This document shows, in pieces, positions 1-64,000 of a stretch of 64,000 bases of DNA. Origin of the DNA: Granulicella sp. (lineage in GTDB: Bacteria; Acidobacteriota; Terriglobia; Terriglobales; Acidobacteriaceae); NCBI GenBank assembly GCA_025408425.1, contig JANXYX010000027.1, forward strand, positions 1-64,000, given 5' to 3'. The notes under the pieces are model-generated. The model made no database searches, was not told the origin of the DNA, and saw only the letters and a list, made by a program, of their open reading frames with translations. Within the stretch, counting starts at the first letter, position 1, and every line of letters begins with the position of its first letter. The translations under genes were made by a program, and so were the position numbers.

Positions 1-792
1 ATCTGCACCGACTAAAGTCTGCTGCTGTGCAGTCAACTGAGACTCTTCCGTCTTGAAGTAGGTGCTGGTCGACTGAATGCGACTCAAAGAGCTATCCAAG
101 ATGCTGCGCTGTGCGGAGACTTGGCTGATCGCTGAACTTAGTGACGAGATATCAGTTGCGGTGCTGGCGCCTGGAGATCCACTGGAAAAGTCTGCAATCA
201 ACTGGTTCAGTGCCGAGAATACCCCGGAACTCGCTGTACCAAAGACGCCGGAACCAGGCAGATTCGTTTGGATCTTCTGGCCCGTGGGTGTCTCGACGGT
301 TTGGGTCGCCGAATCTCCGGTGTAGATTGTCGTCGCTGGAACAGTGCCGGAATTGATCACGAATGGTTTCACTGAACCCTGGCTACCGCTGAACAGATAC
401 GTGCCAAGATAGCTGGTATTGGCAAGTGAAAGAACCTCGTCCCGAATACCGGCAATTTGCTGTCCTATTGTTGCAAGATTGGAGGCATTCAGTGTGCCGT
501 TGCTCCCCTGCACCGACAGCGCCAATGCTGAAGTTAGTTGACTGACCACTTCGCCCAGAGTGGAGTCTGTCAACTGCAACAAAGACTGTGTTCCGGACGC
601 AGCTTGAACATAGTTATCATCGCGCGAGATCGAACTGCCAATGAGCACGCTCCGTGCTGCAACAACAGGATTGTCCTGAAGCGTGCGGATACGCAGACCG
701 CTCGACAATTCGGAGGCTAGTTGGTCTTCCAGTAATGTCGACTGGTCCACAGCGGTTGCAAGATGACTTACGTAATTTGGATCGACTCGCAA
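1..792 (-). CDS. flgL: Flagellar hook-filament junction protein FlgL (partial, runs off left edge)
   Basis: This frame is missing from the ORF track because it starts with TTG and is open to the window edge. It gives 264 residues beginning MRVDPNYVSHLATAVDQ. The N-terminal helix (LLEDQLASELSSGLRIRTLQDNP) has the FlgL/flagellin pattern of a coiled-coil D0/D1 region with an SSGLRI-like motif. The middle contains YLFSGSQGSVKPF, matching the Y-x-F-x-G element typical of FlgL. In the family this protein joins the hook, through FlgK, to the filament and is exported by the flagellar type III apparatus. It is the last visible gene of the operon, 50 nt after flgK. The start is set by AAGGAG seven bases upstream of TTG. 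The C-terminal helix lies outside the window. Confidence 0.9.
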   Translation of the reverse strand, partial: MRVDPNYVSHLATAVDQSTLLEDQLASELSSGLRIRTLQDNPVVAARSVLIGSSISRDDNYVQAASGTQSLLQLTDSTLGEVVSQLTSALALSVQGSNGTLNASNLATIGQQIAGIRDEVLSLANTSYLGTYLFSGSQGSVKPFVINSGTVPATTIYTGDSATQTVETPTGQKIQTNLPGSGVFGTASSGVFSALNQLIADFSSGSPGASTATDISSLSSAISQVSAQRSILDSSLSRIQSTSTYFKTEESQLTAQQQTLVGAD

Positions 793-799
793 TGCAATT

Positions 800-805
800 C
801 TCCTT
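800..805 (-). promoter_or_regulatory. Ribosome binding site fixing the flgL TTG start
   Basis: AAGGAG on the minus strand lies seven bases before the TTG at 790-792. No in-frame ATG is near, so the site decides the start. Confidence 0.75.
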
Positions 806-842
806 CTTACGATTGATCAGCGTTCAGAGCCCGTGAGTCGCC

Positions 843-2246
843 TTAAGCTACTGTTGTTTGCTGGCCGAGATTGATTGCACCCGCCATGATGGAGTCTGCT
901 ACCGAAAAGACCTTGGCCGCAGCTTGGTACGACCGTTGATACTGAGTCAGATTTGCCGCCTCCTGATCGAGGGAGACACCGGAGAGTGAGTCCCGCTGAA
1001 CTACGAGTTGCGTCAGTTCTGCCTGCTGAGTCTGATTGTCTGTCGTGGCACTTGCCGCGTTGCTTCCAATCTGGCTAAGGAGAGACGCATAAAAGCTTGA
1101 CGCCGTTGTCCCCCCCACCAAGCTTGCTGTCGCAAGGTCCGCGAGGATTTGTGCGTTTCCATTGCCACTACTTCCCTCTCCGCTAGCAGAGGAAGCGATT
1201 GACTGTGGGGAAGTCGCGGACACTGCAATGGAAGCGGCCGCTCCATTAGATCCATTGGCAAAACTGAAGATTGCCCCCCCAGCGTTACCGTTGCTATCGA
1301 TGCCCTGGGCATTTTGCAAATTGATTTGGTTGCCAATTCCGAATGCCAGAATATCCAGTGCGGTGGATACCCGAGGCAACTCTTGATCCCTTACCGTTAA
1401 CACACCGCCAAGTTGACCACCCCCAATGGTGGCGGTCACATCCTTAGCGCCAGCTCCTGCTAGGACATGCGAAGTTCCCCCAATTTGCGATGTTGTAATT
1501 GCGTAGGCGGCAGAACCACCTACCAGGATTGAACCGTCGCTGGTCGTCAAGGTAATTCCGTTATGCTCAGTCGAGATTTGATCGAGTCCAACATACTGGG
1601 ACAGTTGGGCAATAGCGGCCTGCCGTCGATCTTCAAAAACGCCGGCGTCGGTATTTGGATTGAGGCTCGCTATCTTGCCATTGAGGGTAGCAATGCTTGA
1701 TGCAAGAGAGTTAACCTGCTTTACGATGCTTCCAACCTGCTGATCGAGACTGGAAGAAATCTGTGCGAGTTGATCAGCGGCGGAGTTGAAAGCAGCGGCA
1801 AGAGCACCAGCAGTCGTTAACACATTCTGACGGATTGCAATATTGGCTGGATTGCTGGCAAGAGACGCCAAGCTGCCGAAGAATGAATCTGTTGCCGATC
1901 CTAACGTCGTGGTGCTGGCAGATGTACTGGTAGAACTAAGACCGAAGATGCTTTGAACTTGCTGGAAGCCGGAATCGATAATGGCACTCTGCGATTGGAT
2001 TTGGGTCTGCTGTTGTACTCGTCGCTCAAGCACTCTATCTCTTTGCGAGCTCAACAGGACTGTGACGCCGCTACTGGTTGTGGCGCCCCCTAGTGTTACA
2101 ACATCTTGAGTCTGCCACTCCACAGTTTGACGTGTATAGCCAACCGTATTCTGGTTAGCTACGTTGTTCGATGTCACATTGAGAGCAGCCTGATCTGCCT
2201 GTAGAGCAGCGTAAGACAAATTCATTAACGACGTCAAAGTTCCCAA
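843..2246 (-). CDS. flgK: Flagellar hook-associated protein FlgK
   Basis: A 467-residue protein, shorter than the roughly 550 of enteric FlgK. The N-terminus (LSYAALQADQAALNVTSNNVANQNTVGYTRQ) carries the rod/hook/HAP motif with the ANQNTVGYTRQ box typical of FlgK. The C-terminus (LSGVSLDQEAANLTQYQRSYQAAAKVFSVAD) is the conserved helical partner; the SGVSLDEE-like block is a FlgK hallmark. It caps the hook and bridges it to FlgL. The start is TTG (GGAACTTTG follows) preceded by GAGGG. It sits between flgM and flgL, with a 188-nt gap upstream that holds no FlgN chaperone gene. Confidence 0.95.
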   Translation of the reverse strand: MGTLTSLMNLSYAALQADQAALNVTSNNVANQNTVGYTRQTVEWQTQDVVTLGGATTSSGVTVLLSSQRDRVLERRVQQQTQIQSQSAIIDSGFQQVQSIFGLSSTSTSASTTTLGSATDSFFGSLASLASNPANIAIRQNVLTTAGALAAAFNSAADQLAQISSSLDQQVGSIVKQVNSLASSIATLNGKIASLNPNTDAGVFEDRRQAAIAQLSQYVGLDQISTEHNGITLTTSDGSILVGGSAAYAITTSQIGGTSHVLAGAGAKDVTATIGGGQLGGVLTVRDQELPRVSTALDILAFGIGNQINLQNAQGIDSNGNAGGAIFSFANGSNGAAASIAVSATSPQSIASSASGEGSSGNGNAQILADLATASLVGGTTASSFYASLLSQIGSNAASATTDNQTQQAELTQLVVQRDSLSGVSLDQEAANLTQYQRSYQAAAKVFSVADSIMAGAINLGQQTTVA

Positions 2247-2434
2247 CGGTCCCTCGCTTCTTTTTGCGCGACTGCACGAGATTCACAGTCTGCCCTTCAG
2301 AATGTTCGTATCAACTCAAACACTGCCGCCTGGCGGAAATGCTCAACCATTCTCCGATCGAGTTCTATTTCACCGAGACACCTGTTGTTCAGTTGATATA
2401 TCGACGAAGTGCTAGACGATTGCCCTTGCCCCTG

Positions 2435-2743
2435 CTAAGTACTTAGAGCGTTGAAAAGCTTGTCCGCCACATCGGCTGCGGAGATGCTGTAAGTCCCGGA
2501 TCCAATCGCCTGGTGCAAAGCTTCAATTTGAGCAGATCTATCCTCTGAGTCAGCTGACGCTCTGCTCAATAGCCCGGATACGACACTGAATGTCGATTGG
2601 TCGCTCTTCAAATGACTGGTTATAGAAGTTCCAACAGCGTCGACTGTCCCACTGCTGGTTTCCACTCCAACTACATTCGTCGCGGCTGGCACGATTGACC
2701 CGCTAGCGTGATGTGCAGTCGAAAGAAGATTTATATTATTCAT
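2435..2743 (-). CDS. flgM: Negative regulator of flagellin synthesis FlgM (anti-sigma-28)
   Basis: A 102-residue protein. The C-terminal segment DRSAQIEALHQAIGSGTYSISAADVADKL matches the FlgM pattern (R-x-x-I-x-x-I-x-x-A-I-x-x-G-x-Y-x-I/V-x-x-x-x-I/V-A). FlgM binds sigma-28 (FliA) until the hook is complete and is then exported, releasing the sigma factor for late genes. The N-terminal half is low-complexity, as expected for this largely disordered protein. The track ORF begins 11 residues earlier, but GGAGGA lies five bases before the internal ATG at 2743, so that start is chosen. It lies between the rod-binding gene and flgK, a common place for it. Confidence 0.88.
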   Translation of the reverse strand: MNNINLLSTAHHASGSIVPAATNVVGVETSSGTVDAVGTSITSHLKSDQSTFSVVSGLLSRASADSEDRSAQIEALHQAIGSGTYSISAADVADKLFNALST

Positions 2744-2748
2744 TGTCG

Positions 2749-2754
2749 TCCTCC
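2749..2754 (-). promoter_or_regulatory. Ribosome binding site fixing the flgM start
   Basis: A GGAGGA motif on the minus strand, five bases before the ATG at 2741-2743. It rules against the longer track ORF starting at 2776. Confidence 0.8.
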
Positions 2755-2790
2755 ATCTACTTGAGATTATCGGCACAGGATCAGTACACT

Positions 2791-3114
2791 TTAGTACTTA
2801 GGTGTCTCATTTGAATATTTTGTGGTGACTTCGTGCGTCACCTCTTGAATGACTCTCCGAGCAATTCCTACCCCCCCGCCCTTTGCGATCGCTTGAGCGA
2901 CCGCCTCTATTCCGAAACTACTCAGCGTATCCGCGGCGTGATCCGAATCCTCGCCTTCTCCATCCCCTGAGTTTGATCCGGGCTGCATTGGTTTCAGCAT
3001 CTCCTGGAGAAGAAGGGCTTCGAACTGCTGGGCGGCTTGCACTAAAGGCCCTCTCTGTTCGACCTCTGCATTGCTACTGCGTGCGTTTCCCGATGCAAGC
3101 AAATCAATCCTCAT
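2791..3114 (-). CDS. flgJ: FlgJ-type rod-binding protein (N-terminal domain only)
   Basis: A 107-residue protein containing AAQQFEALLLQEMLKPM, the FlgJ rod-binding signature, followed by GIEAVAQAIAKGGGVGIARRV. In enteric bacteria FlgJ also has a C-terminal peptidoglycan hydrolase domain. Here the protein ends after the rod-binding part, as in many non-enteric bacteria, so a separate enzyme would have to cut the wall. The ATG overlaps the flgI stop (ATGA), suggesting translational coupling, and GAGG lies four bases upstream. Confidence 0.88.
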   Translation of the reverse strand: MRIDLLASGNARSSNAEVEQRGPLVQAAQQFEALLLQEMLKPMQPGSNSGDGEGEDSDHAADTLSSFGIEAVAQAIAKGGGVGIARRVIQEVTHEVTTKYSNETPKY

Positions 3115-4292
3115 AGAACCTCAATCTCTGCTTCAAGCGCGCCTGCGGACTTCATAGCCTGAAGGATGGAGATAACATCCCGAGCCGACGCGCCTATTGT
3201 CTGCAAGCTTCGTACAAGATCATCCACGGTTGCACCTTGTCTCAGTTCTATACGACTAACAGGTTTATCCTGAACATCTACCCTAGTTTGTTGCGTCACT
3301 TGAGTCGTTCCGGCAGTAACTGCATTCGGCTGTGAAACGCTCAGTTCACTTACTACGTTCACGGCCAAGCCGCCATGCAGGATTGAAACCGGCTGTAACA
3401 CCACTGTTCCCCCTATTACAACCGTCCCTGTTCTTTCATTCACAATGACTTTGGCTCGCGGGAATACCGGCACCTCTATCGCTTCAATTCGCGCAAGAAG
3501 CTCGGGGACATCCTCGCCTTTGCCTACGGCAAGATCGATCCTCCTGCTGTCCGCAGCATGGGCTACATCATGGCCAAGTTCATGATTGATTGCCTGTGCC
3601 ATAGCTGCTGCACTCTTGAAGTCAGCATCGTCCAGCAGTATCGATACCTGATCTCGCCCCGCTAGCTCCAAAGGAATTCCTCTTTCCACCATTGCCCCAG
3701 AAGGAATTCTGGCAGTATTTGGATGGTTGAACTGTTTAACGTTTCCGTTGACATTTATCGAATAGCCACCAACAACCAGAGCACCCTGCGCCTGAGCATA
3801 GATCTTGCCATCAGCCCCGAATAGAGGTGTGAGTAGAAGAAGACCACCCTCGAGACTCCTCGCATCACCAGCAGAGGAAACCGTAATGTCTAATTTCGTG
3901 CCAGGTCTAGCAAAGGGCGGCAATGCCGCCGAGACAAATACTGCCGCGAGATTCTGGACCCGGATCGACGTAGCCGGGACACTGACACCCATCCGCAGTA
4001 GTATTGACGCGAGGGTCTGCGTCGGAAATGTGGTCTGCTGACTGTCGCCCGTACCTTGCAAGCCCACTACGATTCCGTAGCCAACAAGCTGGTTGTCACG
4101 AATTCCCTCAATCGACGATATGTCCTTAACTCGTGCTTGTCGGAAGGACGACTGGGGTAGATCAGTCGCAGATCCCCTCAGGTTACCCCCGAGAAGAATT
4201 GCGATAGTAAAGAGAGTGCACACAACCAGTCGAGGCGTGATCCATACTTGCAGGCATTGCGATACTTTTGGGTTCACTTCAATACACCTCAT
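3111..4292 (-). CDS. flgI: Flagellar P-ring protein FlgI
   Basis: A 393-residue protein. After a hydrophobic signal segment (LVVCTLFTIAILLGG) it has ARVKDISSIEGIRDNQLVGYGIVVGLQGTGD, the highly conserved FlgI start, and ends with VDDLVRSLQTIGASARDVISILQAMKSAGAL, the conserved C-terminal block. FlgI is exported to the periplasm and forms the P-ring around the rod in the peptidoglycan layer. Its presence with FlgH shows a diderm envelope. The track start is ATG at 4292. A GTG five codons later has GAGG at better spacing (nine bases), so the signal peptide may begin there. Confidence 0.96.
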   Translation of the reverse strand: MRCIEVNPKVSQCLQVWITPRLVVCTLFTIAILLGGNLRGSATDLPQSSFRQARVKDISSIEGIRDNQLVGYGIVVGLQGTGDSQQTTFPTQTLASILLRMGVSVPATSIRVQNLAAVFVSAALPPFARPGTKLDITVSSAGDARSLEGGLLLLTPLFGADGKIYAQAQGALVVGGYSINVNGNVKQFNHPNTARIPSGAMVERGIPLELAGRDQVSILLDDADFKSAAAMAQAINHELGHDVAHAADSRRIDLAVGKGEDVPELLARIEAIEVPVFPRAKVIVNERTGTVVIGGTVVLQPVSILHGGLAVNVVSELSVSQPNAVTAGTTQVTQQTRVDVQDKPVSRIELRQGATVDDLVRSLQTIGASARDVISILQAMKSAGALEAEIEVL

Positions 4293-4298
4293 ACTGAG

Positions 4299-5138
4299 TT
4301 AGAAGATCAGAATTTTCTGTAGCAATCTCACAATAACGTTTGGTCTTCTCGTGTAATCGGTGACGATTCCTTTTCCTCGAACTTGCAATTCGAGATTCGA
4401 TATAGCCGTCGATAGAACCTGATTTTGCTGTGATATATCTTCAGGACGAACCAGTCCTCTCAGGATAATGGTCTGAGTTTGCTGGCTGAACTCGACCTCT
4501 CGTGCTGCCTCGATTACAAGCATTCCATTTGGAAGAACTTCGATAACTTCTCCACCTAAGGTTGTGGTCAAGCTAGAGCTAGTTGCACTGGTGCCTTGTG
4601 CGTTGAGCCCCGCAGTGGAAGACTGATTCACCAGATTTTGCAGCGCATTTCCAGCGTGTAGCGTTCCAATCAGGCCGGAGATTTGGGAACTTGCGTTCGA
4701 CGCGCGTGAATTCTTTACGGACCCGTCCGTTGATGCAGCGAGATTCTCAGAGACCACGACAGACACAAGATCATGAGGCCGCATTGCACGGACATCTGTC
4801 GCCATTTTAGTAAGCCGCCCGCTATCCACCCAGATAGCTCCAGCAGTGGGTTGCTGACTAGCACTCTCCGTGCGAACCCTGCCAAGATATGCTTCCAATG
4901 AAGATGAAGCCAAATTTACTCTAGCAGAAGCTTTTTTGAAGCCGCTTGTTCCTTGACACAATAGAGTGACGGACAACAGCGTGAACCCAATACTTGCAAT
5001 GCTTCGGTAAAAAACAACTTGCACTTCATTCGCGTGGAGCATCGCACTCCTACATATAGCGGTCTGCGTTTGATATGAATTTGATTGAACTAGTGTCTTT
5101 AATTGAGACGAATACCGATTAGCTGTAGTATTTTTCAT
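4299..5138 (-). CDS. flgH: Flagellar L-ring protein FlgH
   Basis: A 279-residue protein. GAIWVDSGRLTKMATDVRAMRPHDLVSVVVSE, then LGGEVIEVLPNGMLVIEAAREVEFSQQTQTIILRGLVRPEDI, are the diagnostic FlgH blocks. FlgH forms the L-ring in the outer membrane. FlgH is usually a lipoprotein; here the cysteine after the hydrophobic stretch (VTLLCQG) does not sit in a good lipobox, so lipidation is doubtful. The start overlaps the flgA stop (ATGA), and GGAG lies eight bases upstream. The roughly 30-residue stretch before the hydrophobic segment is unusually long, so a start at the internal MLHANEV is a possible alternative. Confidence 0.94.
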   Translation of the reverse strand: MKNTTANRYSSQLKTLVQSNSYQTQTAICRSAMLHANEVQVVFYRSIASIGFTLLSVTLLCQGTSGFKKASARVNLASSSLEAYLGRVRTESASQQPTAGAIWVDSGRLTKMATDVRAMRPHDLVSVVVSENLAASTDGSVKNSRASNASSQISGLIGTLHAGNALQNLVNQSSTAGLNAQGTSATSSSLTTTLGGEVIEVLPNGMLVIEAAREVEFSQQTQTIILRGLVRPEDISQQNQVLSTAISNLELQVRGKGIVTDYTRRPNVIVRLLQKILIF

Positions 5139-5683
5139 TCTTGTATCTCCACTTCCAACGCGCCACTAACAATTCCAAAGTGCTGCTGATCTCGTTCGTG
5201 CCCACTCCTATCCTCTGAGAGAAACTTGACCCTTATTCGTCCCCCATAATGTCCAGGGTCTTGTGCAATTCCTTTGAGCTGAATATAGGACATCGGTTCT
5301 TTTTTCCATAGAGTCACGATTGCTCCAGCAGGGACAGCGAATTGGGCAATAGAATTACCAGAACTTGCTAAGTTCTGTATAAGTCGTCTATCCCCTACAT
5401 GTGTGTCAAGGATCTTCTCTGCCACCAGATGCGACGGCCACTCCGGGTGCTGACGATTAGCTACCATTGCCCACTGGATTCCTAAAACAGCATCCCAGAT
5501 AGAAGTACTTCGTCGAGCATCGGTCGGTAGCGAAGCTTCGACTGTCTTCGACGCATGAGCAGATTCCTGAGCCTCGACCTGACACAAAGCATTAGCATCA
5601 CCAAATGTAATTATCCCGACGAGGAGTACAATTAGACACATCCAACGTGGATGGTGTTGGCGTGGATGTAGTTGATATGGCAT
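5135..5683 (-). CDS. flgA: Flagellar basal-body P-ring formation chaperone FlgA (divergent)
   Basis: A 182-residue protein with an N-terminal signal-like segment (MCLIVLLVGIITFG) and a C-terminal SAF-like region (AGAIVTLWKKEPMSYIQLKGIAQDPGHYGGRIRVKFLSEDRSG). The latter resembles the FlgA pattern of a G-x-x-V-x-v segment, a G-x-A-x-x-x-G-x-x-G-x-x-I-x-V turn and a closing strand. FlgA is a periplasmic helper for FlgI polymerisation. Similarity is weaker than for its neighbours, and the call leans on its place between flgG and flgH, where FlgA is often found. It follows flgG by seven bases and overlaps flgH by four. AGGAT lies four bases before the ATG. Confidence 0.75.
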   Translation of the reverse strand: MPYQLHPRQHHPRWMCLIVLLVGIITFGDANALCQVEAQESAHASKTVEASLPTDARRSTSIWDAVLGIQWAMVANRQHPEWPSHLVAEKILDTHVGDRRLIQNLASSGNSIAQFAVPAGAIVTLWKKEPMSYIQLKGIAQDPGHYGGRIRVKFLSEDRSGHERDQQHFGIVSGALEVEIQE

Positions 5684-5690
5684 TAGAATC

Positions 5691-6479
5691 CTATCGAATC
5701 ATGTTATTGATCTGTGAATACATGTCATCTGCCACACGCACTACCTTGGAATTACTTTCGTAGGCGCGTTGAGCAAGGATCATTTGGACGAATTCGGCTA
5801 CAACATCAACGTTCGAATTTTCGAGATACCCCTGCTGCAGAGTTCCTATTCCGCTTGTGCCGCCAGCAGCATCGGTTATGGCATTTCCTGAAGACGCGGT
5901 TTGCTGGAAAAGGCTGCTTCCTATCGAACTCAAGCCGCCAGGGTTAGCAAACGTTGCAAGTTGAAGCGTACCGAGTTGCGCGGAGGCCGTTTGTCCAGGA
6001 ATAGTAGCTGACACCACTCCATATTGAGAGATCGTGATTGATGTCGAGTTTGGAGGAATTGTGATTGCGGGTATAACTGCGTCGCCACTAGACGTCACAA
6101 TTGTGCCTTGATTGTTCAAGTGAAAACTTCCTGCGCGACTATACGCTATCGTCCCATCAGGTCGAGAGACCTGGAAGAATCCTTGACCTTGTATCGCTAA
6201 GTCGAGCGAGTTGCCGGTCTGATTGAAATCTCCTTGGGTCATGATCATTTCCGTTGCGGCGGAGCGGGTTCCTAAACCAATCTGAAGGCCAGCGGAGACA
6301 GTTTGTTGGCTTTGTGCTGCTCCGGGCGTAATCATATTCTGGTAAATCATGTCTTCAAACTGAAGCCTGCGCCTTCGGAAGCCTGCAGTCGCGGAGTTTG
6401 CTAGGTTATTTGCGACGGTGTCTAAATTCGCCTGTTGGGCGCTCATACCGCTTGCTGCTGTATATAGTGCTCGAATCAA
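5691..6479 (-). CDS. flgG: Flagellar distal rod protein FlgG
   Basis: A 262-residue protein if it starts at TTG 6479, giving MIRALYTAASGMSAQQANLDTVANNLANSATAGFRR, the canonical FlgG N-terminus. The track ORF begins eight codons earlier (MPRMRRLN), but AGGAGG lies six bases before the TTG and that length matches enteric FlgG (260). The C-terminus (YLENSNVDVVAEFVQMILAQRAYESNSKVVRVADDMY) is the conserved FlgG/FlgE block. FlgG forms the distal rod crossing the periplasm. It follows flgF by 48 bases and precedes flgA by seven. Confidence 0.95.
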   Translation of the reverse strand: MIRALYTAASGMSAQQANLDTVANNLANSATAGFRRRRLQFEDMIYQNMITPGAAQSQQTVSAGLQIGLGTRSAATEMIMTQGDFNQTGNSLDLAIQGQGFFQVSRPDGTIAYSRAGSFHLNNQGTIVTSSGDAVIPAITIPPNSTSITISQYGVVSATIPGQTASAQLGTLQLATFANPGGLSSIGSSLFQQTASSGNAITDAAGGTSGIGTLQQGYLENSNVDVVAEFVQMILAQRAYESNSKVVRVADDMYSQINNMIR

Positions 6480-6485
6480 GTTCAG

Positions 6486-6491
6486 CCTCCT
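6486..6491 (-). promoter_or_regulatory. Ribosome binding site fixing the flgG TTG start
   Basis: A perfect AGGAGG on the minus strand, six bases before the TTG at 6477-6479. It yields the canonical MIRALYTAASGM start and rejects the upstream ATGs. Confidence 0.85.
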
Positions 6492-6527
6492 CATTCTTGG
6501 CATATGCCGGAACGGAAATTATGAAGT

Positions 6528-7280
6528 TCACACTCGGGATAGTTCTTCTGATGCTGTCTTATCCAGATCATTGCTAAAGACGCTTAGGGCTTTTTGCATC
6601 ATTTCCGCCTGACGTTGAACCAGAACAAGTTGCATAGTGCCATGGACAGCATCTTCATTGGAGTCTTCTACTGCCCCTTGCAATACAGTGGCGTTTCCCA
6701 GGATCGCTTCAACTCCACTACCAACGGATAAGCGATCTTCTCCCTGCGCGCTGAGCGCGTGCGGATCGGAAAAGTTGAAGATGCCAATTTTGGCAACGAT
6801 GGCGCTTCCGGCGGGAGTGGTCGCTGAGATACTGCCGTCGGGGGCGATACGAATAGCACCTGTAGGAACCGTAATACTTTGATGATTTACATCTAGTACC
6901 GGCTCTCCCTGAGAATTTTGCAGAGTGCCATTTGACGAACGAGAAAAGCTTCCATTTCTCGTGTAAATAGTTCCATGAGGTGTACGCAGTCCAAAGAAAC
7001 CGGCCCCTTGTAATGCAACGTCCAGCGGATTGCCCGTGGAAGTAATATGGCCTTGACTTAAATCCAGCCTGTTGCCCCCGAGCACACCGAACCCGTTAAT
7101 GGATTGACTTACCTGCGAAGGCGATACGCCGTCGAGGCTCGATGCCACGATTCCCTTGAAGTAGTCACGTTGGGAACGGAAGCCATTGGTTCCAACATTC
7201 GCAAGGTTGTTGGCAGCAGTATCCAGCGCCTGCGTTCGCGCCATAAGACCGGTATAGGCTGCGTATAGTCCACTATCCAT
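6528..7280 (-). CDS. flgF: Flagellar proximal rod protein FlgF
   Basis: A 250-residue protein starting MDSGLYAAYTGLMARTQALDTAANNLANVGTNGFR, the rod/hook N-terminal motif. The C-terminal VEDSNEDAVHGTMQLVLVQRQAEMMQKALSVFSNDLDKTA is the matching helical partner. Together with a separate canonical flgG directly downstream, it is best called FlgF, part of the proximal rod, although FlgF and FlgG are close paralogues. It is the first gene of the minus-strand flagellar run. No strong Shine-Dalgarno is visible before the ATG. Confidence 0.9.
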   Translation of the reverse strand: MDSGLYAAYTGLMARTQALDTAANNLANVGTNGFRSQRDYFKGIVASSLDGVSPSQVSQSINGFGVLGGNRLDLSQGHITSTGNPLDVALQGAGFFGLRTPHGTIYTRNGSFSRSSNGTLQNSQGEPVLDVNHQSITVPTGAIRIAPDGSISATTPAGSAIVAKIGIFNFSDPHALSAQGEDRLSVGSGVEAILGNATVLQGAVEDSNEDAVHGTMQLVLVQRQAEMMQKALSVFSNDLDKTASEELSRV

Positions 7281-7588
7281 ACCCAGAACACTGCAATTAG
7301 CAAACCTAAGCGCTGGGTTAAATTATTAGGATTTATTGAGAATATGAGCCGACGAGAAAAGTTACCCGGGCTTAAGAGATCCGCTCATAGACACTGACGC
7401 TCCAGGTGGACTCATTAGGTGCAAGTAAGATACGGCTGCGGGAACAATAGAGGTGGATATTAGCAGGCGGTGATTAGAGATTAAATATGGAGCTATTGAC
7501 GTACAAACGGGGCATCTTTTGAGATGCCCCGTGACACGGAGAAGGAGATGATGAAGTGGCTAGAAATGCTGTAACTATGTCTGACGGA
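7281..7588. other. Intergenic region upstream of the flagellar operon
   Basis: No plausible coding region is seen here. It holds a strong hairpin (listed separately) and should contain the minus-strand flagellar promoter. No sigma-70, sigma-28 or sigma-54 site could be assigned with confidence. The region is AT-rich close to flgF. Confidence 0.5.
7507..7532 (-). terminator. Hairpin terminator candidate after the exported-protein gene
   Basis: A perfect 11-bp stem (ACGGGGCATCT / AGATGCCCCGT) with a 4-base loop lies 57 bases past the stop of the 7589-8551 gene. On the minus strand it is followed only by a weak T-rich stretch (TTTGTAC). Confidence 0.55.
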
Positions 7589-8551
7589 TTACTTAACCAC
7601 CGATTGGAAGAGTGGCGAACTGAGCAGAGTAGCAAACTGACTGTCAGATGATGAGTAAGAAACAGTTAGCGTTCCGGAGTTTGAGTCGATCGTTGTCTGA
7701 TCAAGGGCTGTCTTTTCGAGCGGAGAACCAGACGTCTTCCTAAGGATAGAGACACCCTTCATTAGGGTGGCAGCGGTCGCGGCCGTTACCGTATCCGACA
7801 TAACAACGGCCATATCGAACTTGACGCCATTCTGGAAGTCCATGGTGTAGCGAGAACTCTTCATACGATTGCGTACTGTGTCGTAATCAGCAAGTTGAGC
7901 GGCTTCGCCAAGAACACTCTTCATCATGGTCTGGGTGCCCTTTTGATCGAGCAAGCTCCAAATTGCTTTCGAATCGACCGTGATCATTTCATTGACCATT
8001 TCACCATTCGAAAGAAGGTTGGAGGTTATGCCATCGCGGGCGTCAAGTGCCGCCTTAACTGCTTCCCGGTCTCCGAATACCATCGTGGTCTGGTTGAGGA
8101 ATACGACGCTCATTCCAGCAGATCCCATGGGGAAAATACTGTTGTTGCGGAGGACTATCGGCTTAGTTTTTTGTTTAGCAAAATTCGCTAACACCTCACG
8201 CGTGTGAAACTGCCCTTGAGCGATTCCGACAATTCGAGTTCCCTCTCCACCTGAGGCGCGGAAGGCTGCAAATGCGAGGGTGTCAGCATCCTGATCGACC
8301 TTCAGTCCAGAACTCTTCATAGCTGTTTCCAGGCGCTTCAGTTCCGGGGGGAGAACACGATCCTTCAAATCCATAGCGGCCGTGGAGTTCTGCATAGCAT
8401 GATAGTCGACGACAATCAACTGTTGCACATCGTGAGGAATGGATGCTTTGCCATCGCTGCTGAGCTGAGCTGCAAATGCGGCGGTCGAAACCATGGTTGC
8501 GAGGATTACGAGCGCCGTACCGCAAAAACTAGATTTGTAATTTCTATTCAT
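7589..8551 (-). CDS. Exported protein of unknown function
   Basis: A 320-residue protein from ATG 8551. The start is chosen because it opens a clear signal peptide (MNRNYKSSFCGTALVILATMVSTAAFAAQ, cleavage probably after AFA) and has GGGGAA upstream. The longer track ORF adds 35 residues lacking signal features. The mature part has no motif I recognise. It contains blocks such as LIVVDYHAMQNSTAAMDLKDRVLPPELK and a long helical middle with an Ala/Thr-rich segment (DTVTAATAATLMKGV). It is probably periplasmic. It stands alone, separated from the flagellar operon by a hairpin and from the formimidoyltransferase gene by a gap. Confidence 0.75.
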   Translation of the reverse strand: MNRNYKSSFCGTALVILATMVSTAAFAAQLSSDGKASIPHDVQQLIVVDYHAMQNSTAAMDLKDRVLPPELKRLETAMKSSGLKVDQDADTLAFAAFRASGGEGTRIVGIAQGQFHTREVLANFAKQKTKPIVLRNNSIFPMGSAGMSVVFLNQTTMVFGDREAVKAALDARDGITSNLLSNGEMVNEMITVDSKAIWSLLDQKGTQTMMKSVLGEAAQLADYDTVRNRMKSSRYTMDFQNGVKFDMAVVMSDTVTAATAATLMKGVSILRKTSGSPLEKTALDQTTIDSNSGTLTVSYSSSDSQFATLLSSPLFQSVVK

Positions 8552-8671
8552 AAGCTTTGTTCCCCAATCAACTTTATTCTTCTTGGTTACCTGGAGGTAG
8601 CAAGTTCGAGTCGGATTCTGGTTCCTGAGAAGCCACCTGCTAAAGGGTGGTGCCACTCAACGTTACACGGG

Positions 8672-9688
8672 TTACGGCCATATTATCGGAGCATTTAGTC
8701 TTCTTTCCAAGACCTTTTCCGCAGGATCGAAGCCAGGTATTTGACGAAGCCATTCTGAATCCGGCTCATAAGCCTCTTCAGGAATTAGACCGATTAGTTC
8801 ACCCTCAGCGGCTCGGACACCGTAACGTTGCGCGAGTTGCTCGACTGCCGCATAGACTTGCCGCATGGGTGTGATACGGAAGTCCGTGATGTTCATGCTG
8901 ACCTGCGCACGGCCATTTGCGATAACGCCAATCGCCTTAACACCGTGCATTCCTCCATTTGAAGCTCGAATATCGCGCGCAATGGCACGCGCAACGGAGA
9001 CATCTGGTGGCTGAAGTGCAATTTCGACTCCCTGCTTTGAGTTACCGCCAGAGACCCGCGCGGAGCTAAGGATCAACTCGTCGCCAGGGGCACGATAACC
9101 TGGTGTGGCCTGCTCCAAATAGATGTTGTATGCAATGAGGAAACTGCGCGCACCCACAGCACTAGCACCCGCTGTAGGGTGGAGTGCTGGACCACCTACA
9201 TCAGGGCGGCGGGCTGTATCTCGGAGGGACGCATCGCGAAGTCCCTCAAACTGTCCGCGTCGAACGTCTTCCAACTGGACGCGATCAGGCCGTGCAGCCG
9301 CGGCACCGTAGAAATAGACTGGCACACCGTACCGTCTCCAAATCTGTAGGCCGGCCTGCCTCGCAAGCATTGCACATTCTGCGAGGGAGATTCCGCTAAC
9401 GGGGACAAACGGTATTACGTCCGCCGCACCAATTCGCGGATGAACGCCAGTCTGTAAGGTGAGATTGATCAGTTCCGAAGCTTTTCCTGCCGATCGAATG
9501 GCTGCCTCCACAACCGCTGCAGGGGAGCCAGCTATTGTGACGACGGAGCGATTATGGGCGGCATCGAGCGACCAGTCCAGAAGACGAACGCCTTCTACCT
9601 GCATGGCTGCGATGATCTGCTTGACCTTGCCGGCGTCAACTCCTTCCGAGAAGTTGGGGACACACTCGATGATTGCGTCTGGATTCAT
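8672..9688 (-). CDS. Glutamate formimidoyltransferase
   Basis: A 338-residue protein starting MNPDAIIECVPNFSEGVDAGKVKQI, the conserved start of the formiminotransferase N-terminal subdomain. The block LTLQTGVHPRIGAADVIPFVP carries the family HPRIGA-D-P motif. The family transfers the formimidoyl group between formiminoglutamate and tetrahydrofolate in histidine breakdown. The cyclodeaminase half of the bifunctional enzyme is absent, so this is the monofunctional form common in bacteria. No other hut gene is adjacent, although a partial urocanase-like protein occurs at 47.4 kb. It may serve folate one-carbon metabolism instead. Confidence 0.92.
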   Translation of the reverse strand: MNPDAIIECVPNFSEGVDAGKVKQIIAAMQVEGVRLLDWSLDAAHNRSVVTIAGSPAAVVEAAIRSAGKASELINLTLQTGVHPRIGAADVIPFVPVSGISLAECAMLARQAGLQIWRRYGVPVYFYGAAAARPDRVQLEDVRRGQFEGLRDASLRDTARRPDVGGPALHPTAGASAVGARSFLIAYNIYLEQATPGYRAPGDELILSSARVSGGNSKQGVEIALQPPDVSVARAIARDIRASNGGMHGVKAIGVIANGRAQVSMNITDFRITPMRQVYAAVEQLAQRYGVRAAEGELIGLIPEEAYEPDSEWLRQIPGFDPAEKVLERRLNAPIIWP

Positions 9689-9769
9689 AATGCGTTTAGC
9701 GTTCTCAAGCGTTGGCGGACCTCTGATTAATTATCATGTGCCCGTTGTGTAACTCGTCTACCACTTTTG

Positions 9770-10540
9770 TCACCTCCACCATGTATAGCCCAACGAGAAC
9801 TGGATGCTGGCATTGACGCCTGGATTTCGGTCGCCCAAGCTGGCGCTGGAGATGTGAACTCCGTTGGCACTGAGATCGATCGAGCGGTTGGGGCGCAAGA
9901 AATAGTGGACCCCGATACCGCCTTGCGGGGTAAAGTTCCAGACGCTGGCATCGGCGTTGGGACCGTCGTTCACAAGATTCAGGATAGACGAACCAAAGGC
10001 CGGGTACTTGTGATCGGTCCAAATCAGTCCGCCGGCCGCTTCGGCCCATGGGGTGAATCGCTTGGATCCGGCCAAGTTCCAGCGCAGAATGATTGGGGTT
10101 ATGGATACCCCTGTGAAAGTGCCTCCGACTGTGAACAGTGGTGAACAGGAGGCGGGGGTAGATCCAGTGGCAGCGACACAGTTTGCCCGCTGGAATTTGG
10201 GGGTGTAGGACTGCCAAAACGGGAAGGCTTCGACTGCGTACTCGAAGTTACCGCGCAGGACTCCAGGGCCGATGTTTCCGGTAAGTACCTTGCCAGCATG
10301 GACCCCGGCCATCAGGAACTTGAAGTCGTCGCGATTGTCGGTAAGCCCTTTGCCACCCTGAATCAGGAGGCCGTATTCGAAGGGCAGATGCCCAGAGCGC
10401 TGGAATGGATTGTTATTGGTCGTGTTGACTGAGGAGTTCTTGATCTGCTGAGGAGTTTGAGCGTTGCTATTCAGAACTGTGATCGCGGCAATCAATGTCC
10501 AGAGACAGACATGTCCTATATGGCGAGTTGTATTAGTCAC
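9770..10540 (-). CDS. Acyloxyacyl hydrolase / lipid A deacylase PagL-like outer-membrane protein
   Basis: 257 codons from GTG 10540, which has GGAG nine bases upstream and opens a signal peptide (VCLWTLIAAITVLNSNAQ). The track ORF reaches 10627 but would run through a terminator-like hairpin. The C-terminal NGVHISSASLGDRNPGVNASIQFSLGYTWW resembles the PagL active-site region, where a histidine and serine in H-x-S-N-A precede N-x-G-x-N. It ends in an aromatic residue followed by Arg rather than a clean C-terminal Phe/Trp. Alternating hydrophobic strands (FEYGLLIQGGKGL, LRGNFEYAVEAFPFW) fit a small outer-membrane barrel. The family removes the 3-O acyl chain from lipid A. Confidence 0.72.
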   Translation of the reverse strand: MTNTTRHIGHVCLWTLIAAITVLNSNAQTPQQIKNSSVNTTNNNPFQRSGHLPFEYGLLIQGGKGLTDNRDDFKFLMAGVHAGKVLTGNIGPGVLRGNFEYAVEAFPFWQSYTPKFQRANCVAATGSTPASCSPLFTVGGTFTGVSITPIILRWNLAGSKRFTPWAEAAGGLIWTDHKYPAFGSSILNLVNDGPNADASVWNFTPQGGIGVHYFLRPNRSIDLSANGVHISSASLGDRNPGVNASIQFSLGYTWWR

Positions 10541-10589
10541 CAGGCAAAACTCCGGATGGAACGAGTATTCGTAATGATAACGGCAGCAG

Positions 10590-10614
10590 AAGGCCGCCGA
10601 TGACCGGCGGCCTT
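10590..10614 (-). terminator. Hairpin terminator candidate after yebC
   Basis: A 10-bp stem (AAGGCCGCCG / CGGCGGCCTT) with a 5-base loop, 23 bases after the yebC stop and before the PagL-like start. The T-tract on the minus strand is poor, so it may be only a weak terminator. Confidence 0.5.
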
Positions 10615-10636
10615 TAGTTTCGGACAAACAGCGATC

Positions 10637-11386
10637 TTAGTGTCCAGCGTGAGCTACCGCGGCTTCATCGAAATCGAAGTTCGAATAGACATTCTGGGTG
10701 TCGTCGAGGTCTTCGAGAACTTCGAGGAGTCGCATCATGGCGTTTGCCTGAGAGCCTTCCAGTTTGGTGTACGTCGAGGCGATTTTGGTGACTTCTGCGT
10801 GCTCTGGCTTGATATTGGCAGCCTTTAGCGCATTTGTGACCGCTTCGAAGTCCTTGGGATCGCAGAGTACTTCCCAAGTGTCACCTTCATCGCTTAGATC
10901 TTCGGCACCGGCATCGAGGACGATTTCAGTCAATTTTTCTTCGCTTACCGCAGACTTGTCAATTATGATGACACCCTTCTTGGAGAACATCCAAGAGACG
11001 GAGTTCGACTCGCCGAGATTTCCACCGTTTTTGGAGAAGGCGTGACGTATCTCACTGACAGCACGGTTCTTATTGTCCGTGAGAACGTCGATGATGACCG
11101 CTACGCCGCCGGGGCCGTAGCCTTCGTAGGTGATTTCCTCATAGTTGACGCCTTCGAGCTCACCAGTACCGCGCTGGATGGCGCGCTTGATGTTGTCGGC
11201 CGGCATGTTCTCAGCTTTGGCTGCGGCGATGGCACCACGGAGACGGGGGTTGCCGTCAGGATCGCCTCCACCGGTCTTGGCCGCGATGGTGACTTCCTTA
11301 ATGAGGCGGGTGAAGATTTTGCCGCGCTTAGCGTCAAGTGCGCCCTTCTTGTGCTTAATTGTGGCCCATTTTGAATGGCCGGACAT
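10637..11386 (-). CDS. yebC: YebC/PmpR family protein
   Basis: A 249-residue protein beginning [32 protein letters not shown], the invariant YebC/TACO1 start. It continues with [32 protein letters not shown] and [27 protein letters not shown], all family signatures. Members have been described as DNA-binding regulators and, more recently, as factors helping ribosomes through difficult motifs; which applies here cannot be read from sequence. GAGG lies six bases before the ATG. It is often near ruvC, which is not seen here. Confidence 0.97.
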
Positions 11387-11703
11387 GCGATACCTCGGTG
11401 GTGATTTGCGCTGCGGTGATGCGCGTCAGGAGCGCGCAACCCTGTGAGTTTAGCACGATGGACGGTGCAGATGCGCGGGGTGGATTCTCTGACTTCCCTG
11501 CTGACTCCAGGCTTGCGACCTGGGATCGGGGGTGGGCGACCCGGGATACTGCAAGGCGCCCCCACCCCGGCATAAGTGCGCAAAATCTTCCATCGAAAGG
11601 CTTTAGGTGTGTACTTCGAGGTCCAGAGCTGGAAGCTGCTGGCGGTCTGACACCTGGACGGAGGTGTTGTGGGCCGTTCCGAGCGTCGAGTTTGTCAAGC
11701 GAA
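11387..11703. other. Intergenic region between lysA and yebC
   Basis: No credible gene is seen. An imperfect inverted repeat at 11529-11568 (GGGGTGGG ... CCCACCCC, long loop) lies in the middle. The lysA terminator and yebC promoter should be here, but neither has a clear signature. Confidence 0.45.
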
Positions 11704-13038
11704 TCAGGGTAGGAGTTCGGGGGCCAACAGGTCTTTCATGGTTTCGCGGCGGCGGATGAGTTTGGCTTCGCCACCGTCGATTAGAACTTCAGCGGGGCGG
11801 GGTCGGGTGTTGTAGTTGGAGGTAAGAGACATGCCGTAGGCCCCGGCATCGAGGAGGAGGATGAGGTCGCCGGGTTTGACGGTGGGGAGGACGCGATCGC
11901 GGGCAAAGAAGTCGCCGGACTCGCAGACTGGACCGACGATGTCGGCGGTGAGGGTGGCCCTGGTGCGGGGTTGCTGGACGGGAAGGATCTCGTGGTGGGC
12001 CTGATAGAGGGCGGGTCGGATGAGATCGTTCATGCCTGCGTCTGTAATGACGAAGGTCTTGGTGCCATTTTTCTTGACGAAGAGGACGCGAGTAAGGAGC
12101 GCTCCGGCCTGAGCGACGATAAAGCGGCCGGGTTCGAGAAGTAAATGGGTTTCGGGGTCGAGAACTGAGCCTGAGAGGACCCTGGAGAGTGCGACAGCGT
12201 ACTTCTGGATTTGCTGGGCGGGATCGAATGCGGAATCAGAGTATTCGATTCCCAGTCCGCCGCCAGCGTCGATGTAGCGGATGTTGTGACCGTCTTTGCG
12301 GAGGTCCGAGATGAGTGAGATGACGCGAGCGGTGGCAGCGGCGAACGGATCGACTTTACGGATCTGGGAGCCGATGTGGACGCTGACTCCGGCGGGGTCG
12401 AGCCATTTGGACTTGGCGGCCTTGCGATAGATGGCACGGGCGGCATTGATATCGATGCCGAACTTGTGTTCACGGAGACCCGTGGAGATGTAGGGGTGGG
12501 TATCGGCGAAGACGTCAGGATTTACGCGCAGGGCGAAGCGGGCGCGGAGGTTGAGGGCTTCGGCGCGGGCGGCGAGCAGATGGAGTTCTGCCTCGGACTC
12601 TACGTTGAATAGGAGGATGTTGGCCTTGAGAGCGGCGTCGATCTCCCAGATTTGTTTCCCGACTCCGGAAAAGACTACGCGCTGAAGGGCAGGCTTATAA
12701 GCTTTGCGGACGCGCTCCAGTTCCCCGCCGGAGACGATATCGAAACCGGCACCTTTTTGACCGAGCAGACGAAGGATGGCGAGGGAGGAGTTGGCTTTGA
12801 CCGCGTAGCAAATAGTGTGCGGACGGCTGGCAAAGGCGGATTGGAAGAGCTGGAAGCGGTAGGCGATTTGATCAGCCGAGTAGACGTAGAGGGGTGTGCC
12901 ATGCTCAACGGCGAGGGTGGAGAGGCTGATTCCGTCACAGTGCAGGGTCCGATTGCGGTATGCGAAGGGGCGGGTGGCAGGCGTTTGGGACAAGGCTGGG
13001 TCGGCTGAGAGCCTGGGTGCTACGCGAGATTTGGACAA
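11704..13038 (-). CDS. lysA: Diaminopimelate decarboxylase
   Basis: A 444-residue protein of the fold-III PLP decarboxylase family. GTPLYVYSADQI and TICYAVKANSSLAILRLL hold the PLP-binding lysine. HIGSQI, DAGGGLGIEY and LLEPGRFIVAQAG follow, with CESGDFFARDR and GAYGMSLTSNYNTRPRPAEVLID at the end, the cysteine and tyrosine contributing to the dimer active site. It makes L-lysine from meso-diaminopimelate. The start is TTG with no ATG nearby, 15 bases after the PspC-like gene, so the two are probably co-transcribed. Confidence 0.96.
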   Translation of the reverse strand: MSKSRVAPRLSADPALSQTPATRPFAYRNRTLHCDGISLSTLAVEHGTPLYVYSADQIAYRFQLFQSAFASRPHTICYAVKANSSLAILRLLGQKGAGFDIVSGGELERVRKAYKPALQRVVFSGVGKQIWEIDAALKANILLFNVESEAELHLLAARAEALNLRARFALRVNPDVFADTHPYISTGLREHKFGIDINAARAIYRKAAKSKWLDPAGVSVHIGSQIRKVDPFAAATARVISLISDLRKDGHNIRYIDAGGGLGIEYSDSAFDPAQQIQKYAVALSRVLSGSVLDPETHLLLEPGRFIVAQAGALLTRVLFVKKNGTKTFVITDAGMNDLIRPALYQAHHEILPVQQPRTRATLTADIVGPVCESGDFFARDRVLPTVKPGDLILLLDAGAYGMSLTSNYNTRPRPAEVLIDGGEAKLIRRRETMKDLLAPELLP

Positions 13039-13053
13039 GTGTCAGGTGCTCTT

Positions 13054-13362
13054 TCAGGAGGTCTTGAGGGGAAGTTCGTAAGGGGCTTCTGGGATGACAA
13101 CCCAGGCGACGAGGTAAGCGATGAGTCCGACACCGGTAAGAACGACCAGTAGCGCAGTAATGACGCGGACGAGAGAGAGATCCCATCCGTAGTGGATCGC
13201 GAGACCAGCACAGACGCCAGCGATCATTCGGTTAGTGCGGGGGCGGGTGAGTTGACCGGTTTGAGGATAGAAGCCGGGATACTCAGGGGTGCAGGAGGCT
13301 CCGCATGCGGAGCAGAATCGGGCACCATTTTGGATCTGATTGCCACATTTTGAGCAGAACAT
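13054..13362 (-). CDS. Zinc-ribbon and PspC-domain membrane protein
   Basis: A 102-residue protein. The N-terminal MFCSKCGNQIQNGARFCSACG is a zinc ribbon (two CxxC pairs). The PspC domain follows: LTRPRTNRMIAGVCAGLAIHYGWDLSLVRVITALLVVLTGVGLIAYLVAWVVIPE, with one or two membrane segments. PspC in enteric bacteria is the membrane regulator of the phage-shock response. The standalone zinc-ribbon/PspC form is common in other phyla and has no assigned role. It directly precedes lysA (15-base gap). Confidence 0.88.
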   Translation of the reverse strand: MFCSKCGNQIQNGARFCSACGASCTPEYPGFYPQTGQLTRPRTNRMIAGVCAGLAIHYGWDLSLVRVITALLVVLTGVGLIAYLVAWVVIPEAPYELPLKTS

Positions 13363-13462
13363 GATGCCTCCGGAGAGCTTTATTTTGACACATCTGGAGG
13401 TACGGATTCAGGGTAGAGTTGGTTCCGCAGATGGGATTGAGAGTTGTGGCGGAAGGTGAAGG

Positions 13463-14719
13463 TTACTTTCCGGCGTAGGGCGTTTTGAGGTATCGACGAG
13501 CGGCGTCGGCCTGGGACTGGTCTCCGCCACCTGCTGCGGCCAGTTGATAGAGGCGGATGGCCTCGGAGCGGTTGTGAAGGAGATCGAACATCTCGCCCGC
13601 GTTAAGCTGAGCGCGGCGACGGAGCCAATCGCTGCAATTTGGCTGTTCGGCAGCCTGGAGGTAGTGTTTTGCGGCATTTTCAATGTCATTCTGGCCGCGC
13701 TCCGTGTCTGCGAGGCCGAACCATGCCATCTGGAGGCGGGGATCGATGAAGTATCCGGGTTTGGCTGCGTCTGCCAGCACTGCTTTGTAAGTGGCAATGG
13801 CAGCAGGACCGTTTCCGGCGTCCTTCGTTAGATTGGCTTCTTCAAGGCGGAAGAGGTAGTCGTGGGGAAACTCCTGGGCGAGGCCGCGCTGAACGACGAG
13901 GGCCTCTTGATAGCGGGCGTCGTGACGGAGAAACAGGGAGAGGACGGTGCGGGATTCGACAGCAGTGACAGTGCCGTGGGCGGCGGACTCGCGGAGAAGC
14001 TGGAGGCCTCTTTCACGGTTGCCGCTGACACCAGCGATACCGACCATCATGCGAATGATGCGAGGCAGGCTAGCGACGGCGAATTGCTGGATGCCGATGG
14101 CCATTTTGGCGTCCGCGTAAAGGGGGTCGATTTGGAGCACCTGCTCGCTATCTCCGCGGGCGGCGTATCCCTGGCGAGCGGCGGCAACGAAGCTGTGATC
14201 GACGAGCGTAATGAACGACGCATGCATGCCGCGGGCGTATCCACGAGCGAAGAAGGCGTTGGCGTTTCGAGAGTTATCGTGAATTTGCCTGTCGCAGAGT
14301 GAGATGGCGGTGTTGGTGAGGAATTCGATGCGCTGGCGAATTGCGTCGGGAACGGGTACGTTTCGTTTTGAGTTGAGGAACGAGTCGTGCGCGTAGTAGG
14401 TGGTGTCAAGCAGGTCCTGATGGTAGAGTTCGCGGAAGACGGTGGCCATGAGGACGTAATCGTAGGCCATGGGATTCTGGGGGTTGCTATTGAGTACGGT
14501 CTCGAACCGGCTGATGGCGCCGTCGTAATCAAGGTTATAGAAGTGCTGATAGCCATCGCGGACGGTGGGATCGAGATTGAGGGCGTTGGTGTGGAGTGGA
14601 CTTCCGATCTGCTGGGAGTGCGCTGACGCCGTGAAGATGAAGGCAATGCAGATGATGAACGCCCGGGTGAGCGACCCACGCCCGGCTGTTCTTGTTGCGG
14701 CGAAGAATCCAATGATCAT
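13463..14719 (-). CDS. Exported tetratricopeptide-repeat protein
   Basis: A 418-residue protein with a signal peptide (LTRAFIICIAFIFTASAHSQQ). The first TPR is near residues 55-90 (VRDGYQHFYNLDYDGAISRFETVLNSNPQNPMAYDYVL). More helical repeats lie near the C-terminus (MAWFGLADTERGQNDIENAAKHYLQAAEQ; LNAGEMFDLLHNRSEAIRLYQLAAAGGG). Such proteins act as periplasmic scaffolds; no partner is evident. It stands alone on the minus strand, divergent from the 14833 gene. Confidence 0.8.
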   Translation of the reverse strand: MIIGFFAATRTAGRGSLTRAFIICIAFIFTASAHSQQIGSPLHTNALNLDPTVRDGYQHFYNLDYDGAISRFETVLNSNPQNPMAYDYVLMATVFRELYHQDLLDTTYYAHDSFLNSKRNVPVPDAIRQRIEFLTNTAISLCDRQIHDNSRNANAFFARGYARGMHASFITLVDHSFVAAARQGYAARGDSEQVLQIDPLYADAKMAIGIQQFAVASLPRIIRMMVGIAGVSGNRERGLQLLRESAAHGTVTAVESRTVLSLFLRHDARYQEALVVQRGLAQEFPHDYLFRLEEANLTKDAGNGPAAIATYKAVLADAAKPGYFIDPRLQMAWFGLADTERGQNDIENAAKHYLQAAEQPNCSDWLRRRAQLNAGEMFDLLHNRSEAIRLYQLAAAGGGDQSQADAARRYLKTPYAGK

Positions 14720-14832
14720 GCTTGCCTAATCCCGGGAGATACGTGTGAATGGTGAAGTCAATCAACGTACACTATACCCGCGGTTGGTTAGAGGACTGGC
14801 GGCCTGTGTACTGCCGTTTGGACTGATTTGAT

Positions 14833-15291
14833 ATGACAAGGGTAGAACTGCTGCAGCTTTTGGTCGGCCAGGCGCGGACCAATGGATTCGAGTTCCGGAA
14901 GTGGTACGTCGGCAAGCTTCGATTGCCGTGGCAGAGTGCGCGTCATGCCATTGAGACGCTGGCTTTAGAGCGACGGTATTATGCGCTGCTGTTCTCGCAT
15001 GAGTTCGCCTCGAATTTCTGGAAAGCAGGTGAACGGATCACCTTCCAGGTGCCAAACCAGACGTTTCAGAGGCGGATGGCCGATGGCCGGATCGCGATGG
15101 TGAGTCGAAAAGGATATACGCGACGGAGTGCGCGAGATGATGCGTGGCGCTATCATCTGCGCGAGTTGGCAGTGGCCGATGAGCCTTTGCGCTATATGCG
15201 GCGATACCTGCGCGTTGAGGATGAGCTGGAAGAAGACCCGACCGACGCTGTAGATACCGCGCAGATATTTGTGGATGACGACGACGATTAG
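14833..15291 (+). CDS. Conserved-looking protein of unknown function
   Basis: A 152-residue basic protein with a very acidic tail (ELEEDPTDAVDTAQIFVDDDDD). It contains many aromatic and arginine residues (FEFRKWYVGKLRLPWQSARHAIETLALERRYYALLFSHEF) and no signal peptide or membrane segment, so it is probably cytosolic. No family is recognised. The start is ATG without a visible Shine-Dalgarno. Its stop overlaps by four bases (TTAG) the stop of the convergent DinB gene. Confidence 0.65.
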   Translation: MTRVELLQLLVGQARTNGFEFRKWYVGKLRLPWQSARHAIETLALERRYYALLFSHEFASNFWKAGERITFQVPNQTFQRRMADGRIAMVSRKGYTRRSARDDAWRYHLRELAVADEPLRYMRRYLRVEDELEEDPTDAVDTAQIFVDDDDD

Positions 15292-15815
15292 AGTCCGTGC
15301 GACCGACGGATGGCGATGATCTGTTTTGCGTGATGGACACCGTGAATGAGTTGAAATCTGCGCCATTGCCTAGCGCTGAGCGGGCCGAGAACCATGTGGG
15401 TGGCAGCGTGCTGCGTGCCGAAGAGAGCTTCAAACTGGTTGATCGTCTGATCGAGATGGGCGAGACGCTGAGCAATAAGCGCGGTTAGATCAGCTCCTGC
15501 GATTGGTTCTTGCGGCGTCTGAGGAGTGACTGGGATGGGGGCTTCGCGGCCGCGGGGAAAGACGCCGAGCGTGATGAGGAAGAATTGGCCGACGCGCTGC
15601 TGCAGCGACGGTGTGGCTTGGGTGGGGGTGCCTTTGGTGAGGCGCGCCTGAAGGGCTGTCCCAGTGGAGGCGTATGTGAGGAGAAGGTGTTCGACGATTT
15701 GCTGAATGCTCCACTTCTCTGGATGGCCGATGGGGCGAAGTTGGGTCTGGGCGGCGTCGAGTCCGCTGAGAGAGCGGGTTAGTTCCTGCTGGAGTTGTTC
15801 AAGGATGTTGTTCAT
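15288..15815 (-). CDS. DinB-superfamily protein
   Basis: About 175 residues from ATG 15815; the track GTG at 15836 adds seven. WSIQQIVEHLLLTY and LIHGVHHAKQIIAI give the spaced histidines of the DinB four-helix bundle, where three histidines bind a metal. Members include thiol-dependent metalloenzymes, but most are of unknown activity. The segment TPQTPQEPIAGADLTALIAQRLAHLDQTI is typical of helix 3. The stop overlaps the convergent 14833 gene by four bases. Confidence 0.75.
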   Translation of the reverse strand: MNNILEQLQQELTRSLSGLDAAQTQLRPIGHPEKWSIQQIVEHLLLTYASTGTALQARLTKGTPTQATPSLQQRVGQFFLITLGVFPRGREAPIPVTPQTPQEPIAGADLTALIAQRLAHLDQTINQFEALFGTQHAATHMVLGPLSARQWRRFQLIHGVHHAKQIIAIRRSHGL

Positions 15816-15871
15816 GCTGGCTGCACCAAGGTACACCGGGCCTGAAGGCTGCGCCAGAGCTGATGAGCGAG

Positions 15872-16603
15872 TTACTGGAATTGAGCTAGAGCCTTGCGGG
15901 CGGTCTTGATCTGGTCGGGCGAGGCGTCGAGCTTAAGCAGAATGTTGAACTCGGCGATGGCTTCGTCACGTTTGTTGAGCTTGCGGGCAGTTTCGGCGAG
16001 GAGGAAGTGGGCTTCGGGGTCGTCGGGCTGGAGTTTGACGGCGTCCTTGCAGCGAAGATAGGCACCGGCGAGGTTGCCAGAGTCGCGGTAGAAGCGGGCT
16101 ACAGTGAGGTCTTCCGCTTCGCGGTCTTCGGCGCTCTGGAGTTGCTTGACCTTGGGGAGCTTGCGGCGGGTGGTGGACTTGGGCTCAGTGCTGGGGACGT
16201 CGTCGGGTGGTGCGGCGGTCGCTGGATCAGGTGCAGTGGCTGCGTCAGGATTGGCAGATGAACTGGAACTGCTGCTGGAGCTGGAGTCGGGTTCTCCGGG
16301 GAACGGGAATTGCTTGTCTGGATTGACGGCTGGGGTTGACGGCGTGGGTGCGTCGGGATCAGGGGATGAGGGAGAGGCAGCGGATTTCGAGGATTCGCCG
16401 GGGAATGGGAACTGTTCGGCTGCTGAGGGTGGCTTGGTAGCGGCGGACGGTGATGGGCAGTTGGCTGTGCAGGCAGGTTTTTTGGTGGCGTCGGCGGCAG
16501 ACTGGGTATTGGGAGCCTTTTGAGCGGAGGCGGTATAGGAGGCACACGCAACCGTGAAGATGGAGGCCGTCAACAATACTCGAAGTGTGCTTCGAACTGC
16601 CAT
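15872..16603 (-). CDS. Exported proline/serine-rich protein with C-terminal TPR
   Basis: A 243-residue protein with a signal peptide (VLLTASIFTVACASYTASAQ). It contains a cysteine in VACAS, but not a good lipobox. Residues about 35-145 are a low-complexity Pro/Ala/Ser linker holding two copies of QFPFPGE about 40 residues apart and a run of ten serines. The C-terminal 90 residues form TPR-like helices (AEDLTVARFYRDSGNLAGAYLRCKDAVKLQPDDPEAHFLLAETARKL). It looks like a periplasmic or envelope scaffold; the function is unknown. It is divergent from the SET-domain gene. Confidence 0.75.
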   Translation of the reverse strand: MAVRSTLRVLLTASIFTVACASYTASAQKAPNTQSAADATKKPACTANCPSPSAATKPPSAAEQFPFPGESSKSAASPSSPDPDAPTPSTPAVNPDKQFPFPGEPDSSSSSSSSSSANPDAATAPDPATAAPPDDVPSTEPKSTTRRKLPKVKQLQSAEDREAEDLTVARFYRDSGNLAGAYLRCKDAVKLQPDDPEAHFLLAETARKLNKRDEAIAEFNILLKLDASPDQIKTARKALAQFQ

Positions 16604-16635
16604 TGTGGTTAGTTTACCCGGATGTTCCTGGAGCT

Positions 16636-16666
16636 TTGACTGTGGTCGAGGTGAGTTTGTTATAGT
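16636..16666 (+). promoter_or_regulatory. Possible sigma-70 promoter upstream of the SET/dnaX genes
   Basis: TTGACT and TATAGT are separated by 19 bases, a long but tolerated spacer, about 110 bases before the SET-domain start. This comes from inspection only. Confidence 0.3.
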
Positions 16667-16777
16667 TTGCTCGGGTGGAGTGCGGGAAAGTCTCTGGTTT
16701 TGGATGGCTGGCCTGGGTCAACTCAATGAAATTTCTAACGCTACGATGCGGCTGTTTTCTCTGGAAGTGTGCGCACT

Positions 16778-17260
16778 ATGGTTAATGGACTGATTATTCG
16801 ATCTTCGTCGATTCACGCTGCTGGTTGCTATACCACCCGAGCAATCAAGAAGGGCTCGCGCGTGTGTGAGTATGACGGGCCGCGGTTTTCAAAAGAGGAG
16901 GCCGATGACCGATATCGGGACCGATTCATTACGTACCTGTTTAGCTGCGGTGAGGCTGGAACGGTGATTGACGGGTTTGGGACTGCAATGTTTATCAACC
17001 ACTCGTGCGCTCCGAATTGCGAGACAGAAGAGGATGAAGGGCGGATTTTTGTGTGCGCGCTCCGGGATATCTCGGCGGGTGAGGAGTTGACGTACGAGTA
17101 CAACCTGTACGACAGCGATGATGCCGAGGGAGATTGCTATTGTGGGGCTCCGAGGTGCCGAGGGACGATGTTCAGCGAAGTCGAGGTGAAGCGGCGAGCA
17201 CGGATAGCAAAGAAGAGCTTGATCGCCGCCAGCCAGCCGAAGAAGAAGCGATTGGCTTAG
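16778..17260 (+). CDS. SET-domain protein (putative protein-lysine methyltransferase)
   Basis: About 160 residues from ATG 16778 (a GTG three codons earlier is possible). The SET core is complete: IHAAGCYTTRAIKKGSRVCEYDG, then MFINHSCAPNCETE with the N-H-S-C-x-P-N motif that binds S-adenosylmethionine, then ISAGEELTYEYNLYD with the catalytic tyrosine region. A post-SET-like CYCGAPRCRGTM (C-x-C-x4-C) follows. The tail is basic (KRRARIAKKSL...KKKRLA). In eukaryotes such enzymes methylate histone lysines; in bacteria substrates are mostly unknown. It ends 62 bases before the dnaX ATG and may share its transcript. Confidence 0.88.
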   Translation: MVNGLIIRSSSIHAAGCYTTRAIKKGSRVCEYDGPRFSKEEADDRYRDRFITYLFSCGEAGTVIDGFGTAMFINHSCAPNCETEEDEGRIFVCALRDISAGEELTYEYNLYDSDDAEGDCYCGAPRCRGTMFSEVEVKRRARIAKKSLIAASQPKKKRLA

Positions 17261-17322
17261 CAAACCTACAGCGTCGGTGGACAGATACAATAGGGATTGC
17301 GGCTTCTTATCGCACCTTCACT

Positions 17323-19329
17323 ATGGCCTATCAGGTACTTGCAAGAAAATACCGTCCTCAGCGCTTTGCCGATGTGGCCGGTCAGGACCACGTTACCGTA
17401 ACGTTGATGAACGCGCTGGTCCAACAACGGATTGCGCATGGATACATCTTCAGCGGGCATCGCGGCATTGGAAAGACGACAATTGCCCGAATTCTGGCGA
17501 GTGCACTGAATTGCAGGAATGCGATTGGGTCAGAGTTGCGGCCTACGGCGGAGCCTTGCGAGGTATGCGATAGCTGCCTGGAGATTCGCGCGGGCAATGC
17601 AGTCGACGTGATTGAGATCGACGCGGCGACAAACCGCGGTATCGATGAGATTCGAGAGCTGAGGGATGCGGCGCGGTATAGGCCAGCACGGGACAAGTAC
17701 AAGATCTACATTCTGGATGAGGCGCACCAGATTACGGATGCAGCGTTCAATGCGCTGCTGAAGACACTGGAGGAGCCACCAGATCACATCGTGTTCATGA
17801 TGGCAACGACGCAGCCGGAGGACATCCCGCAGACGGTGCGGTCACGTTGCCAGCACTTCAGCTTTCATGCGGTGAAACTGGTGGACATTCTGGGCGAACT
17901 GCGAGGGATTGCAGAGCGCGAGGGCGTGGAGGCGGATGAGGCTGCGCTAAGCCTGCTGGCTGAGGCGGGCGATGGATCGATGCGCGATGCACTGAGCATC
18001 ATGGACCAGGCAATTGCTAGTGCGCCGATGCAGGATGGGCGGGCTGTGCTGGATGCTTCGCAGATTCGAGAGCTGATGGGGACGGTTCCGAATGCTGTAT
18101 TTGAAAAGATACTTGAGGCAGTAAATGCGAACCGCAGCGCCGAGGTGATTACGGTGGCGAATACGCTGCTGGATGCGGGCAACAGCCCAGCCCAGTTGGC
18201 GCGGCAGTGTGTTCGATACCTGCGGAACTGCGTGATTGCGAAGATCGCCGGGATTGGGGTGGATGGGGTTGCTGCGGATGGGGTGGCGGGGGAGTTGCTG
18301 CAGATCTCCGCGGATGAACAGCGTCGCGCGGGGCGTTCTGCAGCGCTGTTCAGTGAAGAGGAGTTGACGCGTTTTCTACAGGTCATGCTGCGGACCTTCG
18401 ATGAACTGGGCTATAGACAAGAGCAGCGGTTTCATTTTGAGTTGGGACTGCTGAAGTTGGTTCATCTGCGACGGTTGTTGCCGGTGGAGGAGTTGCTGAG
18501 TCAGTTCGCCGTTGGGGGTGGTGCGGTTGTTCCGGCTAAGCGCCCAGTGACTGGTGGGTTGGGTTCGAGTGGGTTGTTGGGTGCATCGCCCAGCGCGTCT
18601 TCAGCACCTGTGGCGGTGGCTACGAAGCCAGCATTTTCGCCATTCGAACAGAGCCGGAAACGGTTTGATGAGCCGGGGCCTGGGTTGGCTGCGGTGAGGG
18701 TGCCAGTTGCTGCCCCGGTTACGGTGCCGAAGGAAGTAGTGACGGCTCCGGCTGAGGTGGCTGCAGTGGCTCCGCCTGTGGTTGCACCGGTCGAAGCGTT
18801 TCGTCCAGCTGTACCTGTTGAGAGCGCTGCGGGGACCCTGACCTCTGCGAGTGCTGCCAGCGGTGACGCTGTGGCTCCAGTGGTGGAGGCTGTTGCAGTC
18901 TCGCGGGCGGCTACTGATTTGCAGCCGGGGTCGCTTCCTTCCGCGGTAGATTTGCAGACGGCAGCGATTGAGGCACTTCAGGCGGCGGCTAAGCAGGACA
19001 CGGCGGCGGAGGCGCTGGAGGATGCTGTGTGGTCGGTGGAGGGTGGCGAGATTCGGGTGCAGATGGCGGTCTCGAAGACGATGTTGCCGATGGTGGTGAA
19101 CGCAGAGGCTGAGAAGATCGTTCGTGCGGCGCTGCGGGAGCGTGGTGCGGGGACGTTGAAGCTGGTATTGATACCGGGATCCGGGGCTACAGCGGCAGTC
19201 AAGAAGCCACGCGCTGCCAAGTCAGGGTCGATGCAAGCCAAGGCTTTGGAGCATCCTATTGTGCAGCAGGCGCAGCGGCTATTCAATGCAGAGATTCGAA
19301 CTGTGATCGACCTGCGTGAGGGGGAGTGA
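17323..19329 (+). CDS. dnaX: DNA polymerase III subunit gamma/tau
   Basis: A 668-residue protein from MAYQVLARKYRPQRFADVAGQ. The track ORF starts 63 codons too early, inside the SET gene. Walker A is GHRGIGKT (residues 45-52); the zinc site is C64, C79, C82, C85; Walker B is ILDEAH. LLKTLEEPPDHIVFMMATT and the SRC sensor region (TVRSRCQHFSF) follow. From about residue 400 there is a Pro/Ala/Val-rich linker, then a C-terminal domain of the tau type. It loads the sliding clamp and couples the core polymerases. No clear A-rich frameshift site for a short gamma form was seen. Confidence 0.96.
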   Translation: MAYQVLARKYRPQRFADVAGQDHVTVTLMNALVQQRIAHGYIFSGHRGIGKTTIARILASALNCRNAIGSELRPTAEPCEVCDSCLEIRAGNAVDVIEIDAATNRGIDEIRELRDAARYRPARDKYKIYILDEAHQITDAAFNALLKTLEEPPDHIVFMMATTQPEDIPQTVRSRCQHFSFHAVKLVDILGELRGIAEREGVEADEAALSLLAEAGDGSMRDALSIMDQAIASAPMQDGRAVLDASQIRELMGTVPNAVFEKILEAVNANRSAEVITVANTLLDAGNSPAQLARQCVRYLRNCVIAKIAGIGVDGVAADGVAGELLQISADEQRRAGRSAALFSEEELTRFLQVMLRTFDELGYRQEQRFHFELGLLKLVHLRRLLPVEELLSQFAVGGGAVVPAKRPVTGGLGSSGLLGASPSASSAPVAVATKPAFSPFEQSRKRFDEPGPGLAAVRVPVAAPVTVPKEVVTAPAEVAAVAPPVVAPVEAFRPAVPVESAAGTLTSASAASGDAVAPVVEAVAVSRAATDLQPGSLPSAVDLQTAAIEALQAAAKQDTAAEALEDAVWSVEGGEIRVQMAVSKTMLPMVVNAEAEKIVRAALRERGAGTLKLVLIPGSGATAAVKKPRAAKSGSMQAKALEHPIVQQAQRLFNAEIRTVIDLREGE

Positions 19330-19652
19330 TGGACTTATCCGATCTGGGCAAGATGCAAGAGATGATGAGCCAGGCGAAGGAGATGCAGGAGCAGATGGAG
19401 AAGAAACTGTCTGAGACTGTGGTGGAGGCTTCGAGTGGTGGCGGGGTGGTGACGGTGCGGATGAATGGGAAGAAGGAAGTTCTGCGCATCAAGATTGAGC
19501 CGACGGCGATGGGCAGCACGGCTGCGGATCTGGAGTTACTGGAAGATTTGATTACGGCAGCGGTGAATGAGGCAGGGCGGCGGGCGGATGAGGCGATTAA
19601 GTCGAGCGTGGCGGGGATGATGGGTGGGCTGGGCCTGCCGGGGTTGACCTAG
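19329..19652 (+). CDS. YbaB/EbfC nucleoid-associated protein
   Basis: A 107-residue protein from the ATG overlapping the dnaX stop by one base (TGATG). [53 protein letters not shown] is the YbaB signature, with a long N-terminal helix followed by a three-strand sheet. Members are small dimeric DNA-binding proteins. The dnaX-ybaB-recR order is conserved across bacteria and supports the call. The end of the gene overlaps the recR start by one base. Confidence 0.95.
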
Positions 19653-20275
19653 TGGCTGGATCTTTCACAACAAATCCGAGTCGCTTTGCCGAGCCGATGA
19701 CGCGGCTGATCGATGAGTTAAAGAAGCTGCCTGGCGTGGGCACGAAGAGCGCACAGCGGCTGGCGTTCCATGTGCTGCGGGCGAGTGATGAGGATGCACG
19801 CGCGTTGGCTGGGGCGATTGTTACGTTACGGGAGAAGCTGCGGCTTTGCTCGATCTGCAACAACATTACGGATGTCGATCCGTGTGGGTATTGCACGAGT
19901 GCGGTACGGGACCATCGGCTGATTTGCGTGGTGGAAGAGCCGACCAACATTGCCACAATCGAAAAGACGCGCGGCTATCACGGGGTTTATCACGTGTTGC
20001 ATGGGACGCTTTCTCCTATTGGTGGCGTTGGGCCGGAGCAGTTGCGGATTGCGAATCTGATGACGCGGTTGGGCGAGGTCGACGAGGTGATTCTCGCGAC
20101 TTCTCCGACGACTGAAGGTGAAGCGACTGCGGGTTATATCGCGCAGGAGCTGCGGAAGGTCAAGGGTGGGTTAAAAGTTACTCGAATCGCTACCGGGGTG
20201 CCGGCGGGTAGCGATATCGAGTATGCGGATGAAGTGACTATGTCGCGGGCTATGGAAGGCCGGCGGGAGTTTTAG
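19652..20275 (+). CDS. recR: Recombination mediator RecR
   Basis: 207 residues from a GTG overlapping the previous stop (TAGTG); an ATG at 19697 ([15 protein letters not shown]) is an alternative. The helix-hairpin-helix [17 protein letters not shown] is followed by a four-cysteine zinc finger ([16 protein letters not shown]) and a Toprim domain ([32 protein letters not shown]). It loads RecA at gaps with RecF and RecO. It is the third gene of the dnaX operon; its stop overlaps the convergent gpmI stop by four bases. Confidence 0.96.
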
Positions 20276-22491
20276 TCCACCGGCTTTGTGACGATTCGCA
20301 GGTCGTGCCCGGTCATGTCGTGGGGTTGGTCGAGGTGGAGCAGGGACAACATGGTGGGGGAGATGTCGCGGAGGCTGCCGCCGTCGCGGACGCCGATGTT
20401 TTTACCCTGGTCGGTAATAAGCAGAAAGGGTACAGGGTTGGTAGTGTGGGAGGTGTGAGGGCCACCGGATATGGGGTCGATGAGCATCTCGGCGTTGCCG
20501 TGGTCGGCGGTGACGAGGAGATGGCCGCCATATTGCCTGATGGCGTTGTAGATGCGGCCTAGTTCCCTATCGACTGTTTCCACTGCTCGGATGGTGGGTT
20601 CGAGCTTTCCGGAGTGTCCGACCATGTCGGCGTTAGCGAAGTTGACGATGATGACATCGAAGGCGGTGTCGTTGATGGACTTGATGACTGCGTCGGCGAT
20701 GCCCGTCGCGGACATCTCTGGGGCCAGGTCGTAGGTGGCGACCTTCTGGGAGGGGATGAGGACGCGGTCTTCGCCTGAGAATGGCTTTTCGATGCCGCCG
20801 TTGAAGAAGTACGTGACGTGAGCGTATTTCTCGGTCTCTGCGACGCGGAGGTTGCGGAGGTTGGCCTGGGCCATGAGGTGGGCCAGGAGGTTGTCCATAC
20901 TCTCCGCGGGGATGACGATGGGGAGCTTGAAGTTCTTGTCGTACTGGGTCATGCAGACGTAGTGGAGGTCTTTGGGGACTTCGTGGAGTGGGATTGCTGC
21001 GTCAAGCTCGACGGCATTGGGAAGTTTATGGCCCTGGCTGCCGATGGGATCGTTGGTGAGGCCGGAGTTGCGGGTGAGGACGCGGGTGATCTGGCGGACA
21101 CGGTCGGCGCGGTAGTTGAAGTTGATGATGACGTCTTCGTCCCGAATGAGGCCGACCGGGGAGTCGTCGCTGGGGTTGGTGCAGGTGAAGGGGGGAACGA
21201 ACTCGTCGGTGATGCCGTTGTGATAGAGCTCACGGATGCGCGCGAGGGGTTCGGCGTAGCAGCCTCCCTCGGGATGGCCGGTGACCATGGCATCAAATGC
21301 CTGCCTCTCCTTCTCCCAGCGGAGGTCGCGATCCATGGCGAAGTAGCGGCCGGAGACGCTGGACAGGAGACCAACGTTGTACTCCTGGAACTTGCGCTGT
21401 AGCTCTTCGAGGTAGCCGAGGCCACTGGTGGGCAGAGTGTCGCGGCCGTCCATGAAGGCGTGGACGAAGACGCGAGTGAGCTTGTGTTGTGCTGCCATGC
21501 GGAGGAGGGCGTAGAGATGGCGCTGGTGGGAGTGGACTCCGCCGTCGGAGAGCAGGCCGATGAGGTGGAGGGCGCGTCCCCTCTGACCGGCCAACTCGAA
21601 GGCGCGGGTGAGGGTGGGGTCGGTGAAGAAGCTGCCGTCGACGATGGCGGTGTCGATGCGGGTCATGTCCATGCGAACGATGCGACCAGCGCCGATGTTG
21701 AGGTGGCCGACTTCAGAGTTTCCCATCTGGCCGTCGGGGAGGCCGACGAAGTGATCGCTGGCGTGCAGGAGGGTGTTGGGGTATTGAGCGAGGAGGCCGT
21801 CGTAGACAGGCTTGCGGGCGAGGGCGATGGCGTTGCCGCGGGTTTCGGCGCGGTAGCCCCAACCGTCGAGGATGGTGAGTACGATGGGTGATTTCGACAT
21901 GCTGTGGTCAGGATAGCAAGAGTCAGTGACAGCATGGATATCCGGGAGGATGGTGGAGGCTATTTCGAGTGTGTTTTCTACTGCGGGAGCGATGGGAGGA
22001 GGAGGTGGCGCCTGGAGAGTTGAGAGGAGTGCGGCGAAGAAGGAACGGGGTTCAGGTTTAGAGACCTCGGTGCGAGGGGCCAGGGGGCCGTGGGTGGGAT
22101 CGATGACGATCTCTTCGACCATTATTACCTGAGCAGTCGCCGCTTCGCGGGAGGGTGCGGGGATGCGAGGCAGGTTGAGAGCAGCGATCTGGAGGCCGTA
22201 GAGGAGAAGGCCGGCGCGGCGGGGGTCGAGGTCGTTGGAGGCGACGCGGCGGAGGACGTGGCCGATGGTGATCTGTATGGCGGCGCGGTCTTCGGGGAGA
22301 GGGATTTCGAAAGCGGCTTGGCGGGCGCGGCGTTTTCGCGGGTTGGCGATGGGCAGGCGAGTGGTGTGATGGTGGTAGCAGAAATCTTCGTGGCCTCCTG
22401 GATTTCGCAGGCATGGGCTGCCGCAGCGGTTTCCGGCGGTGAAGATGTGGCGGCATTGGTAGCGCTTTGGTGCTGGATTGAGTTCGTTCAT
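20272..22491 (-). CDS. gpmI: Phosphoglycerate mutase (2,3-BPG-independent) with extra N-terminal zinc-finger-like domain
   Basis: One frame is open from ATG 22491 (GGAGGGGG upstream) to the gpmI stop, about 739 residues. The C-terminal 542 residues from [17 protein letters not shown] (ATG 21900) are a complete metal-dependent phosphoglycerate mutase: [15 protein letters not shown] with the catalytic serine, [27 protein letters not shown] and [10 protein letters not shown]. It interconverts 3- and 2-phosphoglycerate. The first roughly 197 residues start [27 protein letters not shown] and carry a Cys/His cluster (C-x9-C-x3-C ... C-x2-HHH), then a Pro-rich linker. Either this is a true fusion or gpmI starts at 21900, where no Shine-Dalgarno is seen, and the upstream part merely lacks a stop. 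Confidence 0.85.
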
Positions 22492-22581
22492 GGTGATGGC
22501 CCCCTCCCGGGCTTTTAGTGGCAAAGTCTTCAAAAGAAAAGACATACGGTCGGACTTCGATGTATGCCTGGGTTAAATGAG

Positions 22582-22606
22582 AAAGCCCGGCGCGAGGCCG
22601 GGCTTT
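22582..22606 (-). terminator. Hairpin terminator candidate between STAS gene and gpmI
   Basis: A 10-bp stem (AAAGCCCGGC / GCCGGGCTTT) with a 5-base loop. The minus-strand exit is moderately T-rich (CTTTCTCATTT). It is over 200 bases past the STAS stop and about 90 bases upstream of the gpmI start. Confidence 0.45.
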
Positions 22607-22823
22607 GAATATTTACTCTTCTTCTATTTTACGGGTTTGAGTGTAACTAAACGGCAAACTCTATGTGCTTTGTTTTGAGACAGTTAGGTGATTATTGGGC
22701 TTGACACGCGATTTTGCTGAGGAAAATGGAAAAAGAAAGTTTGAAGGTAGGGTCATGTTGGGGAAAAAGGGAGTCGGGGATGATCACCCTTGATGCTCAT
22801 AGCGCCGCAGCTCTGCGAGCCGG

Positions 22824-23174
22824 TTATCTCATCCTGATGTCTTGTTCTCCGATGACGGAAAATACTGACAGGAGATTGGTGGAGTCGAGAAGCTGCCGGA
22901 TCCGGTCGCCGAGGTTGATGAGTTCCAGTTTGCAGCCTGACGCCTTGGCTGAAACGAACAGGCGCACCAGGGTACCGAGGCCCATGCTGTCCATGCGGGA
23001 TAGATCTGTCAGGTCCAGTACGATTCGTTTGGAGTCTGGGATGAGCCTGCTGACGTTGGAGTAGAGGATATCGGTTACACCCCATACCAAGTGGCCGTGG
23101 CATCGCACGACGACGACGTTGCCAGTGCGTTCAATGTCCAGCGTGAGGAGACTCGCGGCTGCTTTGTTAGACAT
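22824..23174 (-). CDS. STAS-domain anti-sigma factor antagonist
   Basis: A 116-residue single-domain protein. IVLDLTDLSRMDSMGLGTLVRLFVSAKASGCKLELINLG is the STAS core, with the serine of D-S-M-G-L-G at the position phosphorylated by the partner kinase in SpoIIAA-like proteins. Unphosphorylated antagonists bind the anti-sigma kinase and free its sigma factor. No kinase or sigma gene is adjacent, so the partner is elsewhere. AGGAG lies seven bases before the ATG. Confidence 0.9.
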   Translation of the reverse strand: MSNKAAASLLTLDIERTGNVVVVRCHGHLVWGVTDILYSNVSRLIPDSKRIVLDLTDLSRMDSMGLGTLVRLFVSAKASGCKLELINLGDRIRQLLDSTNLLSVFSVIGEQDIRMR

Positions 23175-23313
23175 CAGGCATCTCCTGAGTAGAAGAACTG
23201 GAATGGTAGAAGAACGGTATCGGGGGATTCTCTCATATAGCTGCTGAGACGAATCGTGCCGTCCCGCTTCTTTTTGAGTTTTGCAAGCGGGCAGGCTGCG
23301 GCAAGAACAGAAA

Positions 23314-23344
23314 CAGGTCCTCCGCTACGCGAAGGATGACAATT
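23314..23344. repeat. Dispersed repeat family A, copy A1
   Basis: The core CCTCCGCTaCGCGAAGGATG forms a near-perfect 8-bp hairpin (TCCTcCGC / GCGaAGGA, G-U at one pair) with a 3-base loop. It lies between the STAS gene and enolase. Three further copies are at 28972, 60001 and 62220. Confidence 0.8.
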
Positions 23345-23373
23345 CCGAATCAGGTGATGAGCTTTAAAAGGAG

Positions 23374-23405
23374 AATGGGCGGGAGCATGGTTGCTCCCGC
23401 CCATT
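23374..23405 (-). terminator. Terminator after enolase
   Basis: A 14-bp perfect stem (AATGGGCGGGAGCA / TGCTCCCGCCCATT) with a 4-base loop, 14 bases past the eno stop. On the minus strand it is followed by CTCCTTTT. Confidence 0.7.
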
Positions 23406-23418
23406 TTGCTGTGTTGCT

Positions 23419-25070
<1,652 letters not shown>

Positions 25071-26045
25071 ATGAAGATACAGATTACGACCGCTGCTCTG
25101 CTGCTTGCTGGTGTACCCGCGATAGCCCAGAGCGCGATGTCCGGGGTTTCAAACCCCGACCAAACGATTATTAGTGCCACGAGCGAACAGGATTCCGCAA
25201 AGGCCGCAGTGCAGGCAGCACCGAAGGCGGTGGCGAGCAAGCCGAGCGCGGCAACGACAGAGGTATATGGCGCGTATGTGCCTTATAGCGGGGCCGTATT
25301 GCCGCCGACGACGAAGGCTGCGTTTGATCCGGATGCAAATATTGTGACGGAGACGACGCGGGATGCCGTGGTTGTGCCCGACGATTCCGGGATTGTGACC
25401 AGCGTTCCGGAGCGGGATGGCGAGGTTCGCGAAGGGACACTGCTGAAGGCACGGATCGGGCAGAGCCTGTCGACGACGACGACGCTTGAGGGTCAGCCGT
25501 TTACTGCTCCGTTGACAGAGGCTGTGCTGCAGAATGGCCGGGTGATTCTGCCTGCGGGATCGGTGCTGGAAGGACGTGTGACCGAGGTTCGGGGTGGCAA
25601 GAGGATCTCAGGCTCGGCAGCGCTGCATCTGGAGGCTCGGAGTGTGACTCTGCCGGATGGGACGCACTATGTCCTGCATGCCCAGTTGATCGATACGGAC
25701 CAGATGGCGCACAACAAGCTGAATAGCGAAGGAACCGTGGGCCGCAGGGATCACCCGAAAGAGAACCTTGCGATTATGTCATTGACCACAGGGAGTGGCG
25801 CGGTGGCAGGTGCAATGCTGGGCGGCGGAGTAGGGGCCATCGTTGGAGCTGGATTGGGAGCGGGCGTGAGCACGATTCTGTGGCTGAAAGAGGACCGGCA
25901 GGCGGCGTTGCCGAAGGATTCGCTGCTGGTGTTCAGCTTGACGACCCCGATGATTCTGAAGCCGATGAGCGATACGACGGCTAGCGCTTCCGGGCTGGGG
26001 ATGCGGAGTTCGTTGCCGGGGACTGCAGTTACGGCTGCACAGTAA
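25071..26045 (+). CDS. Exported protein with VirB10/TrbI-like and glycine-zipper segments
   Basis: A 324-residue protein from ATG 25071 (GAGGA seven bases upstream) with a signal peptide (MKIQITTAALLLAGVPAIAQS). The track start lies 49 codons upstream. Residues about 125-215 (LLKARIGQSLSTTTTLEGQPFTAPLTEAV...RVILPAGSVLEGRVTEVRGG) resemble the outer-membrane-channel part of VirB10-like proteins. A glycine-zipper stretch (GAVAGAMLGGGVGAIVGAGLGAGVSTI) follows. No conjugation genes are nearby, so a conjugative role is not suggested. The 45930 gene has the same architecture. Confidence 0.75.
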   Translation: MKIQITTAALLLAGVPAIAQSAMSGVSNPDQTIISATSEQDSAKAAVQAAPKAVASKPSAATTEVYGAYVPYSGAVLPPTTKAAFDPDANIVTETTRDAVVVPDDSGIVTSVPERDGEVREGTLLKARIGQSLSTTTTLEGQPFTAPLTEAVLQNGRVILPAGSVLEGRVTEVRGGKRISGSAALHLEARSVTLPDGTHYVLHAQLIDTDQMAHNKLNSEGTVGRRDHPKENLAIMSLTTGSGAVAGAMLGGGVGAIVGAGLGAGVSTILWLKEDRQAALPKDSLLVFSLTTPMILKPMSDTTASASGLGMRSSLPGTAVTAAQ

Positions 26046-26097
26046 CGAAGTTCGTACGAGCGGTAAGTTTTTGGGTTGATAAAGAGCTGGAAGCGTC

Positions 26098-28602
26098 TTA
26101 GTCGCGGACTTGAGCGAGTAGACGCTTCCAGTTTTTTTGGTTGCGGCGGTAGGATTTTTTGAGGTCTTCGAGGATGCGTTCGAAGTCGCTGTGGCCCCCC
26201 AGCTTGCGCCATGCGGGGTTGATCGAGAACCAGGGGTAGTTCTCGTTGCCCAGGTAGATGGCGCGGCGCAGCCAGTGGAGGGCTTCAGACTCGTCGCCTT
26301 CGAGGGCGAAGTAGGTGGCGAGGCGATAGGCCATCTCGCTGTCGGCTTCGGCGGCGGAGAGGGTTTCGTCGACGATGAAGGTGGCGGCTTTGGCGCGTTC
26401 TCCTAGCTGGACGTAGCAGAGAGCGATGGTGGGGTAGACGATACGAAGGGAGTTCTCGTCGCGGATGACGTTCTCGAGGGTCTCGATGGCTCGTGCGAGG
26501 TCTCCGGTTCGCATCTGCTGGTAGCCGAGGGAGATGCGTAGGAGGGGCTGTTTGGGCTCCAGGGTGAGGCCTTTTTCGATCTCGTCGGCGGCGAGCTCCA
26601 TCTGGTTTTGATACTGGTAGACGCGGGCGCGGTGGTTGTAGATGACGGCGGCGTTGGAGGGGTTCATGCGCAGCGAGGTGTTGAACTGGTCGAGTGCGTC
26701 CTCGTACATGCCGTCGGCGCGGAGGGTAATACCGGCGACGAGGTGGACGTTCCAGTCGTTGCCTGCGGTCTGGAGGAGGTGCTCGATGCCGTGGCGGGCA
26801 GACTCTTTTTCGCCGCGGGAGAGGAGCATGTAGACGCGGTAGAGGTTGGCCTCGACTGAGCCGGGATCGAGTTGGAGAGCTTTATCGAATGCCCGACGGG
26901 CTTCGAGGACGTGCATCTGACCACCGAGGCCGTGGCGGGCGTACTGGAGGTGGGTGATGCCGAGGCCGGACCAGCCGGGGGCGTAGTCCTGATCCTGCTT
27001 GATGACGGAGTCGAAGAGTTCGCGGGCGCGGTCGAGGTCTTCGCGACTGCCGGTGCGGGACATGAAAGAAGAGAGGACGGCGCGGGCCTGGAGGTACTCC
27101 TCTGAGACGTCGGCTGCGAGGGAGGTGGCGGCGGTAGAGGTTGCGCGAGTGGTGTCGTTGGGGTTCTGGAGGTCGCCGAAGCCCTGAAGGGTGCTGAAGA
27201 CTTCGTTGCAGATCTCGGACTGGACGGAGACGAGGTCGAACGATGCGACGTTGATGGAACCTCCGGTGCGGACGCTCTGGCTGGGGACGTCGAGGAGCTG
27301 CCAGTTGAGGTCGAAACCTTTGTCGGAACGGAGGAAGTTGCCAGCGAGGACGAAGTGGACGAGGAGTTTTTTGCCTATGCTGAGCGGATCGAGCTGCTGG
27401 GTGGAGACGGCCATCAGAGCACTGGAAGGACGAACGACCAGAGACGGCATGCGGGCAAGCCGGGCGGCGATAGCGTCTGCGAGGGCGTAGCCGTAGAGCG
27501 GGGCTACGTCGGCGGGGCCAAAGTTGACGAAGGGGAGGACGACGATGCTGTTCTGTTTGCCGACTGCGGAGTTGCCGGACTCGCGGAAACGCTCCGCAAG
27601 CATGGAGAGGATGCCGGTGGTGCGCTTCTCTTCTTCGGGGGTATCGAGGGGCAGGCGGCCTTGCGAGGGCAGAAGTGCGATGGAGTCTCCGGGCATTCCT
27701 ACGCGATCGAGTTGCATGGCCATCATGATGGTCTTGAGAGCTTCGCGGACGTCGGCGGCGGAGGCGAAGCGGGCGGAAGGCTGCTTCTCCAGGCATTGCA
27801 GGATGACGGACTCCAACTCGACGGGCAAGTTGGGGGCGATTTCGCGGATGGAGGGAGGATCGGCGTACTGGGTGGCGCGGATGGTCTGGAACTCCGGTGC
27901 GTCGGGACGATGGAAGGGATGTCTGCCAGTGGCGAGCTCGTAGAGGATAAGGCCGAGAGCGAAGATGTCTGACTGGACGCTGGACTGGCCGGTGACGAAC
28001 TGCTCCGGCGCCATATAGGCGATGGTGCCGCCGCGTGCGGTGTAGGTGGCATCGGGGCCGAGGGGAGCGCGTTTGTTGGCCGGGCCGGAAGGATCGAACT
28101 CTGCCTGATCCAGGTTGATGCGGCGAGCGAGGCCGAAGTCGAGGATTTTAATGAGGCCGCCGTCGGTGAGCATGACGTTGGCGGGTTTGAGGTCGCGATG
28201 GAAGATTCCGAGCGAGTGAGCGGCGGCGAGACCGTCTGAGATCTGGATACCGGCAGAGAGGATGAGCTGGAGGCTGGATGGCCCCTGGGAGATGATCTTG
28301 TCGAGAGGCTTGCCGGGAATGTACTGCATGACGATATAGGCTTCGTCGACGCCGCCCTCCTCGGAGGCGAACTCGCCTACTTCGTAGATGGCGCAGACGT
28401 TGGGATGATCGATGGCAGAGGCGAGGCGGGCTTCACGGAGTTGGGTGGTGCGCATCTGCTCGATGGTGAGGGCACCGCGCTTGAGGAGCTTGAGGACTAC
28501 GGGGCGCTGCAGAAGAGTATCGGTGGCGAGGAACACAACGCCGCTGCCACCCGCACCTATCTTGCGAATGAACTCGTAGTGCTCGATTGTCCTGCGCTTC
28601 AT
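26098..28602 (-). CDS. Serine/threonine protein kinase with TolB-like and TPR regions
   Basis: An 834-residue protein. The kinase domain spans residues 9-275: P-loop GAGGSGVV (16-23), VVLKLLKRG with the ATP lysine, HRDLKPANVML catalytic loop, ILDFGLA, and the APEQ activation end. The central SIVVLPFVNFGPADVAPLYGYALADAIAARLARMPSLVV is the TolB/FlgO-like module often joined to TPR sensors. The C-terminal 300 residues are TPRs (YAPGWSGLGITHLQYARHG; AAVIYNHRARVYQYQNQMELAADEIEKGL). No transmembrane helix is seen, unlike most bacterial PknB-type kinases, so it should be cytosolic. Targets are unknown. Confidence 0.92.
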   Translation of the reverse strand: MKRRTIEHYEFIRKIGAGGSGVVFLATDTLLQRPVVLKLLKRGALTIEQMRTTQLREARLASAIDHPNVCAIYEVGEFASEEGGVDEAYIVMQYIPGKPLDKIISQGPSSLQLILSAGIQISDGLAAAHSLGIFHRDLKPANVMLTDGGLIKILDFGLARRINLDQAEFDPSGPANKRAPLGPDATYTARGGTIAYMAPEQFVTGQSSVQSDIFALGLILYELATGRHPFHRPDAPEFQTIRATQYADPPSIREIAPNLPVELESVILQCLEKQPSARFASAADVREALKTIMMAMQLDRVGMPGDSIALLPSQGRLPLDTPEEEKRTTGILSMLAERFRESGNSAVGKQNSIVVLPFVNFGPADVAPLYGYALADAIAARLARMPSLVVRPSSALMAVSTQQLDPLSIGKKLLVHFVLAGNFLRSDKGFDLNWQLLDVPSQSVRTGGSINVASFDLVSVQSEICNEVFSTLQGFGDLQNPNDTTRATSTAATSLAADVSEEYLQARAVLSSFMSRTGSREDLDRARELFDSVIKQDQDYAPGWSGLGITHLQYARHGLGGQMHVLEARRAFDKALQLDPGSVEANLYRVYMLLSRGEKESARHGIEHLLQTAGNDWNVHLVAGITLRADGMYEDALDQFNTSLRMNPSNAAVIYNHRARVYQYQNQMELAADEIEKGLTLEPKQPLLRISLGYQQMRTGDLARAIETLENVIRDENSLRIVYPTIALCYVQLGERAKAATFIVDETLSAAEADSEMAYRLATYFALEGDESEALHWLRRAIYLGNENYPWFSINPAWRKLGGHSDFERILEDLKKSYRRNQKNWKRLLAQVRD

Positions 28603-28684
28603 GCTTCATTATTGCAGGGGCTGGGGTTGTGGATGTTGCAGAAGAGTTATTTATGGGGGAGATGGGAATAGTGGATCTGCATGG

Positions 28685-28939
28685 TTAGTGGCGTGGGCGG
28701 TCGCCCTTTTCCCAGGGGCGGGGGTTGACGGGATCGTCCTGCCATTTTTGGCGTTTGCCGATGAGGTACATGATGAGGCCGAAGATGAACATGAGGAGTC
28801 CCCAGGTGAGATTGAGGTTGATGCCCATGGACTTCTGATAGATGTCGGCGGCGTTGCGGGTGACGATGCCGTAGATGGACATGATTCCGCCGATGATGAG
28901 GAAGATGAGGCCGAGGGGGATGCGGATGTCTAGTCCCAT
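28685..28939 (-). CDS. Small two-helix membrane protein
   Basis: 84 residues from ATG 28939, preceded by AAGGAG at six bases. Two hydrophobic helices (IPLGLIFLIIGGIMSIYGIV and LTWGLLMFIFGLIMYLIG) are joined by a short polar loop and followed by a charged tail (KRQKWQDDPVNPRPWEKGDRPRH). The function is unknown. The track ORF starting at 29032 runs through repeat A2 and is not preferred. Confidence 0.75.
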   Translation of the reverse strand: MGLDIRIPLGLIFLIIGGIMSIYGIVTRNAADIYQKSMGINLNLTWGLLMFIFGLIMYLIGKRQKWQDDPVNPRPWEKGDRPRH

Positions 28940-28971
28940 GTGGGGCTCCTTGGGGTGCGGCAACGGCGGCG

Positions 28972-29000
28972 ATGGTCCTTCGCTGCGCGAAGGATGACGA
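28972..29000. repeat. Dispersed repeat family A, copy A2
   Basis: TCCTTCGCTGCGCGAAGGA forms a perfect 8-bp stem with a 3-base loop. Compared with A1 the stem differs at a base that restores Watson-Crick pairing, which supports a folded form. Confidence 0.8.
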
Positions 29001-29111
29001 GTAAAAACAGACAACGGCAAAGGCAAAAGCAAAGGCGATATATTTTCGTTTCGGCTTCGCCTGCACTCATGCCTTCGGCAGATTGGAAGGGGATTTGCGG
29101 CGAGGCTTAAT

Positions 29112-29131
29112 GTCCAGGCTAAAGCCTGGAC
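29112..29131. repeat. Short perfect hairpin in the intergenic region
   Basis: GTCCAGGCT-aa-AGCCTGGAC, a 9-bp stem with a 2-base loop, about 90 bases past the symporter stop on the minus strand. It could act as a terminator but lacks a T-tract. Confidence 0.5.
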
Positions 29132-29137
29132 CTATCT

Positions 29138-29192
29138 CAAGAGCAAGTGCAACGGCAAGTTCAACAGCAAGTGCAACAACAACGGCAACGGC
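29138..29192. repeat. Degenerate CAA-rich tandem repeat
   Basis: Imperfect repetition of CAAGTGCAACGGCAAGTTCA-like units made of CAAC, CAAG and GGCA words. A shorter similar tract (CAACGGCAAAGGCAAAAGC) lies at about 29012-29036, just after repeat A2. Confidence 0.6.
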
Positions 29193-29201
29193 ATTGGCCT
29201 T

Positions 29202-31001
29202 CTAGGCGAAGACGAGGTTGAGGGCTATGAGCATGGCCAGGACTGCGAGGGCCAGGGTTACGGGCTTCTGGTACCAGCTCAGGTGATGCTCAACGGGTTT
29301 GGGTGTTAAGGAGTAGACGAGGCCGACGAGTTCTGACTCGGGTCGCGGAGTCGTGACGAGGCTGATGATGATGGTGACGACGAGGTTGGTGGAGAATGCG
29401 AAGATGGCGGTCCAAAAGTTTTGCGCCATGTCGCTGGGATAGTGATGGACGATGGTGATCCAGCCGCCGTGGATGCCGGCAGCCGCGTCGCCGGGGATGG
29501 TGAGGCCGTGGTGGGCGAGGGCGGCGAGGGTGCCGGAGATGAGGCCGGTGAAGGCTCCGTGGCCGGTAGTGCGCTTCCAGAACATGCCAAGGAGGAAGGT
29601 GGCGAAGAGTGGGGCGTTGACGATGGAGAAGACGAGTTGGAGCGCGTCCATGATGTTGTTGAAGTTGGTGACGGCGTAGGCAGCGCCTACCGATAGCAGG
29701 ATGCCGCCTATCGTGGCCATTCGTCCCATCCAGAGATAGTGCTCGTCGGTGCCGCGCTTGTTGATGTAGGACTGGTAGATGTCGTAGGTCCAGACGGTGT
29801 TGAAGGCGGTGACGTTGCCCGCCATTCCGGACATGAAGCTGGCGAGCAAGGCGGTGAGGCCGAGGCCGAGGATTCCGGTGGGAAAGAAGTGCAGGAGCAT
29901 GACGGGGATGGCGAGGTCGTAGTTGTAGACGGGGTTGCCCTTGCCGTCGAGGACGGGTTGGCCGTTGAGGGGATCGGTCTTGAGAGGGATGATGCCGTGG
30001 GGATGCTGCTCACTGAGGGGTAGAGCCGCGTATTGAGCGGCGGTGAGGGTGACGGCGGGCGTCTTCGGCATCATGTGGCTGGTGACGCTGACGGCGATGA
30101 GGCCGGGCAGAATGACCAGGAAGGGGAAGAACATCTTTGGGATAGCGGCGATGAGGGGAACGCGGCGGGCGGAGATCTCGGAGTCTGCGGCCATAGCGCG
30201 CTGGATGACGAGGAAGTCCGTGCACCAGTAGCCGAAGGAGAGTACGAAGCCGAGGCCCATGGCGAGACCGACCCATTCGACGCCGAGGGTGTTGGTGGAG
30301 GCGTGGGCCATGCCGCGCCAGGAGTGGGTCATGGTGGAGGGGAGAGTCTGCTTGATTCCCTGCCATCCGCCTACGTTGCGGAGACCGATCCAAACGAGAG
30401 GTGCGAAGCCGGCGACGATGAGGAAGAACTGGAGGACTTCGTTGTAGATGGCGCTGGTGAGGCCGCCAAGGAAGATGTACCCGAGGACGATGAGCGCGGA
30501 GAGGATGATGGAGACGTGGAAGATCCAACTCTCGGGCATGAGGCCGTGGAAGAGTCCGAGGGTCTGGATGAGGAGCGCCATGGCGTACATGGAGATGCCG
30601 GAAGAGAGCACGGTCATGATGGCGAAGGAGAAAGCGTTGACCGCGCGGGTCTTCTCGTCGAAGCGGAGACGGAGGAACTCAGGGACGGAACGCGCTTTGG
30701 AGCCGTAGTAGAAGGGCATCATAAAGATGCCGACGAAGACCATAGCAGGGATGGCACCGATCCAGTAGAACTGGCTGGTGATGATGCCGTACTTTGCTCC
30801 GGAGGCTCCCATGCCGATGACTTCCTGGGCTCCGAGGTTGGCAGAGATAAAGGCGAGACCGCAGACCCAGGCCGGAATGGAGCGTCCGGCGAGGAAGAAG
30901 TCGTTGCTGGTGCGCATATACCGCTTAAGGGCGAAGCCTATGCCCAGAACAAAGACGAAGTAGACCAGCATGATAAGCCAGTCAATGATTGACAGATTCA
31001 C
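29202..31001 (-). CDS. Sodium/solute symporter (SSS family, sugar-type)
   Basis: A 599-residue polytopic protein with about 13-14 membrane helices. The N-terminus (IDWLIMLVYFVFVLGIGFALKRYMRTSNDFFLAGRSIPAWVCGLAFISANLGAQEVIGMGASGAKYGI) is the SSS/SGLT pattern with the F-L-A-G-R motif. YIFLGGLTSAIYNEVLQFFLIVAG and FMSGMAGNVTAFNTVWTYDIYQSYI match the SglT-type members. It would import a sugar or related solute with sodium; the substrate cannot be read. The start is GTG with AAGGG five bases upstream. Confidence 0.9.
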   Translation of the reverse strand: MNLSIIDWLIMLVYFVFVLGIGFALKRYMRTSNDFFLAGRSIPAWVCGLAFISANLGAQEVIGMGASGAKYGIITSQFYWIGAIPAMVFVGIFMMPFYYGSKARSVPEFLRLRFDEKTRAVNAFSFAIMTVLSSGISMYAMALLIQTLGLFHGLMPESWIFHVSIILSALIVLGYIFLGGLTSAIYNEVLQFFLIVAGFAPLVWIGLRNVGGWQGIKQTLPSTMTHSWRGMAHASTNTLGVEWVGLAMGLGFVLSFGYWCTDFLVIQRAMAADSEISARRVPLIAAIPKMFFPFLVILPGLIAVSVTSHMMPKTPAVTLTAAQYAALPLSEQHPHGIIPLKTDPLNGQPVLDGKGNPVYNYDLAIPVMLLHFFPTGILGLGLTALLASFMSGMAGNVTAFNTVWTYDIYQSYINKRGTDEHYLWMGRMATIGGILLSVGAAYAVTNFNNIMDALQLVFSIVNAPLFATFLLGMFWKRTTGHGAFTGLISGTLAALAHHGLTIPGDAAAGIHGGWITIVHHYPSDMAQNFWTAIFAFSTNLVVTIIISLVTTPRPESELVGLVYSLTPKPVEHHLSWYQKPVTLALAVLAMLIALNLVFA

Positions 31002-31334
31002 GGTAACCCTTAGTTGCTAATGATGGCTAAATACAGTGCTGCGGGCGAGTGTAAACGGTTTCGCGAGAAGAGTCTACCAAGAAGCGAACGGCGGAGCTGT
31101 AACGCGGTTGGAGGGCGATGATGCAGTCATGTATCGGAACGCAGGCCAGATAGTTGGCACAAGGGTATTGTGTACTGCGCTGCTACGGAAGCAAAAGAAA
31201 AAAAGTATTCGATACATCGTGCGGAGCAATACGAGGCATCATAGTCGTCAGACCATTTCGCGTCCGTCGTTCTGATTTGCAGGCACGACGGGCGCATTGC
31301 CTTATCGAAGTTGCCTTGGAGCAGCCTGAAGCAA
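31002..31334. other. Intergenic region between symporter and response regulator (divergent)
   Basis: The track ORFs here (31036, 31154) look random. No repeat or hairpin of note was found. It should contain divergent promoters. Confidence 0.4.
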
Positions 31335-31706
31335 ATGACACAAGCCGTACTTTTGATAGACGATAACGCCGTGCAGGCGGCGACCCGGCAGACGATATTG
31401 AAGCGTGCCGGATATTTTGTGATTGCTGCGCTGAATCCGCGGCGAGCGCTGGAGCAGTTTCAGAACGGCGACTTCCCTGCCGACATTCGATTGGTGATCA
31501 CGGACCATTTGATGCCAGAGATGAACGGAGCTGCCTTCGTCCGCGAGTTGCGAGCGACGCATCCAGCGATGCCGGTGCTGGTGATCAGCGGGTTGGAAGA
31601 GGCTGAGGCGGAGTACGAGGGGATGGATGTTCTTTTCCGGCTGAAACCTCTGCTACCTGACCATCTCATTGCAACTGTGCATAGCCTGCTCCCAGACTGC
31701 GTTTGA
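31335..31706 (+). CDS. Single-domain response regulator
   Basis: A 123-residue receiver domain from ATG 31335. VLLIDDNAVQ gives the acidic pair. LVITDHLMPEMNGAAFVREL holds the phospho-acceptor aspartate. VLVISG carries the T/S position. LFRLKPL has the conserved lysine-proline. There is no output domain. No histidine kinase is adjacent, so the partner is elsewhere. The last 69 bases before the ccmF start are non-coding. Confidence 0.88.
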   Translation: MTQAVLLIDDNAVQAATRQTILKRAGYFVIAALNPRRALEQFQNGDFPADIRLVITDHLMPEMNGAAFVRELRATHPAMPVLVISGLEEAEAEYEGMDVLFRLKPLLPDHLIATVHSLLPDCV

Positions 31707-31775
31707 AATACACGCATAACGTGCGGTAAGCGGAGGCTTATTGCTGTTTGAGCACCCATCCTGAGAGAATGATGC

Positions 31776-33845
31776 ATGCAACAGCATCCAATGCCGGAGT
31801 TTGGCAGTTTCACATTACTTCTGGCTCTAATTCTTTGTGTCTATACGTTGGTGGTGGGCGGTATAGCGCTGTGGCGGTCCAGAGGAAACGCGAATGACAG
31901 TACAGCAGGGCGACTCGGCGAGACTGCCAGGCGCGCTGGGATCAGCAGCTTTATTGCAATGAGCTGTGCGGCGTTTGCCTTGGTCTGGGCTTCGTTTACG
32001 AACGATTATTCGGTTTCGTACATCCTTCACCATACGAATCGGGCGCTGCCGAGTGCTTACAAGTTTTCTGCGCTGTGGAGCGGGCAGGAGGGGTCGCTGC
32101 TGCTGTGGGCGTGGCTACTGGCTGCCTACGGGTTTGTGCTGCGGATCCGTCACCGGGTGGATGTTCGGTTAACGGCGTTTGCGTCGGTCATTCTGGCTGG
32201 GATCCAGGTGTTCTTTCTGCTGCTGCTGAACTTTGCGGCGCCGCCGTTTGCGATTCAGCCGGGACCGATGGCGACGGATGGGTTCGGGTTGAATCCGCTG
32301 CTGCAGTATCCGGAGATGGTGATCCATCCTCCGATGTTGTACCTGGGGTATGTTGGGTTCTCAGTGCCGTTTGCGTTTGCGCTGGGCGCGCTGATGATGC
32401 GGTATCCGGGGGAGAAGTGGATCCATATTACGCGGCGCTGGACGATGGTGACGTGGCTATTTCTGACGTGTGGAATTTTTCTGGGGGCTCACTGGGCTTA
32501 TAGCGTATTGGGCTGGGGCGGCTACTGGGGATGGGACCCGGTGGAGAATGCGAGCCTGATGCCATGGCTGACTGGGACGGCTTTTCTGCACTCGGTGATG
32601 ATGCAGGAGAAGCGCGGGATGATGAAGAGCTGGAATGTGTGGCTGATCTTCTCAACATTTCTGCTGACGATTCTAGGGACTCTGTTGACGCGGTCGGGCA
32701 TTGTGAGTTCGGTGCATGCGTTTGCACAGAGTTCGATTGGCGAATGGTTTTATGGGTTCATCCTGATTGTGTTTGCCGTGTGCCTGTTTACGTTCTTTAA
32801 ACAGAAGGACCACCTGAAGAGCGAGAACAAGCTGGAGTCGCTGGTTAGCCGCGAGTCGAGTTTTCTGTTCAACAACCTGGTGCTGTTGGCAGCCTGCTTT
32901 ACTGTGCTTTGGGGAACGCTGTTCCCGGTGTTGAGCGAGTATGTGCAGGGCTCGAAGGTGACGGTGGGTGCGCCGTTTTATAACCGCGTGAATCTGCCGA
33001 TTGGGCTGTTTCTGCTATTTCTGACGGGGATTGGGCCGTTGCTGGCGTGGCGTTCTACTTCGCTGCGGTCGATGCGCCGGAACTTCATTCTGCCGGGAGT
33101 TGCGGTGGGAGTGACGCTGGTGGGGCTGATGGCTTCTGGCGTGGATCGCCCGTGGACCGAAGGCGACAACATGCAGGCGTCGCTGTTTTCTCTGATTGCC
33201 TTCTCACTGGGTGCGGGAGTAATTACGACGATCGTGTCAGAGTTTCTGCGTGGTGCAGGCGTGGTGCGGACGCAGACGGGCAAGAATCTGGCTGCTTCGA
33301 CGCTGTTGCTGGTGCGGCGGAATACGCGACGGTATGGCGGGTATATCGTCCATTTCGGCATTGTCGTGATGTTTGTGGGGATCGCCGGTGGAGCGTTCAA
33401 CCAGTCGCACGAGCAGGAGATGGGTTTTGGCGACGAGATGAAGATGGGGCCGTTCCGTCTGGTTTGCCAGAGCTTTACACAGGACAGCAATCCGAACTTC
33501 GAGACGGAGTACGCGCTGCTGGATGTGTACAAGGGCGGTAAGAAGATTACGCAGTTGGCACCGGAGAAGCGGTTTTATATAGCGAGTCAGCAGTCGTCTA
33601 CAGTGGTGGCGAACCACTCTACGCTGGCGAATGATTTGTATGTGATTTATGAGGGCAAGAATCCGGATACAGAGAAGCCGATTATCAAGGTGTTCTTGAA
33701 TCCGCTGATGAACTGGATCTGGATTGGCGTTCTGATTGTAGTGTTTGGGACGTTTGTTGCACTGGTGCCGAATCTGACGCGGACCGTGGCGAAGGCACCG
33801 GTTGAGTTGGACGCACCGATTGATGCCGAGGTGCACCATGCTTAA
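31776..33845 (+). CDS. ccmF: Cytochrome c-type biogenesis protein CcmF
   Basis: A 689-residue membrane protein. The heme-handling WWD region is WGGYWGWDPVENASLMPWLTGTAFLHSVMMQEKRGMMKSWN, and the N-terminal third holds SYILHHTNRALPSAYKFSALWSGQEGSLLLWAW, both diagnostic for CcmF. VHFGIVVMFVGIAGGAFNQ near the C-terminus is also typical. CcmF with CcmH attaches heme to apocytochrome c in the periplasm. The start is ATG 31776; an ATG five codons later is equally possible. The next gene overlaps its end by eight bases. Confidence 0.95.
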   Translation: MQQHPMPEFGSFTLLLALILCVYTLVVGGIALWRSRGNANDSTAGRLGETARRAGISSFIAMSCAAFALVWASFTNDYSVSYILHHTNRALPSAYKFSALWSGQEGSLLLWAWLLAAYGFVLRIRHRVDVRLTAFASVILAGIQVFFLLLLNFAAPPFAIQPGPMATDGFGLNPLLQYPEMVIHPPMLYLGYVGFSVPFAFALGALMMRYPGEKWIHITRRWTMVTWLFLTCGIFLGAHWAYSVLGWGGYWGWDPVENASLMPWLTGTAFLHSVMMQEKRGMMKSWNVWLIFSTFLLTILGTLLTRSGIVSSVHAFAQSSIGEWFYGFILIVFAVCLFTFFKQKDHLKSENKLESLVSRESSFLFNNLVLLAACFTVLWGTLFPVLSEYVQGSKVTVGAPFYNRVNLPIGLFLLFLTGIGPLLAWRSTSLRSMRRNFILPGVAVGVTLVGLMASGVDRPWTEGDNMQASLFSLIAFSLGAGVITTIVSEFLRGAGVVRTQTGKNLAASTLLLVRRNTRRYGGYIVHFGIVVMFVGIAGGAFNQSHEQEMGFGDEMKMGPFRLVCQSFTQDSNPNFETEYALLDVYKGGKKITQLAPEKRFYIASQQSSTVVANHSTLANDLYVIYEGKNPDTEKPIIKVFLNPLMNWIWIGVLIVVFGTFVALVPNLTRTVAKAPVELDAPIDAEVHHA

Positions 33846-34305
33846 GCGCTGGATGCAGGCCGGATTTGTTTGCCTTCTGGCGGTGGTGATGCTGGGAGCG
33901 AACGACAGTGAATCGCGCTTTAACAGAATTGGCCACCAGATGATGTGCGCGTGCGGGTGTGCGCAGGTATTGCTGGATTGCAACCATGTGGGCTGCCCGG
34001 ATTCTGCCCGGATGATTGTCGAGTTGCGGACGCAGATGGCCGGTGGCGGAACTGACACTTCGATTCTGAATTGGTTTGCGGCGAAGTACGGAGCGACGAT
34101 TCTGGCTGCGCCGATACGGGGCGGGTTCGATCGTGTGGCTTGGATTACTCCGTTGGCGGTGTTTTTTCTGGCTACGGTGGGGACTGGATTCCTGATACGG
34201 GTGTGGAAGCTGCGCTCGGTACAGAGTCATGTGGGAGATGGTGCGGTGCATGATGCCGGGCTAGATGCGGTGCGGGATCGCATACGCAGGGAGACAGAAT
34301 ACTGA
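33838..34305 (+). CDS. ccmH: Cytochrome c-type biogenesis protein CcmH
   Basis: A 155-residue protein from the ATG overlapping the ccmF end (track start is 12 codons earlier). A signal segment (AGFVCLLAVVMLGA) is followed by HQMMCACGCAQVLLDCNHVGCPDSARMIVELRTQM, then a membrane helix (AWITPLAVFFLATVGTGFLI). It corresponds to the CcmH/CycL domain that reduces apocytochrome c, but the usual L-R-C-x-x-C is replaced by M-C-A-C-G-C, with two further cysteines downstream. The stop overlaps the next start (TGATG). Confidence 0.87.
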   Translation: MLKRWMQAGFVCLLAVVMLGANDSESRFNRIGHQMMCACGCAQVLLDCNHVGCPDSARMIVELRTQMAGGGTDTSILNWFAAKYGATILAAPIRGGFDRVAWITPLAVFFLATVGTGFLIRVWKLRSVQSHVGDGAVHDAGLDAVRDRIRRETEY

Positions 34306-34598
34306 TGAGCTTACTGGCCGCTTCCGTACTGACAATTGCGCTGTTTGCGTTTATCTTCTGGCCGGAACGGAATCCGTTTTTCCAGGCAGACAAGACGCGT
34401 CTGGACTATCTGCGTGAACGCAAAGATGTTATCTACGAGAACCTGCGGGACTTGAATTTTGAGTACCAGGCGGGCAAGTATCCGGAACAGGACTATGCTG
34501 ACCAGCGAGCTGGGCTGGAAGATGAGGCCGCTAAGGTGATCGCAGAGATGGATGCTTTGACGGCACGCGGCGAAGTTGGCAGGCGAATGAAGGCTTAG
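34305..34598 (+). CDS. CcmI-like small membrane protein
   Basis: A 97-residue protein with one N-terminal membrane helix (AASVLTIALFAFIFWPERNPF) and a charged helical domain (RLDYLRERKDVIYENLRDLNFEYQAGKYPEQDYADQRAGLEDEAAKVIAEMDAL). The helix-plus-L-x-x-E-Y-x-x-G-K-x-x-x-x-D-Y pattern resembles the membrane part of CcmI, which helps the CcmFH heme ligase. The start overlaps the ccmH stop by one base, showing tight coupling. Confidence 0.75.
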   Translation: MSLLAASVLTIALFAFIFWPERNPFFQADKTRLDYLRERKDVIYENLRDLNFEYQAGKYPEQDYADQRAGLEDEAAKVIAEMDALTARGEVGRRMKA

Positions 34599-34634
34599 GC
34601 AGCGGTTCAGGCGAAGTTTGACGTAAACTTAGAC

Positions 34635-35954
34635 GTGACCTCTTTGACCCTTTCCCTTCGAACGACGGCTGTGAGTGCGACGTTGTTGTTTGCTCTTTCC
34701 GGCTTTGCCCTGGCAGAAACGATTACCGGTACGGTGACGAATAAGACCACCAACAAGCCTTCTGGTGGTGACGATGTCGTGCTGATTCGACTGGCACAGG
34801 GGATGCAGGAGTCTACGCGTGCCAAGACGGATTCCAAGGGGCGATTCACGCTGGAAGTTCCGGACGCGGGGACGCACCTCGTTCGTGTAACGCATGACAA
34901 GGCGAATTACTTTCGCGCAGCGCCTCCGGGGACGGAGTCCGTCGAGATCGATGTGTACAACGCCGCTCCGAAGGTGAAGGGCATCAGCAGCGAAGCGGAT
35001 GTGATGCGGATTGAGACCGAGGCTGGCGACAAGAACCTGCATGTGGTGGAGAACTTCTTTGTAAAGAATGACTCGACGCCGCCGATGACGCAGTTTAGCG
35101 ACAGGCCGTTCGAGTTCTATCTACCAGCTGGCGCAGTAGTGGCTGGGTCGGCTGCACTGGGACCAGGTGGGATGCCGGTACAGGCCGCGCCAGTTCCTTT
35201 GGGCGATGCGAACCACTATGCCTTCGTCTTTCCGATCCGGCCGGGTGAGACGCGTTTTCAAATTACTTACACGGTTCCCTATAGCGGGAGCTTCAAGTTC
35301 TCACCTAAGCCGGTGCTGGCCACGGATACCGTCGCGGTGATGATGCCGAAGAGCATGACGTTTGCGGCGGGAGCAGGGGTTTCGTTCACTCCGGTGACGG
35401 AGGAGACGACGGCGCAGACGCTGGTTGCGCGGAATGTTCAACCGTCGCAGCCGCTGGATTTTACGGTTTCGGGGATTGGGCAGCTGCCGCGTGACTCGCA
35501 GGCAGCCACTGGAGAAGGTGGCGGAGCGGGGGCCGGAGCGGGCGGGACGCAGCCGGGGGGCGGGGCAGCCGCAGATGCAGCGAATGCTTCTGCGGCAACT
35601 GATACTCGGCCAGGTGGCGGGCTTGGAACGCCGATTGATCCTGCGGGCACGAACGATCCCTGGGCAAAGTACAAGTGGTGGATACTGGGCGGTCTGGGGT
35701 TGGCAATGGCCGCGGCGGCCGGGTTTCTGCTGAAGGGCGGCGAGGCGGCATCCACTGTGATGCCTGCTGCCAAGGTAGCGGTTTCAGAACCGGATTCGCT
35801 GCTGGCGGCCTTGAAGGATGAGTTGTTTGCGCTAGAGACGGACAAGTTGCAGGGCAAGCTGGACGAAACTGCTTATACAGAGCAGAAGACGGCGCTGGAG
35901 GTAGTTCTGCGGCGTGCTCTGATCCGGAGCAAAGATGGGGCTCGGAGCGTCTAA
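34635..35954 (+). CDS. Exported carboxypeptidase-regulatory-like protein with C-terminal membrane anchor
   Basis: A 439-residue protein from GTG 34635. Signal peptide TTAVSATLLFALSGFALAE. Residues 29-110 form a CarboxypepD-regulatory-like beta sandwich (ITGTVTNKTTNKPSGGDDVVLIRLAQGM...TKADSKGRFTLEVPDAGTHLVRV-like). A second beta domain follows, then a Gly/Ala-rich linker (TGEGGGAGAGAGGTQPGGG), one membrane helix (WWILGGLGLAMAAAAGFLL) and a C-terminal helical segment (LAALKDELFALETDKLQGKLDETAYTEQKTALE) that resembles the tail of the preceding CcmI-like protein. Position and this shared tail link it to cytochrome c maturation, but the role is inferred. Confidence 0.72.
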   Translation: MTSLTLSLRTTAVSATLLFALSGFALAETITGTVTNKTTNKPSGGDDVVLIRLAQGMQESTRAKTDSKGRFTLEVPDAGTHLVRVTHDKANYFRAAPPGTESVEIDVYNAAPKVKGISSEADVMRIETEAGDKNLHVVENFFVKNDSTPPMTQFSDRPFEFYLPAGAVVAGSAALGPGGMPVQAAPVPLGDANHYAFVFPIRPGETRFQITYTVPYSGSFKFSPKPVLATDTVAVMMPKSMTFAAGAGVSFTPVTEETTAQTLVARNVQPSQPLDFTVSGIGQLPRDSQAATGEGGGAGAGAGGTQPGGGAAADAANASAATDTRPGGGLGTPIDPAGTNDPWAKYKWWILGGLGLAMAAAAGFLLKGGEAASTVMPAAKVAVSEPDSLLAALKDELFALETDKLQGKLDETAYTEQKTALEVVLRRALIRSKDGARSV

Positions 35955-35986
35955 CCTACAGGTTAAGAAGGCAAGGTGACGAGCCG

Positions 35987-36832
35987 ATGAACACTTTCAA
36001 ATCGACTTTGCTGCTGGTTACGTTGACGGTATTTCTGATCTTTGTAGGGGGCGCGGTTGGCGGCAGGAATGGGATGCTGCTGGCGCTGGTGATCTCGACC
36101 GCATTCAACTTTGTAAGCTACTTCTATTCTGACAAGCTGGCTCTTGCGATGTACAACGCAGAGCCAGTGACACGGGCGGAGTTGCCACGAGCGTATGAGG
36201 TGGTCGAGAGATTGACGGCGAAGCAGGGGCTGCCGATGCCGAAGATCTACGTGCTGCCGACGGAGTCGCCGAACGCCTTTGCTACGGGGCGGAGTCCGCA
36301 ACATGCTTCGGTGGCGGTTACACATGGGATTCTGCGACTGCTGGATGATGAAGAGCTTGAAGGCGTGTTGGCACATGAGCTGGGGCATGTGCGGAACAGA
36401 GATATTCTGACCAGTTCGATAGCGGCTACGCTGGCGGGTGCGATTACGATGGTGGCGCGGATGGGGTATTGGGCGTCGCTGTTCGGTGGCGGTGAACGAG
36501 ACCGGGAGCGAGGTGGCGGGTTGACGGGGCTGCTGATGATCATCCTGGCTCCGATTGCCGCGACTCTGATTCAGTTGGCGATCTCTCGATCGCGGGAGTA
36601 TGAGGCGGATGCGACCGGTTCTGCGGTAACGGGGAATCCTTACGCTCTGGCACGAGCACTGCAGAAGCTGGATGATTATTCGCGACGGATTCCGATGCAG
36701 GCATCGCCTACAACGGCGCATCTGTTTATTGTGGCTCCGCTGCTGAGTGGAGGTGGGTTCGGGCAGATGTTTTCGACGCATCCACCGATCAAGGAACGGA
36801 TTATGAGGCTGATTGGAAGGGACCACGTATAG
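35987..36832 (+). CDS. htpX: HtpX-type membrane zinc metalloprotease
   Basis: A 281-residue M48B peptidase. H-E-x-x-H is in VLAHELGHVRNRD, with the third zinc ligand in SREYEADATG. Two N-terminal helices (LLLVTLTVFLIFVGGAVGG and MLLALVISTAFNFVSYFY) and two after the HELGH form the membrane core. PNAFATGRSPQHASVAVTHGIL is another signature. It degrades misfolded membrane proteins on the cytosolic side. It lies two bases upstream of the DUF4149 gene. Confidence 0.95.
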   Translation: MNTFKSTLLLVTLTVFLIFVGGAVGGRNGMLLALVISTAFNFVSYFYSDKLALAMYNAEPVTRAELPRAYEVVERLTAKQGLPMPKIYVLPTESPNAFATGRSPQHASVAVTHGILRLLDDEELEGVLAHELGHVRNRDILTSSIAATLAGAITMVARMGYWASLFGGGERDRERGGGLTGLLMIILAPIAATLIQLAISRSREYEADATGSAVTGNPYALARALQKLDDYSRRIPMQASPTTAHLFIVAPLLSGGGFGQMFSTHPPIKERIMRLIGRDHV

Positions 36833-36834
36833 AT

Positions 36835-37350
36835 ATGCAGACAATGTTGAGGGCTTTGCGGCTGCTGGCTATGGTTTTGTGGGTTGGTGGGTTGTGTTTT
36901 TTTGCCTTTGTGGTGGCGCCAGTTGCGTTCCGTAGCCTGACCAGTACGCACGATGCCGGGTTGGTGGTTGGCGGCACGCTGCGCGTACTGCACTGGATAG
37001 GACTGATCAGTGGGGTGAGCTTTTATATTGCGACTGCGTTGCTGTGGCTACGTGCGGAGGTTTCGGCGCGAGTGGGGTTTGCGATTCAACTGGCGTTGAC
37101 CGGGGTGATGCTGGCAGTGACGACTTACTCGCAGTTTCATATTCTGCCGGCGATGGAGGTTGATCGCGTTGCCGCGGGCGGAGACGTGAATGCAGCAGAT
37201 ATCGCGAATACCGGACGAGTTGATTTCGAACGGCTACATATTTTGTCAGAACGGCTGGAGGGGCTGGTGCTGTTCAGCGGGCTAGGGGTCGTGTTTATGC
37301 TGTCTCGGGAGTCGCAATGGCCTGAGACGGGTAAAATCAAGACCATATGA
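36835..37350 (+). CDS. DUF4149-type integral membrane protein
   Basis: A 171-residue protein with four membrane helices, starting LRLLAMVLWVGGLCFFAFVVAPVAFRSL. The W-x-G-x-x-F-F-x-x-x-V-A-P-x-x-F pattern is typical of DUF4149/TMEM205-like proteins. No function is established. It follows htpX by two bases and is probably co-transcribed. Its stop overlaps the start of a 33-residue micro-ORF (ATGA). Confidence 0.8.
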   Translation: MQTMLRALRLLAMVLWVGGLCFFAFVVAPVAFRSLTSTHDAGLVVGGTLRVLHWIGLISGVSFYIATALLWLRAEVSARVGFAIQLALTGVMLAVTTYSQFHILPAMEVDRVAAGGDVNAADIANTGRVDFERLHILSERLEGLVLFSGLGVVFMLSRESQWPETGKIKTI

Positions 37351-37448
37351 AAACAGGAATGAATAAGCTGCCGCAGGCGGGTGCGACGGCTGACAAGAAC
37401 TATCGGATGAAGGACGACGACGGTATGCCGATTCGTCACATCGGATAG
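37347..37448 (+). CDS. Possible 33-residue micro-ORF coupled to its neighbours
   Basis: Not in the ORF track. ATG at 37347 overlaps the previous stop (ATGA) and the frame ends TAG at 37448, two bases before the ZIP start. The translation is MKTGMNKLPQAGATADKNYR followed by MKDDDGMPIRHIG. It is hydrophilic with no membrane segment. The exact fit into a 100-base gap between two coupled genes argues for real translation, at least as a coupling device. No family is known to me and there is no strong Shine-Dalgarno. Confidence 0.5.
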   Translation: MKTGMNKLPQAGATADKNYRMKDDDGMPIRHIG

Positions 37449-37450
37449 CG

Positions 37451-38179
37451 ATGACTACTTTCTGGCTGAGCCTTGCGCTGGGTTTGGGAGCTGGCCTTGC
37501 TGACTATCTGGGTGGATTTTTGCTGGTGCGGCGATCTCCGTCGGCGCGGGCACTACGGTACTTCGTGGCTCTGGGCGCTGGCTTTATGCTGGCTGCCGCG
37601 GTACTGGAGATGGTGCCGGAAGGGATGGCGATCAATCCGCAATGGGCCCCTCTGCTGATACTGGGAGGGTACTGTGGGGTTCACCTGCTGGAGCATACGC
37701 TGGTGCCGCACTTTCATTTTGGTGAAGAGACTCATCACCATGAGTTTTTGTCGGCGCGGACGAGCTATTCGGTGCTGATGGGGCTGGCGACGCATACATT
37801 CTTCGACGGGATCGCGATTGGGTCGGGTTTTGTGTTGTCTCGCTGGCTGGGCTGGATACTGTTCTTTGCTGTGTTTCTGCATAAGATTCCCGAAGGATTT
37901 ACCGTGGCGAGTGTGATGCTTGCAGGCGGACGGGGCCGGAGAGCTGCGCTGAATTCGGCACTATTTCTGGGGGTGACGACGGTGCTGGGAGTTCTGGTGA
38001 TCAACCTTGCGCCGACGTGGGTGCGCGAGGGACTACCACTGTCAGCTGGGGTGACGATCTATGTGGCGGCCACGGACCTGGTTCCGGAGGTGAATCGGGA
38101 GCCGGGGATTCGAATGGCGCTGGTGTTCTTCGCAGGGGTAGTGATCTTTTTATTGCTGCGGTTGATGGGGCATTTCTAA
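37451..38179 (+). CDS. ZIP-family metal transporter
   Basis: A 242-residue protein with about eight helices. ATHTFFDGIAIGSGF (helix IV, H-x-x-x-D-G) and FLHKIPEGFTVASVMLAGG (helix V, H-K-x-P-E-G) are the metal-binding motifs of ZIP transporters. A histidine-rich loop (PHFHFGEETHHHEF) lies before helix IV and may sense or deliver metal. ZIP proteins move zinc, iron or manganese into the cytosol; the specific metal is unknown. It is the last gene of the htpX run. Confidence 0.92.
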   Translation: MTTFWLSLALGLGAGLADYLGGFLLVRRSPSARALRYFVALGAGFMLAAAVLEMVPEGMAINPQWAPLLILGGYCGVHLLEHTLVPHFHFGEETHHHEFLSARTSYSVLMGLATHTFFDGIAIGSGFVLSRWLGWILFFAVFLHKIPEGFTVASVMLAGGRGRRAALNSALFLGVTTVLGVLVINLAPTWVREGLPLSAGVTIYVAATDLVPEVNREPGIRMALVFFAGVVIFLLLRLMGHF

Positions 38180-38196
38180 AGTATTACTTCAATTAG

Positions 38197-40695
38197 TTAC
38201 TGGAGCTGCAGGGTTACGTTGGCGGTGTGCTGGAGGATTGCTCCGGCGGGGCTGGTGGCTGTTGCAGTGACGGCGATGACGTAAGTCTGGCTGGGAGTGG
38301 TGGACTGGGTGCCAGTGTTGATTCGATTTCCGCAGCCCTGGCAGAGCGCAGAAGCGAGGAGTGCAAGCGGAAGGATTCGCAGGGAGCTGTGGCGAAGAGC
38401 GGCAGGGTACGTGCGCCGGGCGACGCCGAACAAGGGGAACAACAGGAACGTGAGCAGGGCGATGCGGGGGGGTGTGGGTGGGATTACTGCTACGGCCCTG
38501 GGGGTTGAGATGGTCAGGGTGAAGGCGTTGGTGAGGGTGCCGGGCGGGAGATAGGCCGGGTTGAAGGAAGCGGTTGCGCCCAGGGGAAGACCAGAGGCGG
38601 CGAGGGCGATGGGGCTGGAGAGGGTGACGCTCTGCATTTGAACCGCGAAGGTGAAGTTGGCGGGGGTTCCGGAGAAGGTCGTCTGGCTGGCGTTGCCGGT
38701 GGCAGCGAGGGTGAAGTCAGGGTCGGTGGGAGAGGCTGTTCCGACGGTGACGAGAGTCGGGGTGGAGGTGGAGGCCAGGAAGTTGGTGTCTCCTGAGTAG
38801 AGAGCGGTGAGGGTATGCGAGCCGGTGGAGAGAGTGCTGGTAACGAGGGCAGCGGTTCCGGTTGCGTCGATTGGTGCAGACGAGAGAGGGATGGTTCCGT
38901 CGAGGAATGTGATGTTTCCTGTGGGGTATCCGGCGGTGGTTGTGACGACGTGAGCTGCGAGGGCTATGGCGGCTCCGGGAGCGGGGTTGCTGGCTGAAGC
39001 GGTGATGGTGGTGGTGGCGGGGGCTGGGGCGATCGTGAGAGATGCCTGGGTGTTGAGGAGGGTGTAGTTCCCTGCTGCGGAGCCGGTGATGCTTGCGGTG
39101 ATGGGATAGATTCCGGCTGGCGACAGGGTGGTGGCTGACGAGGTGAAGTTAACGATGATGTTTGCGGAGTCTGAGGGGAGGACACCGATAAGGGTGCCGG
39201 TGAGGCCTGGGATTGGAAGCCCGTAGAGGGTGTTGATCGATGAGTTGATCGCAGTGAGTTGTCGCGGCGTGATGGTAAGGGTCGTTGCGGGGCTTTGCGC
39301 GGAGGCGTGGGTCAGGTCTCCGGCGAATGTGGCGGTGAGGGTGTGGAGACCGGCGGGAAGCGTTGCGGTGCTGGTCGTTGCGGTATTGGCCAAGAGATTG
39401 GCGGTGCCGAGTGTTGTGGTGGTGGTGCTTCCGTTGGCGCTCCAGGTATCGAGGAAGGTGATGGTGCCGGAGGCTGCGGTGGGTGAGATGAGATGGGCGG
39501 TGAGGGTTCCGGTGGCATACGCGACGACCGAAGGCGCGGTGAGGGTGAGGGTTCCGGCGATGGTGGTGCCGAGGCCGGCGATGGTGTTGATGTTGGCGTC
39601 AGTGGCTCGCTGGCGGATGCGCAGGTTTTCGGTATCGGCGAGGGTAAGGAGGCCGGTTGGGGATATAACGGTGGCGCGTGGCGAGTCGAGGCTGGCGCTG
39701 GCGGCAGTAAGGGTGTCACCGCTGAAGGTCTGGGTGCCGTTGCCGACTACGGTGGTGATGGCGCCGGTAGTGGCGTCGATGCGACGGATGCGGTGGTTGG
39801 CGGTGTCGGCAAAGTAGAGGTTGCCGGAGGCGTCGAGGGTGAGACCGGTAGGGAAGGCGAGGGTGGCGGCAGTGGAGGACAAGCCGTCGCCGGAGAAGCC
39901 CTGCGTACCGATGCCGGCGAGGGTAGTGATGATGCGGGTGATGGCGTCGATGCGGCGGATGCGATGGTTCGCGGTGTCGGAGAGGTAGAGGTTGTTGAGG
40001 GTATCGACGGCGAGACCAGTGGGTGAGTCGATGGTGGCTTGGGTGGCTTGGCCTCCGTCGCCAGAGAAGCCCTGGGTACCGTTGCCGGCGATGGTTGTGA
40101 TGATGTGGGTGATGGCGTCGATGCGGCGGATGCGATGGTTCGCGGTGTCGGAGACGTAGAGGTTGTTGATGGTATCGACGGCGAGACCTGTCGGGAGGTT
40201 GAGGGTAGCGTTGGTGGCGAGGGTGGAGTCTCCGGAGAAGCTGGGGGTACCGGTTCCGGCGATGGTGGTGATGATGCCAGTGGTGAGGTTGAGCTGGCGG
40301 ATGCGGTGGTTGTGGGTATCGGCGATGTAGAGGGTGTTGGTGCCGGGGTTGAGAGCGAGGCCTTGCGGGGAGTCGAGTTGAGCAGCGTTGGCTTGGCCTG
40401 CGTCTCCTGAGAAGCCCTGGGTGCCGGTTCCGACGATGGTGGTGATGTGGCCGGTGGTGTCAACTTTGCGGATGAGGTGGTTGGCAGAGTCGGCGAGGTA
40501 GAGGTTGCCCTGGGGATCAAACGCTATGGCTGAGGGGAGGAGGAGAGGGACGGCTGTGGCCGAAGTATTGGGGCTGGAGGAAGTTTGCGAGGAGGCTGAG
40601 TTGGGCAGGATCGCTAGCAGCAGGGCGAGCGACATGACGACCATGAGAGGACGTTGCGATGGGCGCGGTGGGTTGGTAGTGCTCAGCTTCCCCAT
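38197..40695 (-). CDS. Exported NHL beta-propeller and Ig-like repeat protein
   Basis: An 832-residue protein with a signal peptide (MVVMSLALLLAILPNSASSQ). Residues 50-390 hold about six NHL-type repeats of some 57 residues (LPTGLAVDTINNLYVSDTANHRIRRIDAITHIITTIAGNGTQGFSGDG). Next come bacterial Ig-like domains (ATGTLTAHLISPTAASGTITFLD and ASNPAPGAAIALAAHVVTTTAGYPTGNITFLDG) around an MBG-like domain. Near the end are a hydrophobic helix (IALLTFLLFPLFGVARR) and a second one ending LASALCQGCGN. It is probably a surface protein. The minus-strand gene converges on the ZIP gene (17-base gap). Confidence 0.82.
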   Translation of the reverse strand: MGKLSTTNPPRPSQRPLMVVMSLALLLAILPNSASSQTSSSPNTSATAVPLLLPSAIAFDPQGNLYLADSANHLIRKVDTTGHITTIVGTGTQGFSGDAGQANAAQLDSPQGLALNPGTNTLYIADTHNHRIRQLNLTTGIITTIAGTGTPSFSGDSTLATNATLNLPTGLAVDTINNLYVSDTANHRIRRIDAITHIITTIAGNGTQGFSGDGGQATQATIDSPTGLAVDTLNNLYLSDTANHRIRRIDAITRIITTLAGIGTQGFSGDGLSSTAATLAFPTGLTLDASGNLYFADTANHRIRRIDATTGAITTVVGNGTQTFSGDTLTAASASLDSPRATVISPTGLLTLADTENLRIRQRATDANINTIAGLGTTIAGTLTLTAPSVVAYATGTLTAHLISPTAASGTITFLDTWSANGSTTTTTLGTANLLANTATTSTATLPAGLHTLTATFAGDLTHASAQSPATTLTITPRQLTAINSSINTLYGLPIPGLTGTLIGVLPSDSANIIVNFTSSATTLSPAGIYPITASITGSAAGNYTLLNTQASLTIAPAPATTTITASASNPAPGAAIALAAHVVTTTAGYPTGNITFLDGTIPLSSAPIDATGTAALVTSTLSTGSHTLTALYSGDTNFLASTSTPTLVTVGTASPTDPDFTLAATGNASQTTFSGTPANFTFAVQMQSVTLSSPIALAASGLPLGATASFNPAYLPPGTLTNAFTLTISTPRAVAVIPPTPPRIALLTFLLFPLFGVARRTYPAALRHSSLRILPLALLASALCQGCGNRINTGTQSTTPSQTYVIAVTATATSPAGAILQHTANVTLQLQ
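39931..40272 (-). repeat. Near-identical 171-bp units inside the NHL gene
   Basis: Two adjacent units (starting near 39931 and 40102) are almost identical at the DNA level over about 100 bases each, with a 171-bp period equal to 57 codons. This suggests recent duplication or gene conversion of propeller blades. Confidence 0.7.
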
Positions 40696-40800
40696 GTGCG
40701 TGTTGCGATACGTTTCCGGATGGTTACCGGACGAGCTACTCTTCCCTTCAGACGGTGAAGTGAGGGTAGCATGCGCTTGCGGGATTGCAACGAGATGAGG

Positions 40801-42102
40801 CTACTCGGTCCAGGCGGCTCCGTCAGGATAGGCAAAGCGGGTGAGGGATTCTTCGCGGATCTGGATGCTGTAGCCGGGGGCGGTGGGGAGTTGGTAGTGT
40901 CCGTTGCGAATGATGACTGGATCGAGGAAGTGCTCGTGGAGATGGTCTACGAACTCGATGACGCGGTTTTCGAGTGAGGCGGAGACTGAGAGGAAGTCGA
41001 AGACGGAGAGGTGCTGGACGTACTCGCAGAGTCCGACGCCGCCAGCATGGGGACAGACGGGGATGTTGAATTTGGCGGCCATCAGGATGATGGCGAGGTT
41101 CTCGTTAACGCCAGCTACGCGGCAGCTATCGAGTTGGAGGACGTCAATGGCCTGGGCCTGGAGGAGTTGTTTGAAGATGATGCGGTTCTGGACATGTTCT
41201 CCGGTGGCGATGCGAACCTGTGGGACTTCGCGGCGGATGCGAGCGTGGCCGAGGATGTCGTCGGGACTGGTGGGCTCTTCCATCCACCAGGGTTTGAGTT
41301 CGGCAAGATGGCTGGTGCGCTGGATGGCTTCGAGGACGCCCCACTTCTGGTTGGCGTCGACCATGAGCTTGTTGGTCCAGCCGATCTCTTCGCGGACGAT
41401 GTGGCCGCGGCGGAGGTCTTCGTCGGGGTCGCCACCTACTTTGAGCTTGAAGTGAGTCCAGCCTTCGGCCAGGGCTTCTTTGCAGAGGCGGCGGATCTTA
41501 TCTTCGGAGTAGCCGAACCAGCCTACGGAGGTGGTGTATGCAGGGTAGCCGGTCTGCTGAAGCTGGGTGAGGCGTTCTGGCTTGCCGTGAGAACGCGCCT
41601 GATTGAGGATGGCTAGAGCTTCTTCCGGGGTGAGGGCGTCGTCGATGTAACGGAAGTCCACGGCGGTGAGGAGCTGGGCTGGCTCCATGTCGGCGAGGAG
41701 TTGCCAGAGGGGCTTGGACTCGGCTTTGGCGTAAAGATCCCAGACGGCGTTGATGAGGGCTCCGGTGGCGAGATGGATCACGCCTTTCTCGGGGCCTAGC
41801 CAGCGGAACTGAGAGTCGTCGGTGAGTTGACGTCCGAAGGCGCGGAGGTCGTCGGTGAGGGAGCTGAGGGTGCGGTTGACGACGTAGCGGGTGAGGTATT
41901 TGAGTGCCTGGACAACGAGATCAGTCCCGCGGCCGAGAGTGAAAGTCAGGCCGTGGCCTTCGAGGCCGTTGTTGGTTTCAAGGATGCAATAGGCTGCCGA
42001 GTAGTCGGGGTCCTTGTTGACGGCATCGGAACCGATCTGTTCACGAGAGGTTGGAAAGCGAAGATCGATTACGCGGACATTGGTGATAACGATTTCGTTC
42101 AA
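40801..42102 (-). CDS. L-fuconate dehydratase (enolase superfamily)
   Basis: A 433-residue protein if it starts at TTG 42102 (AAAGG ten bases upstream). The track start overlaps the SDR gene and is not favoured. FKLKVGGDPDEDLRRG carries the catalytic lysine. MVDANQKWGVLEAI, WMEEPTSPDDILGH and IATGEHVQNR give the metal ligands. CPHAGGVGLCEYVQHLSVFD holds the general-acid region typical of fuconate dehydratases. The N-terminus (FPTSREQIGSDAVNKDPDYSAAYCIL) is also typical. It dehydrates L-fuconate to 2-keto-3-deoxy-L-fuconate. It lies 35 bases after the SDR gene. Confidence 0.88.
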   Translation of the reverse strand: MNEIVITNVRVIDLRFPTSREQIGSDAVNKDPDYSAAYCILETNNGLEGHGLTFTLGRGTDLVVQALKYLTRYVVNRTLSSLTDDLRAFGRQLTDDSQFRWLGPEKGVIHLATGALINAVWDLYAKAESKPLWQLLADMEPAQLLTAVDFRYIDDALTPEEALAILNQARSHGKPERLTQLQQTGYPAYTTSVGWFGYSEDKIRRLCKEALAEGWTHFKLKVGGDPDEDLRRGHIVREEIGWTNKLMVDANQKWGVLEAIQRTSHLAELKPWWMEEPTSPDDILGHARIRREVPQVRIATGEHVQNRIIFKQLLQAQAIDVLQLDSCRVAGVNENLAIILMAAKFNIPVCPHAGGVGLCEYVQHLSVFDFLSVSASLENRVIEFVDHLHEHFLDPVIIRNGHYQLPTAPGYSIQIREESLTRFAYPDGAAWTE

Positions 42103-42137
42103 CTGGGACTTACCTTTCGTGACAGATCTAAGCAAAA

Positions 42138-42911
42138 CTAGGCTGCGGTCCAACCGCCGTCGATGGGGATAACTGCGCCGTTGATGAACTCGGCTTCGCG
42201 GGAGCAAAGAAAGCGAATGAGTGAGGCGATGTCCTCAGGAGTACCGAGGCGTCCGATGGGCTGACGGGCAACCAGCTCTGCACGGACTTTCTCCTTTTCA
42301 TGGGAGTGATATTTGTCGAGGTACCCTTCAACGAAGGGCGTCTGGACGGTGCCTGGAGCGATGCAGTTGATGCGCAGCTCTTTGGGATAGTCGACAGCGA
42401 TCTGGCGGGTCATTGCCTGGACCGCACCCTTGCTGGCGCAGTACGCAAAGCGCTGCTTGACGCCTACGCTGCCGGCGACTGAACCCATGTTGACGATGCT
42501 GCCATGAGAGGTGAGGAGCAGCGGGAACGCGGCCTGCGTGACGAGGAAGACCGAGTTGACGTTGACGCGCATGACTCGATTGAAGTCGTCCTCAGAGGTG
42601 TGCGTGACGTCGCCGACAAGACCAATGCCGGCGTTGTTGACGAGGATGTCGAGCTTTGGGATGGCTGCGAAGGCAGCAGCAATTGAGGTGAAGGATGTGA
42701 CATCCATCTCTATTGCTTTAGCATTGGGGAGTTGCTCTGCCAGAGCTTGAGCAGCGGTTAAGTTTAGATCCGCTATCAAGACATGAGCCCCAGCACGGGA
42801 TAGCTCGCGGCAGGTAGCTGCACCTATGCCGCTTGCGCCTCCGGTGACGAGAGCTATGTGGTGATCGAGTCGAAAGGCGTCGCTTGCGGGAGAGAGGGTA
42901 GGCGTCAGCAC
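42138..42911 (-). CDS. SDR-family dehydrogenase (possibly 2-keto-3-deoxy-L-fuconate dehydrogenase)
   Basis: A 257-residue classical SDR. The NAD(P) loop is TGGASGIGAATC, with DVT and NNAGIG. The catalytic serine is in MGSVAG, and YCASKGAVQAM gives Y-x-x-x-K. The end is FINGAVIPIDGGW. The aspartate in IADLN after the second strand favours NAD. It is co-oriented with the fuconate dehydratase, and in the non-phosphorylating L-fucose pathway an SDR oxidises the dehydratase product; that substrate assignment is inference from the neighbour. Confidence 0.85.
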   Translation of the reverse strand: MLTPTLSPASDAFRLDHHIALVTGGASGIGAATCRELSRAGAHVLIADLNLTAAQALAEQLPNAKAIEMDVTSFTSIAAAFAAIPKLDILVNNAGIGLVGDVTHTSEDDFNRVMRVNVNSVFLVTQAAFPLLLTSHGSIVNMGSVAGSVGVKQRFAYCASKGAVQAMTRQIAVDYPKELRINCIAPGTVQTPFVEGYLDKYHSHEKEKVRAELVARQPIGRLGTPEDIASLIRFLCSREAEFINGAVIPIDGGWTAA

Positions 42912-42975
42912 GAAGGAAATGATAACTCATTTTCAGGAATGAAAACAGGGTAAGGCTTCAAGATTTTCATGAGAG

Positions 42976-43012
42976 AAAAAACGATGGCCCCGGCATAAGC
43001 GCCGGGGCCATC
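42976..43012 (-). terminator. Rho-independent terminator after the propeller lipoprotein gene
   Basis: A 12-bp GC-rich stem (GATGGCCCCGGC / GCCGGGGCCATC) with a 6-base loop. On the minus strand it is followed by GTTTTTTCTCTC. It lies 22 bases past the 43034 stop. Confidence 0.88.
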
Positions 43013-43033
43013 GCGATTGGTTGTTGAAGTTAC

Positions 43034-45172
43034 TTACGGGATGGTCTGGAAGCGACCATTCTGGAGGCCAAGAGAGTAGGGCTGGTAGAGCGGTACACCA
43101 GCGCCGACGATCTCCGTAATGGATGAGGCATTGTCACTGCCGACCCACACGTTACCAGACTGATCGACCACGATAGAGCGTCCAGGTCCGAGGAAAGTGG
43201 AGGACTTCTGGAAACCACCAGCAGTCGTTCCATCAGGGGAGAGGCTGACTGGGCCGGAGGTAAGTTCCGAGACGCCTACCAAGCCGCTGACGGAGTTCGT
43301 GGCATTGTTAGCGACCCAGGAGTTCTGGATACCGTCGAGGACCATAGCTGTTGGGTTGTTGACTCCTGCCGTACCGGCCGAGGTGGGCCAGCCGCTTACT
43401 GCGGCGTAGCTTGTGCCACTTCCGTTGAGCTTCGTCACAGAGTTGCTGGAGGACTGGGAGCTGATGTAGATGTTGTTCGAAGTAGTGGCGCCATTGTAAG
43501 CATCGGTAGAAATTCCGTAGGTTGGTCCATTGGTTGTGAAGGGAACGGTGGAGTAGCCATTCAAGAGGTTGAGTCCGGTGCTGGCTGGAGCGATACGGGA
43601 GACGAACGTTGAACCGGAGCTGGCCCAGATCGCGCCAGCGGGAGAGTTATCCACGAAGAGCCGGTTGGCCGTGCCAACTACCGAAGAGATTTGAGTTGGA
43701 GTGACGGCCGCGACGGCGGTAGACGCACCGGGGATCATGTAGACCGCAGTTCCTGCGGCCGTTGAGAAGTAGACGTTATTGGCTCCGTCCGCGGCGATTG
43801 CCAATGCGGGCGCAGCCGTTGGGAAAGTGAGCGTGACAAGGGTGGTGGGGCTATAGCGGTAGATGTTGTTGGAACTGCCGCCAAACCAAACATTGCCCTT
43901 ATCGTCGACTACACCACCGCTATTTGCGCCGCCGCTGAAAAAGACGCAGGTACCGGGGGTGCCGTTGGGACTGAACTGAGCAAGATTGCCGGTGGATGCC
44001 TGGCCGTTTGCGATCCAGACGTTGCCGTTGAGGTCGATGCCTACGTCAGTTGGGCTATTGAGGAACGAACCGCTGGAGGTACCGCAGGAGCTGGATGTGC
44101 TGTAATTGACGGCAATCGTCCAGTCGGAGGGGGCTGCCGTAAGAGCTGGCTGATAGGGCGCTCCGACCGCAGGAGAGAGGTTGAACAGGTTCTGAAGGTT
44201 CGAGGTGCTGCCGTTGGTGGGGTTGACGAACATGTAGTATGCGGCCTGAAGGACATCCGTCGCGGGTGCGAAGGTGGTTCCAAGGGGAACAACCGTATTG
44301 GCCGGATTGGGAGGCGTAGCATTCGCGAAGAGCGTGGCGCAATTGGCGGCGCTAGCGGACGCGTTGTTGACGCAAGCGGAGATGATGTTTGCGATGTGAT
44401 TGATCTTTGCGGTCTCAGGCGTGACGGTTACCGTCACTGCAGAGACTCCGCTGCTGATGAGGCCGTTCATGCCGGTGCCATCTGCTGCACCCGTATGAGT
44501 CACAGACGATTGCGCCGTACCGTTGGCCAAGTCAACCATATTTGAAACGAGACTGAACGAGTTTTTGAGAGCGCCCTTGGCAGCACCGATACCGTCTGCG
44601 GCCACCGTGTCGTTGGACGGGAAGAAGTACTGCTGGATTGCCGCGATGGTCGCGACGGTTGTGACTTCCGACATATCGACGAAGTTTGCGGCACCGATCT
44701 GGCTGCAGACGCCAAGGGGCGCGATGAAGACCGCTGCAGTGTTATTGACGCTGGGGTCGTGAGTATTGAGGGTGTTTCCGCCCTTGGCAACTAGATAGAC
44801 CAATGGGTCGCTTGCGCCGATCGGGCAAGAGAAGGTGTTTCCGGTATTGGGATAGGAGGTTCCAGGAGTGGGATCTTTAACAAACGAGAATGATCCGGCG
44901 TTGTCGTCCGCGGTGGTTGTTGTCGCGACTACGGAGGCGGCAGTCGAGAGTCTGCTCTGGCCAGCGAAGTTGAGTGTGACGGTGGAGAAAGCGACAGGCT
45001 GATTACCGCCATGTACTTTGCCGCTTACCGCGCCACCTACTCCGAGAGGGTTTCCGCTGGCAGCCGTTGTGACCAGGTTGGCGCAGCCTGAAGTCAGCAT
45101 GGCACTCGAAGCGAGAAGGGCCAGCAAGATTCTTGGCGAGCCGTGAGTACGGGTGAAGTTGAAACCATTCAT
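43034..45172 (-). CDS. Lipoprotein with streptogramin-lyase-like beta-propeller
   Basis: A 712-residue protein from ATG 45172 (GGAGG eight bases upstream); the track ORF adds 54 unlikely residues. The lipobox is MLTSGC at the end of LLALLASSAMLTSGCAN. An N-terminal carboxypeptidase-regulatory-like piece (VSGKVHGGNQPVAFSTVTLNFAG) is followed by an alpha-helical part. Then a propeller of Vgb/NHL type carries repeats such as DVGIDLNGNVWIANGQASTGNLAQFSPNG and SIVVDQSGNVWVGSDNASSITEIVGAG. It is likely on the outer surface or in the periplasm; the ligand is unknown. Confidence 0.85.
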   Translation of the reverse strand: MNGFNFTRTHGSPRILLALLASSAMLTSGCANLVTTAASGNPLGVGGAVSGKVHGGNQPVAFSTVTLNFAGQSRLSTAASVVATTTTADDNAGSFSFVKDPTPGTSYPNTGNTFSCPIGASDPLVYLVAKGGNTLNTHDPSVNNTAAVFIAPLGVCSQIGAANFVDMSEVTTVATIAAIQQYFFPSNDTVAADGIGAAKGALKNSFSLVSNMVDLANGTAQSSVTHTGAADGTGMNGLISSGVSAVTVTVTPETAKINHIANIISACVNNASASAANCATLFANATPPNPANTVVPLGTTFAPATDVLQAAYYMFVNPTNGSTSNLQNLFNLSPAVGAPYQPALTAAPSDWTIAVNYSTSSSCGTSSGSFLNSPTDVGIDLNGNVWIANGQASTGNLAQFSPNGTPGTCVFFSGGANSGGVVDDKGNVWFGGSSNNIYRYSPTTLVTLTFPTAAPALAIAADGANNVYFSTAAGTAVYMIPGASTAVAAVTPTQISSVVGTANRLFVDNSPAGAIWASSGSTFVSRIAPASTGLNLLNGYSTVPFTTNGPTYGISTDAYNGATTSNNIYISSQSSSNSVTKLNGSGTSYAAVSGWPTSAGTAGVNNPTAMVLDGIQNSWVANNATNSVSGLVGVSELTSGPVSLSPDGTTAGGFQKSSTFLGPGRSIVVDQSGNVWVGSDNASSITEIVGAGVPLYQPYSLGLQNGRFQTIP

Positions 45173-45929
45173 AGGAATTGCCTCCGAAGGATAGATGTTG
45201 CGGTTTACTCTGCTGTACCGAATGACACAGGGACAAATGCCGATGAGGGAGGTGATGCGACCGGAGAACGGGCTGTGCACAATAGCTTGACCTTGTGGAG
45301 TAAGACACAGTTGGTTATGTTCGGACCCGGACAATTTTTTAGAACAAAGTTGAAAAGAAGTGCTGCATCTGGGGGAAGAATATTCCTTATTTGAGCTAAA
45401 GAGTTACTTAATTGTTGGTGAAATTAGTTAACCTGACCCATTAGCGAAATGTTGCCTGATCAATTGCAATTTGCAGGTAAGGGAATCTTTTTTGATAACA
45501 GCGTCCTGGTTAACGGGTCTGGAACTGCTCAGCGACTTGAATTGATCTTTCGAGAGCGGCATCAACGCCCTTCCATTGCGCGGGTTCGATCGATGTTGGA
45601 GCATAGACAACACTTCATTGAGTTATCGACAGCGAAGAGCAGAATCTTTAATACCGAGATGACCTTCAGGGTTTCTGAAGGCTCTCTCAACAGCCTTTTT
45701 TTATCTTTATTCCGAGGGGTGGTCGATACAACTATTGGTGTAGCCGTCCGAGGGGTTAACTGGAGCGGTAACAGTTAAACTGATCCTCAGGTTCGCCGTA
45801 GGGACTGGATGGACGAGGCCAGCAGATGCGGGGACGAACGTTTATAGTGTTGGCTAACTTGCGCCGATGGTTGTGGGGAACCTGCTGCCGCCCCGTCGAC
45901 GCTTAGAAATTACAGGAGAGTGTCTCGCA
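45173..45929. other. Long AT-richer intergenic region
   Basis: It separates two divergent lipoprotein genes. The track ORFs here (45449 plus, 109 residues; 45428 minus, 61 residues) have no family resemblance and no Shine-Dalgarno, and the plus ORF would run through a terminator. The region holds overlapping hairpins at 45663-45702 and another at 45752-45776 and may encode a small RNA or a regulated leader. Confidence 0.5.
45663..45702 (+). terminator. Terminator with overlapping alternative hairpin (attenuator-like)
   Basis: AAGGCT-ctctcaac-AGCCTT is followed by seven Ts (plus strand). A second hairpin, CCTTCAG-ggttt-CTGAAGG, sits just 5' and shares the AAGG bases, so the two cannot form together. 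It lies about 230 bases before the 45930 lipoprotein start. Confidence 0.55.
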
Positions 45930-46742
45930 ATGAAGACCCCAACAACAACCATACTTGCCGCATTGACCTTAGGTGCAGCGATGATTTTGACCGGCTGCAA
46001 GAGTGCTCCGCCAGCATCTGCCCCGACAGCGGGAAGACTGAATTCTGACGGGTCGATTACGAATCCCGATGGCTCGGTCACGTATCCAGCTGGTTCATCG
46101 CAGGCTGGTAATGCTCAAGGCACACAGAGTGCCGATGGCTCCACGAAGCCTGCCGCGGCAACGAGTACACCAGCAAGGGCACCAGCAGTTGTTCCCCACC
46201 CCGCGACCGGAGCGACGCGATCGCCGGCAACTGCCACAGTGCCGCAGACACGAACGATTCCGAGCGGAACAAGCGTCGCGGTTTCAATTTCCGAGACTTT
46301 GAGCGCGAGCCGCAATAATGCAGGTGACAGCTTCAGTGGTGTTTTGAGTGAGCCTCTGATGGTCGATGGTCAGGCGGTCTATCCGCGCGGGACCAAGGTG
46401 ACTGGTGTCGTCGCTGCAGCAAAGGGACGTGGACGCTTCAAAGGTTCGGGTGACCTCGCGATCGAGTTGACGGAGATTGAGGGGACACGAGTGAGCACCA
46501 ACGAATACGAGAAGGCGCAGGCTGGCAAAGGCAAGCGAACGGCAGGTATGATTGGCGGCGGAGCTGGGCTTGGCGCGCTGATTGGCGGTCTGGCGGGTGG
46601 CGGCAAGGGGGCTTTGATCGGGGGACTTGCAGGCGCCGGTGCTGGCACGGCGGCTTCGGCCTATACGGGCAACAAAGATGTGGTGATACCGGCTGAATCG
46701 ATCGTTACTTTTACGCTGACTGCACCTGTTACTGCTCGCTAA
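45930..46742 (+). CDS. Glycine-zipper lipoprotein with VirB10-like segment
   Basis: A 270-residue protein from ATG 45930 (AGGAG upstream; track start 21 codons earlier). The lipobox is MILTGC. A low-complexity linker is followed by RTIPSGTSVAVSISETLSASRNNAGDSFSGVLSEPLMVDGQAVYPRGTKVTGVV, the same module as in the 25071 protein. A long glycine zipper follows (GMIGGGAGLGALIGGLAGGGKGALIGGLAGAGAGTAASAY) and the end is VVIPAESIVTFTLTAPV. It is probably anchored in the outer membrane. It is followed by a strong terminator. Confidence 0.82.
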   Translation: MKTPTTTILAALTLGAAMILTGCKSAPPASAPTAGRLNSDGSITNPDGSVTYPAGSSQAGNAQGTQSADGSTKPAAATSTPARAPAVVPHPATGATRSPATATVPQTRTIPSGTSVAVSISETLSASRNNAGDSFSGVLSEPLMVDGQAVYPRGTKVTGVVAAAKGRGRFKGSGDLAIELTEIEGTRVSTNEYEKAQAGKGKRTAGMIGGGAGLGALIGGLAGGGKGALIGGLAGAGAGTAASAYTGNKDVVIPAESIVTFTLTAPVTAR

Positions 46743-46757
46743 GAAGTCTGTGATTTG

Positions 46758-46794
46758 AAGGCCCCTTCACCTGGTGGAGGGGCCTTCTGCTTTT
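46758..46794 (+). terminator. Rho-independent terminator after the glycine-zipper lipoprotein
   Basis: A 9-bp stem AAGGCCCCT / AGGGGCCTT, extended by inner pairing (CACC/GGTG), followed by CTGCTTTT, 15 bases after the stop. Confidence 0.78.
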
Positions 46795-46813
46795 AAGGCG
46801 GTAAACTGACAGA

Positions 46814-47425
46814 ATGCGCCTGAGTCCAGTATTTCTATTGTCGGCAACAGATGTTGCACACTTCCCGTCTGAAGCCAAGACGTTTGGTGCCCCTGAGATT
46901 GCGTTCCTTGGGCGATCAAACGTAGGCAAGTCGTCATTGATCAATTCCCTGCTGGGATCGAAGCAGGCGCACACGTCGTCTACTCCGGGCCGGACCCGTG
47001 CGATCAACTTCTTTGCGCTGCACGAAGGTGTGGGCGAGAAGATGAAGCAACGGCCGACGATGATCTTCGCCGACCTGCCGGGGTATGGCTATGCAAAGAT
47101 TTCGAAGTCGATTTCGTCGGAGTGGCCGAAGTTTATTGAGCCTTATCTGGCCGAGCGGGATACGTTGGCGCTGGCGATTTGTCTGGTGGACACGAATATT
47201 CCGCCGCAGCCAAGTGACAAGCAGCTGATTGAATATTTCAAGCAGACGCAGCGTCCTTTTCTTGTGGTGGGGACGAAGGCAGACCGGTTGTCGAACAACG
47301 TACTGGCGAAGAGCATTGCCACGTTGAAGCGGGAGCATGGGGTGGATGAGGTGTTGCCGGTGTCGGCGAAGACGGATGCCGGGACTAAGGCGCTGTGGGC
47401 CAGATTGATGGCGGTGGCGGAGTAG
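46814..47425 (+). CDS. engB: Ribosome biogenesis GTPase EngB (YsxC/YihA)
   Basis: A 203-residue small GTPase. G1 is GRSNVGKSSLIN, the switch I threonine region is SSTPGRTRAINF, G3 is DLPGYGYA, G4 is TKAD and G5 is SAKT. The GYGYAKISK stretch is specific to EngB. It acts in assembly of the large ribosomal subunit. Single gene on the plus strand, convergent with the next gene (nine-base gap). Confidence 0.96.
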   Translation: MRLSPVFLLSATDVAHFPSEAKTFGAPEIAFLGRSNVGKSSLINSLLGSKQAHTSSTPGRTRAINFFALHEGVGEKMKQRPTMIFADLPGYGYAKISKSISSEWPKFIEPYLAERDTLALAICLVDTNIPPQPSDKQLIEYFKQTQRPFLVVGTKADRLSNNVLAKSIATLKREHGVDEVLPVSAKTDAGTKALWARLMAVAE

Positions 47426-47434
47426 GGCCCGTCT

Positions 47435-48223
47435 CTAGGTGTTGGTTGCGAGGTGCTGGTTGTCGTGGATCAGGTGGTCGCGCTCGTGGCGGGTGAGCCA
47501 GAGGGTGCGGCATAGGGGCGATTCGCGGGGCAGGATTTTAGGGGCGGCGTGAAGCCATTTGCTGCGGAGGGTGTCTTCGGGAGCGATGAGGTTGAGGGCG
47601 CGGGCGTCGAATGCTCTAAGGGCCGAGGGTGTGGGCTGGGGGAAGGATTCCAAGTGCCAGTGACTTTGAGCCAGAGTGGTTTCGAGGAGCGCGTCTGCGT
47701 CTATGGCTTCGGGGTTGGTTCGATCGAAGTCCATGATGATTGCGCCGTTTGATTTGAAAGAGCGGGCGAAGGCGCGGGCTTCGAGGTGGCTGAGGTCGGT
47801 AAAGAGTTGTGGGGCTACTCCGCGGTCGAGGAGTTCCTGAAGGGTTTCGAGGAGGTTGGCCTGAAGGCCGACGGAGAGTGGAAGGTGTTTGCGGACCTCG
47901 TTCTTCATCGCGCGGAGGGCTTCGTCGAGGGTGTTGACGACAAAGTCGCAGGAGCCAGAGCGTAGGGCCTGATGTGCGACGGTGGGACTCTCTTCGATGC
48001 TGAGACAGACTGCTCCGGCGATGTTGGCAGCGATCGAGAGGGCGGCGCCCTGGGGGCCGAGGCCGCAGGAGAGGATGAGGGCTCCGCCCCAATCCTGACG
48101 GAGATGGTGGAGGACCGTGAAGGTGCGGAGGGTGCGGGTTTGGAGGGTGTCGTACAGGGGGTCGGTGGCTGGCATCGGGCTATATCCAGAATAGACGGGA
48201 TAGAGGGTGGACGGTTGAGACAC
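47435..48223 (-). CDS. Protein resembling the NAD-binding core of urocanate hydratase (partial-length)
   Basis: A 262-residue protein. The segment GGALILSCGLGPQGAALSIAANIAGAVCLSIEES, followed by ALRSGSCDFVVNTLDEALRAMKNEVRKHLPLSVGLQANLLETLQELLDRGVAPQLFTDLSHLEA, follows the order of the urocanase Rossmann core (T-x-G-L-G-G-M-x-x-A-Q, A-x-N-I-A-G, D-x-L-D-E-A, then G-N-x-V-x-x-x-E-x-L and V-D-L-x-S-D-Q-T). The GMSGAQ and SDQTS motifs are altered, and the flanking N- and C-terminal urocanase domains, including the catalytic cysteine region, are absent. Loss of catalytic activity is likely. Resemblance is by eye only. Confidence 0.55.
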   Translation of the reverse strand: MSQPSTLYPVYSGYSPMPATDPLYDTLQTRTLRTFTVLHHLRQDWGGALILSCGLGPQGAALSIAANIAGAVCLSIEESPTVAHQALRSGSCDFVVNTLDEALRAMKNEVRKHLPLSVGLQANLLETLQELLDRGVAPQLFTDLSHLEARAFARSFKSNGAIIMDFDRTNPEAIDADALLETTLAQSHWHLESFPQPTPSALRAFDARALNLIAPEDTLRSKWLHAAPKILPRESPLCRTLWLTRHERDHLIHDNQHLATNT

Positions 48224-48287
48224 CGGGGCAGGCTAAGAGGATTGGATTTTGACGGGGTGAAAGAAGGGTGATCGCTTAAGCACGAAA

Positions 48288-48320
48288 CCCATCCGCTACG
48301 ACGAAGCTGTAAGGGATGGG
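48288..48320. repeat. Dispersed repeat family B, variant copy B6
   Basis: CCCATCC ... GGATGGG arms with an internal short stem around the loop GACGAAGCT. It shares the loop type and outer CCCA/TGGG arms of family B and lies 25 bases before copy B1. Confidence 0.6.
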
Positions 48321-48345
48321 CAGGATGGTTGGGTGTGGCGGACAA

Positions 48346-48384
48346 CCCCACGTCAGAGATGAAGCCGTCTGACATGGGGCACCC
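48346..48384. repeat. Dispersed repeat family B, copy B1
   Basis: CCCCA-c-GTCAGA-GATGAAGCCG-TCTGAC-a-TGGGG then CACCC. The stem is perfect except for the c/a mismatch seen in every B copy. It lies ten bases past the ino1 stop and is preceded by TGTGGCGGACA, also found before B2. Confidence 0.85.
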
Positions 48385-48393
48385 GGTTTTGGG

Positions 48394-49740
<1,347 letters not shown>

Positions 49741-49853
49741 TCTGGGCAATACCCTTCTATGAGTCAATTATCCGTGGATGCGGATAACCCAGTATCGCGC
49801 ACGGCGATACCGGGCGCAACTTGAAGGGTGAGAGCAAGTTACGTCACCGGTAA

Positions 49854-50492
49854 CTAAGCCGGATCGACGCTGATACGGTTTTTCCAGTGGGTCCAGAGGA
49901 ACCAGACGATGCCAACGACGAGGGCAATTTCGACACCTAGATGGAAGCGGTGAAAGATGGCTTTGAAGCGAGGGTCGGTATCCCACTCGTCTCCGAGCTT
50001 CATGCCGACGTAGGCGAGGGCGTAGCACCAGGGCCACGAGCCGATGAAGGTGTAGGCGTGGAAACGAAGCTGGGGCATGCGGGCGATGCCGGCGGGTAGA
50101 GCGATGAAGGTGCGGACGACGGGAAGGAGGCGACCGATCATGACGGTGATGCCGCCGTATTTGGCAAAATAGTGCTCGACGCGATCGAGATCGTGGCGGC
50201 TGAGGAGGACGAAGCGGCCGAAGCGCTCGATGGCGGGACGGCCTCCCCAGGCACCGAGCCAGTAGGCGGGGATGGAGCCGAGGTTGCAACCGATGGCTCC
50301 TGCAGTCGCGACCCAGAAGAGTTTGAGTTGGCCGGTGTGAACGAGGAAGCCGGCGAAGGGCATGATGATCTCAGACGGCAGAGGGATGCAGGCCGACTCG
50401 ATTCCCATGAGAAGTGCCACGCCAGCGTAGCCTCCCGCTGAGATGACCGAGATGATGAAGGTGGCAAGAATGGTGATAATTCGCTCAGACAT
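49854..50492 (-). CDS. DedA-family membrane protein
   Basis: A 212-residue protein. GIESACIPLPSEIIMPFAGFLVHTG, GAIGCNLGSIPAYWLGAWGGRP and GRLLPVVRTFIALPAGIARMPQLRFHAYTFIGSWPWC are the three DedA/SNARE-associated blocks, including the E in P-L-P-S-E and R-x-x-P-x-x-R-T. Members include undecaprenyl-phosphate and phospholipid flippases. Divergent from hemQ. Confidence 0.92.
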   Translation of the reverse strand: MSERIITILATFIISVISAGGYAGVALLMGIESACIPLPSEIIMPFAGFLVHTGQLKLFWVATAGAIGCNLGSIPAYWLGAWGGRPAIERFGRFVLLSRHDLDRVEHYFAKYGGITVMIGRLLPVVRTFIALPAGIARMPQLRFHAYTFIGSWPWCYALAYVGMKLGDEWDTDPRFKAIFHRFHLGVEIALVVGIVWFLWTHWKNRISVDPA

Positions 50493-50563
50493 GAATGATG
50501 GCAGTATAGCGAGATGAGCAAAACTGTGTGATGAGCTAGCATTGAAAGTTCAGGAGAGGTTCA

Positions 50564-51379
50564 ATGTCAGATACGGTTGTAGTTCCAGCAGCAGCAGTCG
50601 AGGCAACATCTTCACCAGCCGCAGTTGCTCCAACAGGTCGACCGGCGAGCAGCTATGGTGCGGCGCCCCATGATCCTTCAAAACCGCCGGTAAAGCGCCA
50701 GATTGTGTGCTTCAGCTTCTATAAGGTGATGCCCGAGTGGCGCAGGTTGCCGGCAGAGGAGAAAGCCGCTCACAAAGAAGAGTTTGCAGCGGTGCTGGCG
50801 AAGTGGAACAAGCCGGGAGAGTTTCTGTCGCTGACGTACTCGACGGTGGGGACACGAGGCGATGTGGATATGTGCGTCTGGTCGATTGGCTATGCAGTGG
50901 ACGAGCTGAACCAGATGCGGAGTGAGTTGATGGGAACCGCTCTGGGTGGGTATCTGAACTCGCCACATAACTTTCTGGCGATGACGAAGCGCTCGCAGTA
51001 CCAGATCGATCGCGTGGACGAGAGTGAAGGCGAAGGGCGCGGGGCGATTCGTCCGGGCGGACAGAAGTACATCTTTATCTACCCGTTCTGGAAGACGAGG
51101 CCATGGTATTTGCTGCCGATGCCAGAGCGGAAGCGGTTGATGGATGAACATATCCGGATTGGACTGCTGTATCCGCGAGTGAAACTGAATACGACCTATT
51201 CGTTTGGGATTGATGACCAGGAGTTCGTGGTGGCGTTCGAAACGAACTTTCCTGAGGACTTCCTGGACCTGGTCCAGCAGCTTCGCGAGACGGAGATCAG
51301 CATGTACACGCTGCAGGACACACCGATCTTTAGTTGTGTGCGAGTACCGCCGATAGAGATGCTGAATCGGCTGGGTTAG
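50564..51379 (+). CDS. hemQ: Coproheme decarboxylase HemQ (chlorite dismutase family)
   Basis: A 271-residue protein with a 45-residue Ala/Pro-rich leader. The core QKYIFIYPFWKTRPWYLLPMPERKRLMDEHIRIG carries the Y-I-x-x-Y-P, K-T-R-x-W-Y and heme-ligand histidine pattern of HemQ. VKLNTTYSFGIDDQEFVVAFETNFPEDFLDLVQQLRETEISMYTLQDTPIFSC completes it. HemQ converts coproheme III to heme b with peroxide. GGAGAGG precedes the ATG. It fits the hem genes downstream and implies a coproporphyrin-dependent route. Confidence 0.92.
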   Translation: MSDTVVVPAAAVEATSSPAAVAPTGRPASSYGAAPHDPSKPPVKRQIVCFSFYKVMPEWRRLPAEEKAAHKEEFAAVLAKWNKPGEFLSLTYSTVGTRGDVDMCVWSIGYAVDELNQMRSELMGTALGGYLNSPHNFLAMTKRSQYQIDRVDESEGEGRGAIRPGGQKYIFIYPFWKTRPWYLLPMPERKRLMDEHIRIGLLYPRVKLNTTYSFGIDDQEFVVAFETNFPEDFLDLVQQLRETEISMYTLQDTPIFSCVRVPPIEMLNRLG

Positions 51380-51418
51380 CGATAACTAGGGACGGCTGCT
51401 GGGGTGACGGCTACAACC

Positions 51419-51453
51419 CCCCATTCTTCGCAGTGAGGGGGCGAAGAATGGGG
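51419..51453. repeat. Strong REP-like hairpin between hemQ and nth
   Basis: A perfect 13-bp stem CCCCATTCTTCGC / GCGAAGAATGGGG with loop AGTGAGGGG. The outer arms resemble family B (CCCA...TGGGG) but the loop differs. It could also terminate hemQ, though no T-tract follows. Confidence 0.65.
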
Positions 51454-51486
51454 ATCCTGACTCCTCTAACTACTCTGAGGATTTCG

Positions 51487-52161
51487 ATGGTGAAGCGTTT
51501 GAAGACTGTGAAGCCGCTAGCACCGGAGCGGGTGACGGCGATTCTGGCAGAGCTGCGGAAGACTTATCCGGATGTAGTTTGCGCGCTGCATCATAAGAAT
51601 GCGTGGGAGTTGACGGTGGCGACGATTCTGTCGGCGCAGTGTACGGATGTGCGGGTGAACCTGGTAACACCGGCGCTGTTCAAGGCATTTCCTACTCCGA
51701 AGGCGATGATGCAGGCTTCGTTGCCGGAGCTGGAGGAGTTGGTTCGGACTACGGGCTTCTTTCGGAATAAGGCGAAGAATATTCAGGGAGCGGCGCGGGT
51801 GGTGGTGGAAGAGTTTGGGGGGAAGGTTCCGCAGACGATGGAGGAGATGCTGCGGTTACCGGGAGTGGCGCGTAAGACTGCGAATGTGGTGTTGGGATCG
51901 TGGTATGGGATTGCTTCAGGTGTGGTGGTGGACACCCATGTGCTGCGGATTTCGCGGCGGCTGGAGCTGACGAAGGAGACTACTCCGGAGAAGGTGGAGG
52001 CCGACTTGAAAAAGATACTGCCGCAGGACCGGTGGATCGCGTTTTCGCATGAACTGATTCATCATGGGCGCGCGGTATGCGTGGCGCGAAAGCCGCGCTG
52101 TGCGGATTGCTCGCTGGAGAAGCTTTGCAACTCGGCAGACAAGACGTGGAGTTCGCACTAA
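51487..52161 (+). CDS. nth: Endonuclease III
   Basis: 224 residues from ATG 51487 (GAGGA five bases upstream); the track ORF starts 51 codons early inside hemQ. LPGVARKTANVVLG is the helix-hairpin-helix with the catalytic lysine. GVVVDTHVLRISRRL gives the catalytic aspartate. The iron-sulfur cluster is CVARKPRCADCSLEKLC (C-x6-C-x2-C-x5-C). It removes oxidised pyrimidines from DNA and cuts abasic sites. Convergent with hemD. Confidence 0.96.
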   Translation: MVKRLKTVKPLAPERVTAILAELRKTYPDVVCALHHKNAWELTVATILSAQCTDVRVNLVTPALFKAFPTPKAMMQASLPELEELVRTTGFFRNKAKNIQGAARVVVEEFGGKVPQTMEEMLRLPGVARKTANVVLGSWYGIASGVVVDTHVLRISRRLELTKETTPEKVEADLKKILPQDRWIAFSHELIHHGRAVCVARKPRCADCSLEKLCNSADKTWSSH

Positions 52162-52193
52162 GAGCGCTAGTTGGTGTGGATATTGAACGGCTT

Positions 52194-53018
52194 CTACTGA
52201 GACGGGGCTTGGGAGAAATGTGCCGATATCACCTGAATGAGGGCGGGGATGGTGGGTTCGTGCGCTTCGAGCGTGGGGATGAGACCGAGTTCACGGAGAG
52301 TCTGGGAGGTGATGGGGCCGATGGAGGCGAGGGCGATGTTGGGGGGGAGGGTGAGGTTGGCAGCTTCGAGGAGGGCAACGAGGTTGCGGGCGGTGGAGGC
52401 ACTGGTGAAGGTGATGGCGTGGGGATAGTTTGCGGGTGAGGCGAAGAGTTGCTGGAGCGCGGGTATGGAGTCGGGCGGGATCTGGTTGCGGTAGGCATCG
52501 GCGATGGTGAGGTGGGCTCCGGCGGCGGTGAGGGCGGCGGGGAGGATGTCGCGGGCTTCGGCGGCGCGGATGAGGAGGAAGGATTTGCCTGGAGCTTGAG
52601 GGATGAGGGCTTCGGCGAGAGATTCGGCTACGAATTGGGGGGGGATGAGATCGACTGTGAGGCCGATTCCCTGCACTGCTTTTGCGGTGGCTGGACCTAT
52701 GGCGGCGATTTGGGGGAATGGGCTTTGCGGCGGATGGGAAGAGAGCGGATCGCTTGCGCGATTGCCCACCTGGATTTCGAGGCTGGTCATGCGTTGGTGG
52801 AAGACTTCGACGGCGTTGGCGCTGGTAAAGATGAGCCAGTCGAAGGATTCCAGATTGGCGAGGGCGGCGTCGAGGGCGACGCAGGACTGGGGTGGGGCGA
52901 TTTCGATAGTGGGGATGAGGATAGGGGTCGCGCCGAGGGCTTCGAGCTGGGTGGCGAGGTCGGAGGCCTGGTGGCGGGTTCGGGTGATGAGGATACGGAC
53001 TTTAGCGAGCGGGTGCAC
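52194..53018 (-). CDS. hemD: Uroporphyrinogen-III synthase
   Basis: About 274 residues from GTG 53018 (VHPLAKVRILITRTRHQASDLATQLEALGATPILIPTIEI). The track ORF extends 76 codons upstream into the DUF1003 gene region. The two-lobed HemD pattern is visible: LITRTRHQA and P-x-x-x-I at the start, DWLIFTSANAVEVFHQRM and the middle AIGPATAKAVQGIGLTVDLIP. FLLIRAAEARDILPAALTAAGA and ITFTSASTARNLVALL follow, and the end is ASIGPITSQTLRELGL. It closes and inverts ring D of hydroxymethylbilane. Other hem genes surround it. Confidence 0.9.
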   Translation of the reverse strand: MHPLAKVRILITRTRHQASDLATQLEALGATPILIPTIEIAPPQSCVALDAALANLESFDWLIFTSANAVEVFHQRMTSLEIQVGNRASDPLSSHPPQSPFPQIAAIGPATAKAVQGIGLTVDLIPPQFVAESLAEALIPQAPGKSFLLIRAAEARDILPAALTAAGAHLTIADAYRNQIPPDSIPALQQLFASPANYPHAITFTSASTARNLVALLEAANLTLPPNIALASIGPITSQTLRELGLIPTLEAHEPTIPALIQVISAHFSQAPSQ

Positions 53019-53195
53019 TGGGATGATTGTAGTTTCAGTTTGGGAGTTGAGGGCAAGGCCAAAAATAGCATCTGAAAGAGTGTGCCGGTAAAGGCCGTTG
53101 AAGTTCCGAAGGCGCAGGGGTGATGAGCCGTTGTTGAGTTTGAATGGCTCTTCTCTTCCCTTGTGGCGGCCGAGACTATTTTGAGGTTTCAAATT

Positions 53196-53705
53196 ATGGA
53201 AACACCGAATCATGTCCAAGACCATATCGACATAATTGCCAAGCATGAGCAGGATTTCTTAGCTCGGAGAACGCCTGCGGAACGACTGGGAGACTCGAGC
53301 GCAGCCTTTGTCGGGAGCCTAAGCTTCGTGGTGATTCATGTGGGAGTGTTCTTTTTATGGGTACTGGTAAATACGAAACATATCGGTGCGATTCCGCATT
53401 TCGATCCGCTTCCGTTTTCACTGCTGGGGACGTGCGTTGCGCTGGAAGCTATTTTGCTGGCGAGCTTCATCTTGATGAGGCAGGCACGGCTGGCGAGACG
53501 GGCGGATGAACGAGATCACCTGATGCTTCAGATCCTTTTGCTCACAGAAAAGGAGATCACAGCGGTGGTGGGGATGAATCGACAGATTGCGGAACGGGTG
53601 GGATTGCATGGCGTGGCGCAGGACAAGGACATTGAGCTACTGGGCCAGCACACTTCGATCGATATGATGGCGCAGACGATTCAGGAGAAGCTGCCGGATC
53701 CGTGA
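53196..53705 (+). CDS. DUF1003 membrane protein
   Basis: A 169-residue protein from ATG 53196 (GAGG nine bases upstream). ERLGDSSAAFVGSLSFVVIHVGVFFLWVLVN and FDPLPFSLLGTCVALEAILLASFILMRQARLARRADERDHL are the two conserved helices of DUF1003, with the D-P-x-P-F and Q-x-R-x-x-x-R-x-D-x-R-x-x-x-D motifs. The function of the family is not established. It sits between hemD and hemC on the opposite strand. Confidence 0.9.
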   Translation: METPNHVQDHIDIIAKHEQDFLARRTPAERLGDSSAAFVGSLSFVVIHVGVFFLWVLVNTKHIGAIPHFDPLPFSLLGTCVALEAILLASFILMRQARLARRADERDHLMLQILLLTEKEITAVVGMNRQIAERVGLHGVAQDKDIELLGQHTSIDMMAQTIQEKLPDP

Positions 53706-53716
53706 TGGGTTGAGGA

Positions 53717-54703
53717 TTAGGGTTGGAGGGTGGACAGGAGTTCCAAGGCACCTTTGTTCTTTAGGTCGTTGGCTACCCAGAGGCCGAGGGTGATGGGGTC
53801 GGTGTCGAGGGTGGCTTCGGTTTCGATCTGGACCATGGCTTCGCCGTCGGGGGCTACGACCTGGGCGAACATTCGCCATTTGTTGGGGTTGGCGATGTCG
53901 GGAGGGATGCAGTGGGCACCGATGGGGAGTTGGCAGCCGCCACCGAGGGCGTCGAGGGTGACGCGTTCGGCGGTGACACAGAAGCGGGTGTAGGGGTGCT
54001 CGAGGAAGGCGATGGCGTTGCGGATGAAGGCGTCGCGGTCCTGGTCGATGGGGTAGTCGGGGTGGCGGGTTTCGAGGGCGAGTGCTCCCTGGCCGGGTGC
54101 GGGACACATCTCTTCGACGGAGAAGCGCTGGTGGACCCACTCGGCGCGCTTGAGGCGGTCGAGGCCGGCGGCGGCGAGGACGAGGGCGTCGCATTTGCCA
54201 TCGGCTAATTTCTTGAGGCGGGTGTCTATGTTGCCGCGAATCTCTACGAAGGTGACGTCGGGGCGGAGGGCTAGTAGCTGGGCACGGCGACGGGGACTGG
54301 TGGTGCCGATGCGACCGCCGGTGGGGAGAGTGTGGAGGGCCCAGTAGGGCTCGCAGACCCAGACGTCACGGGCGTCGACACGCTTGGGGATGGCGGCAAG
54401 GGTGAACTGGGGAGCGAGCTTGGTGGGGAGATCCTTGAGGCTATGGACAGCGAGGTCGATGCGGCCTTCTTCGAGGGCTTCTTCGATCTCTTTGATGAAG
54501 ATACCTTTGCCGTCGAGATTGGGCGGGGGGACGAAGCCGGGCTGCTGCATGCGGTCGCCGGTGGTGCGGATGATTTCGAGCTCGACGTGATAGCCGGCGT
54601 CGCGGAGGGCGTAGAGAATGTGGTTGGCCTGCCAGAGGGCAAGCTGGGAACCTCGGGAACCGATGCGGATGGGATTGCGGGGATTGTTGTGTTCGCTGGA
54701 CAT
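53717..54703 (-). CDS. hemC: Porphobilinogen deaminase (hydroxymethylbilane synthase)
   Basis: A 328-residue protein. IRIGSRGSQLALWQANHI at the start, GKGIFIKEIEEALEEGRIDLAVHSLKDLPT, then IGTTSPRRRAQLL with the substrate arginines. LGGGCQLPIGAH holds the cysteine that carries the dipyrromethane cofactor. It polymerises four porphobilinogens. On the same strand as hemD but separated from it by the DUF1003 gene on the other strand. Confidence 0.96.
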   Translation of the reverse strand: MSSEHNNPRNPIRIGSRGSQLALWQANHILYALRDAGYHVELEIIRTTGDRMQQPGFVPPPNLDGKGIFIKEIEEALEEGRIDLAVHSLKDLPTKLAPQFTLAAIPKRVDARDVWVCEPYWALHTLPTGGRIGTTSPRRRAQLLALRPDVTFVEIRGNIDTRLKKLADGKCDALVLAAAGLDRLKRAEWVHQRFSVEEMCPAPGQGALALETRHPDYPIDQDRDAFIRNAIAFLEHPYTRFCVTAERVTLDALGGGCQLPIGAHCIPPDIANPNKWRMFAQVVAPDGEAMVQIETEATLDTDPITLGLWVANDLKNKGALELLSTLQP

Positions 54704-54786
54704 GTCTTAGCTAGGATACGGGATTTTGAGGTAGAGGCCTGATGGGATGCCGGGTTATGGCTCCGAATAAACGGCGGGATCTTCGG

Positions 54787-54821
54787 CAATGGCACTCACG
54801 ATGGTGCTGTGAGTGCCGTTG
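54787..54821 (-). terminator. Hairpin downstream of the M3 peptidase gene
   Basis: A 9-bp perfect stem GGCACTCAC / GTGAGTGCC, extended by CAA/TTG beyond one mismatch, loop of nine. It is 42 bases past the peptidase stop. No clear T-tract. Confidence 0.45.
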
Positions 54822-54862
54822 CGCAGGCTGACACTTCATTTTCTGTTTTTTGATTTCGCAGA

Positions 54863-56920
54863 TTAGGTGGCGGATTCGGTGCCGACCCAGTTGGCGAACA
54901 TCTGGGCCAGGTCTTCGGTGTTGCCGCGGGAGAGGACCATGGAGCGGAGGCGGTCGCCGTTGGCGCGGGTGAGGCCGCCGTGGGTTTCGAACCATTGGAT
55001 GGCTTCGTCTTCGAGGGTTTCGGCCCACTGGTAGGCGTAGTATCCGGCTGCGTAGCCTCCTCCGAAGATGTGGGCGAAGTAGGTGGAGCGGTAGCGGGGG
55101 CGGGCGTAGGGGAGGTTGAGGCCCGCCTTCGAGAGCGCGGCGGCTTCGATGGCGTCGGGGTCTTGCAGAGGGGTGTCGGGTGGGAGGGTGTGCCACTGCA
55201 TGTCGATGAGGGAGGAAGCGAGGACTTCGGTGAGGTGGTAGCCCTTGTTGAAGTCTTTGGTCTTGCGGATTTTTTCGGCGAGGTCGGCGGGCATGGGTTC
55301 GCCGGTGGCGTGGTGTTTGGCGTAGTTCGAAAAGACGGCGGGGTAGGTGGCCCAGTACTCGTTGAACTGCGAGGGGAATTCTACGAAGTCTCGGGCGACA
55401 GCGGTTCCTGCGAGCGAGGGGTATTGGGCGTTGGAGAAGAGGCCGTGGAGGGCGTGGCCGAACTCGTGGAAGAAGGTGGTGACCTGATCGAGAGTGAGAA
55501 GGACGGGCTGACCGGGTGCAGGCTGGGCGACGTTGCCGACGTTGTAGATGACGGGCAGAGTTCCGAGCAGGCGGGACTGGTGGACGAGTGAGGACATCCA
55601 GGCACCGCCGTTTTTGTTGTCGCGCTTGAAGGGGTCGGAGTAGAAGAGTGAGATTGCGGTGCCATCGCTGTCTTTGACTTCGAAGACGCGAACGGTGGGG
55701 TGGTAGACGGGGATGTCGTGGCGCTCGTGGAAGGTGATGCCGAAGAGTTGGGTGGCGGCGTAGAAGACGCCTTTTTCGAGGACGCTGTCGAGCTCGAAGT
55801 AGGGCTTGATGGCTTCTTCGTCGAGATCGTAGCGGGCTTTGCGTAGTTGCTCGGCGTAGAAGCTCCAGTCCCAGGGCTGGAGTTGAAAGGTGCTGCCGGG
55901 ATTCTGAGAGTCGATGAGGGTTTGCAGGTCTTTGGCTTCTTCGGCGATGAGTGCGGTGGCTTTCGTGACGAGGTTGGTCAGGAATTGCTGAGCGGCTTCG
56001 GGGGTTTTGGCCATCTGGTCGTGGAGCTTCCAGGCGGCGAAGGTTGGGAAGCCGAGAAGAGTGGCGCGCTGGGCACGGAGCTGGGCGAGGCGGGCGATCA
56101 CTTCGGTGGTGTCGTTTGGTCCACCGTTCTGGGTTCTGGTCCAGGAGAGGTCGAGGATGGCCTTGCGGGTTTCGCGGTTGGCGAGGGTGTCGAAGACGGG
56201 CTGCTGGGTGGTGTTGAGGAGTGTGAGCGCCCAGCCTTCGAGGTTACGGGACTTGGCTAGTTCGGCTGCGGCGGCGAGTTGCGATTCGCTGAGGCCATCG
56301 AGCGCAGCGGGGTCTTGCGTGACGAACAGGGTTTCTTTAGCGGCGGCGAGGAGTTTGTTGAGGAATGCGGTGGAGAGGGTGGAGGCTTCTTCGTTGAGCT
56401 GCTTGAGGCGGGTTTTGTCGGCTTCGGAGAGGTTGGAGCCGGCGTGGACGAAGCCGTCGTAGGAGGTTTCGAGGAGGCGGAGGGATTCGGGGTCGAGGTT
56501 GAGGGAGTGGCGCTGGTTGTAGAGGGTGGCTACGCGCTGGAAGAGGTTGGCGTTGAGATAGATGGCGTCGCTGTGGGCGGCGAGGCGGGGGGCAACCTGC
56601 GTCTTAATGTCCTGGAGGGTGGGGTTAGTGTTGGCTCCGGTGACGGCGCTGAAGGCGGTCATGACACGGGCGAGGAGGCGACCGGATTTCTCCATGGCGA
56701 CGAGGGTGTTGTCGAAGGTGGCGGGAGCGAGGTTGTCGGCGATGGAATCGACTTCGGCGCGCTGCTGGGCCATTCCGGCTTCGATGGCGGGGAGATAGTG
56801 GGCGTCTTCGATCTTGTCGAAGGGTGGGGCCTGGAATGGGAGGGTGCTGGGGGCGAAGAAGGGATTGGAGTTGTCGAGGGTGGCGACGGGGGAGGCGATG
56901 TCGATGGTCGAGGTGCTCAT
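54863..56920 (-). CDS. M3-family zinc oligopeptidase (Dcp/OpdA type)
   Basis: A 685-residue protein. VTTFFHEFGHALHGLFS carries H-E-x-x-H. The third ligand region and the D-F-V-E-F-P-S-Q block follow (VARDFVEFPSQFNEYWATYP). GGAWMSSLVHQSRL, IFGGGYAAGYYAYQWAETLEDEA and the long helical N-terminal half fit the thimet-oligopeptidase fold of Dcp and OpdA. No signal peptide is seen, so it is cytosolic. It trims short peptides from protein turnover. It lies between hemC and hemA but need not be related. Confidence 0.94.
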   Translation of the reverse strand: MSTSTIDIASPVATLDNSNPFFAPSTLPFQAPPFDKIEDAHYLPAIEAGMAQQRAEVDSIADNLAPATFDNTLVAMEKSGRLLARVMTAFSAVTGANTNPTLQDIKTQVAPRLAAHSDAIYLNANLFQRVATLYNQRHSLNLDPESLRLLETSYDGFVHAGSNLSEADKTRLKQLNEEASTLSTAFLNKLLAAAKETLFVTQDPAALDGLSESQLAAAAELAKSRNLEGWALTLLNTTQQPVFDTLANRETRKAILDLSWTRTQNGGPNDTTEVIARLAQLRAQRATLLGFPTFAAWKLHDQMAKTPEAAQQFLTNLVTKATALIAEEAKDLQTLIDSQNPGSTFQLQPWDWSFYAEQLRKARYDLDEEAIKPYFELDSVLEKGVFYAATQLFGITFHERHDIPVYHPTVRVFEVKDSDGTAISLFYSDPFKRDNKNGGAWMSSLVHQSRLLGTLPVIYNVGNVAQPAPGQPVLLTLDQVTTFFHEFGHALHGLFSNAQYPSLAGTAVARDFVEFPSQFNEYWATYPAVFSNYAKHHATGEPMPADLAEKIRKTKDFNKGYHLTEVLASSLIDMQWHTLPPDTPLQDPDAIEAAALSKAGLNLPYARPRYRSTYFAHIFGGGYAAGYYAYQWAETLEDEAIQWFETHGGLTRANGDRLRSMVLSRGNTEDLAQMFANWVGTESAT

Positions 56921-57021
56921 GCTAGGAGTGTAATCTGCCCTCCGAGGATGTGCGGTACCGGGATTTGAGAGGTGGGAAGTGTGAGAAGGGTGGCACGAAG
57001 CTGGGACAGCCGGCGGATTCT

Positions 57022-58305
57022 CTAATCTTTGTCGTTGGATTCGGTGTTGCGGCGGAGGGCGGTGAGTTGGGGGTGGAGGAGCTTGGCGGTGAGGGAGCGG
57101 GTGAGGGCTTCGACGGCGGCCTGCTGGTCTGGAGTGAGGTTGGCGAGGCGTTTGGCGGCTCGGGCTAGTTCGGCCTCGCGGATGGCTTCAGCGTTTTGCT
57201 GGAGGGCGAGGATGGCAGGGACGGCGTCGCGGGACTGGAGGCGCTGCTGGTATTTGTCGACTTCCCTGCTGACGATGGACTCGGCAGCGGCGGCTTCGCG
57301 GCTGCGGTCGGCGAGGTTGGCGGCGGCGACCTGCTGGAGGTCGTCGATGTCGTAGACGAAGCAGCCTTCGACCTGGTTCATGCTGGGGTCGACATCACGG
57401 GGGACGGCGATGTCGATGAAGAACATGGGTCGGCTGCGGCGGCGATGCAGGAACTGCTGGCCGTGGGAGCGGGTGAAGATCTTTTGCGGTGATCCGGTGC
57501 TGGTGATGACGATGTCGGCGCGGTCTGCCTGCTCGTAGAGGGCTTCGAAGGGGATGACGGCGGTGTGGCAGCCGGGGGTTTCGAACTGGCCGGCCATCAG
57601 CCGTGCGCGGGACTCCGTGCGGTTGGCGACGAGGATGGTCGAGGCACCCTGCTGGATGAGGTGGCGGGCGGCGAGCTCGGACATTTTTCCCGCTCCGACG
57701 ATAAGGACGGTCTTGCCCTGGAGGGTGCCGAAGATTTTGCGGGCGAGGTCGACGGCTACAGAGGCGATGGAGACCGAACTGGAGCCTATCTGGGTCTCTG
57801 TGCGGATTCTCTTCGCCACGGTGAAGGTGCGCTGGAGGAGGGATTCGAGGGCGGTGGAGACGGCGCCGACTTCGCGAGCGACGGTGTAGGCGTCCTTGAC
57901 CTGACCGAGGATCTGGGGCTCGCCGACGACCATGGAGTCAAGGGAGGAGGCGACGCGGAAGAGATGGCGGACGGCTTCGCGGTCGTGGAACTCGTAGAAG
58001 TGTGGCTGGAGGCTGGCGGGGGAGAGTGAGAAGTACTCGTGGAGGAAGCGGGGGAGATCGGGTGAGGCACCATCGGGGGTGGCTGCGTCATCCTGGAGGG
58101 TGAGGAGTTCGACGCGGTTGCAGGTGGAGAGGATGAGGCCTTCGCGGATACCGGGCTGGTGGACGAGGGTGCGAGTGGCGTCGGCAAGGCGGCCTGCGGG
58201 GATGGCAAGGCGCTCGCGGACGTCAATGGGCGCGGTGTTGTGATTGATGCCGAGAAGAACCAGTCTCTGGGTGGAACTGGCGGTCTTGTTGGAGGATTCA
58301 CTCAT
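57022..58305 (-). CDS. hemA: Glutamyl-tRNA reductase
   Basis: 427 residues from the ATG overlapping the previous stop (ATGA, 58302-58305); the track ORF starts 50 codons early. LVLLGINHNTAPIDVRERLA and LILSTCNRVELL, whose cysteine forms the thioester with glutamate, then the NADPH-binding VLIVGAGKMSELAARHLIQQGASTILVANRT. The C-terminal dimerisation helix follows. It makes glutamate-1-semialdehyde, the first heme precursor. Coupled to the CcsA/HemX-like gene. Confidence 0.96.
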   Translation of the reverse strand: MSESSNKTASSTQRLVLLGINHNTAPIDVRERLAIPAGRLADATRTLVHQPGIREGLILSTCNRVELLTLQDDAATPDGASPDLPRFLHEYFSLSPASLQPHFYEFHDREAVRHLFRVASSLDSMVVGEPQILGQVKDAYTVAREVGAVSTALESLLQRTFTVAKRIRTETQIGSSSVSIASVAVDLARKIFGTLQGKTVLIVGAGKMSELAARHLIQQGASTILVANRTESRARLMAGQFETPGCHTAVIPFEALYEQADRADIVITSTGSPQKIFTRSHGQQFLHRRRSRPMFFIDIAVPRDVDPSMNQVEGCFVYDIDDLQQVAAANLADRSREAAAAESIVSREVDKYQQRLQSRDAVPAILALQQNAEAIREAELARAAKRLANLTPDQQAAVEALTRSLTAKLLHPQLTALRRNTESNDKD

Positions 58306-59105
58306 GGCGTGGTGAACCTGTGGACGGAGGAGAACTGGTTTGCGGCCCAGACGGCGAGGATGACCAGAAAGACGAAACTGGAGAGGTAGACGGCGCGGCG
58401 TCCACGCAGGCCGGAGTGGCGGCGGATGAAGATCATGCCGACGTAGGCGAGCCACATGGCAAAGGCGAGCAGGATCTTGGGATCGAGGAAGTACGAGGGG
58501 CCGATGGTCTGCTCGGCGAGTGCGGAGCCGATGAGGAGGCCGGCGGTCATGCAGGGTAGGCCGAAGAGGAGGGTCTTGAGGGCGATCTGGTCAGTGGTTT
58601 CGAGGGGCGGGAGGGAGCGGAAGGCTGGCTGCTTGGCTTTGAGACGACGCTCCTGAAAGAAGTAGAGGAGACTGGCCATGAGCGAGAGAAAGAGTGCCGC
58701 GTAAGCAGCGAGGAGGAGGACGATGTGGAGGAAGATCCAGCCGGAGTGGGCGAGAAGAATGGTCTCCTGACCGGGGCGGAAGGCAGGAACGAGGGTGAGG
58801 AGAACGGCGATGGGAAGAACGAATATTCCTAAAGCGAGGGTGCGATAGCGGGCGTAGACGGTGAGGAAGGTGGCGACGAGGAGGAGCGCGAGGAGGGACT
58901 GCGTCTCGTGGGAGTCGACCGGCAGGGTGTGGTGGGCGGCGTTGAGCATCTCCGCGAGGGCGACGAAGTGGAAGAGGAGCGCAGCGATGGTGGCGGGGAT
59001 GGCGAGGTGACGCCAGCGGGGCCGGTCGTAGAGGGCCGCGGGCAAGACCGCGAGCGCGGCGATGCCGTAGAGGAGGACTGCGACTCTGAGCCAGGTAAGG
59101 GACAT
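58302..59105 (-). CDS. CcsA/HemX-like cytochrome c assembly membrane protein
   Basis: A 267-residue protein from MSLTWLRVAVLLYGIAALAVLPA, with about eight helices. LAHSGWIFLHIVLLLAAYAALFLSLMASLLYFFQERRLKAK is the region that in CcsA/HemX-type proteins carries heme-binding histidines; conserved histidines occur in FHFVALAEML and HSGWIFLHI. A gene of this type just upstream of hemA is common, and HemX is reported to modulate HemA levels in Bacillus. No Shine-Dalgarno is clear. The stop overlaps hemA by four bases. Confidence 0.83.
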   Translation of the reverse strand: MSLTWLRVAVLLYGIAALAVLPAALYDRPRWRHLAIPATIAALLFHFVALAEMLNAAHHTLPVDSHETQSLLALLLVATFLTVYARYRTLALGIFVLPIAVLLTLVPAFRPGQETILLAHSGWIFLHIVLLLAAYAALFLSLMASLLYFFQERRLKAKQPAFRSLPPLETTDQIALKTLLFGLPCMTAGLLIGSALAEQTIGPSYFLDPKILLAFAMWLAYVGMIFIRRHSGLRGRRAVYLSSFVFLVILAVWAANQFSSVHRFTTP

Positions 59106-59190
59106 AGGGTGGTGATTGTGGCTTAGGGGCCGCAACGTCTAAGTATATCGTGCGGATGGGGAGGTCGGGATATGTCGTTGCAATCATGGT

Positions 59191-59272
59191 TGTGGCGGAC
59201 AGAAGAGCGGTTCGCGCAATGCGCGAATGCCCACCTTAGCGAGGATGAAGCCGTCGCGAAGATGGGGCACCC
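59191..59272. repeat. Dispersed repeat family B, full-length copy B2
   Basis: TGTGGCGGACA leader, then hairpin I (TTCGCGC-aat-GCGCGAA, perfect), directly followed by hairpin II (CCCA-c-CTTaGCGA, loop around GATGAAGCC, TCGCgAAG-a-TGGGG) and CACCC. It lies between the CcsA-like gene and mutS. Confidence 0.85.
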
Positions 59273-59325
59273 GAATTTGTGGTTGGGAGAATGAGATTGG
59301 CTGAGTGCGGTATTCTGGGCACTCT

Positions 59326-62205
59326 GTGGCGATAGAAACTACAAGCGATGCCAGTGCGTTGACTCCGGTGATGCGGCAGTATTTTGCTGCGAAGGAGCAG
59401 TATCCGGATTGTCTGATGTTTTGCCGGATCGGGGACTTCTACGAGCTGTTTTACGAGGATGCAATTACGGCGGCGCGGGAGTTGCAACTGACTCTGACGG
59501 CTCGGGATAAAGAGAAGAAGCAGCCGATGTGCGGGGTTCCGTACCATGCAGCGGAGGTTTATCTGCAGCGTTTGCTGCGGAAGGGGTACCGGATCGCTCT
59601 GTGTGAGCAGATGGAGGACCCGAAGCAGACGAAGACGATTGTTCGGCGCGAGGTGACTCGGGTGCTGACGCCGGGGACGGCGGTGGATCCCGCGCTGGGG
59701 GCGGAGCAGAGCAATTATCTGGCGAGTGTGGTGGTGCTGGGGTCGGGCGCGGCGGCTTGTGCGGGGTTGGCATTGCTGGACTTGTCTACGGGGGAGTTTC
59801 GGGCAACGGAGTTTGCGGGGCCGGGCGGTTGGGCTGCGGTGGTGGATGAGATTGGGCGGGTGAGGCCGGTGGAGTTGCTGTATGGGGTGGGTTTGCTGGG
59901 GGGACTGGGTGTTGGCGGGGCTAGCGGACTACTTCCCACCCTTCGCGATAAAGCTGCGAAGGATGGGGCACCCGAGGCTTTGGGGCGAGGAGATGAAAAG
60001 CAGGTCCTCCGCTCCGCGAAGGATGACAATTTAGTTGGCGGAGATAACGAAGCCAGTGGTGGGCTGGATGTGATTCGGACTAAGACTGCGCTGGATGAGT
60101 GGGTGTTTACGGCAGAGTATGCGGTGCCGTTGCTGCGGAATCATTTTCGGGTGCACTCGCTGGATGGGATGGGGCTGGGTGGGCATGAGGCGGCGGCGGT
60201 GGCGGCGGGGGCTCTGCTGCACTACATCCAGAAGACGAAGCAGGGTGCGGTAGAGCATGTGGACGGGGTGCGGTATTACGAGCGCTCGACTTGTCTGGAA
60301 CTGGATGCGGTGAGTGTAAGGAATCTGGAACTGGTGGAGCCGCTGTTTTCTGGCGAGTCAATGCATACGACGTTGTTTCATACGCTGGATGCGTGCTGCA
60401 CGCCGATGGGCAAGCGGTTGTTGCGGGCTACGCTATTGCGGCCTTCGAATTCGCTGGAGGAGATTGAGGCTCGGCTGGGTGCGGTGGGCGAGGCAGCGGG
60501 CGATCTCCGTCGGCGGGAGGAGCTGCGGCGGGCGATGGATGGGGTGCTGGATCTGGAGCGGTTGCTCGGGCGGGTGGCTCTGGATTCGGCTGGGCCGCGT
60601 GAGGTGATGGCGCTGGCGGCGACGCTGGGTTGTCTGCCGGGGCTGGTGGCTGCGGTGCGGAAGTTTGAGGCGAGACGGTGGCGGGAGTTGTGTGCAGCAG
60701 GCATAGAGAGCGGTCGTGCTTTGCACGATGCCCACCTTAGCGACGATGAAGCCGTTGCGAAGATGGGGCACCCAAATTCCTCGTCGAGGATGGCGGGTGG
60801 GTTCGATGCGATGGAGGATCTGCATGGGCTGGTGATGCGGACGATTGCTGAGGATGCTCCTGTTTCGTTGGGGGATGGCGGGACGATTCGAGCAGGAGTG
60901 GATGCGGAGCTGGATGAGTTGCGGGAGTTGAGCCGGAGTGGGCGACAGGCGCTGGTGGCGATCGAGGAGCGGGAGCGAGCGCGGACTGGGATTGGATCGC
61001 TGAAGGTTCGGTTCAACAACGTGTTTGGGTACTACCTGGAAGTGACGAAGGCGAATGCGAAGGCGGTTCCTGCGGACTATGAACGGAAGCAGACGCTGGT
61101 GAATGCAGAGCGGTTTACGACTCCGGAGTTGAAGGAGTACGAGACGAAGATTCTGACGGCACAGGAGCGGAGTGGCGAGATCGAGCGACGGATCTTTGCT
61201 GAGTTGCGGCGGGAGTTGCTGGCGGCGGCGGGGCGGATGCGAGAGACGGCGCGGCGGGTGGCGGAGATTGATCTGCTGGCGAACTTCGCTCATCTGGCGG
61301 CGCTGCGAGGATGGGTGAGACCGAGCGTCGAACAGAGTGGAGCGCTGGAGTTTGTGGCTGCACGGCATCCGGTGGTGGAGCGGCGGCTGGAGGAGAGCGG
61401 CGGCGGACGGTTTGTACCGAACAACGTGTATCTGGAGGCCGATGCGGGGCCAGCGGTGCTGTTGATTACGGGACCGAATATGGGCGGTAAGAGCACGTAT
61501 CTGCGGCAGACGGCGCTGCTGGTGGTGATGGCGCAGTGCGGTTGTTTTGTGCCAGCGGAACGGATGCGGCTAGGGCTGGTGGACCGAGTGTTTACGCGGA
61601 TTGGGGCGAGCGACAATGTGGCGCGGGGGCGGTCGACCTTCATGGTAGAGATGACAGAGACGGCAGCGATTTTGAATACGGCGACGAATCGGAGCCTTGT
61701 ACTGCTGGATGAGATGGGACGCGGAACTGCTACATACGATGGGCTTTCGCTGGCGTGGGCTACGGTGGAGCATCTGCATGACCGGATCGGAGCGCGGACG
61801 CTGTTTGCTACGCATTATCACGAGCTGACACTGCTGGCAGAGAGGCTGCCGCGGTTGATGAATCTGCGAGTGACGGTGAAGGAGACGGCGGGGGGTATTG
61901 TGTTTCTGCATACGGTGGAGGCGGGACCGGCGAGCAAGAGCTATGGAATTGAAGTGGCAAAGCTGGCGGGACTGCCTGCGGCGGTGATTGCTCGGGCGCG
62001 CGAGGTGCTGAAGGTGCATGAGCGGGCGGAGACGCAGCAGGTGCGGGAGGCTGCATCTGCTACTGCGCCGCAGTTACAGATGACGATGTTTACACCGCTG
62101 TCGCAACGGATTGTGGATCGGATTGGGGAACTGGATCTGGATGGGTTGACTCCGCGGGAGGCGCTGAATCTGCTGGCGGAGTTGCAGCGGGAGATGAAGG
62201 GTTAG
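59326..62205 (+). CDS. mutS: DNA mismatch repair protein MutS with repeat-derived insertions
   Basis: About 959 residues from GTG 59326 (track GTG 59305 adds seven), longer than the usual 850-880. TPVMRQYFAAKEQYPDCLMF and GDFYELF carry the F-x-E mismatch-reading motif. ITGPNMGGKSTYLRQ is Walker A, LVLLDEMGRGTATYDG Walker B, and the C-terminus is complete. Extra segments occur in the connector domain (LLPTLRDKAAKDGAPEALG and KQVLRSAKDDNL, residues about 211-243 in track numbering) and in the core domain (DAHLSDDEAVAKMGHP, about 470-490). Their DNA matches repeat families A and B found between genes elsewhere in the window. The frame stays open, so the protein is probably functional. Confidence 0.95.
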   Translation: MAIETTSDASALTPVMRQYFAAKEQYPDCLMFCRIGDFYELFYEDAITAARELQLTLTARDKEKKQPMCGVPYHAAEVYLQRLLRKGYRIALCEQMEDPKQTKTIVRREVTRVLTPGTAVDPALGAEQSNYLASVVVLGSGAAACAGLALLDLSTGEFRATEFAGPGGWAAVVDEIGRVRPVELLYGVGLLGGLGVGGASGLLPTLRDKAAKDGAPEALGRGDEKQVLRSAKDDNLVGGDNEASGGLDVIRTKTALDEWVFTAEYAVPLLRNHFRVHSLDGMGLGGHEAAAVAAGALLHYIQKTKQGAVEHVDGVRYYERSTCLELDAVSVRNLELVEPLFSGESMHTTLFHTLDACCTPMGKRLLRATLLRPSNSLEEIEARLGAVGEAAGDLRRREELRRAMDGVLDLERLLGRVALDSAGPREVMALAATLGCLPGLVAAVRKFEARRWRELCAAGIESGRALHDAHLSDDEAVAKMGHPNSSSRMAGGFDAMEDLHGLVMRTIAEDAPVSLGDGGTIRAGVDAELDELRELSRSGRQALVAIEERERARTGIGSLKVRFNNVFGYYLEVTKANAKAVPADYERKQTLVNAERFTTPELKEYETKILTAQERSGEIERRIFAELRRELLAAAGRMRETARRVAEIDLLANFAHLAALRGWVRPSVEQSGALEFVAARHPVVERRLEESGGGRFVPNNVYLEADAGPAVLLITGPNMGGKSTYLRQTALLVVMAQCGCFVPAERMRLGLVDRVFTRIGASDNVARGRSTFMVEMTETAAILNTATNRSLVLLDEMGRGTATYDGLSLAWATVEHLHDRIGARTLFATHYHELTLLAERLPRLMNLRVTVKETAGGIVFLHTVEAGPASKSYGIEVAKLAGLPAAVIARAREVLKVHERAETQQVREAASATAPQLQMTMFTPLSQRIVDRIGELDLDGLTPREALNLLAELQREMKG
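59935..59973 (+). repeat. Family B repeat inside mutS, copy B5
   Basis: CCCA-c-CCTTCGC-GATAAAGCT-GCGAAGG-a-TGGGG then CACCC, with a perfect 7-bp variable stem. In frame it encodes P-T-L-R-D-K-A-A-K-D-G-A-P. Confidence 0.85.
60001..60031 (+). repeat. Family A repeat inside mutS, copy A3
   Basis: The same core as A1 and A4 (CCTCCGCTcCGCGAAGGATG). In frame it encodes QVLRSAKDDN. It follows B5 after 27 bases. Confidence 0.85.
60714..60773 (+). repeat. Family B repeat inside mutS, copy B3
   Basis: Hairpin I is TCGTGC-ttt-GCACGA, differing from B2 but still fully paired. Hairpin II is CCCA-c-CTTaGCgA, loop cGATGAAGCCG, TtGCgAAG-a-TGGGG, then CACCC. In frame it encodes A-H-L-S-D-D-E-A-V-A-K-M-G-H-P. 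Confidence 0.88.
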
Positions 62206-62219
62206 TTCGAGAACAAAAG

Positions 62220-62250
62220 CAGGTCCTCCGCTTCGCGAAGGATGACAAGT
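62220..62250. repeat. Dispersed repeat family A, copy A4
   Basis: Core CCTCCGCTtCGCGAAGGATG between mutS and anmK, 15 bases past the mutS stop. The track start of the next ORF (TTG 62242) lies inside it. Confidence 0.8.
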
Positions 62251-62283
62251 TCGGGCATTATGCGGCGACGATTGGCGGGTTGT

Positions 62284-63483
62284 ATGGAACAGGCTAAGGC
62301 AAAGACGATGGTGGTAGCGGGAGTGATGAGTGGGACCTCGGCGGATGGGGTGGATGTGGCGGTGTGCCGGATTTCGCCTGCGCTGAAGGTGGGGGGCGTG
62401 CCAAGGGTGAAGGTGCTGGGGCATGTGGGGTTTGGGTATTCGAAGGCGGTGCGGACGGCGGTGTTGCGGGTGATGGAGGGTGGTGCGGTGACGCCGGCGA
62501 AGATGAGCCGGTTGAACTGGCGGCTGGGGGAGATCTATGCGGATTGCGTGGAGAAAGCTCAAGAGAAGTTGGGGGTGAAGATTGGGTTGGTTGGGTGTCA
62601 TGGGCAGACGGTGTTTCATGAGGCGAGGGCGGTGAAGGTTTTGGGTGGGGCTGTGCGGTCTACGTGGCAGATGGGTGAGGCTAGTTTGATTGCGGAGAGG
62701 CTGCGGGTTCCGGTGGTGAGTGATTTTAGGCCGGCGGATTTGGCGGCGGGGGGCCAGGGTGCTCCGCTGGTGCCGATGCTGGACTATGTGATGTTTCGGT
62801 CGGAGAAGGTGAATCGGGTGCTGCAGAATCTGGGGGGGATTGGGAATTTGACGGCGATTTCGGCGGGGGCGGGCGTGGACGAAGTGATGGCGTTCGACAC
62901 GGGGCCGGGGAATATGGTGATCGATGCTTGCATGCAGCGGCTGTTCGGGAAGGCGTTTGATCGTGGGGGTGCGGTGGCTAGGCGCGGGCGGGTGATTTCT
63001 GCTGTGGTGGCGCGGGTTTTAGAGGGAGGGTACTTCTCTGCCCTGCCGCCGAAGAGTTGTGGGCGGGAGGAGTTTGGGGCTGAGTTTGCTGAGAGGTTTA
63101 TTGAGGCTTGCCGGAAAGCGGGGGCGAGTGATGCGGATGTGGTGGCTACGGCTACGGGGTTGACGGCGGCGTCAGTGGTGGATGCTTACCGGAGGTTTGT
63201 GTGGGCGCATTTGAGTGCGGCGGCTCCGATGGCGAAGACGGAGTTTGTCGTGGCGGGGGGTGGAGCGAAGAATGGTGCGCTGATGGGGATGTTGCGGGGG
63301 GGGCTGGAGCCGTTGGGGGTGCGGGTTCGGGAGATGGGCGAGCTGGGGGTGGAGGCGCAGGCGAAGGAGGCGGTGGCGTTTGCGCTGCTGGGGTGGCTGA
63401 CCTGGAATGGGATGGTGGGGAATGTTCCGGCGGCTACGGGGGCGGGGAGAGAGGTGGTTTTGGGGAAGGTGACGTTGGCGTGA
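62284..63483 (+). CDS. anmK: 1,6-anhydro-N-acetylmuramic acid kinase
   Basis: About 399 residues from ATG 62284; a later ATG at 62305 is possible. The track TTG at 62242 falls in repeat A4 and is rejected. GVMSGTSADGVDVA is the ATP/substrate loop, LVGCHGQTVFH is the H-x-G-Q-T motif, and VSDFRPADLAAGGQGAPLVPMLD and LNLGGIGN-like LQNLGGIGNLTAI follow. FDTGPGNMVID and VAGGGAKNGALM complete the ASKHA fold. It phosphorylates and opens anhydro-MurNAc during cell-wall recycling. Its stop overlaps a GTG (GTGA) that could start the next gene. Confidence 0.94.
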   Translation: MEQAKAKTMVVAGVMSGTSADGVDVAVCRISPALKVGGVPRVKVLGHVGFGYSKAVRTAVLRVMEGGAVTPAKMSRLNWRLGEIYADCVEKAQEKLGVKIGLVGCHGQTVFHEARAVKVLGGAVRSTWQMGEASLIAERLRVPVVSDFRPADLAAGGQGAPLVPMLDYVMFRSEKVNRVLQNLGGIGNLTAISAGAGVDEVMAFDTGPGNMVIDACMQRLFGKAFDRGGAVARRGRVISAVVARVLEGGYFSALPPKSCGREEFGAEFAERFIEACRKAGASDADVVATATGLTAASVVDAYRRFVWAHLSAAAPMAKTEFVVAGGGAKNGALMGMLRGGLEPLGVRVREMGELGVEAQAKEAVAFALLGWLTWNGMVGNVPAATGAGREVVLGKVTLA

Positions 63484-64000
63484 ATATCTCGACTGGGAAA
63501 GGAGAACGGTTCGCTTCGCGAATGCCCACGTTAGGCGCGATGAAGCTGCGCCGAAGATGGGGCACCCGGATATTGGGGTTGATGCTGGTAGTGGTTTGTG
63601 TGGGGATGGTGGGGTGCCGGGGGGCGCGGGAGGACGTGCGGACGGTGGTGATGGTGATTGAGAGTAGTCCGAACAATCTTGATTTGCGGGTGGGGACGGA
63701 TGCGCAGAGTGAGCGGGTGGGTGGGCTGATTTTTGATGCGCTGGTGAAGAAGGATGAACGCTTCAATTTGCAGCCGTGGCTGGCTACGAGTTGGGAGCAG
63801 CCGGATGCGCTGACCTGGGTTTTTCATCTGCGGGATGGAGTGCGGTTCCAGGATGGGAGGCCGCTGGGAGCGGAGGATGTGGCTTGGACGATCCGGAGCA
63901 TGATGGACGGGAGTTTGATTACGGCGAAGGGTGGGGCGTTTGCGAATGTGTCCGGGGTGGAGGTGCGGGATCGATTGACGGTGGTAGTGCGGATGAAGCG
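63480..64000 (+). CDS. Peptide/solute-binding lipoprotein of an ABC transporter (SBP_bac_5 type, partial)
   Basis: Not in the track as a plus-strand ORF. Possible starts are GTG 63480 (GTGA overlap with anmK), ATG 63522 and ATG 63540. The last gives MKLRRRWGTRILGLMLVVVC, then GMVGC as lipobox. The mature part reads VVMVIESSPNNLDLRVGTDAQSERVGGLIFDALVKKDERFNLQPWLATSWEQPDALTWVFHLRDGVRFQDGRPLGAEDVAWTIRS (given here in pieces of the family pattern), a clear SBP_bac_5 start. It binds peptides, nickel or similar ligands. The neighbour anmK suggests a wall peptide, by inference. The first codons are encoded by repeat B4. Confidence 0.88.
   Translation, partial: MNISTGKGERFASRMPTLGAMKLRRRWGTRILGLMLVVVCVGMVGCRGAREDVRTVVMVIESSPNNLDLRVGTDAQSERVGGLIFDALVKKDERFNLQPWLATSWEQPDALTWVFHLRDGVRFQDGRPLGAEDVAWTIRSMMDGSLITAKGGAFANVSGVEVRDRLTVVVRMK
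63510..63567 (+). repeat. Family B repeat at the start of the binding-protein gene, copy B4
   Basis: Hairpin I is TTCGC-ttc-GCGAA. Hairpin II is CCCA-c-GTTaGGCGC-GATGAAGCT-GCGCCgAAG-a-TGGGG, then CACCC. The ATG in the loop is a candidate start codon of the lipoprotein, and the 3' arm encodes its basic n-region. Confidence 0.88.

Follow-up and report, generated by a model that had tools for sequence, protein, structure and literature searches.

A short urocanase-derived gene beside engB in the Acidobacteriaceae

The gene, its neighbours and its parts

The window, i.e. the whole stretch of 64,000 nucleotides from Granulicella sp. (contig JANXYX010000027.1) that was analysed, possesses an open reading frame on the reverse strand at 47435-48223. 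The short gene itself is located at 47435..48175 (-) and encodes 246 aa from its likely ATG; read from the GTG at 48223 it would comprise 262 aa. The ATG at 48175 is most likely the translation start, because Met17 is invariant in the first alignment of 12 members and the confidence of the structure model is low before about residue 21 of the longer reading. On its 3' side the gene faces engB/yihA, a GTPase gene at 46814..47425 (+), tail to tail across a gap of 9 bases, an arrangement kept across the family. The upstream neighbour, myo-inositol-1-phosphate synthase (MIPS, 48394..49740 (-)), is found in this position only in the query's genus and in g80. A scan of the locus for sigma-70 promoters and terminators detected none, an intrinsic-terminator-like site in the junction with engB (window 47425-47435) was not found either, and PADLOC gave no defence-gene match for the short gene.

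The short protein consists of the former cofactor domain of urocanase, followed by the helix-helix-strand unit with which the urocanase C-terminal core begins. The former NAD domain, a Rossmann-like fold, is encoded at 47792..48109 (-), corresponding to residues 39-144 of the 262-aa reading (PF01175, E 1e-17). It includes the family signature DFVVNTLDEALRAMKNEVRK (47888..47947 (-), residues 93-112), the most conserved stretch among 48 short homologues. What remains of the C-terminal core, its first part, is encoded at 47438..47641 (-); it carries R220, W223 and R239, and L241 occupies the column of the catalytic cysteine.

A second gene with a link to histidine breakdown lies far from the short gene. 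It encodes a formimidoyltransferase (FTCD) at 8672-9688 (-) (PF07837, E 1e-62), as the first-pass annotation had observed, and stands beside flagellar-looking genes. Neither hutH nor a second or full-length hutU was found in the query genome, and no hutI scored above the cut-off. In such a genome, FTCD must have a role other than one in the classical Hut pathway.

Homology, fold and lost residues

The Pfam Urocanase model PF01175 matches the query with 64.9 bits (cut-off 23.2) and likewise matches all 24 aligned relatives; Urocanase_C is matched by two of these 24. The hutU equivalog TIGR01228 reaches just 49.2 bits against a cut-off of 375, and the models of full-length hutU, thiourocanate hydratase and S-methylthiourocanate hydratase match the core only, far below their cut-offs. 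Urocanases of the PDB are the top sequence matches of the query (E 1e-11). The similarity starts around urocanase residue 158, the N-terminal core being absent, and the C-terminal third on its own aligns with urocanase residues 380-457 in a profile-profile comparison (hhalign, E 1.5e-6). An AlphaFold2 model of the short protein, built on an alignment with 24 homologues, has a mean pLDDT of 92.5 and a pTM of 0.87. A Foldseek search of the PDB with this model has only urocanases and thiourocanate hydratases among its first 17 matches (best E 7e-15, query TM-score 0.73), and the alignment to urocanase spans 278 columns, essentially the entire protein.

The 48 short homologues were compared with 42 full urocanases at those columns that vary little or not at all among the full forms; the cofactor-contact or catalytic role of these columns is presumed from family annotation and from their invariance in the 42 full forms. 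GMG191-193, N257, QTSAH278-282, Y337 and C425 are lost in the short forms. The catalytic cysteine of LPARICWLG (column 425) is present in 42/42 full and 0/48 short forms, with leucine in the query, and neither of the hutU NAD loops GLGGMGG and TDQTSAHD is kept. Besides D227 and the signature of strand 3 and helix C, the short forms retain the acid after strand 2 (column 211; 44/48). Two residues are newly fixed in the short clade, namely R404 (98%) and E243 (96%), the latter being E109 of the query where urocanase has A243. On this comparison, the residues on the pyrophosphate and nicotinamide sides are gone in nearly all short forms and the ribose-side acid alone remains; as far as such residues tell, urocanase catalysis by the short protein is excluded. 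Its identity as a urocanase enzyme was rejected on length, catalytic cysteine, cofactor loops and the missing pathway.

The first-pass annotation had proposed an NAD-sensing protein, i.e. one that would still use the cofactor site of urocanase. The Rossmann fold is indeed kept, as is the acid after strand 2 in most homologues, and the glycine loop of the query reads GLGPQG and thus resembles GxGxxG. Yet the relatives do not keep this loop (second glycine in 21/48, Met192 in 0/48), N257, QTSAH and Y337 are lost, and NAD in urocanase also contacts the core domains, which the short protein lacks. Judged by these sequences, an NAD(H) sensor has a slim chance, and the proposal found no support.

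Other claims of the same annotation fared better. A truncated urocanase is upheld by profile, fold, tree and gene order, and the key motifs described as changed are those listed above. Its statement that the outer domains are missing is right for the N-terminal core and for most of the C-terminal core, but not for the C-terminal third, which still aligns to urocanase.

Distribution, gene order and origin

Among the matches listed, 48 short homologues occur in about 18 genera of the same bacterial family, with open frames of about 220-390 aa. Stops inside the matches of loci L088, L098 and L103 fall at the ends of their open frames. In a phylum-wide sample of 149 genomes, open frames that match in members of other families are 425 aa or longer, the one exception lying at a contig edge; the short form therefore seems to be confined to the family of the query. 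A search of plasmids returned the cores of full urocanases only. Named loci of the query's genus include Edaphobacter, and Edaphobacter aggregans DSM 19364 carries the short gene. With 48 homologues in independent genomes, an assembly artefact or the oddity of a single genome was rejected. The short form is a family-wide new form within the known urocanase superfamily.

In the tree the 48 short forms are monophyletic (support 100) and group with the native urocanases of the family and of the order (support 99); their grouping with the native family urocanases alone is weakly supported (63; 158 columns and a long stem). Full urocanases that coexist with the short form in a genome fall elsewhere in the tree, in other clades of urocanases. 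Those of the query's genus are only 25-37% identical to the query and of another lineage, which led to the rejection of a recent truncation within that genus.

Gene order agrees with the tree in pointing to the native hutU. Neighbouring genes were named with Pfam (secretin with cohesin domain, pilin methylation motif, amidohydrolase, engB) and TIGR01224 (hutI). Native-hutU genomes of several genera possess the order smpB(-) / secretin / pseudopilin / pseudopilin / hutU / hutI / engB(-), in some loci with additional genes before engB, and in several genera 1-12 kb lie between engB and the native hutU that faces it. In the deep genera with the short form the ancestral order is kept: the short gene occupies the slot of hutU, hutI is gone and engB is mostly next. 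The short gene and engB are arranged tail to tail in all 26 fetched loci in which engB was located (gaps of -62 to 332 bases), and in many genomes only a few bases separate their ends, or the two genes overlap. A break has separated the secretin operon, which in the query's genus is on another contig, from the short gene, which still stands with engB. Related genomes without the short gene have MIPS directly adjoining engB, i.e. a clean loss.

The ancestral operon of hutU and hutI lies beside smpB and contains a secretin bearing an added C-terminal cohesin domain (Pfam, protein of L118; L118:3395-5818, L168:5616-8183), followed by two pseudopilin genes; a relative occurs in each of the 45 genomes tested. 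Given this setting, the short protein could be a cytoplasmic accessory of the secretin/pseudopilin machinery, whose operon contains it in the deep genera. It stands behind the cohesin-bearing secretin and directly behind the two pseudopilin genes; at L114 and L126, among other loci, it overlaps them or starts only a few bases further on. The position is inherited, however, since hutU held the slot before the truncation, and in the query's genus the secretin operon stands elsewhere and occurs whether or not the short gene does. We consider such an accessory role rather improbable.

No examined genome combines a native hutU with the short form, so that conversion in place is more plausible than duplication. 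Such a reduction of hutU at its locus would lead to what is seen in the deep genera, a short gene exactly in the hutU slot and no hutI. Genomes with the short form and a full hutU probably regained the latter by transfer, as we infer from the coexisting full urocanases being of another lineage than the native hutU of the family. Genomes that have lost the native hutU and kept the short gene often possess a full hutU of another lineage (loci L155-L165), which suggests that they gained histidine breakdown anew. In genome G033 a full hutU is accompanied by 8% contamination, so that co-occurrence of short and full forms is uncertain there.

An origin of the short gene from native hutU, with loss of the urocanase function and retention by selection, is probable. 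In a common ancestor the native hutU would, at its own locus, have been trimmed of one third at the 5' end and of most of the 3'-terminal third, so that the cofactor (Rossmann) domain and the initial helices of the C-terminal core were left; hutI, which came next, would have been lost as well. The product is a folded and soluble protein incapable of urocanase activity. Purifying selection has since kept the short gene in about 18 genera, including those in which the histidine pathway disappeared entirely and those that later acquired a different hutU.

Constraint, possible role and known systems

Pairwise omega (Nei-Gojobori) of the short gene is 0.40 in one close pair and 0.19-0.30 in six others, namely the query pair and five pairs of moderate divergence; one further pair (0.13) has saturated dS and was set aside. 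Between the query and its closest measured relative dN is 0.32 and dS 1.06, resulting in an omega of 0.30, whereas the yardsticks in the same pair give 0.06 (EngB) and 0.08 (MIPS). Omega of the short gene is thus several times that of its housekeeping neighbours. The N-terminal half has the lower dN in every pair. As estimated from these substitutions, the constraint on the short gene is real but moderate. Many genomes of the query's genus are without it, and it is dispensable, as several of them lost it cleanly with MIPS directly beside engB.

A decaying, functionless hutU pseudogene would explain the loss of catalytic and cofactor residues, the absence from many genomes of the genus and an omega above that of the neighbours. 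It does not fit an open frame, a fold and an invariant signature preserved in 48 homologues at saturating divergence, nor the low dN relative to dS in the query pair, the consistently lower dN of the N-terminal half and the substitutions newly fixed in the short clade. Omega and conservation largely refute a pseudogene, which we regard as very improbable. The word relic, used in the first-pass annotation, is accordingly apt for the origin of the gene but not in the sense of decay, given 48 homologues in about 18 genera, omega values of 0.13-0.40 and a well-packed predicted fold.

A partner or regulator of urocanase or of the histidine pathway, acting e.g. in mixed oligomers, might be expected of a protein derived from hutU, and 12 of the surveyed genomes with the short gene hold both hutH and a full hutU. 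In 17 others both are missing, so that the role does not depend on histidine breakdown, and the coexisting full forms are of another urocanase lineage. As a general role this partnership was rejected by the co-occurrence, and we give it hardly any weight.

Most likely, as far as sequence and predicted fold allow, the short protein is a putative non-catalytic binding or regulatory module, and the regulatory function suggested in the first-pass annotation would be the likeliest kind of role. Preserved by selection are the fold, one face of helix C (R-x-x-K-N-E-x-R) and, in the former cleft, the adenosine-ribose side with the loop of strand 3 and the acid that follows strand 2; it is this preservation of the cleft side and the helix-C face that suggests a binding module. 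Taken on its own, this step is tentative, its chance being somewhat below even. Such a module would bind a partner protein, perhaps under the control of an adenine nucleotide, and would act as regulator or scaffold. An unlikely extension of the binding module is a new class of non-catalytic regulator, which would sense an adenine nucleotide with that half of the NAD cleft which has survived, and signal through the helix-C face; its partner would be common to the whole bacterial family, and the regulator would have been born by excision of the cofactor domain in place.

Truncated or pseudo urocanases, or an acidobacterial urocanase, were not encountered in the literature searched, which included few subscription papers and is no proof of novelty. 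The locus is a well-documented example of an enzyme gene that became something else without leaving its place on the chromosome; the earlier and the later states, from the intact ancestral operon to shortened descendants, clean losses and a later replacement by foreign hutU, can all be seen in living relatives. It is also a warning for annotation, as a match to PF01175 is here no evidence for histidine breakdown.

The short protein and HutU (EC 4.2.1.49; PF01175 and PF17392) are alike in the sequence of strands 1-5, in the inherited gene slot and, as regards the cofactor domain and the initial portion of the C-terminal core, in fold. The short protein differs in having half the size and no N-terminal core, in the loss of the catalytic cysteine (column 425) and the NAD loops, and, in the query genome, in a setting without hutH and hutI. 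Thiourocanate and S-methylthiourocanate hydratases (NF058530, NF058531; PDB 7ned, 8q9u) belong to the same superfamily and give local scores slightly above those of hutU. These enzymes are full-length, whereas the query matches their models over residues 40-149 only, with 60 bits against cut-offs of 880-930. Pseudoenzymes are paralogues that have lost catalysis and persist in binding, scaffolding or regulatory roles, and the short protein resembles them in the loss of catalytic residues, the kept fold and purifying selection. In contrast to the usual pseudoenzyme, however, a single domain has here been excised from a multidomain enzyme at its own locus, with no native copy retained.

Follow-up and report, generated by a model that had tools for sequence, protein, structure and literature searches.

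REP/RAYT systems consist of high-copy imperfect palindromes that adjoin a gene for a Y1 transposase (TnpA-REP), are oriented according to the replication strand, and are in some cases intragenic, notably in DNA-repair genes (PMC3733652; PMC6006769). A survey of intragenic REPs, which often lie in DNA-repair genes, judged many of the N-terminal ones to be probably untranslated, with the start codons located downstream (PMC3733652). Rickettsia palindromic elements (RPEs), as far as they are summarized in that survey, are short palindromes that lie in frame in unrelated proteins and are read in more than one frame. In Yersinia, the signal peptide predicted for one small hypothetical protein, YPO1552, is formed in part by an RU-2 element (PMC2759123; PMC2229807). 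For the Acidobacteria, Y1 transposases with flanking repeats (TIRYT) have been reported from Terriglobus, Granulicella, and Acidobacterium (PMC3733652).

Here we describe a repeat at the beginning of a lipoprotein gene in a stretch of 64,000 nucleotides (the window) on contig 27 of the 4.23 Mb draft genome of an acidobacterium (G000). We consider it quite probable that a REP-like element was inserted behind the start codon of this gene and is now read through from the GTG at position 63480 as the n-region of the signal peptide. Precedents exist in the RPEs, the intragenic REPs, and RU-2; what is new is the repeat family, the host group, and the comparative evidence.

A REP-like repeat family in Acidobacteria

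Thirty copies of the repeat from G000 were aligned, and a structure of two hairpins was scored on the alignment: 93.4% of the cells are paired and double changes occur in 12 of the 21 pairs, a result reached by none of 500 shuffles, which is not a strict probability since the copies are dispersed and related, whereas the control is clear, as slid structures pair in just 29–44%. A covariance model of the family (R1) recovered at least 60 copies in G000, a lower bound for which 150 of 2543 candidates were scored, and the family is present in 59 of 62 congeners (Edaphobacter/Granulicella-like Acidobacteria). A search of Rfam with positions 59000–64000 returned no matching family, and in our literature searches no report of the R1 family in Acidobacteria was encountered. 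Where the two hairpins meet, most copies have an ATG behind a GGAG-like, purine-rich stretch, which may be a built-in initiation signal.

Seven matches to the Y1 transposase family (PF01797) were found in G000, and one of these genes (C39:74995-75501) has an R1 copy ca. 25 bp upstream. Homologues of this transposase occur in 39 of the 62 congeners, and in nearly all of 30 congeneric loci tested R1 matches adjoin a Y1 gene of one PF01797 subfamily, on one or both sides and in many cases within about 25 bp. On the flanks of other Y1 genes of G000 (L179, L180, and L181) there are short palindromes of different kinds (GGGCTTTAGCCC types), which suggests that several REP-like families coexist in this genome and that each is served by a transposase of its own.

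The orientation of the copies in G000 is uniform per contig (53 of 56, whereas 20,000 shuffles never exceeded 48), and in all 30 loci tested the strand of the element shows a positive GC skew in the flanking sequence. Every R1 match in the window lies on the + strand, the GC skew of which is strongly positive between positions 8001 and 64000 (0.17 to 0.39 per 8 kb), and in the closed genomes of two congeners (G131 and G152) the orientation of the elements splits into arcs with few exceptions. Such a strand-linked orientation is the pattern expected from single-strand, replication-linked transposition (PMC6006769), and the strong bias would fit targeting of the lagging-strand template.

The repeat thus resembles REP/RAYT systems in that a short palindrome in high copy flanks a Y1 (HuH) transposase gene, follows the replication strand, and is partly intragenic, here also in a DNA-repair gene (mutS). 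It differs in its longer, two-hairpin unit, in its acidobacterial host, and in being clearly retained in frame within a single gene in many species. Furthermore, the 30 aligned copies lack a GT[AG]G (or CGTC) tetranucleotide at the foot of the hairpins and possess conserved flanks, CGG(T) and CACCCGG, instead; for this reason we call the element REP-like and not a canonical GTAG REP. It also differs from the acidobacterial TIRYT, the reported terminal repeats of which share GGGGWSAS, a motif that does not fit the GGGGCACC of our element, a comparison that concerns the repeat sequences and not the transposases. Because its stems covary, its orientation follows the replication strand, and it flanks a Y1 transposase gene genus-wide, the element is best regarded as a REP-like, presumably mobile and non-autonomous element, which a RAYT-like Y1 transposase acting on single-stranded DNA would spread. 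This defines a new acidobacterial REP-like family together with its likely transposase.

The repeat in the leader of a lipoprotein gene

The gene pair in which the repeat is located (Table 1) is conserved across the family, with orthologues in Edaphobacter, Granulicella, and other Acidobacteriaceae. The product of the second gene is a predicted SPII-type lipoprotein of solute-binding protein family 5, with an n-region, an h-region, and a lipobox with the cysteine at +1 (...VGMVGC, 63600–63617), which is conserved in the congeners, and is presumably processed through the lipoprotein pathway.

Table 1. Coordinates of the features in and around the repeat-bearing genes of the window.
Feature	Position	Strand	Evidence or remark
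anmK-like ORF	62242..63483	+	Upstream of lipoprotein gene; synteny in 29/29 orthologous loci examined (tblastn)
Solute-binding lipoprotein gene	63480..64000 (on contig to 65120)	+	Pfam SBP_bac_5, E 1.9e-93
GTG, likeliest start codon of lipoprotein	63480..63482	+	Overlaps anmK stop (GTGA)
GGGGAAGG, Shine-Dalgarno-like	63462..63469	+	Also coding within anmK; conserved ahead of coupled start in carriers
REP-like element (family 'B' of initial annotation), two hairpins, probably translated	63502..63570	+	Covariance model R1, 79.8 bits, full length (1-71/71)
Hairpin 1, TTCGC-TTC-GCGAA	63510..63522	+	Sequence; stem covaries across copies
Hairpin 2, TGCCCAC...GATGAAG...ATGGGGCA, with mismatches and bulge	63523..63564	+	Stem covaries across copies and orthologous leaders
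Probable 3' tail of element	63571..63578	+	Consensus nTTTGTGG in other copies, degenerate here; suggested by copy comparison
In-frame ATG at junction of hairpins 1 and 2 (alternative start)	63522..63524	+	Sequence
In-frame ATG in loop of hairpin 2 (start of initial annotation)	63540..63542	+	Sequence
Hydrophobic region and lipobox, ILGLMLVVVCVGMVGC	63570..63617	+	Translation; lipobox Cys at 63615-63617
Element copy within mutS, translated in another frame	60706..60776	+	R1, 87.1 bits; extra residues vs. most relatives
Divergent element copy within mutS, translated	59920..59976	+	R1, 33.8 bits; extra residues vs. most relatives
Element copy directly upstream of mutS	59203..59275	+	R1, 73.7 bits

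The initial annotation had placed a repeat copy across the beginning of this gene, and the R1 match at this position (E 8e-16 within the window, 5e-14 in the whole genome) leaves little doubt that the copy is genuine. The interval given for it (63480–63620) indeed holds the element, which is, however, restricted to 69 nt starting within that interval and a short 3' tail, the latter probably encoding the first residues of the hydrophobic region. The loop, GATGAAGCT, contains the ATG as described, followed by the codons for K-L-R-R-R-W-G-T-R and the hydrophobic region, and the mutS (60706–60776) and lipoprotein copies are read in different frames (HLSDDEAVAKMGHP vs. TLGAMKLRRRWGTR), as had also been noted.

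N-regions change rapidly in evolution and, in GC-rich genomes, are rich in arginine, which would favor an ordinary lineage-specific n-region that resembles the repeat by chance. The full-length match to the model, with matching hairpins, excludes chance resemblance and, together with ten orthologous loci at E < 0.001, reduces the probability of this explanation to practically nil. In these ten loci (G000 and nine congeners) R1 locates the element between the start codon and the hydrophobic helix, and decayed forms are visible in further orthologous leaders. Repeat-free congeners possess short, ordinary n-regions (e.g., MSKLRSRIPLKS and MSHRWRLHS) that start with an ATG overlapping the anmK stop codon, and their homology with G000 begins only at the hydrophobic helix. 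This supports the idea, already put forward in the initial annotation, that the repeat became coding sequence in the form of a basic n-region; none of the orthologues compared had this n-region in the absence of the repeat.

In 12 congeneric orthologues, G000 included, the element or a remnant of it lies 28–30 nt after an NTG that overlaps the anmK stop codon (NTGA), a spacing read from the printed leaders (the automatic column mis-anchors in some rows). In all 12 of these carriers the reading frame of this NTG is that of the lipoprotein and stays open as far as the lipobox cysteine, while the second frame (“frame 1”) is closed in all 12 and the third (“frame 2”) in eight, although these are related species and represent fewer than twelve independent tests. 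The element is read in different frames across species (RMPTL, AHLSDDKAVAK, and TPPYRDETAKG), with compensating changes in length: as RFASRMPTLGAMKLRRRWGTR in G000 and its nearest relative G159 (with two differences in the latter), as VRFAKAHLSDDKAVAKMGHPIG, the frame used in mutS, in G164, as VRFANTPPYRDETAKGWGTR in G165, as VRFANAHLSAQMRARRWGTR in G136, and as RIPAHAIKMHEWGTR-like peptides in G166 and G163. In the clade of G000, G159, G163, and G166 the prefix is one base shorter than in the others, which is balanced inside the element, so that most re-enter the WGTR frame. These balancing changes would have no meaning unless the element were entered by translation from upstream.

The start codon

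The initial annotation had proposed that the repeat itself supplies the start codon. Initiation at ATG 63540 (or at ATG 63522) would result in a signal peptide of 26 (or 32) residues, with everything upstream as 5' leader, and MKLRRRWGTR would then be a textbook basic n-region of ordinary length (10 residues, net charge +5). Internal in-frame ATGs also occur in the copies of G159, G164, G136, G166, and G155, and in G178, which carries the element, the codon overlapping anmK is out of frame, indicating that at least one species starts elsewhere. However, no usable start is present inside the element, or between it and the cysteine, in G165, G140, G149, and G123, and the in-frame, open NTG upstream in all 12 carriers would be needless in a non-coding leader; most orthologues, repeat-bearing or not, have moreover conserved a start that overlaps the anmK stop codon. 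The loop ATG also lacks a Shine-Dalgarno sequence, its upstream duplex (−2.4 kcal/mol) being weaker than the background mean (−4.1 kcal/mol), in contrast to the Shine-Dalgarno-like duplex located ten bases ahead of GTG 63480 (−8.2 kcal/mol). For ATG 63522 an SD-like AGGAG is situated ca. 17 nt away, across hairpin 1. A start within the element thus seems rather unlikely.

In view of the compensated frame shifts, and of the carriers whose element offers no start, the best candidate and likely the working start is GTG 63480, the ancestral coupled codon, and not the loop ATG, even though GTG is the weaker of the two types of start codon. The element would then likely lengthen the n-region, to 30 residues with a net charge of +7, rather than provide its start, and the alternative also mentioned in the initial annotation, i.e., an internal N-terminal insertion downstream of the GTG overlapping anmK, is the better reading.

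Proposed origin and retention of the insertion

In a tree built from anmK and the lipoprotein gene most carriers group in a single large clade, the element having been lost or having decayed in several lines, and its position is constant. One ancestral insertion would be the simplest account, although the constant position could instead reflect repeated insertion at one target. We envisage that a copy was inserted, in an ancestral species of the genus, about 28–30 nt past the lipoprotein start overlapping the anmK stop codon, and that it could be kept because two of the three forward frames of the element are open and n-regions accept nearly any basic sequence. In a GC-rich genome open frames alone are uninformative for counting coding copies, and only Pfam-supported ORFs were used in this respect. 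The ribosome would initiate at GTG 63480, by termination-reinitiation after anmK, and read both hairpins, so that the lengthened n-region is followed by the hydrophobic helix and lipobox that were there before; the repeat-coded part would subsequently be cut off by signal peptidase II. That n-regions need little beyond positive charge and are cut off may explain why this site tolerates an insertion, and it offers a concrete route for mobile DNA to become protein.

The element behaves in this respect like an RPE, since an in-frame palindrome occurs in unrelated proteins (the lipoprotein and MutS). As far as RPEs are described in the survey cited above, it is not one of them: its sequence is unrelated, its host is an acidobacterium, and its site is a predicted, cleaved signal peptide, so that the mature protein likely lacks the inserted residues. 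As with RU-2 in Yersinia, a small mobile repeat appears to contribute part of a signal peptide, but here this concerns a conserved SBP_bac_5 lipoprotein in a dozen species and in several frames. This comparison across a dozen species amounts to a test, and it indicates that genuine coding by a mobile palindrome is possible at an N-terminus.

The conservation of the hairpins raises the question of whether they also act as RNA. Between G000 and G159 the element is identical at 60 of 64 positions (94%), compared to 14 of 27 for the prefix and 79% for the mature gene (Fisher p 0.0035), and the stems of the orthologous leaders covary, with double changes in 12 pairs (0 of 500 shuffles). G136 has few copies, and the one in the leader (G136:C1:2400455-2400522) scores highest in that genome. 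These observations would fit hairpins kept as a domesticated RNA control element that tunes the lipoprotein relative to anmK, with coding as a side constraint. However, the hairpins have decayed in G140, G149, G123, and G125 and are absent in many congeners, and gene conversion or re-insertion from other copies would yield the same covariation, which renders this explanation improbable. Judged by eye, the leader of G000 resembles a copy elsewhere in G000 (C9:71053) and the leader of G159 to roughly the same degree, which would fit gene conversion as well as ancestral retention; a conserved leader hairpin is either selected or overwritten by other copies. A dual constraint, in which the hairpin was retained genus-long as an n-region in species-varying frames and, at the same time, compensatorily preserved as RNA hairpins that set expression relative to the upstream gene, also seems fairly improbable to us. 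We retain translation of the inserted element from the coupled GTG as the preferred reading.

Other repeat-coded sequences

MutS (59920–59976 and 60706–60776 in the window; L129, L131, L143, L148, and L154) contains two sites, one before domain III and one inside it, with REP-coded peptides in several congeners, read in varying frames, whereas most other congeners have none. In an ORF for a PMT-like membrane protein (L193:65-2131, minus strand) the element is present in antisense and in frame. A second repeat family (AGGTCCTCCGCTnCGCGAAGGATGACAA) is present in the window at 23304–23347, 28962–29005, 59991–60034, and 62210–62253, and sequences resembling it form the signal-peptide n-region in the orthologues of G162, G147, and bog_405.
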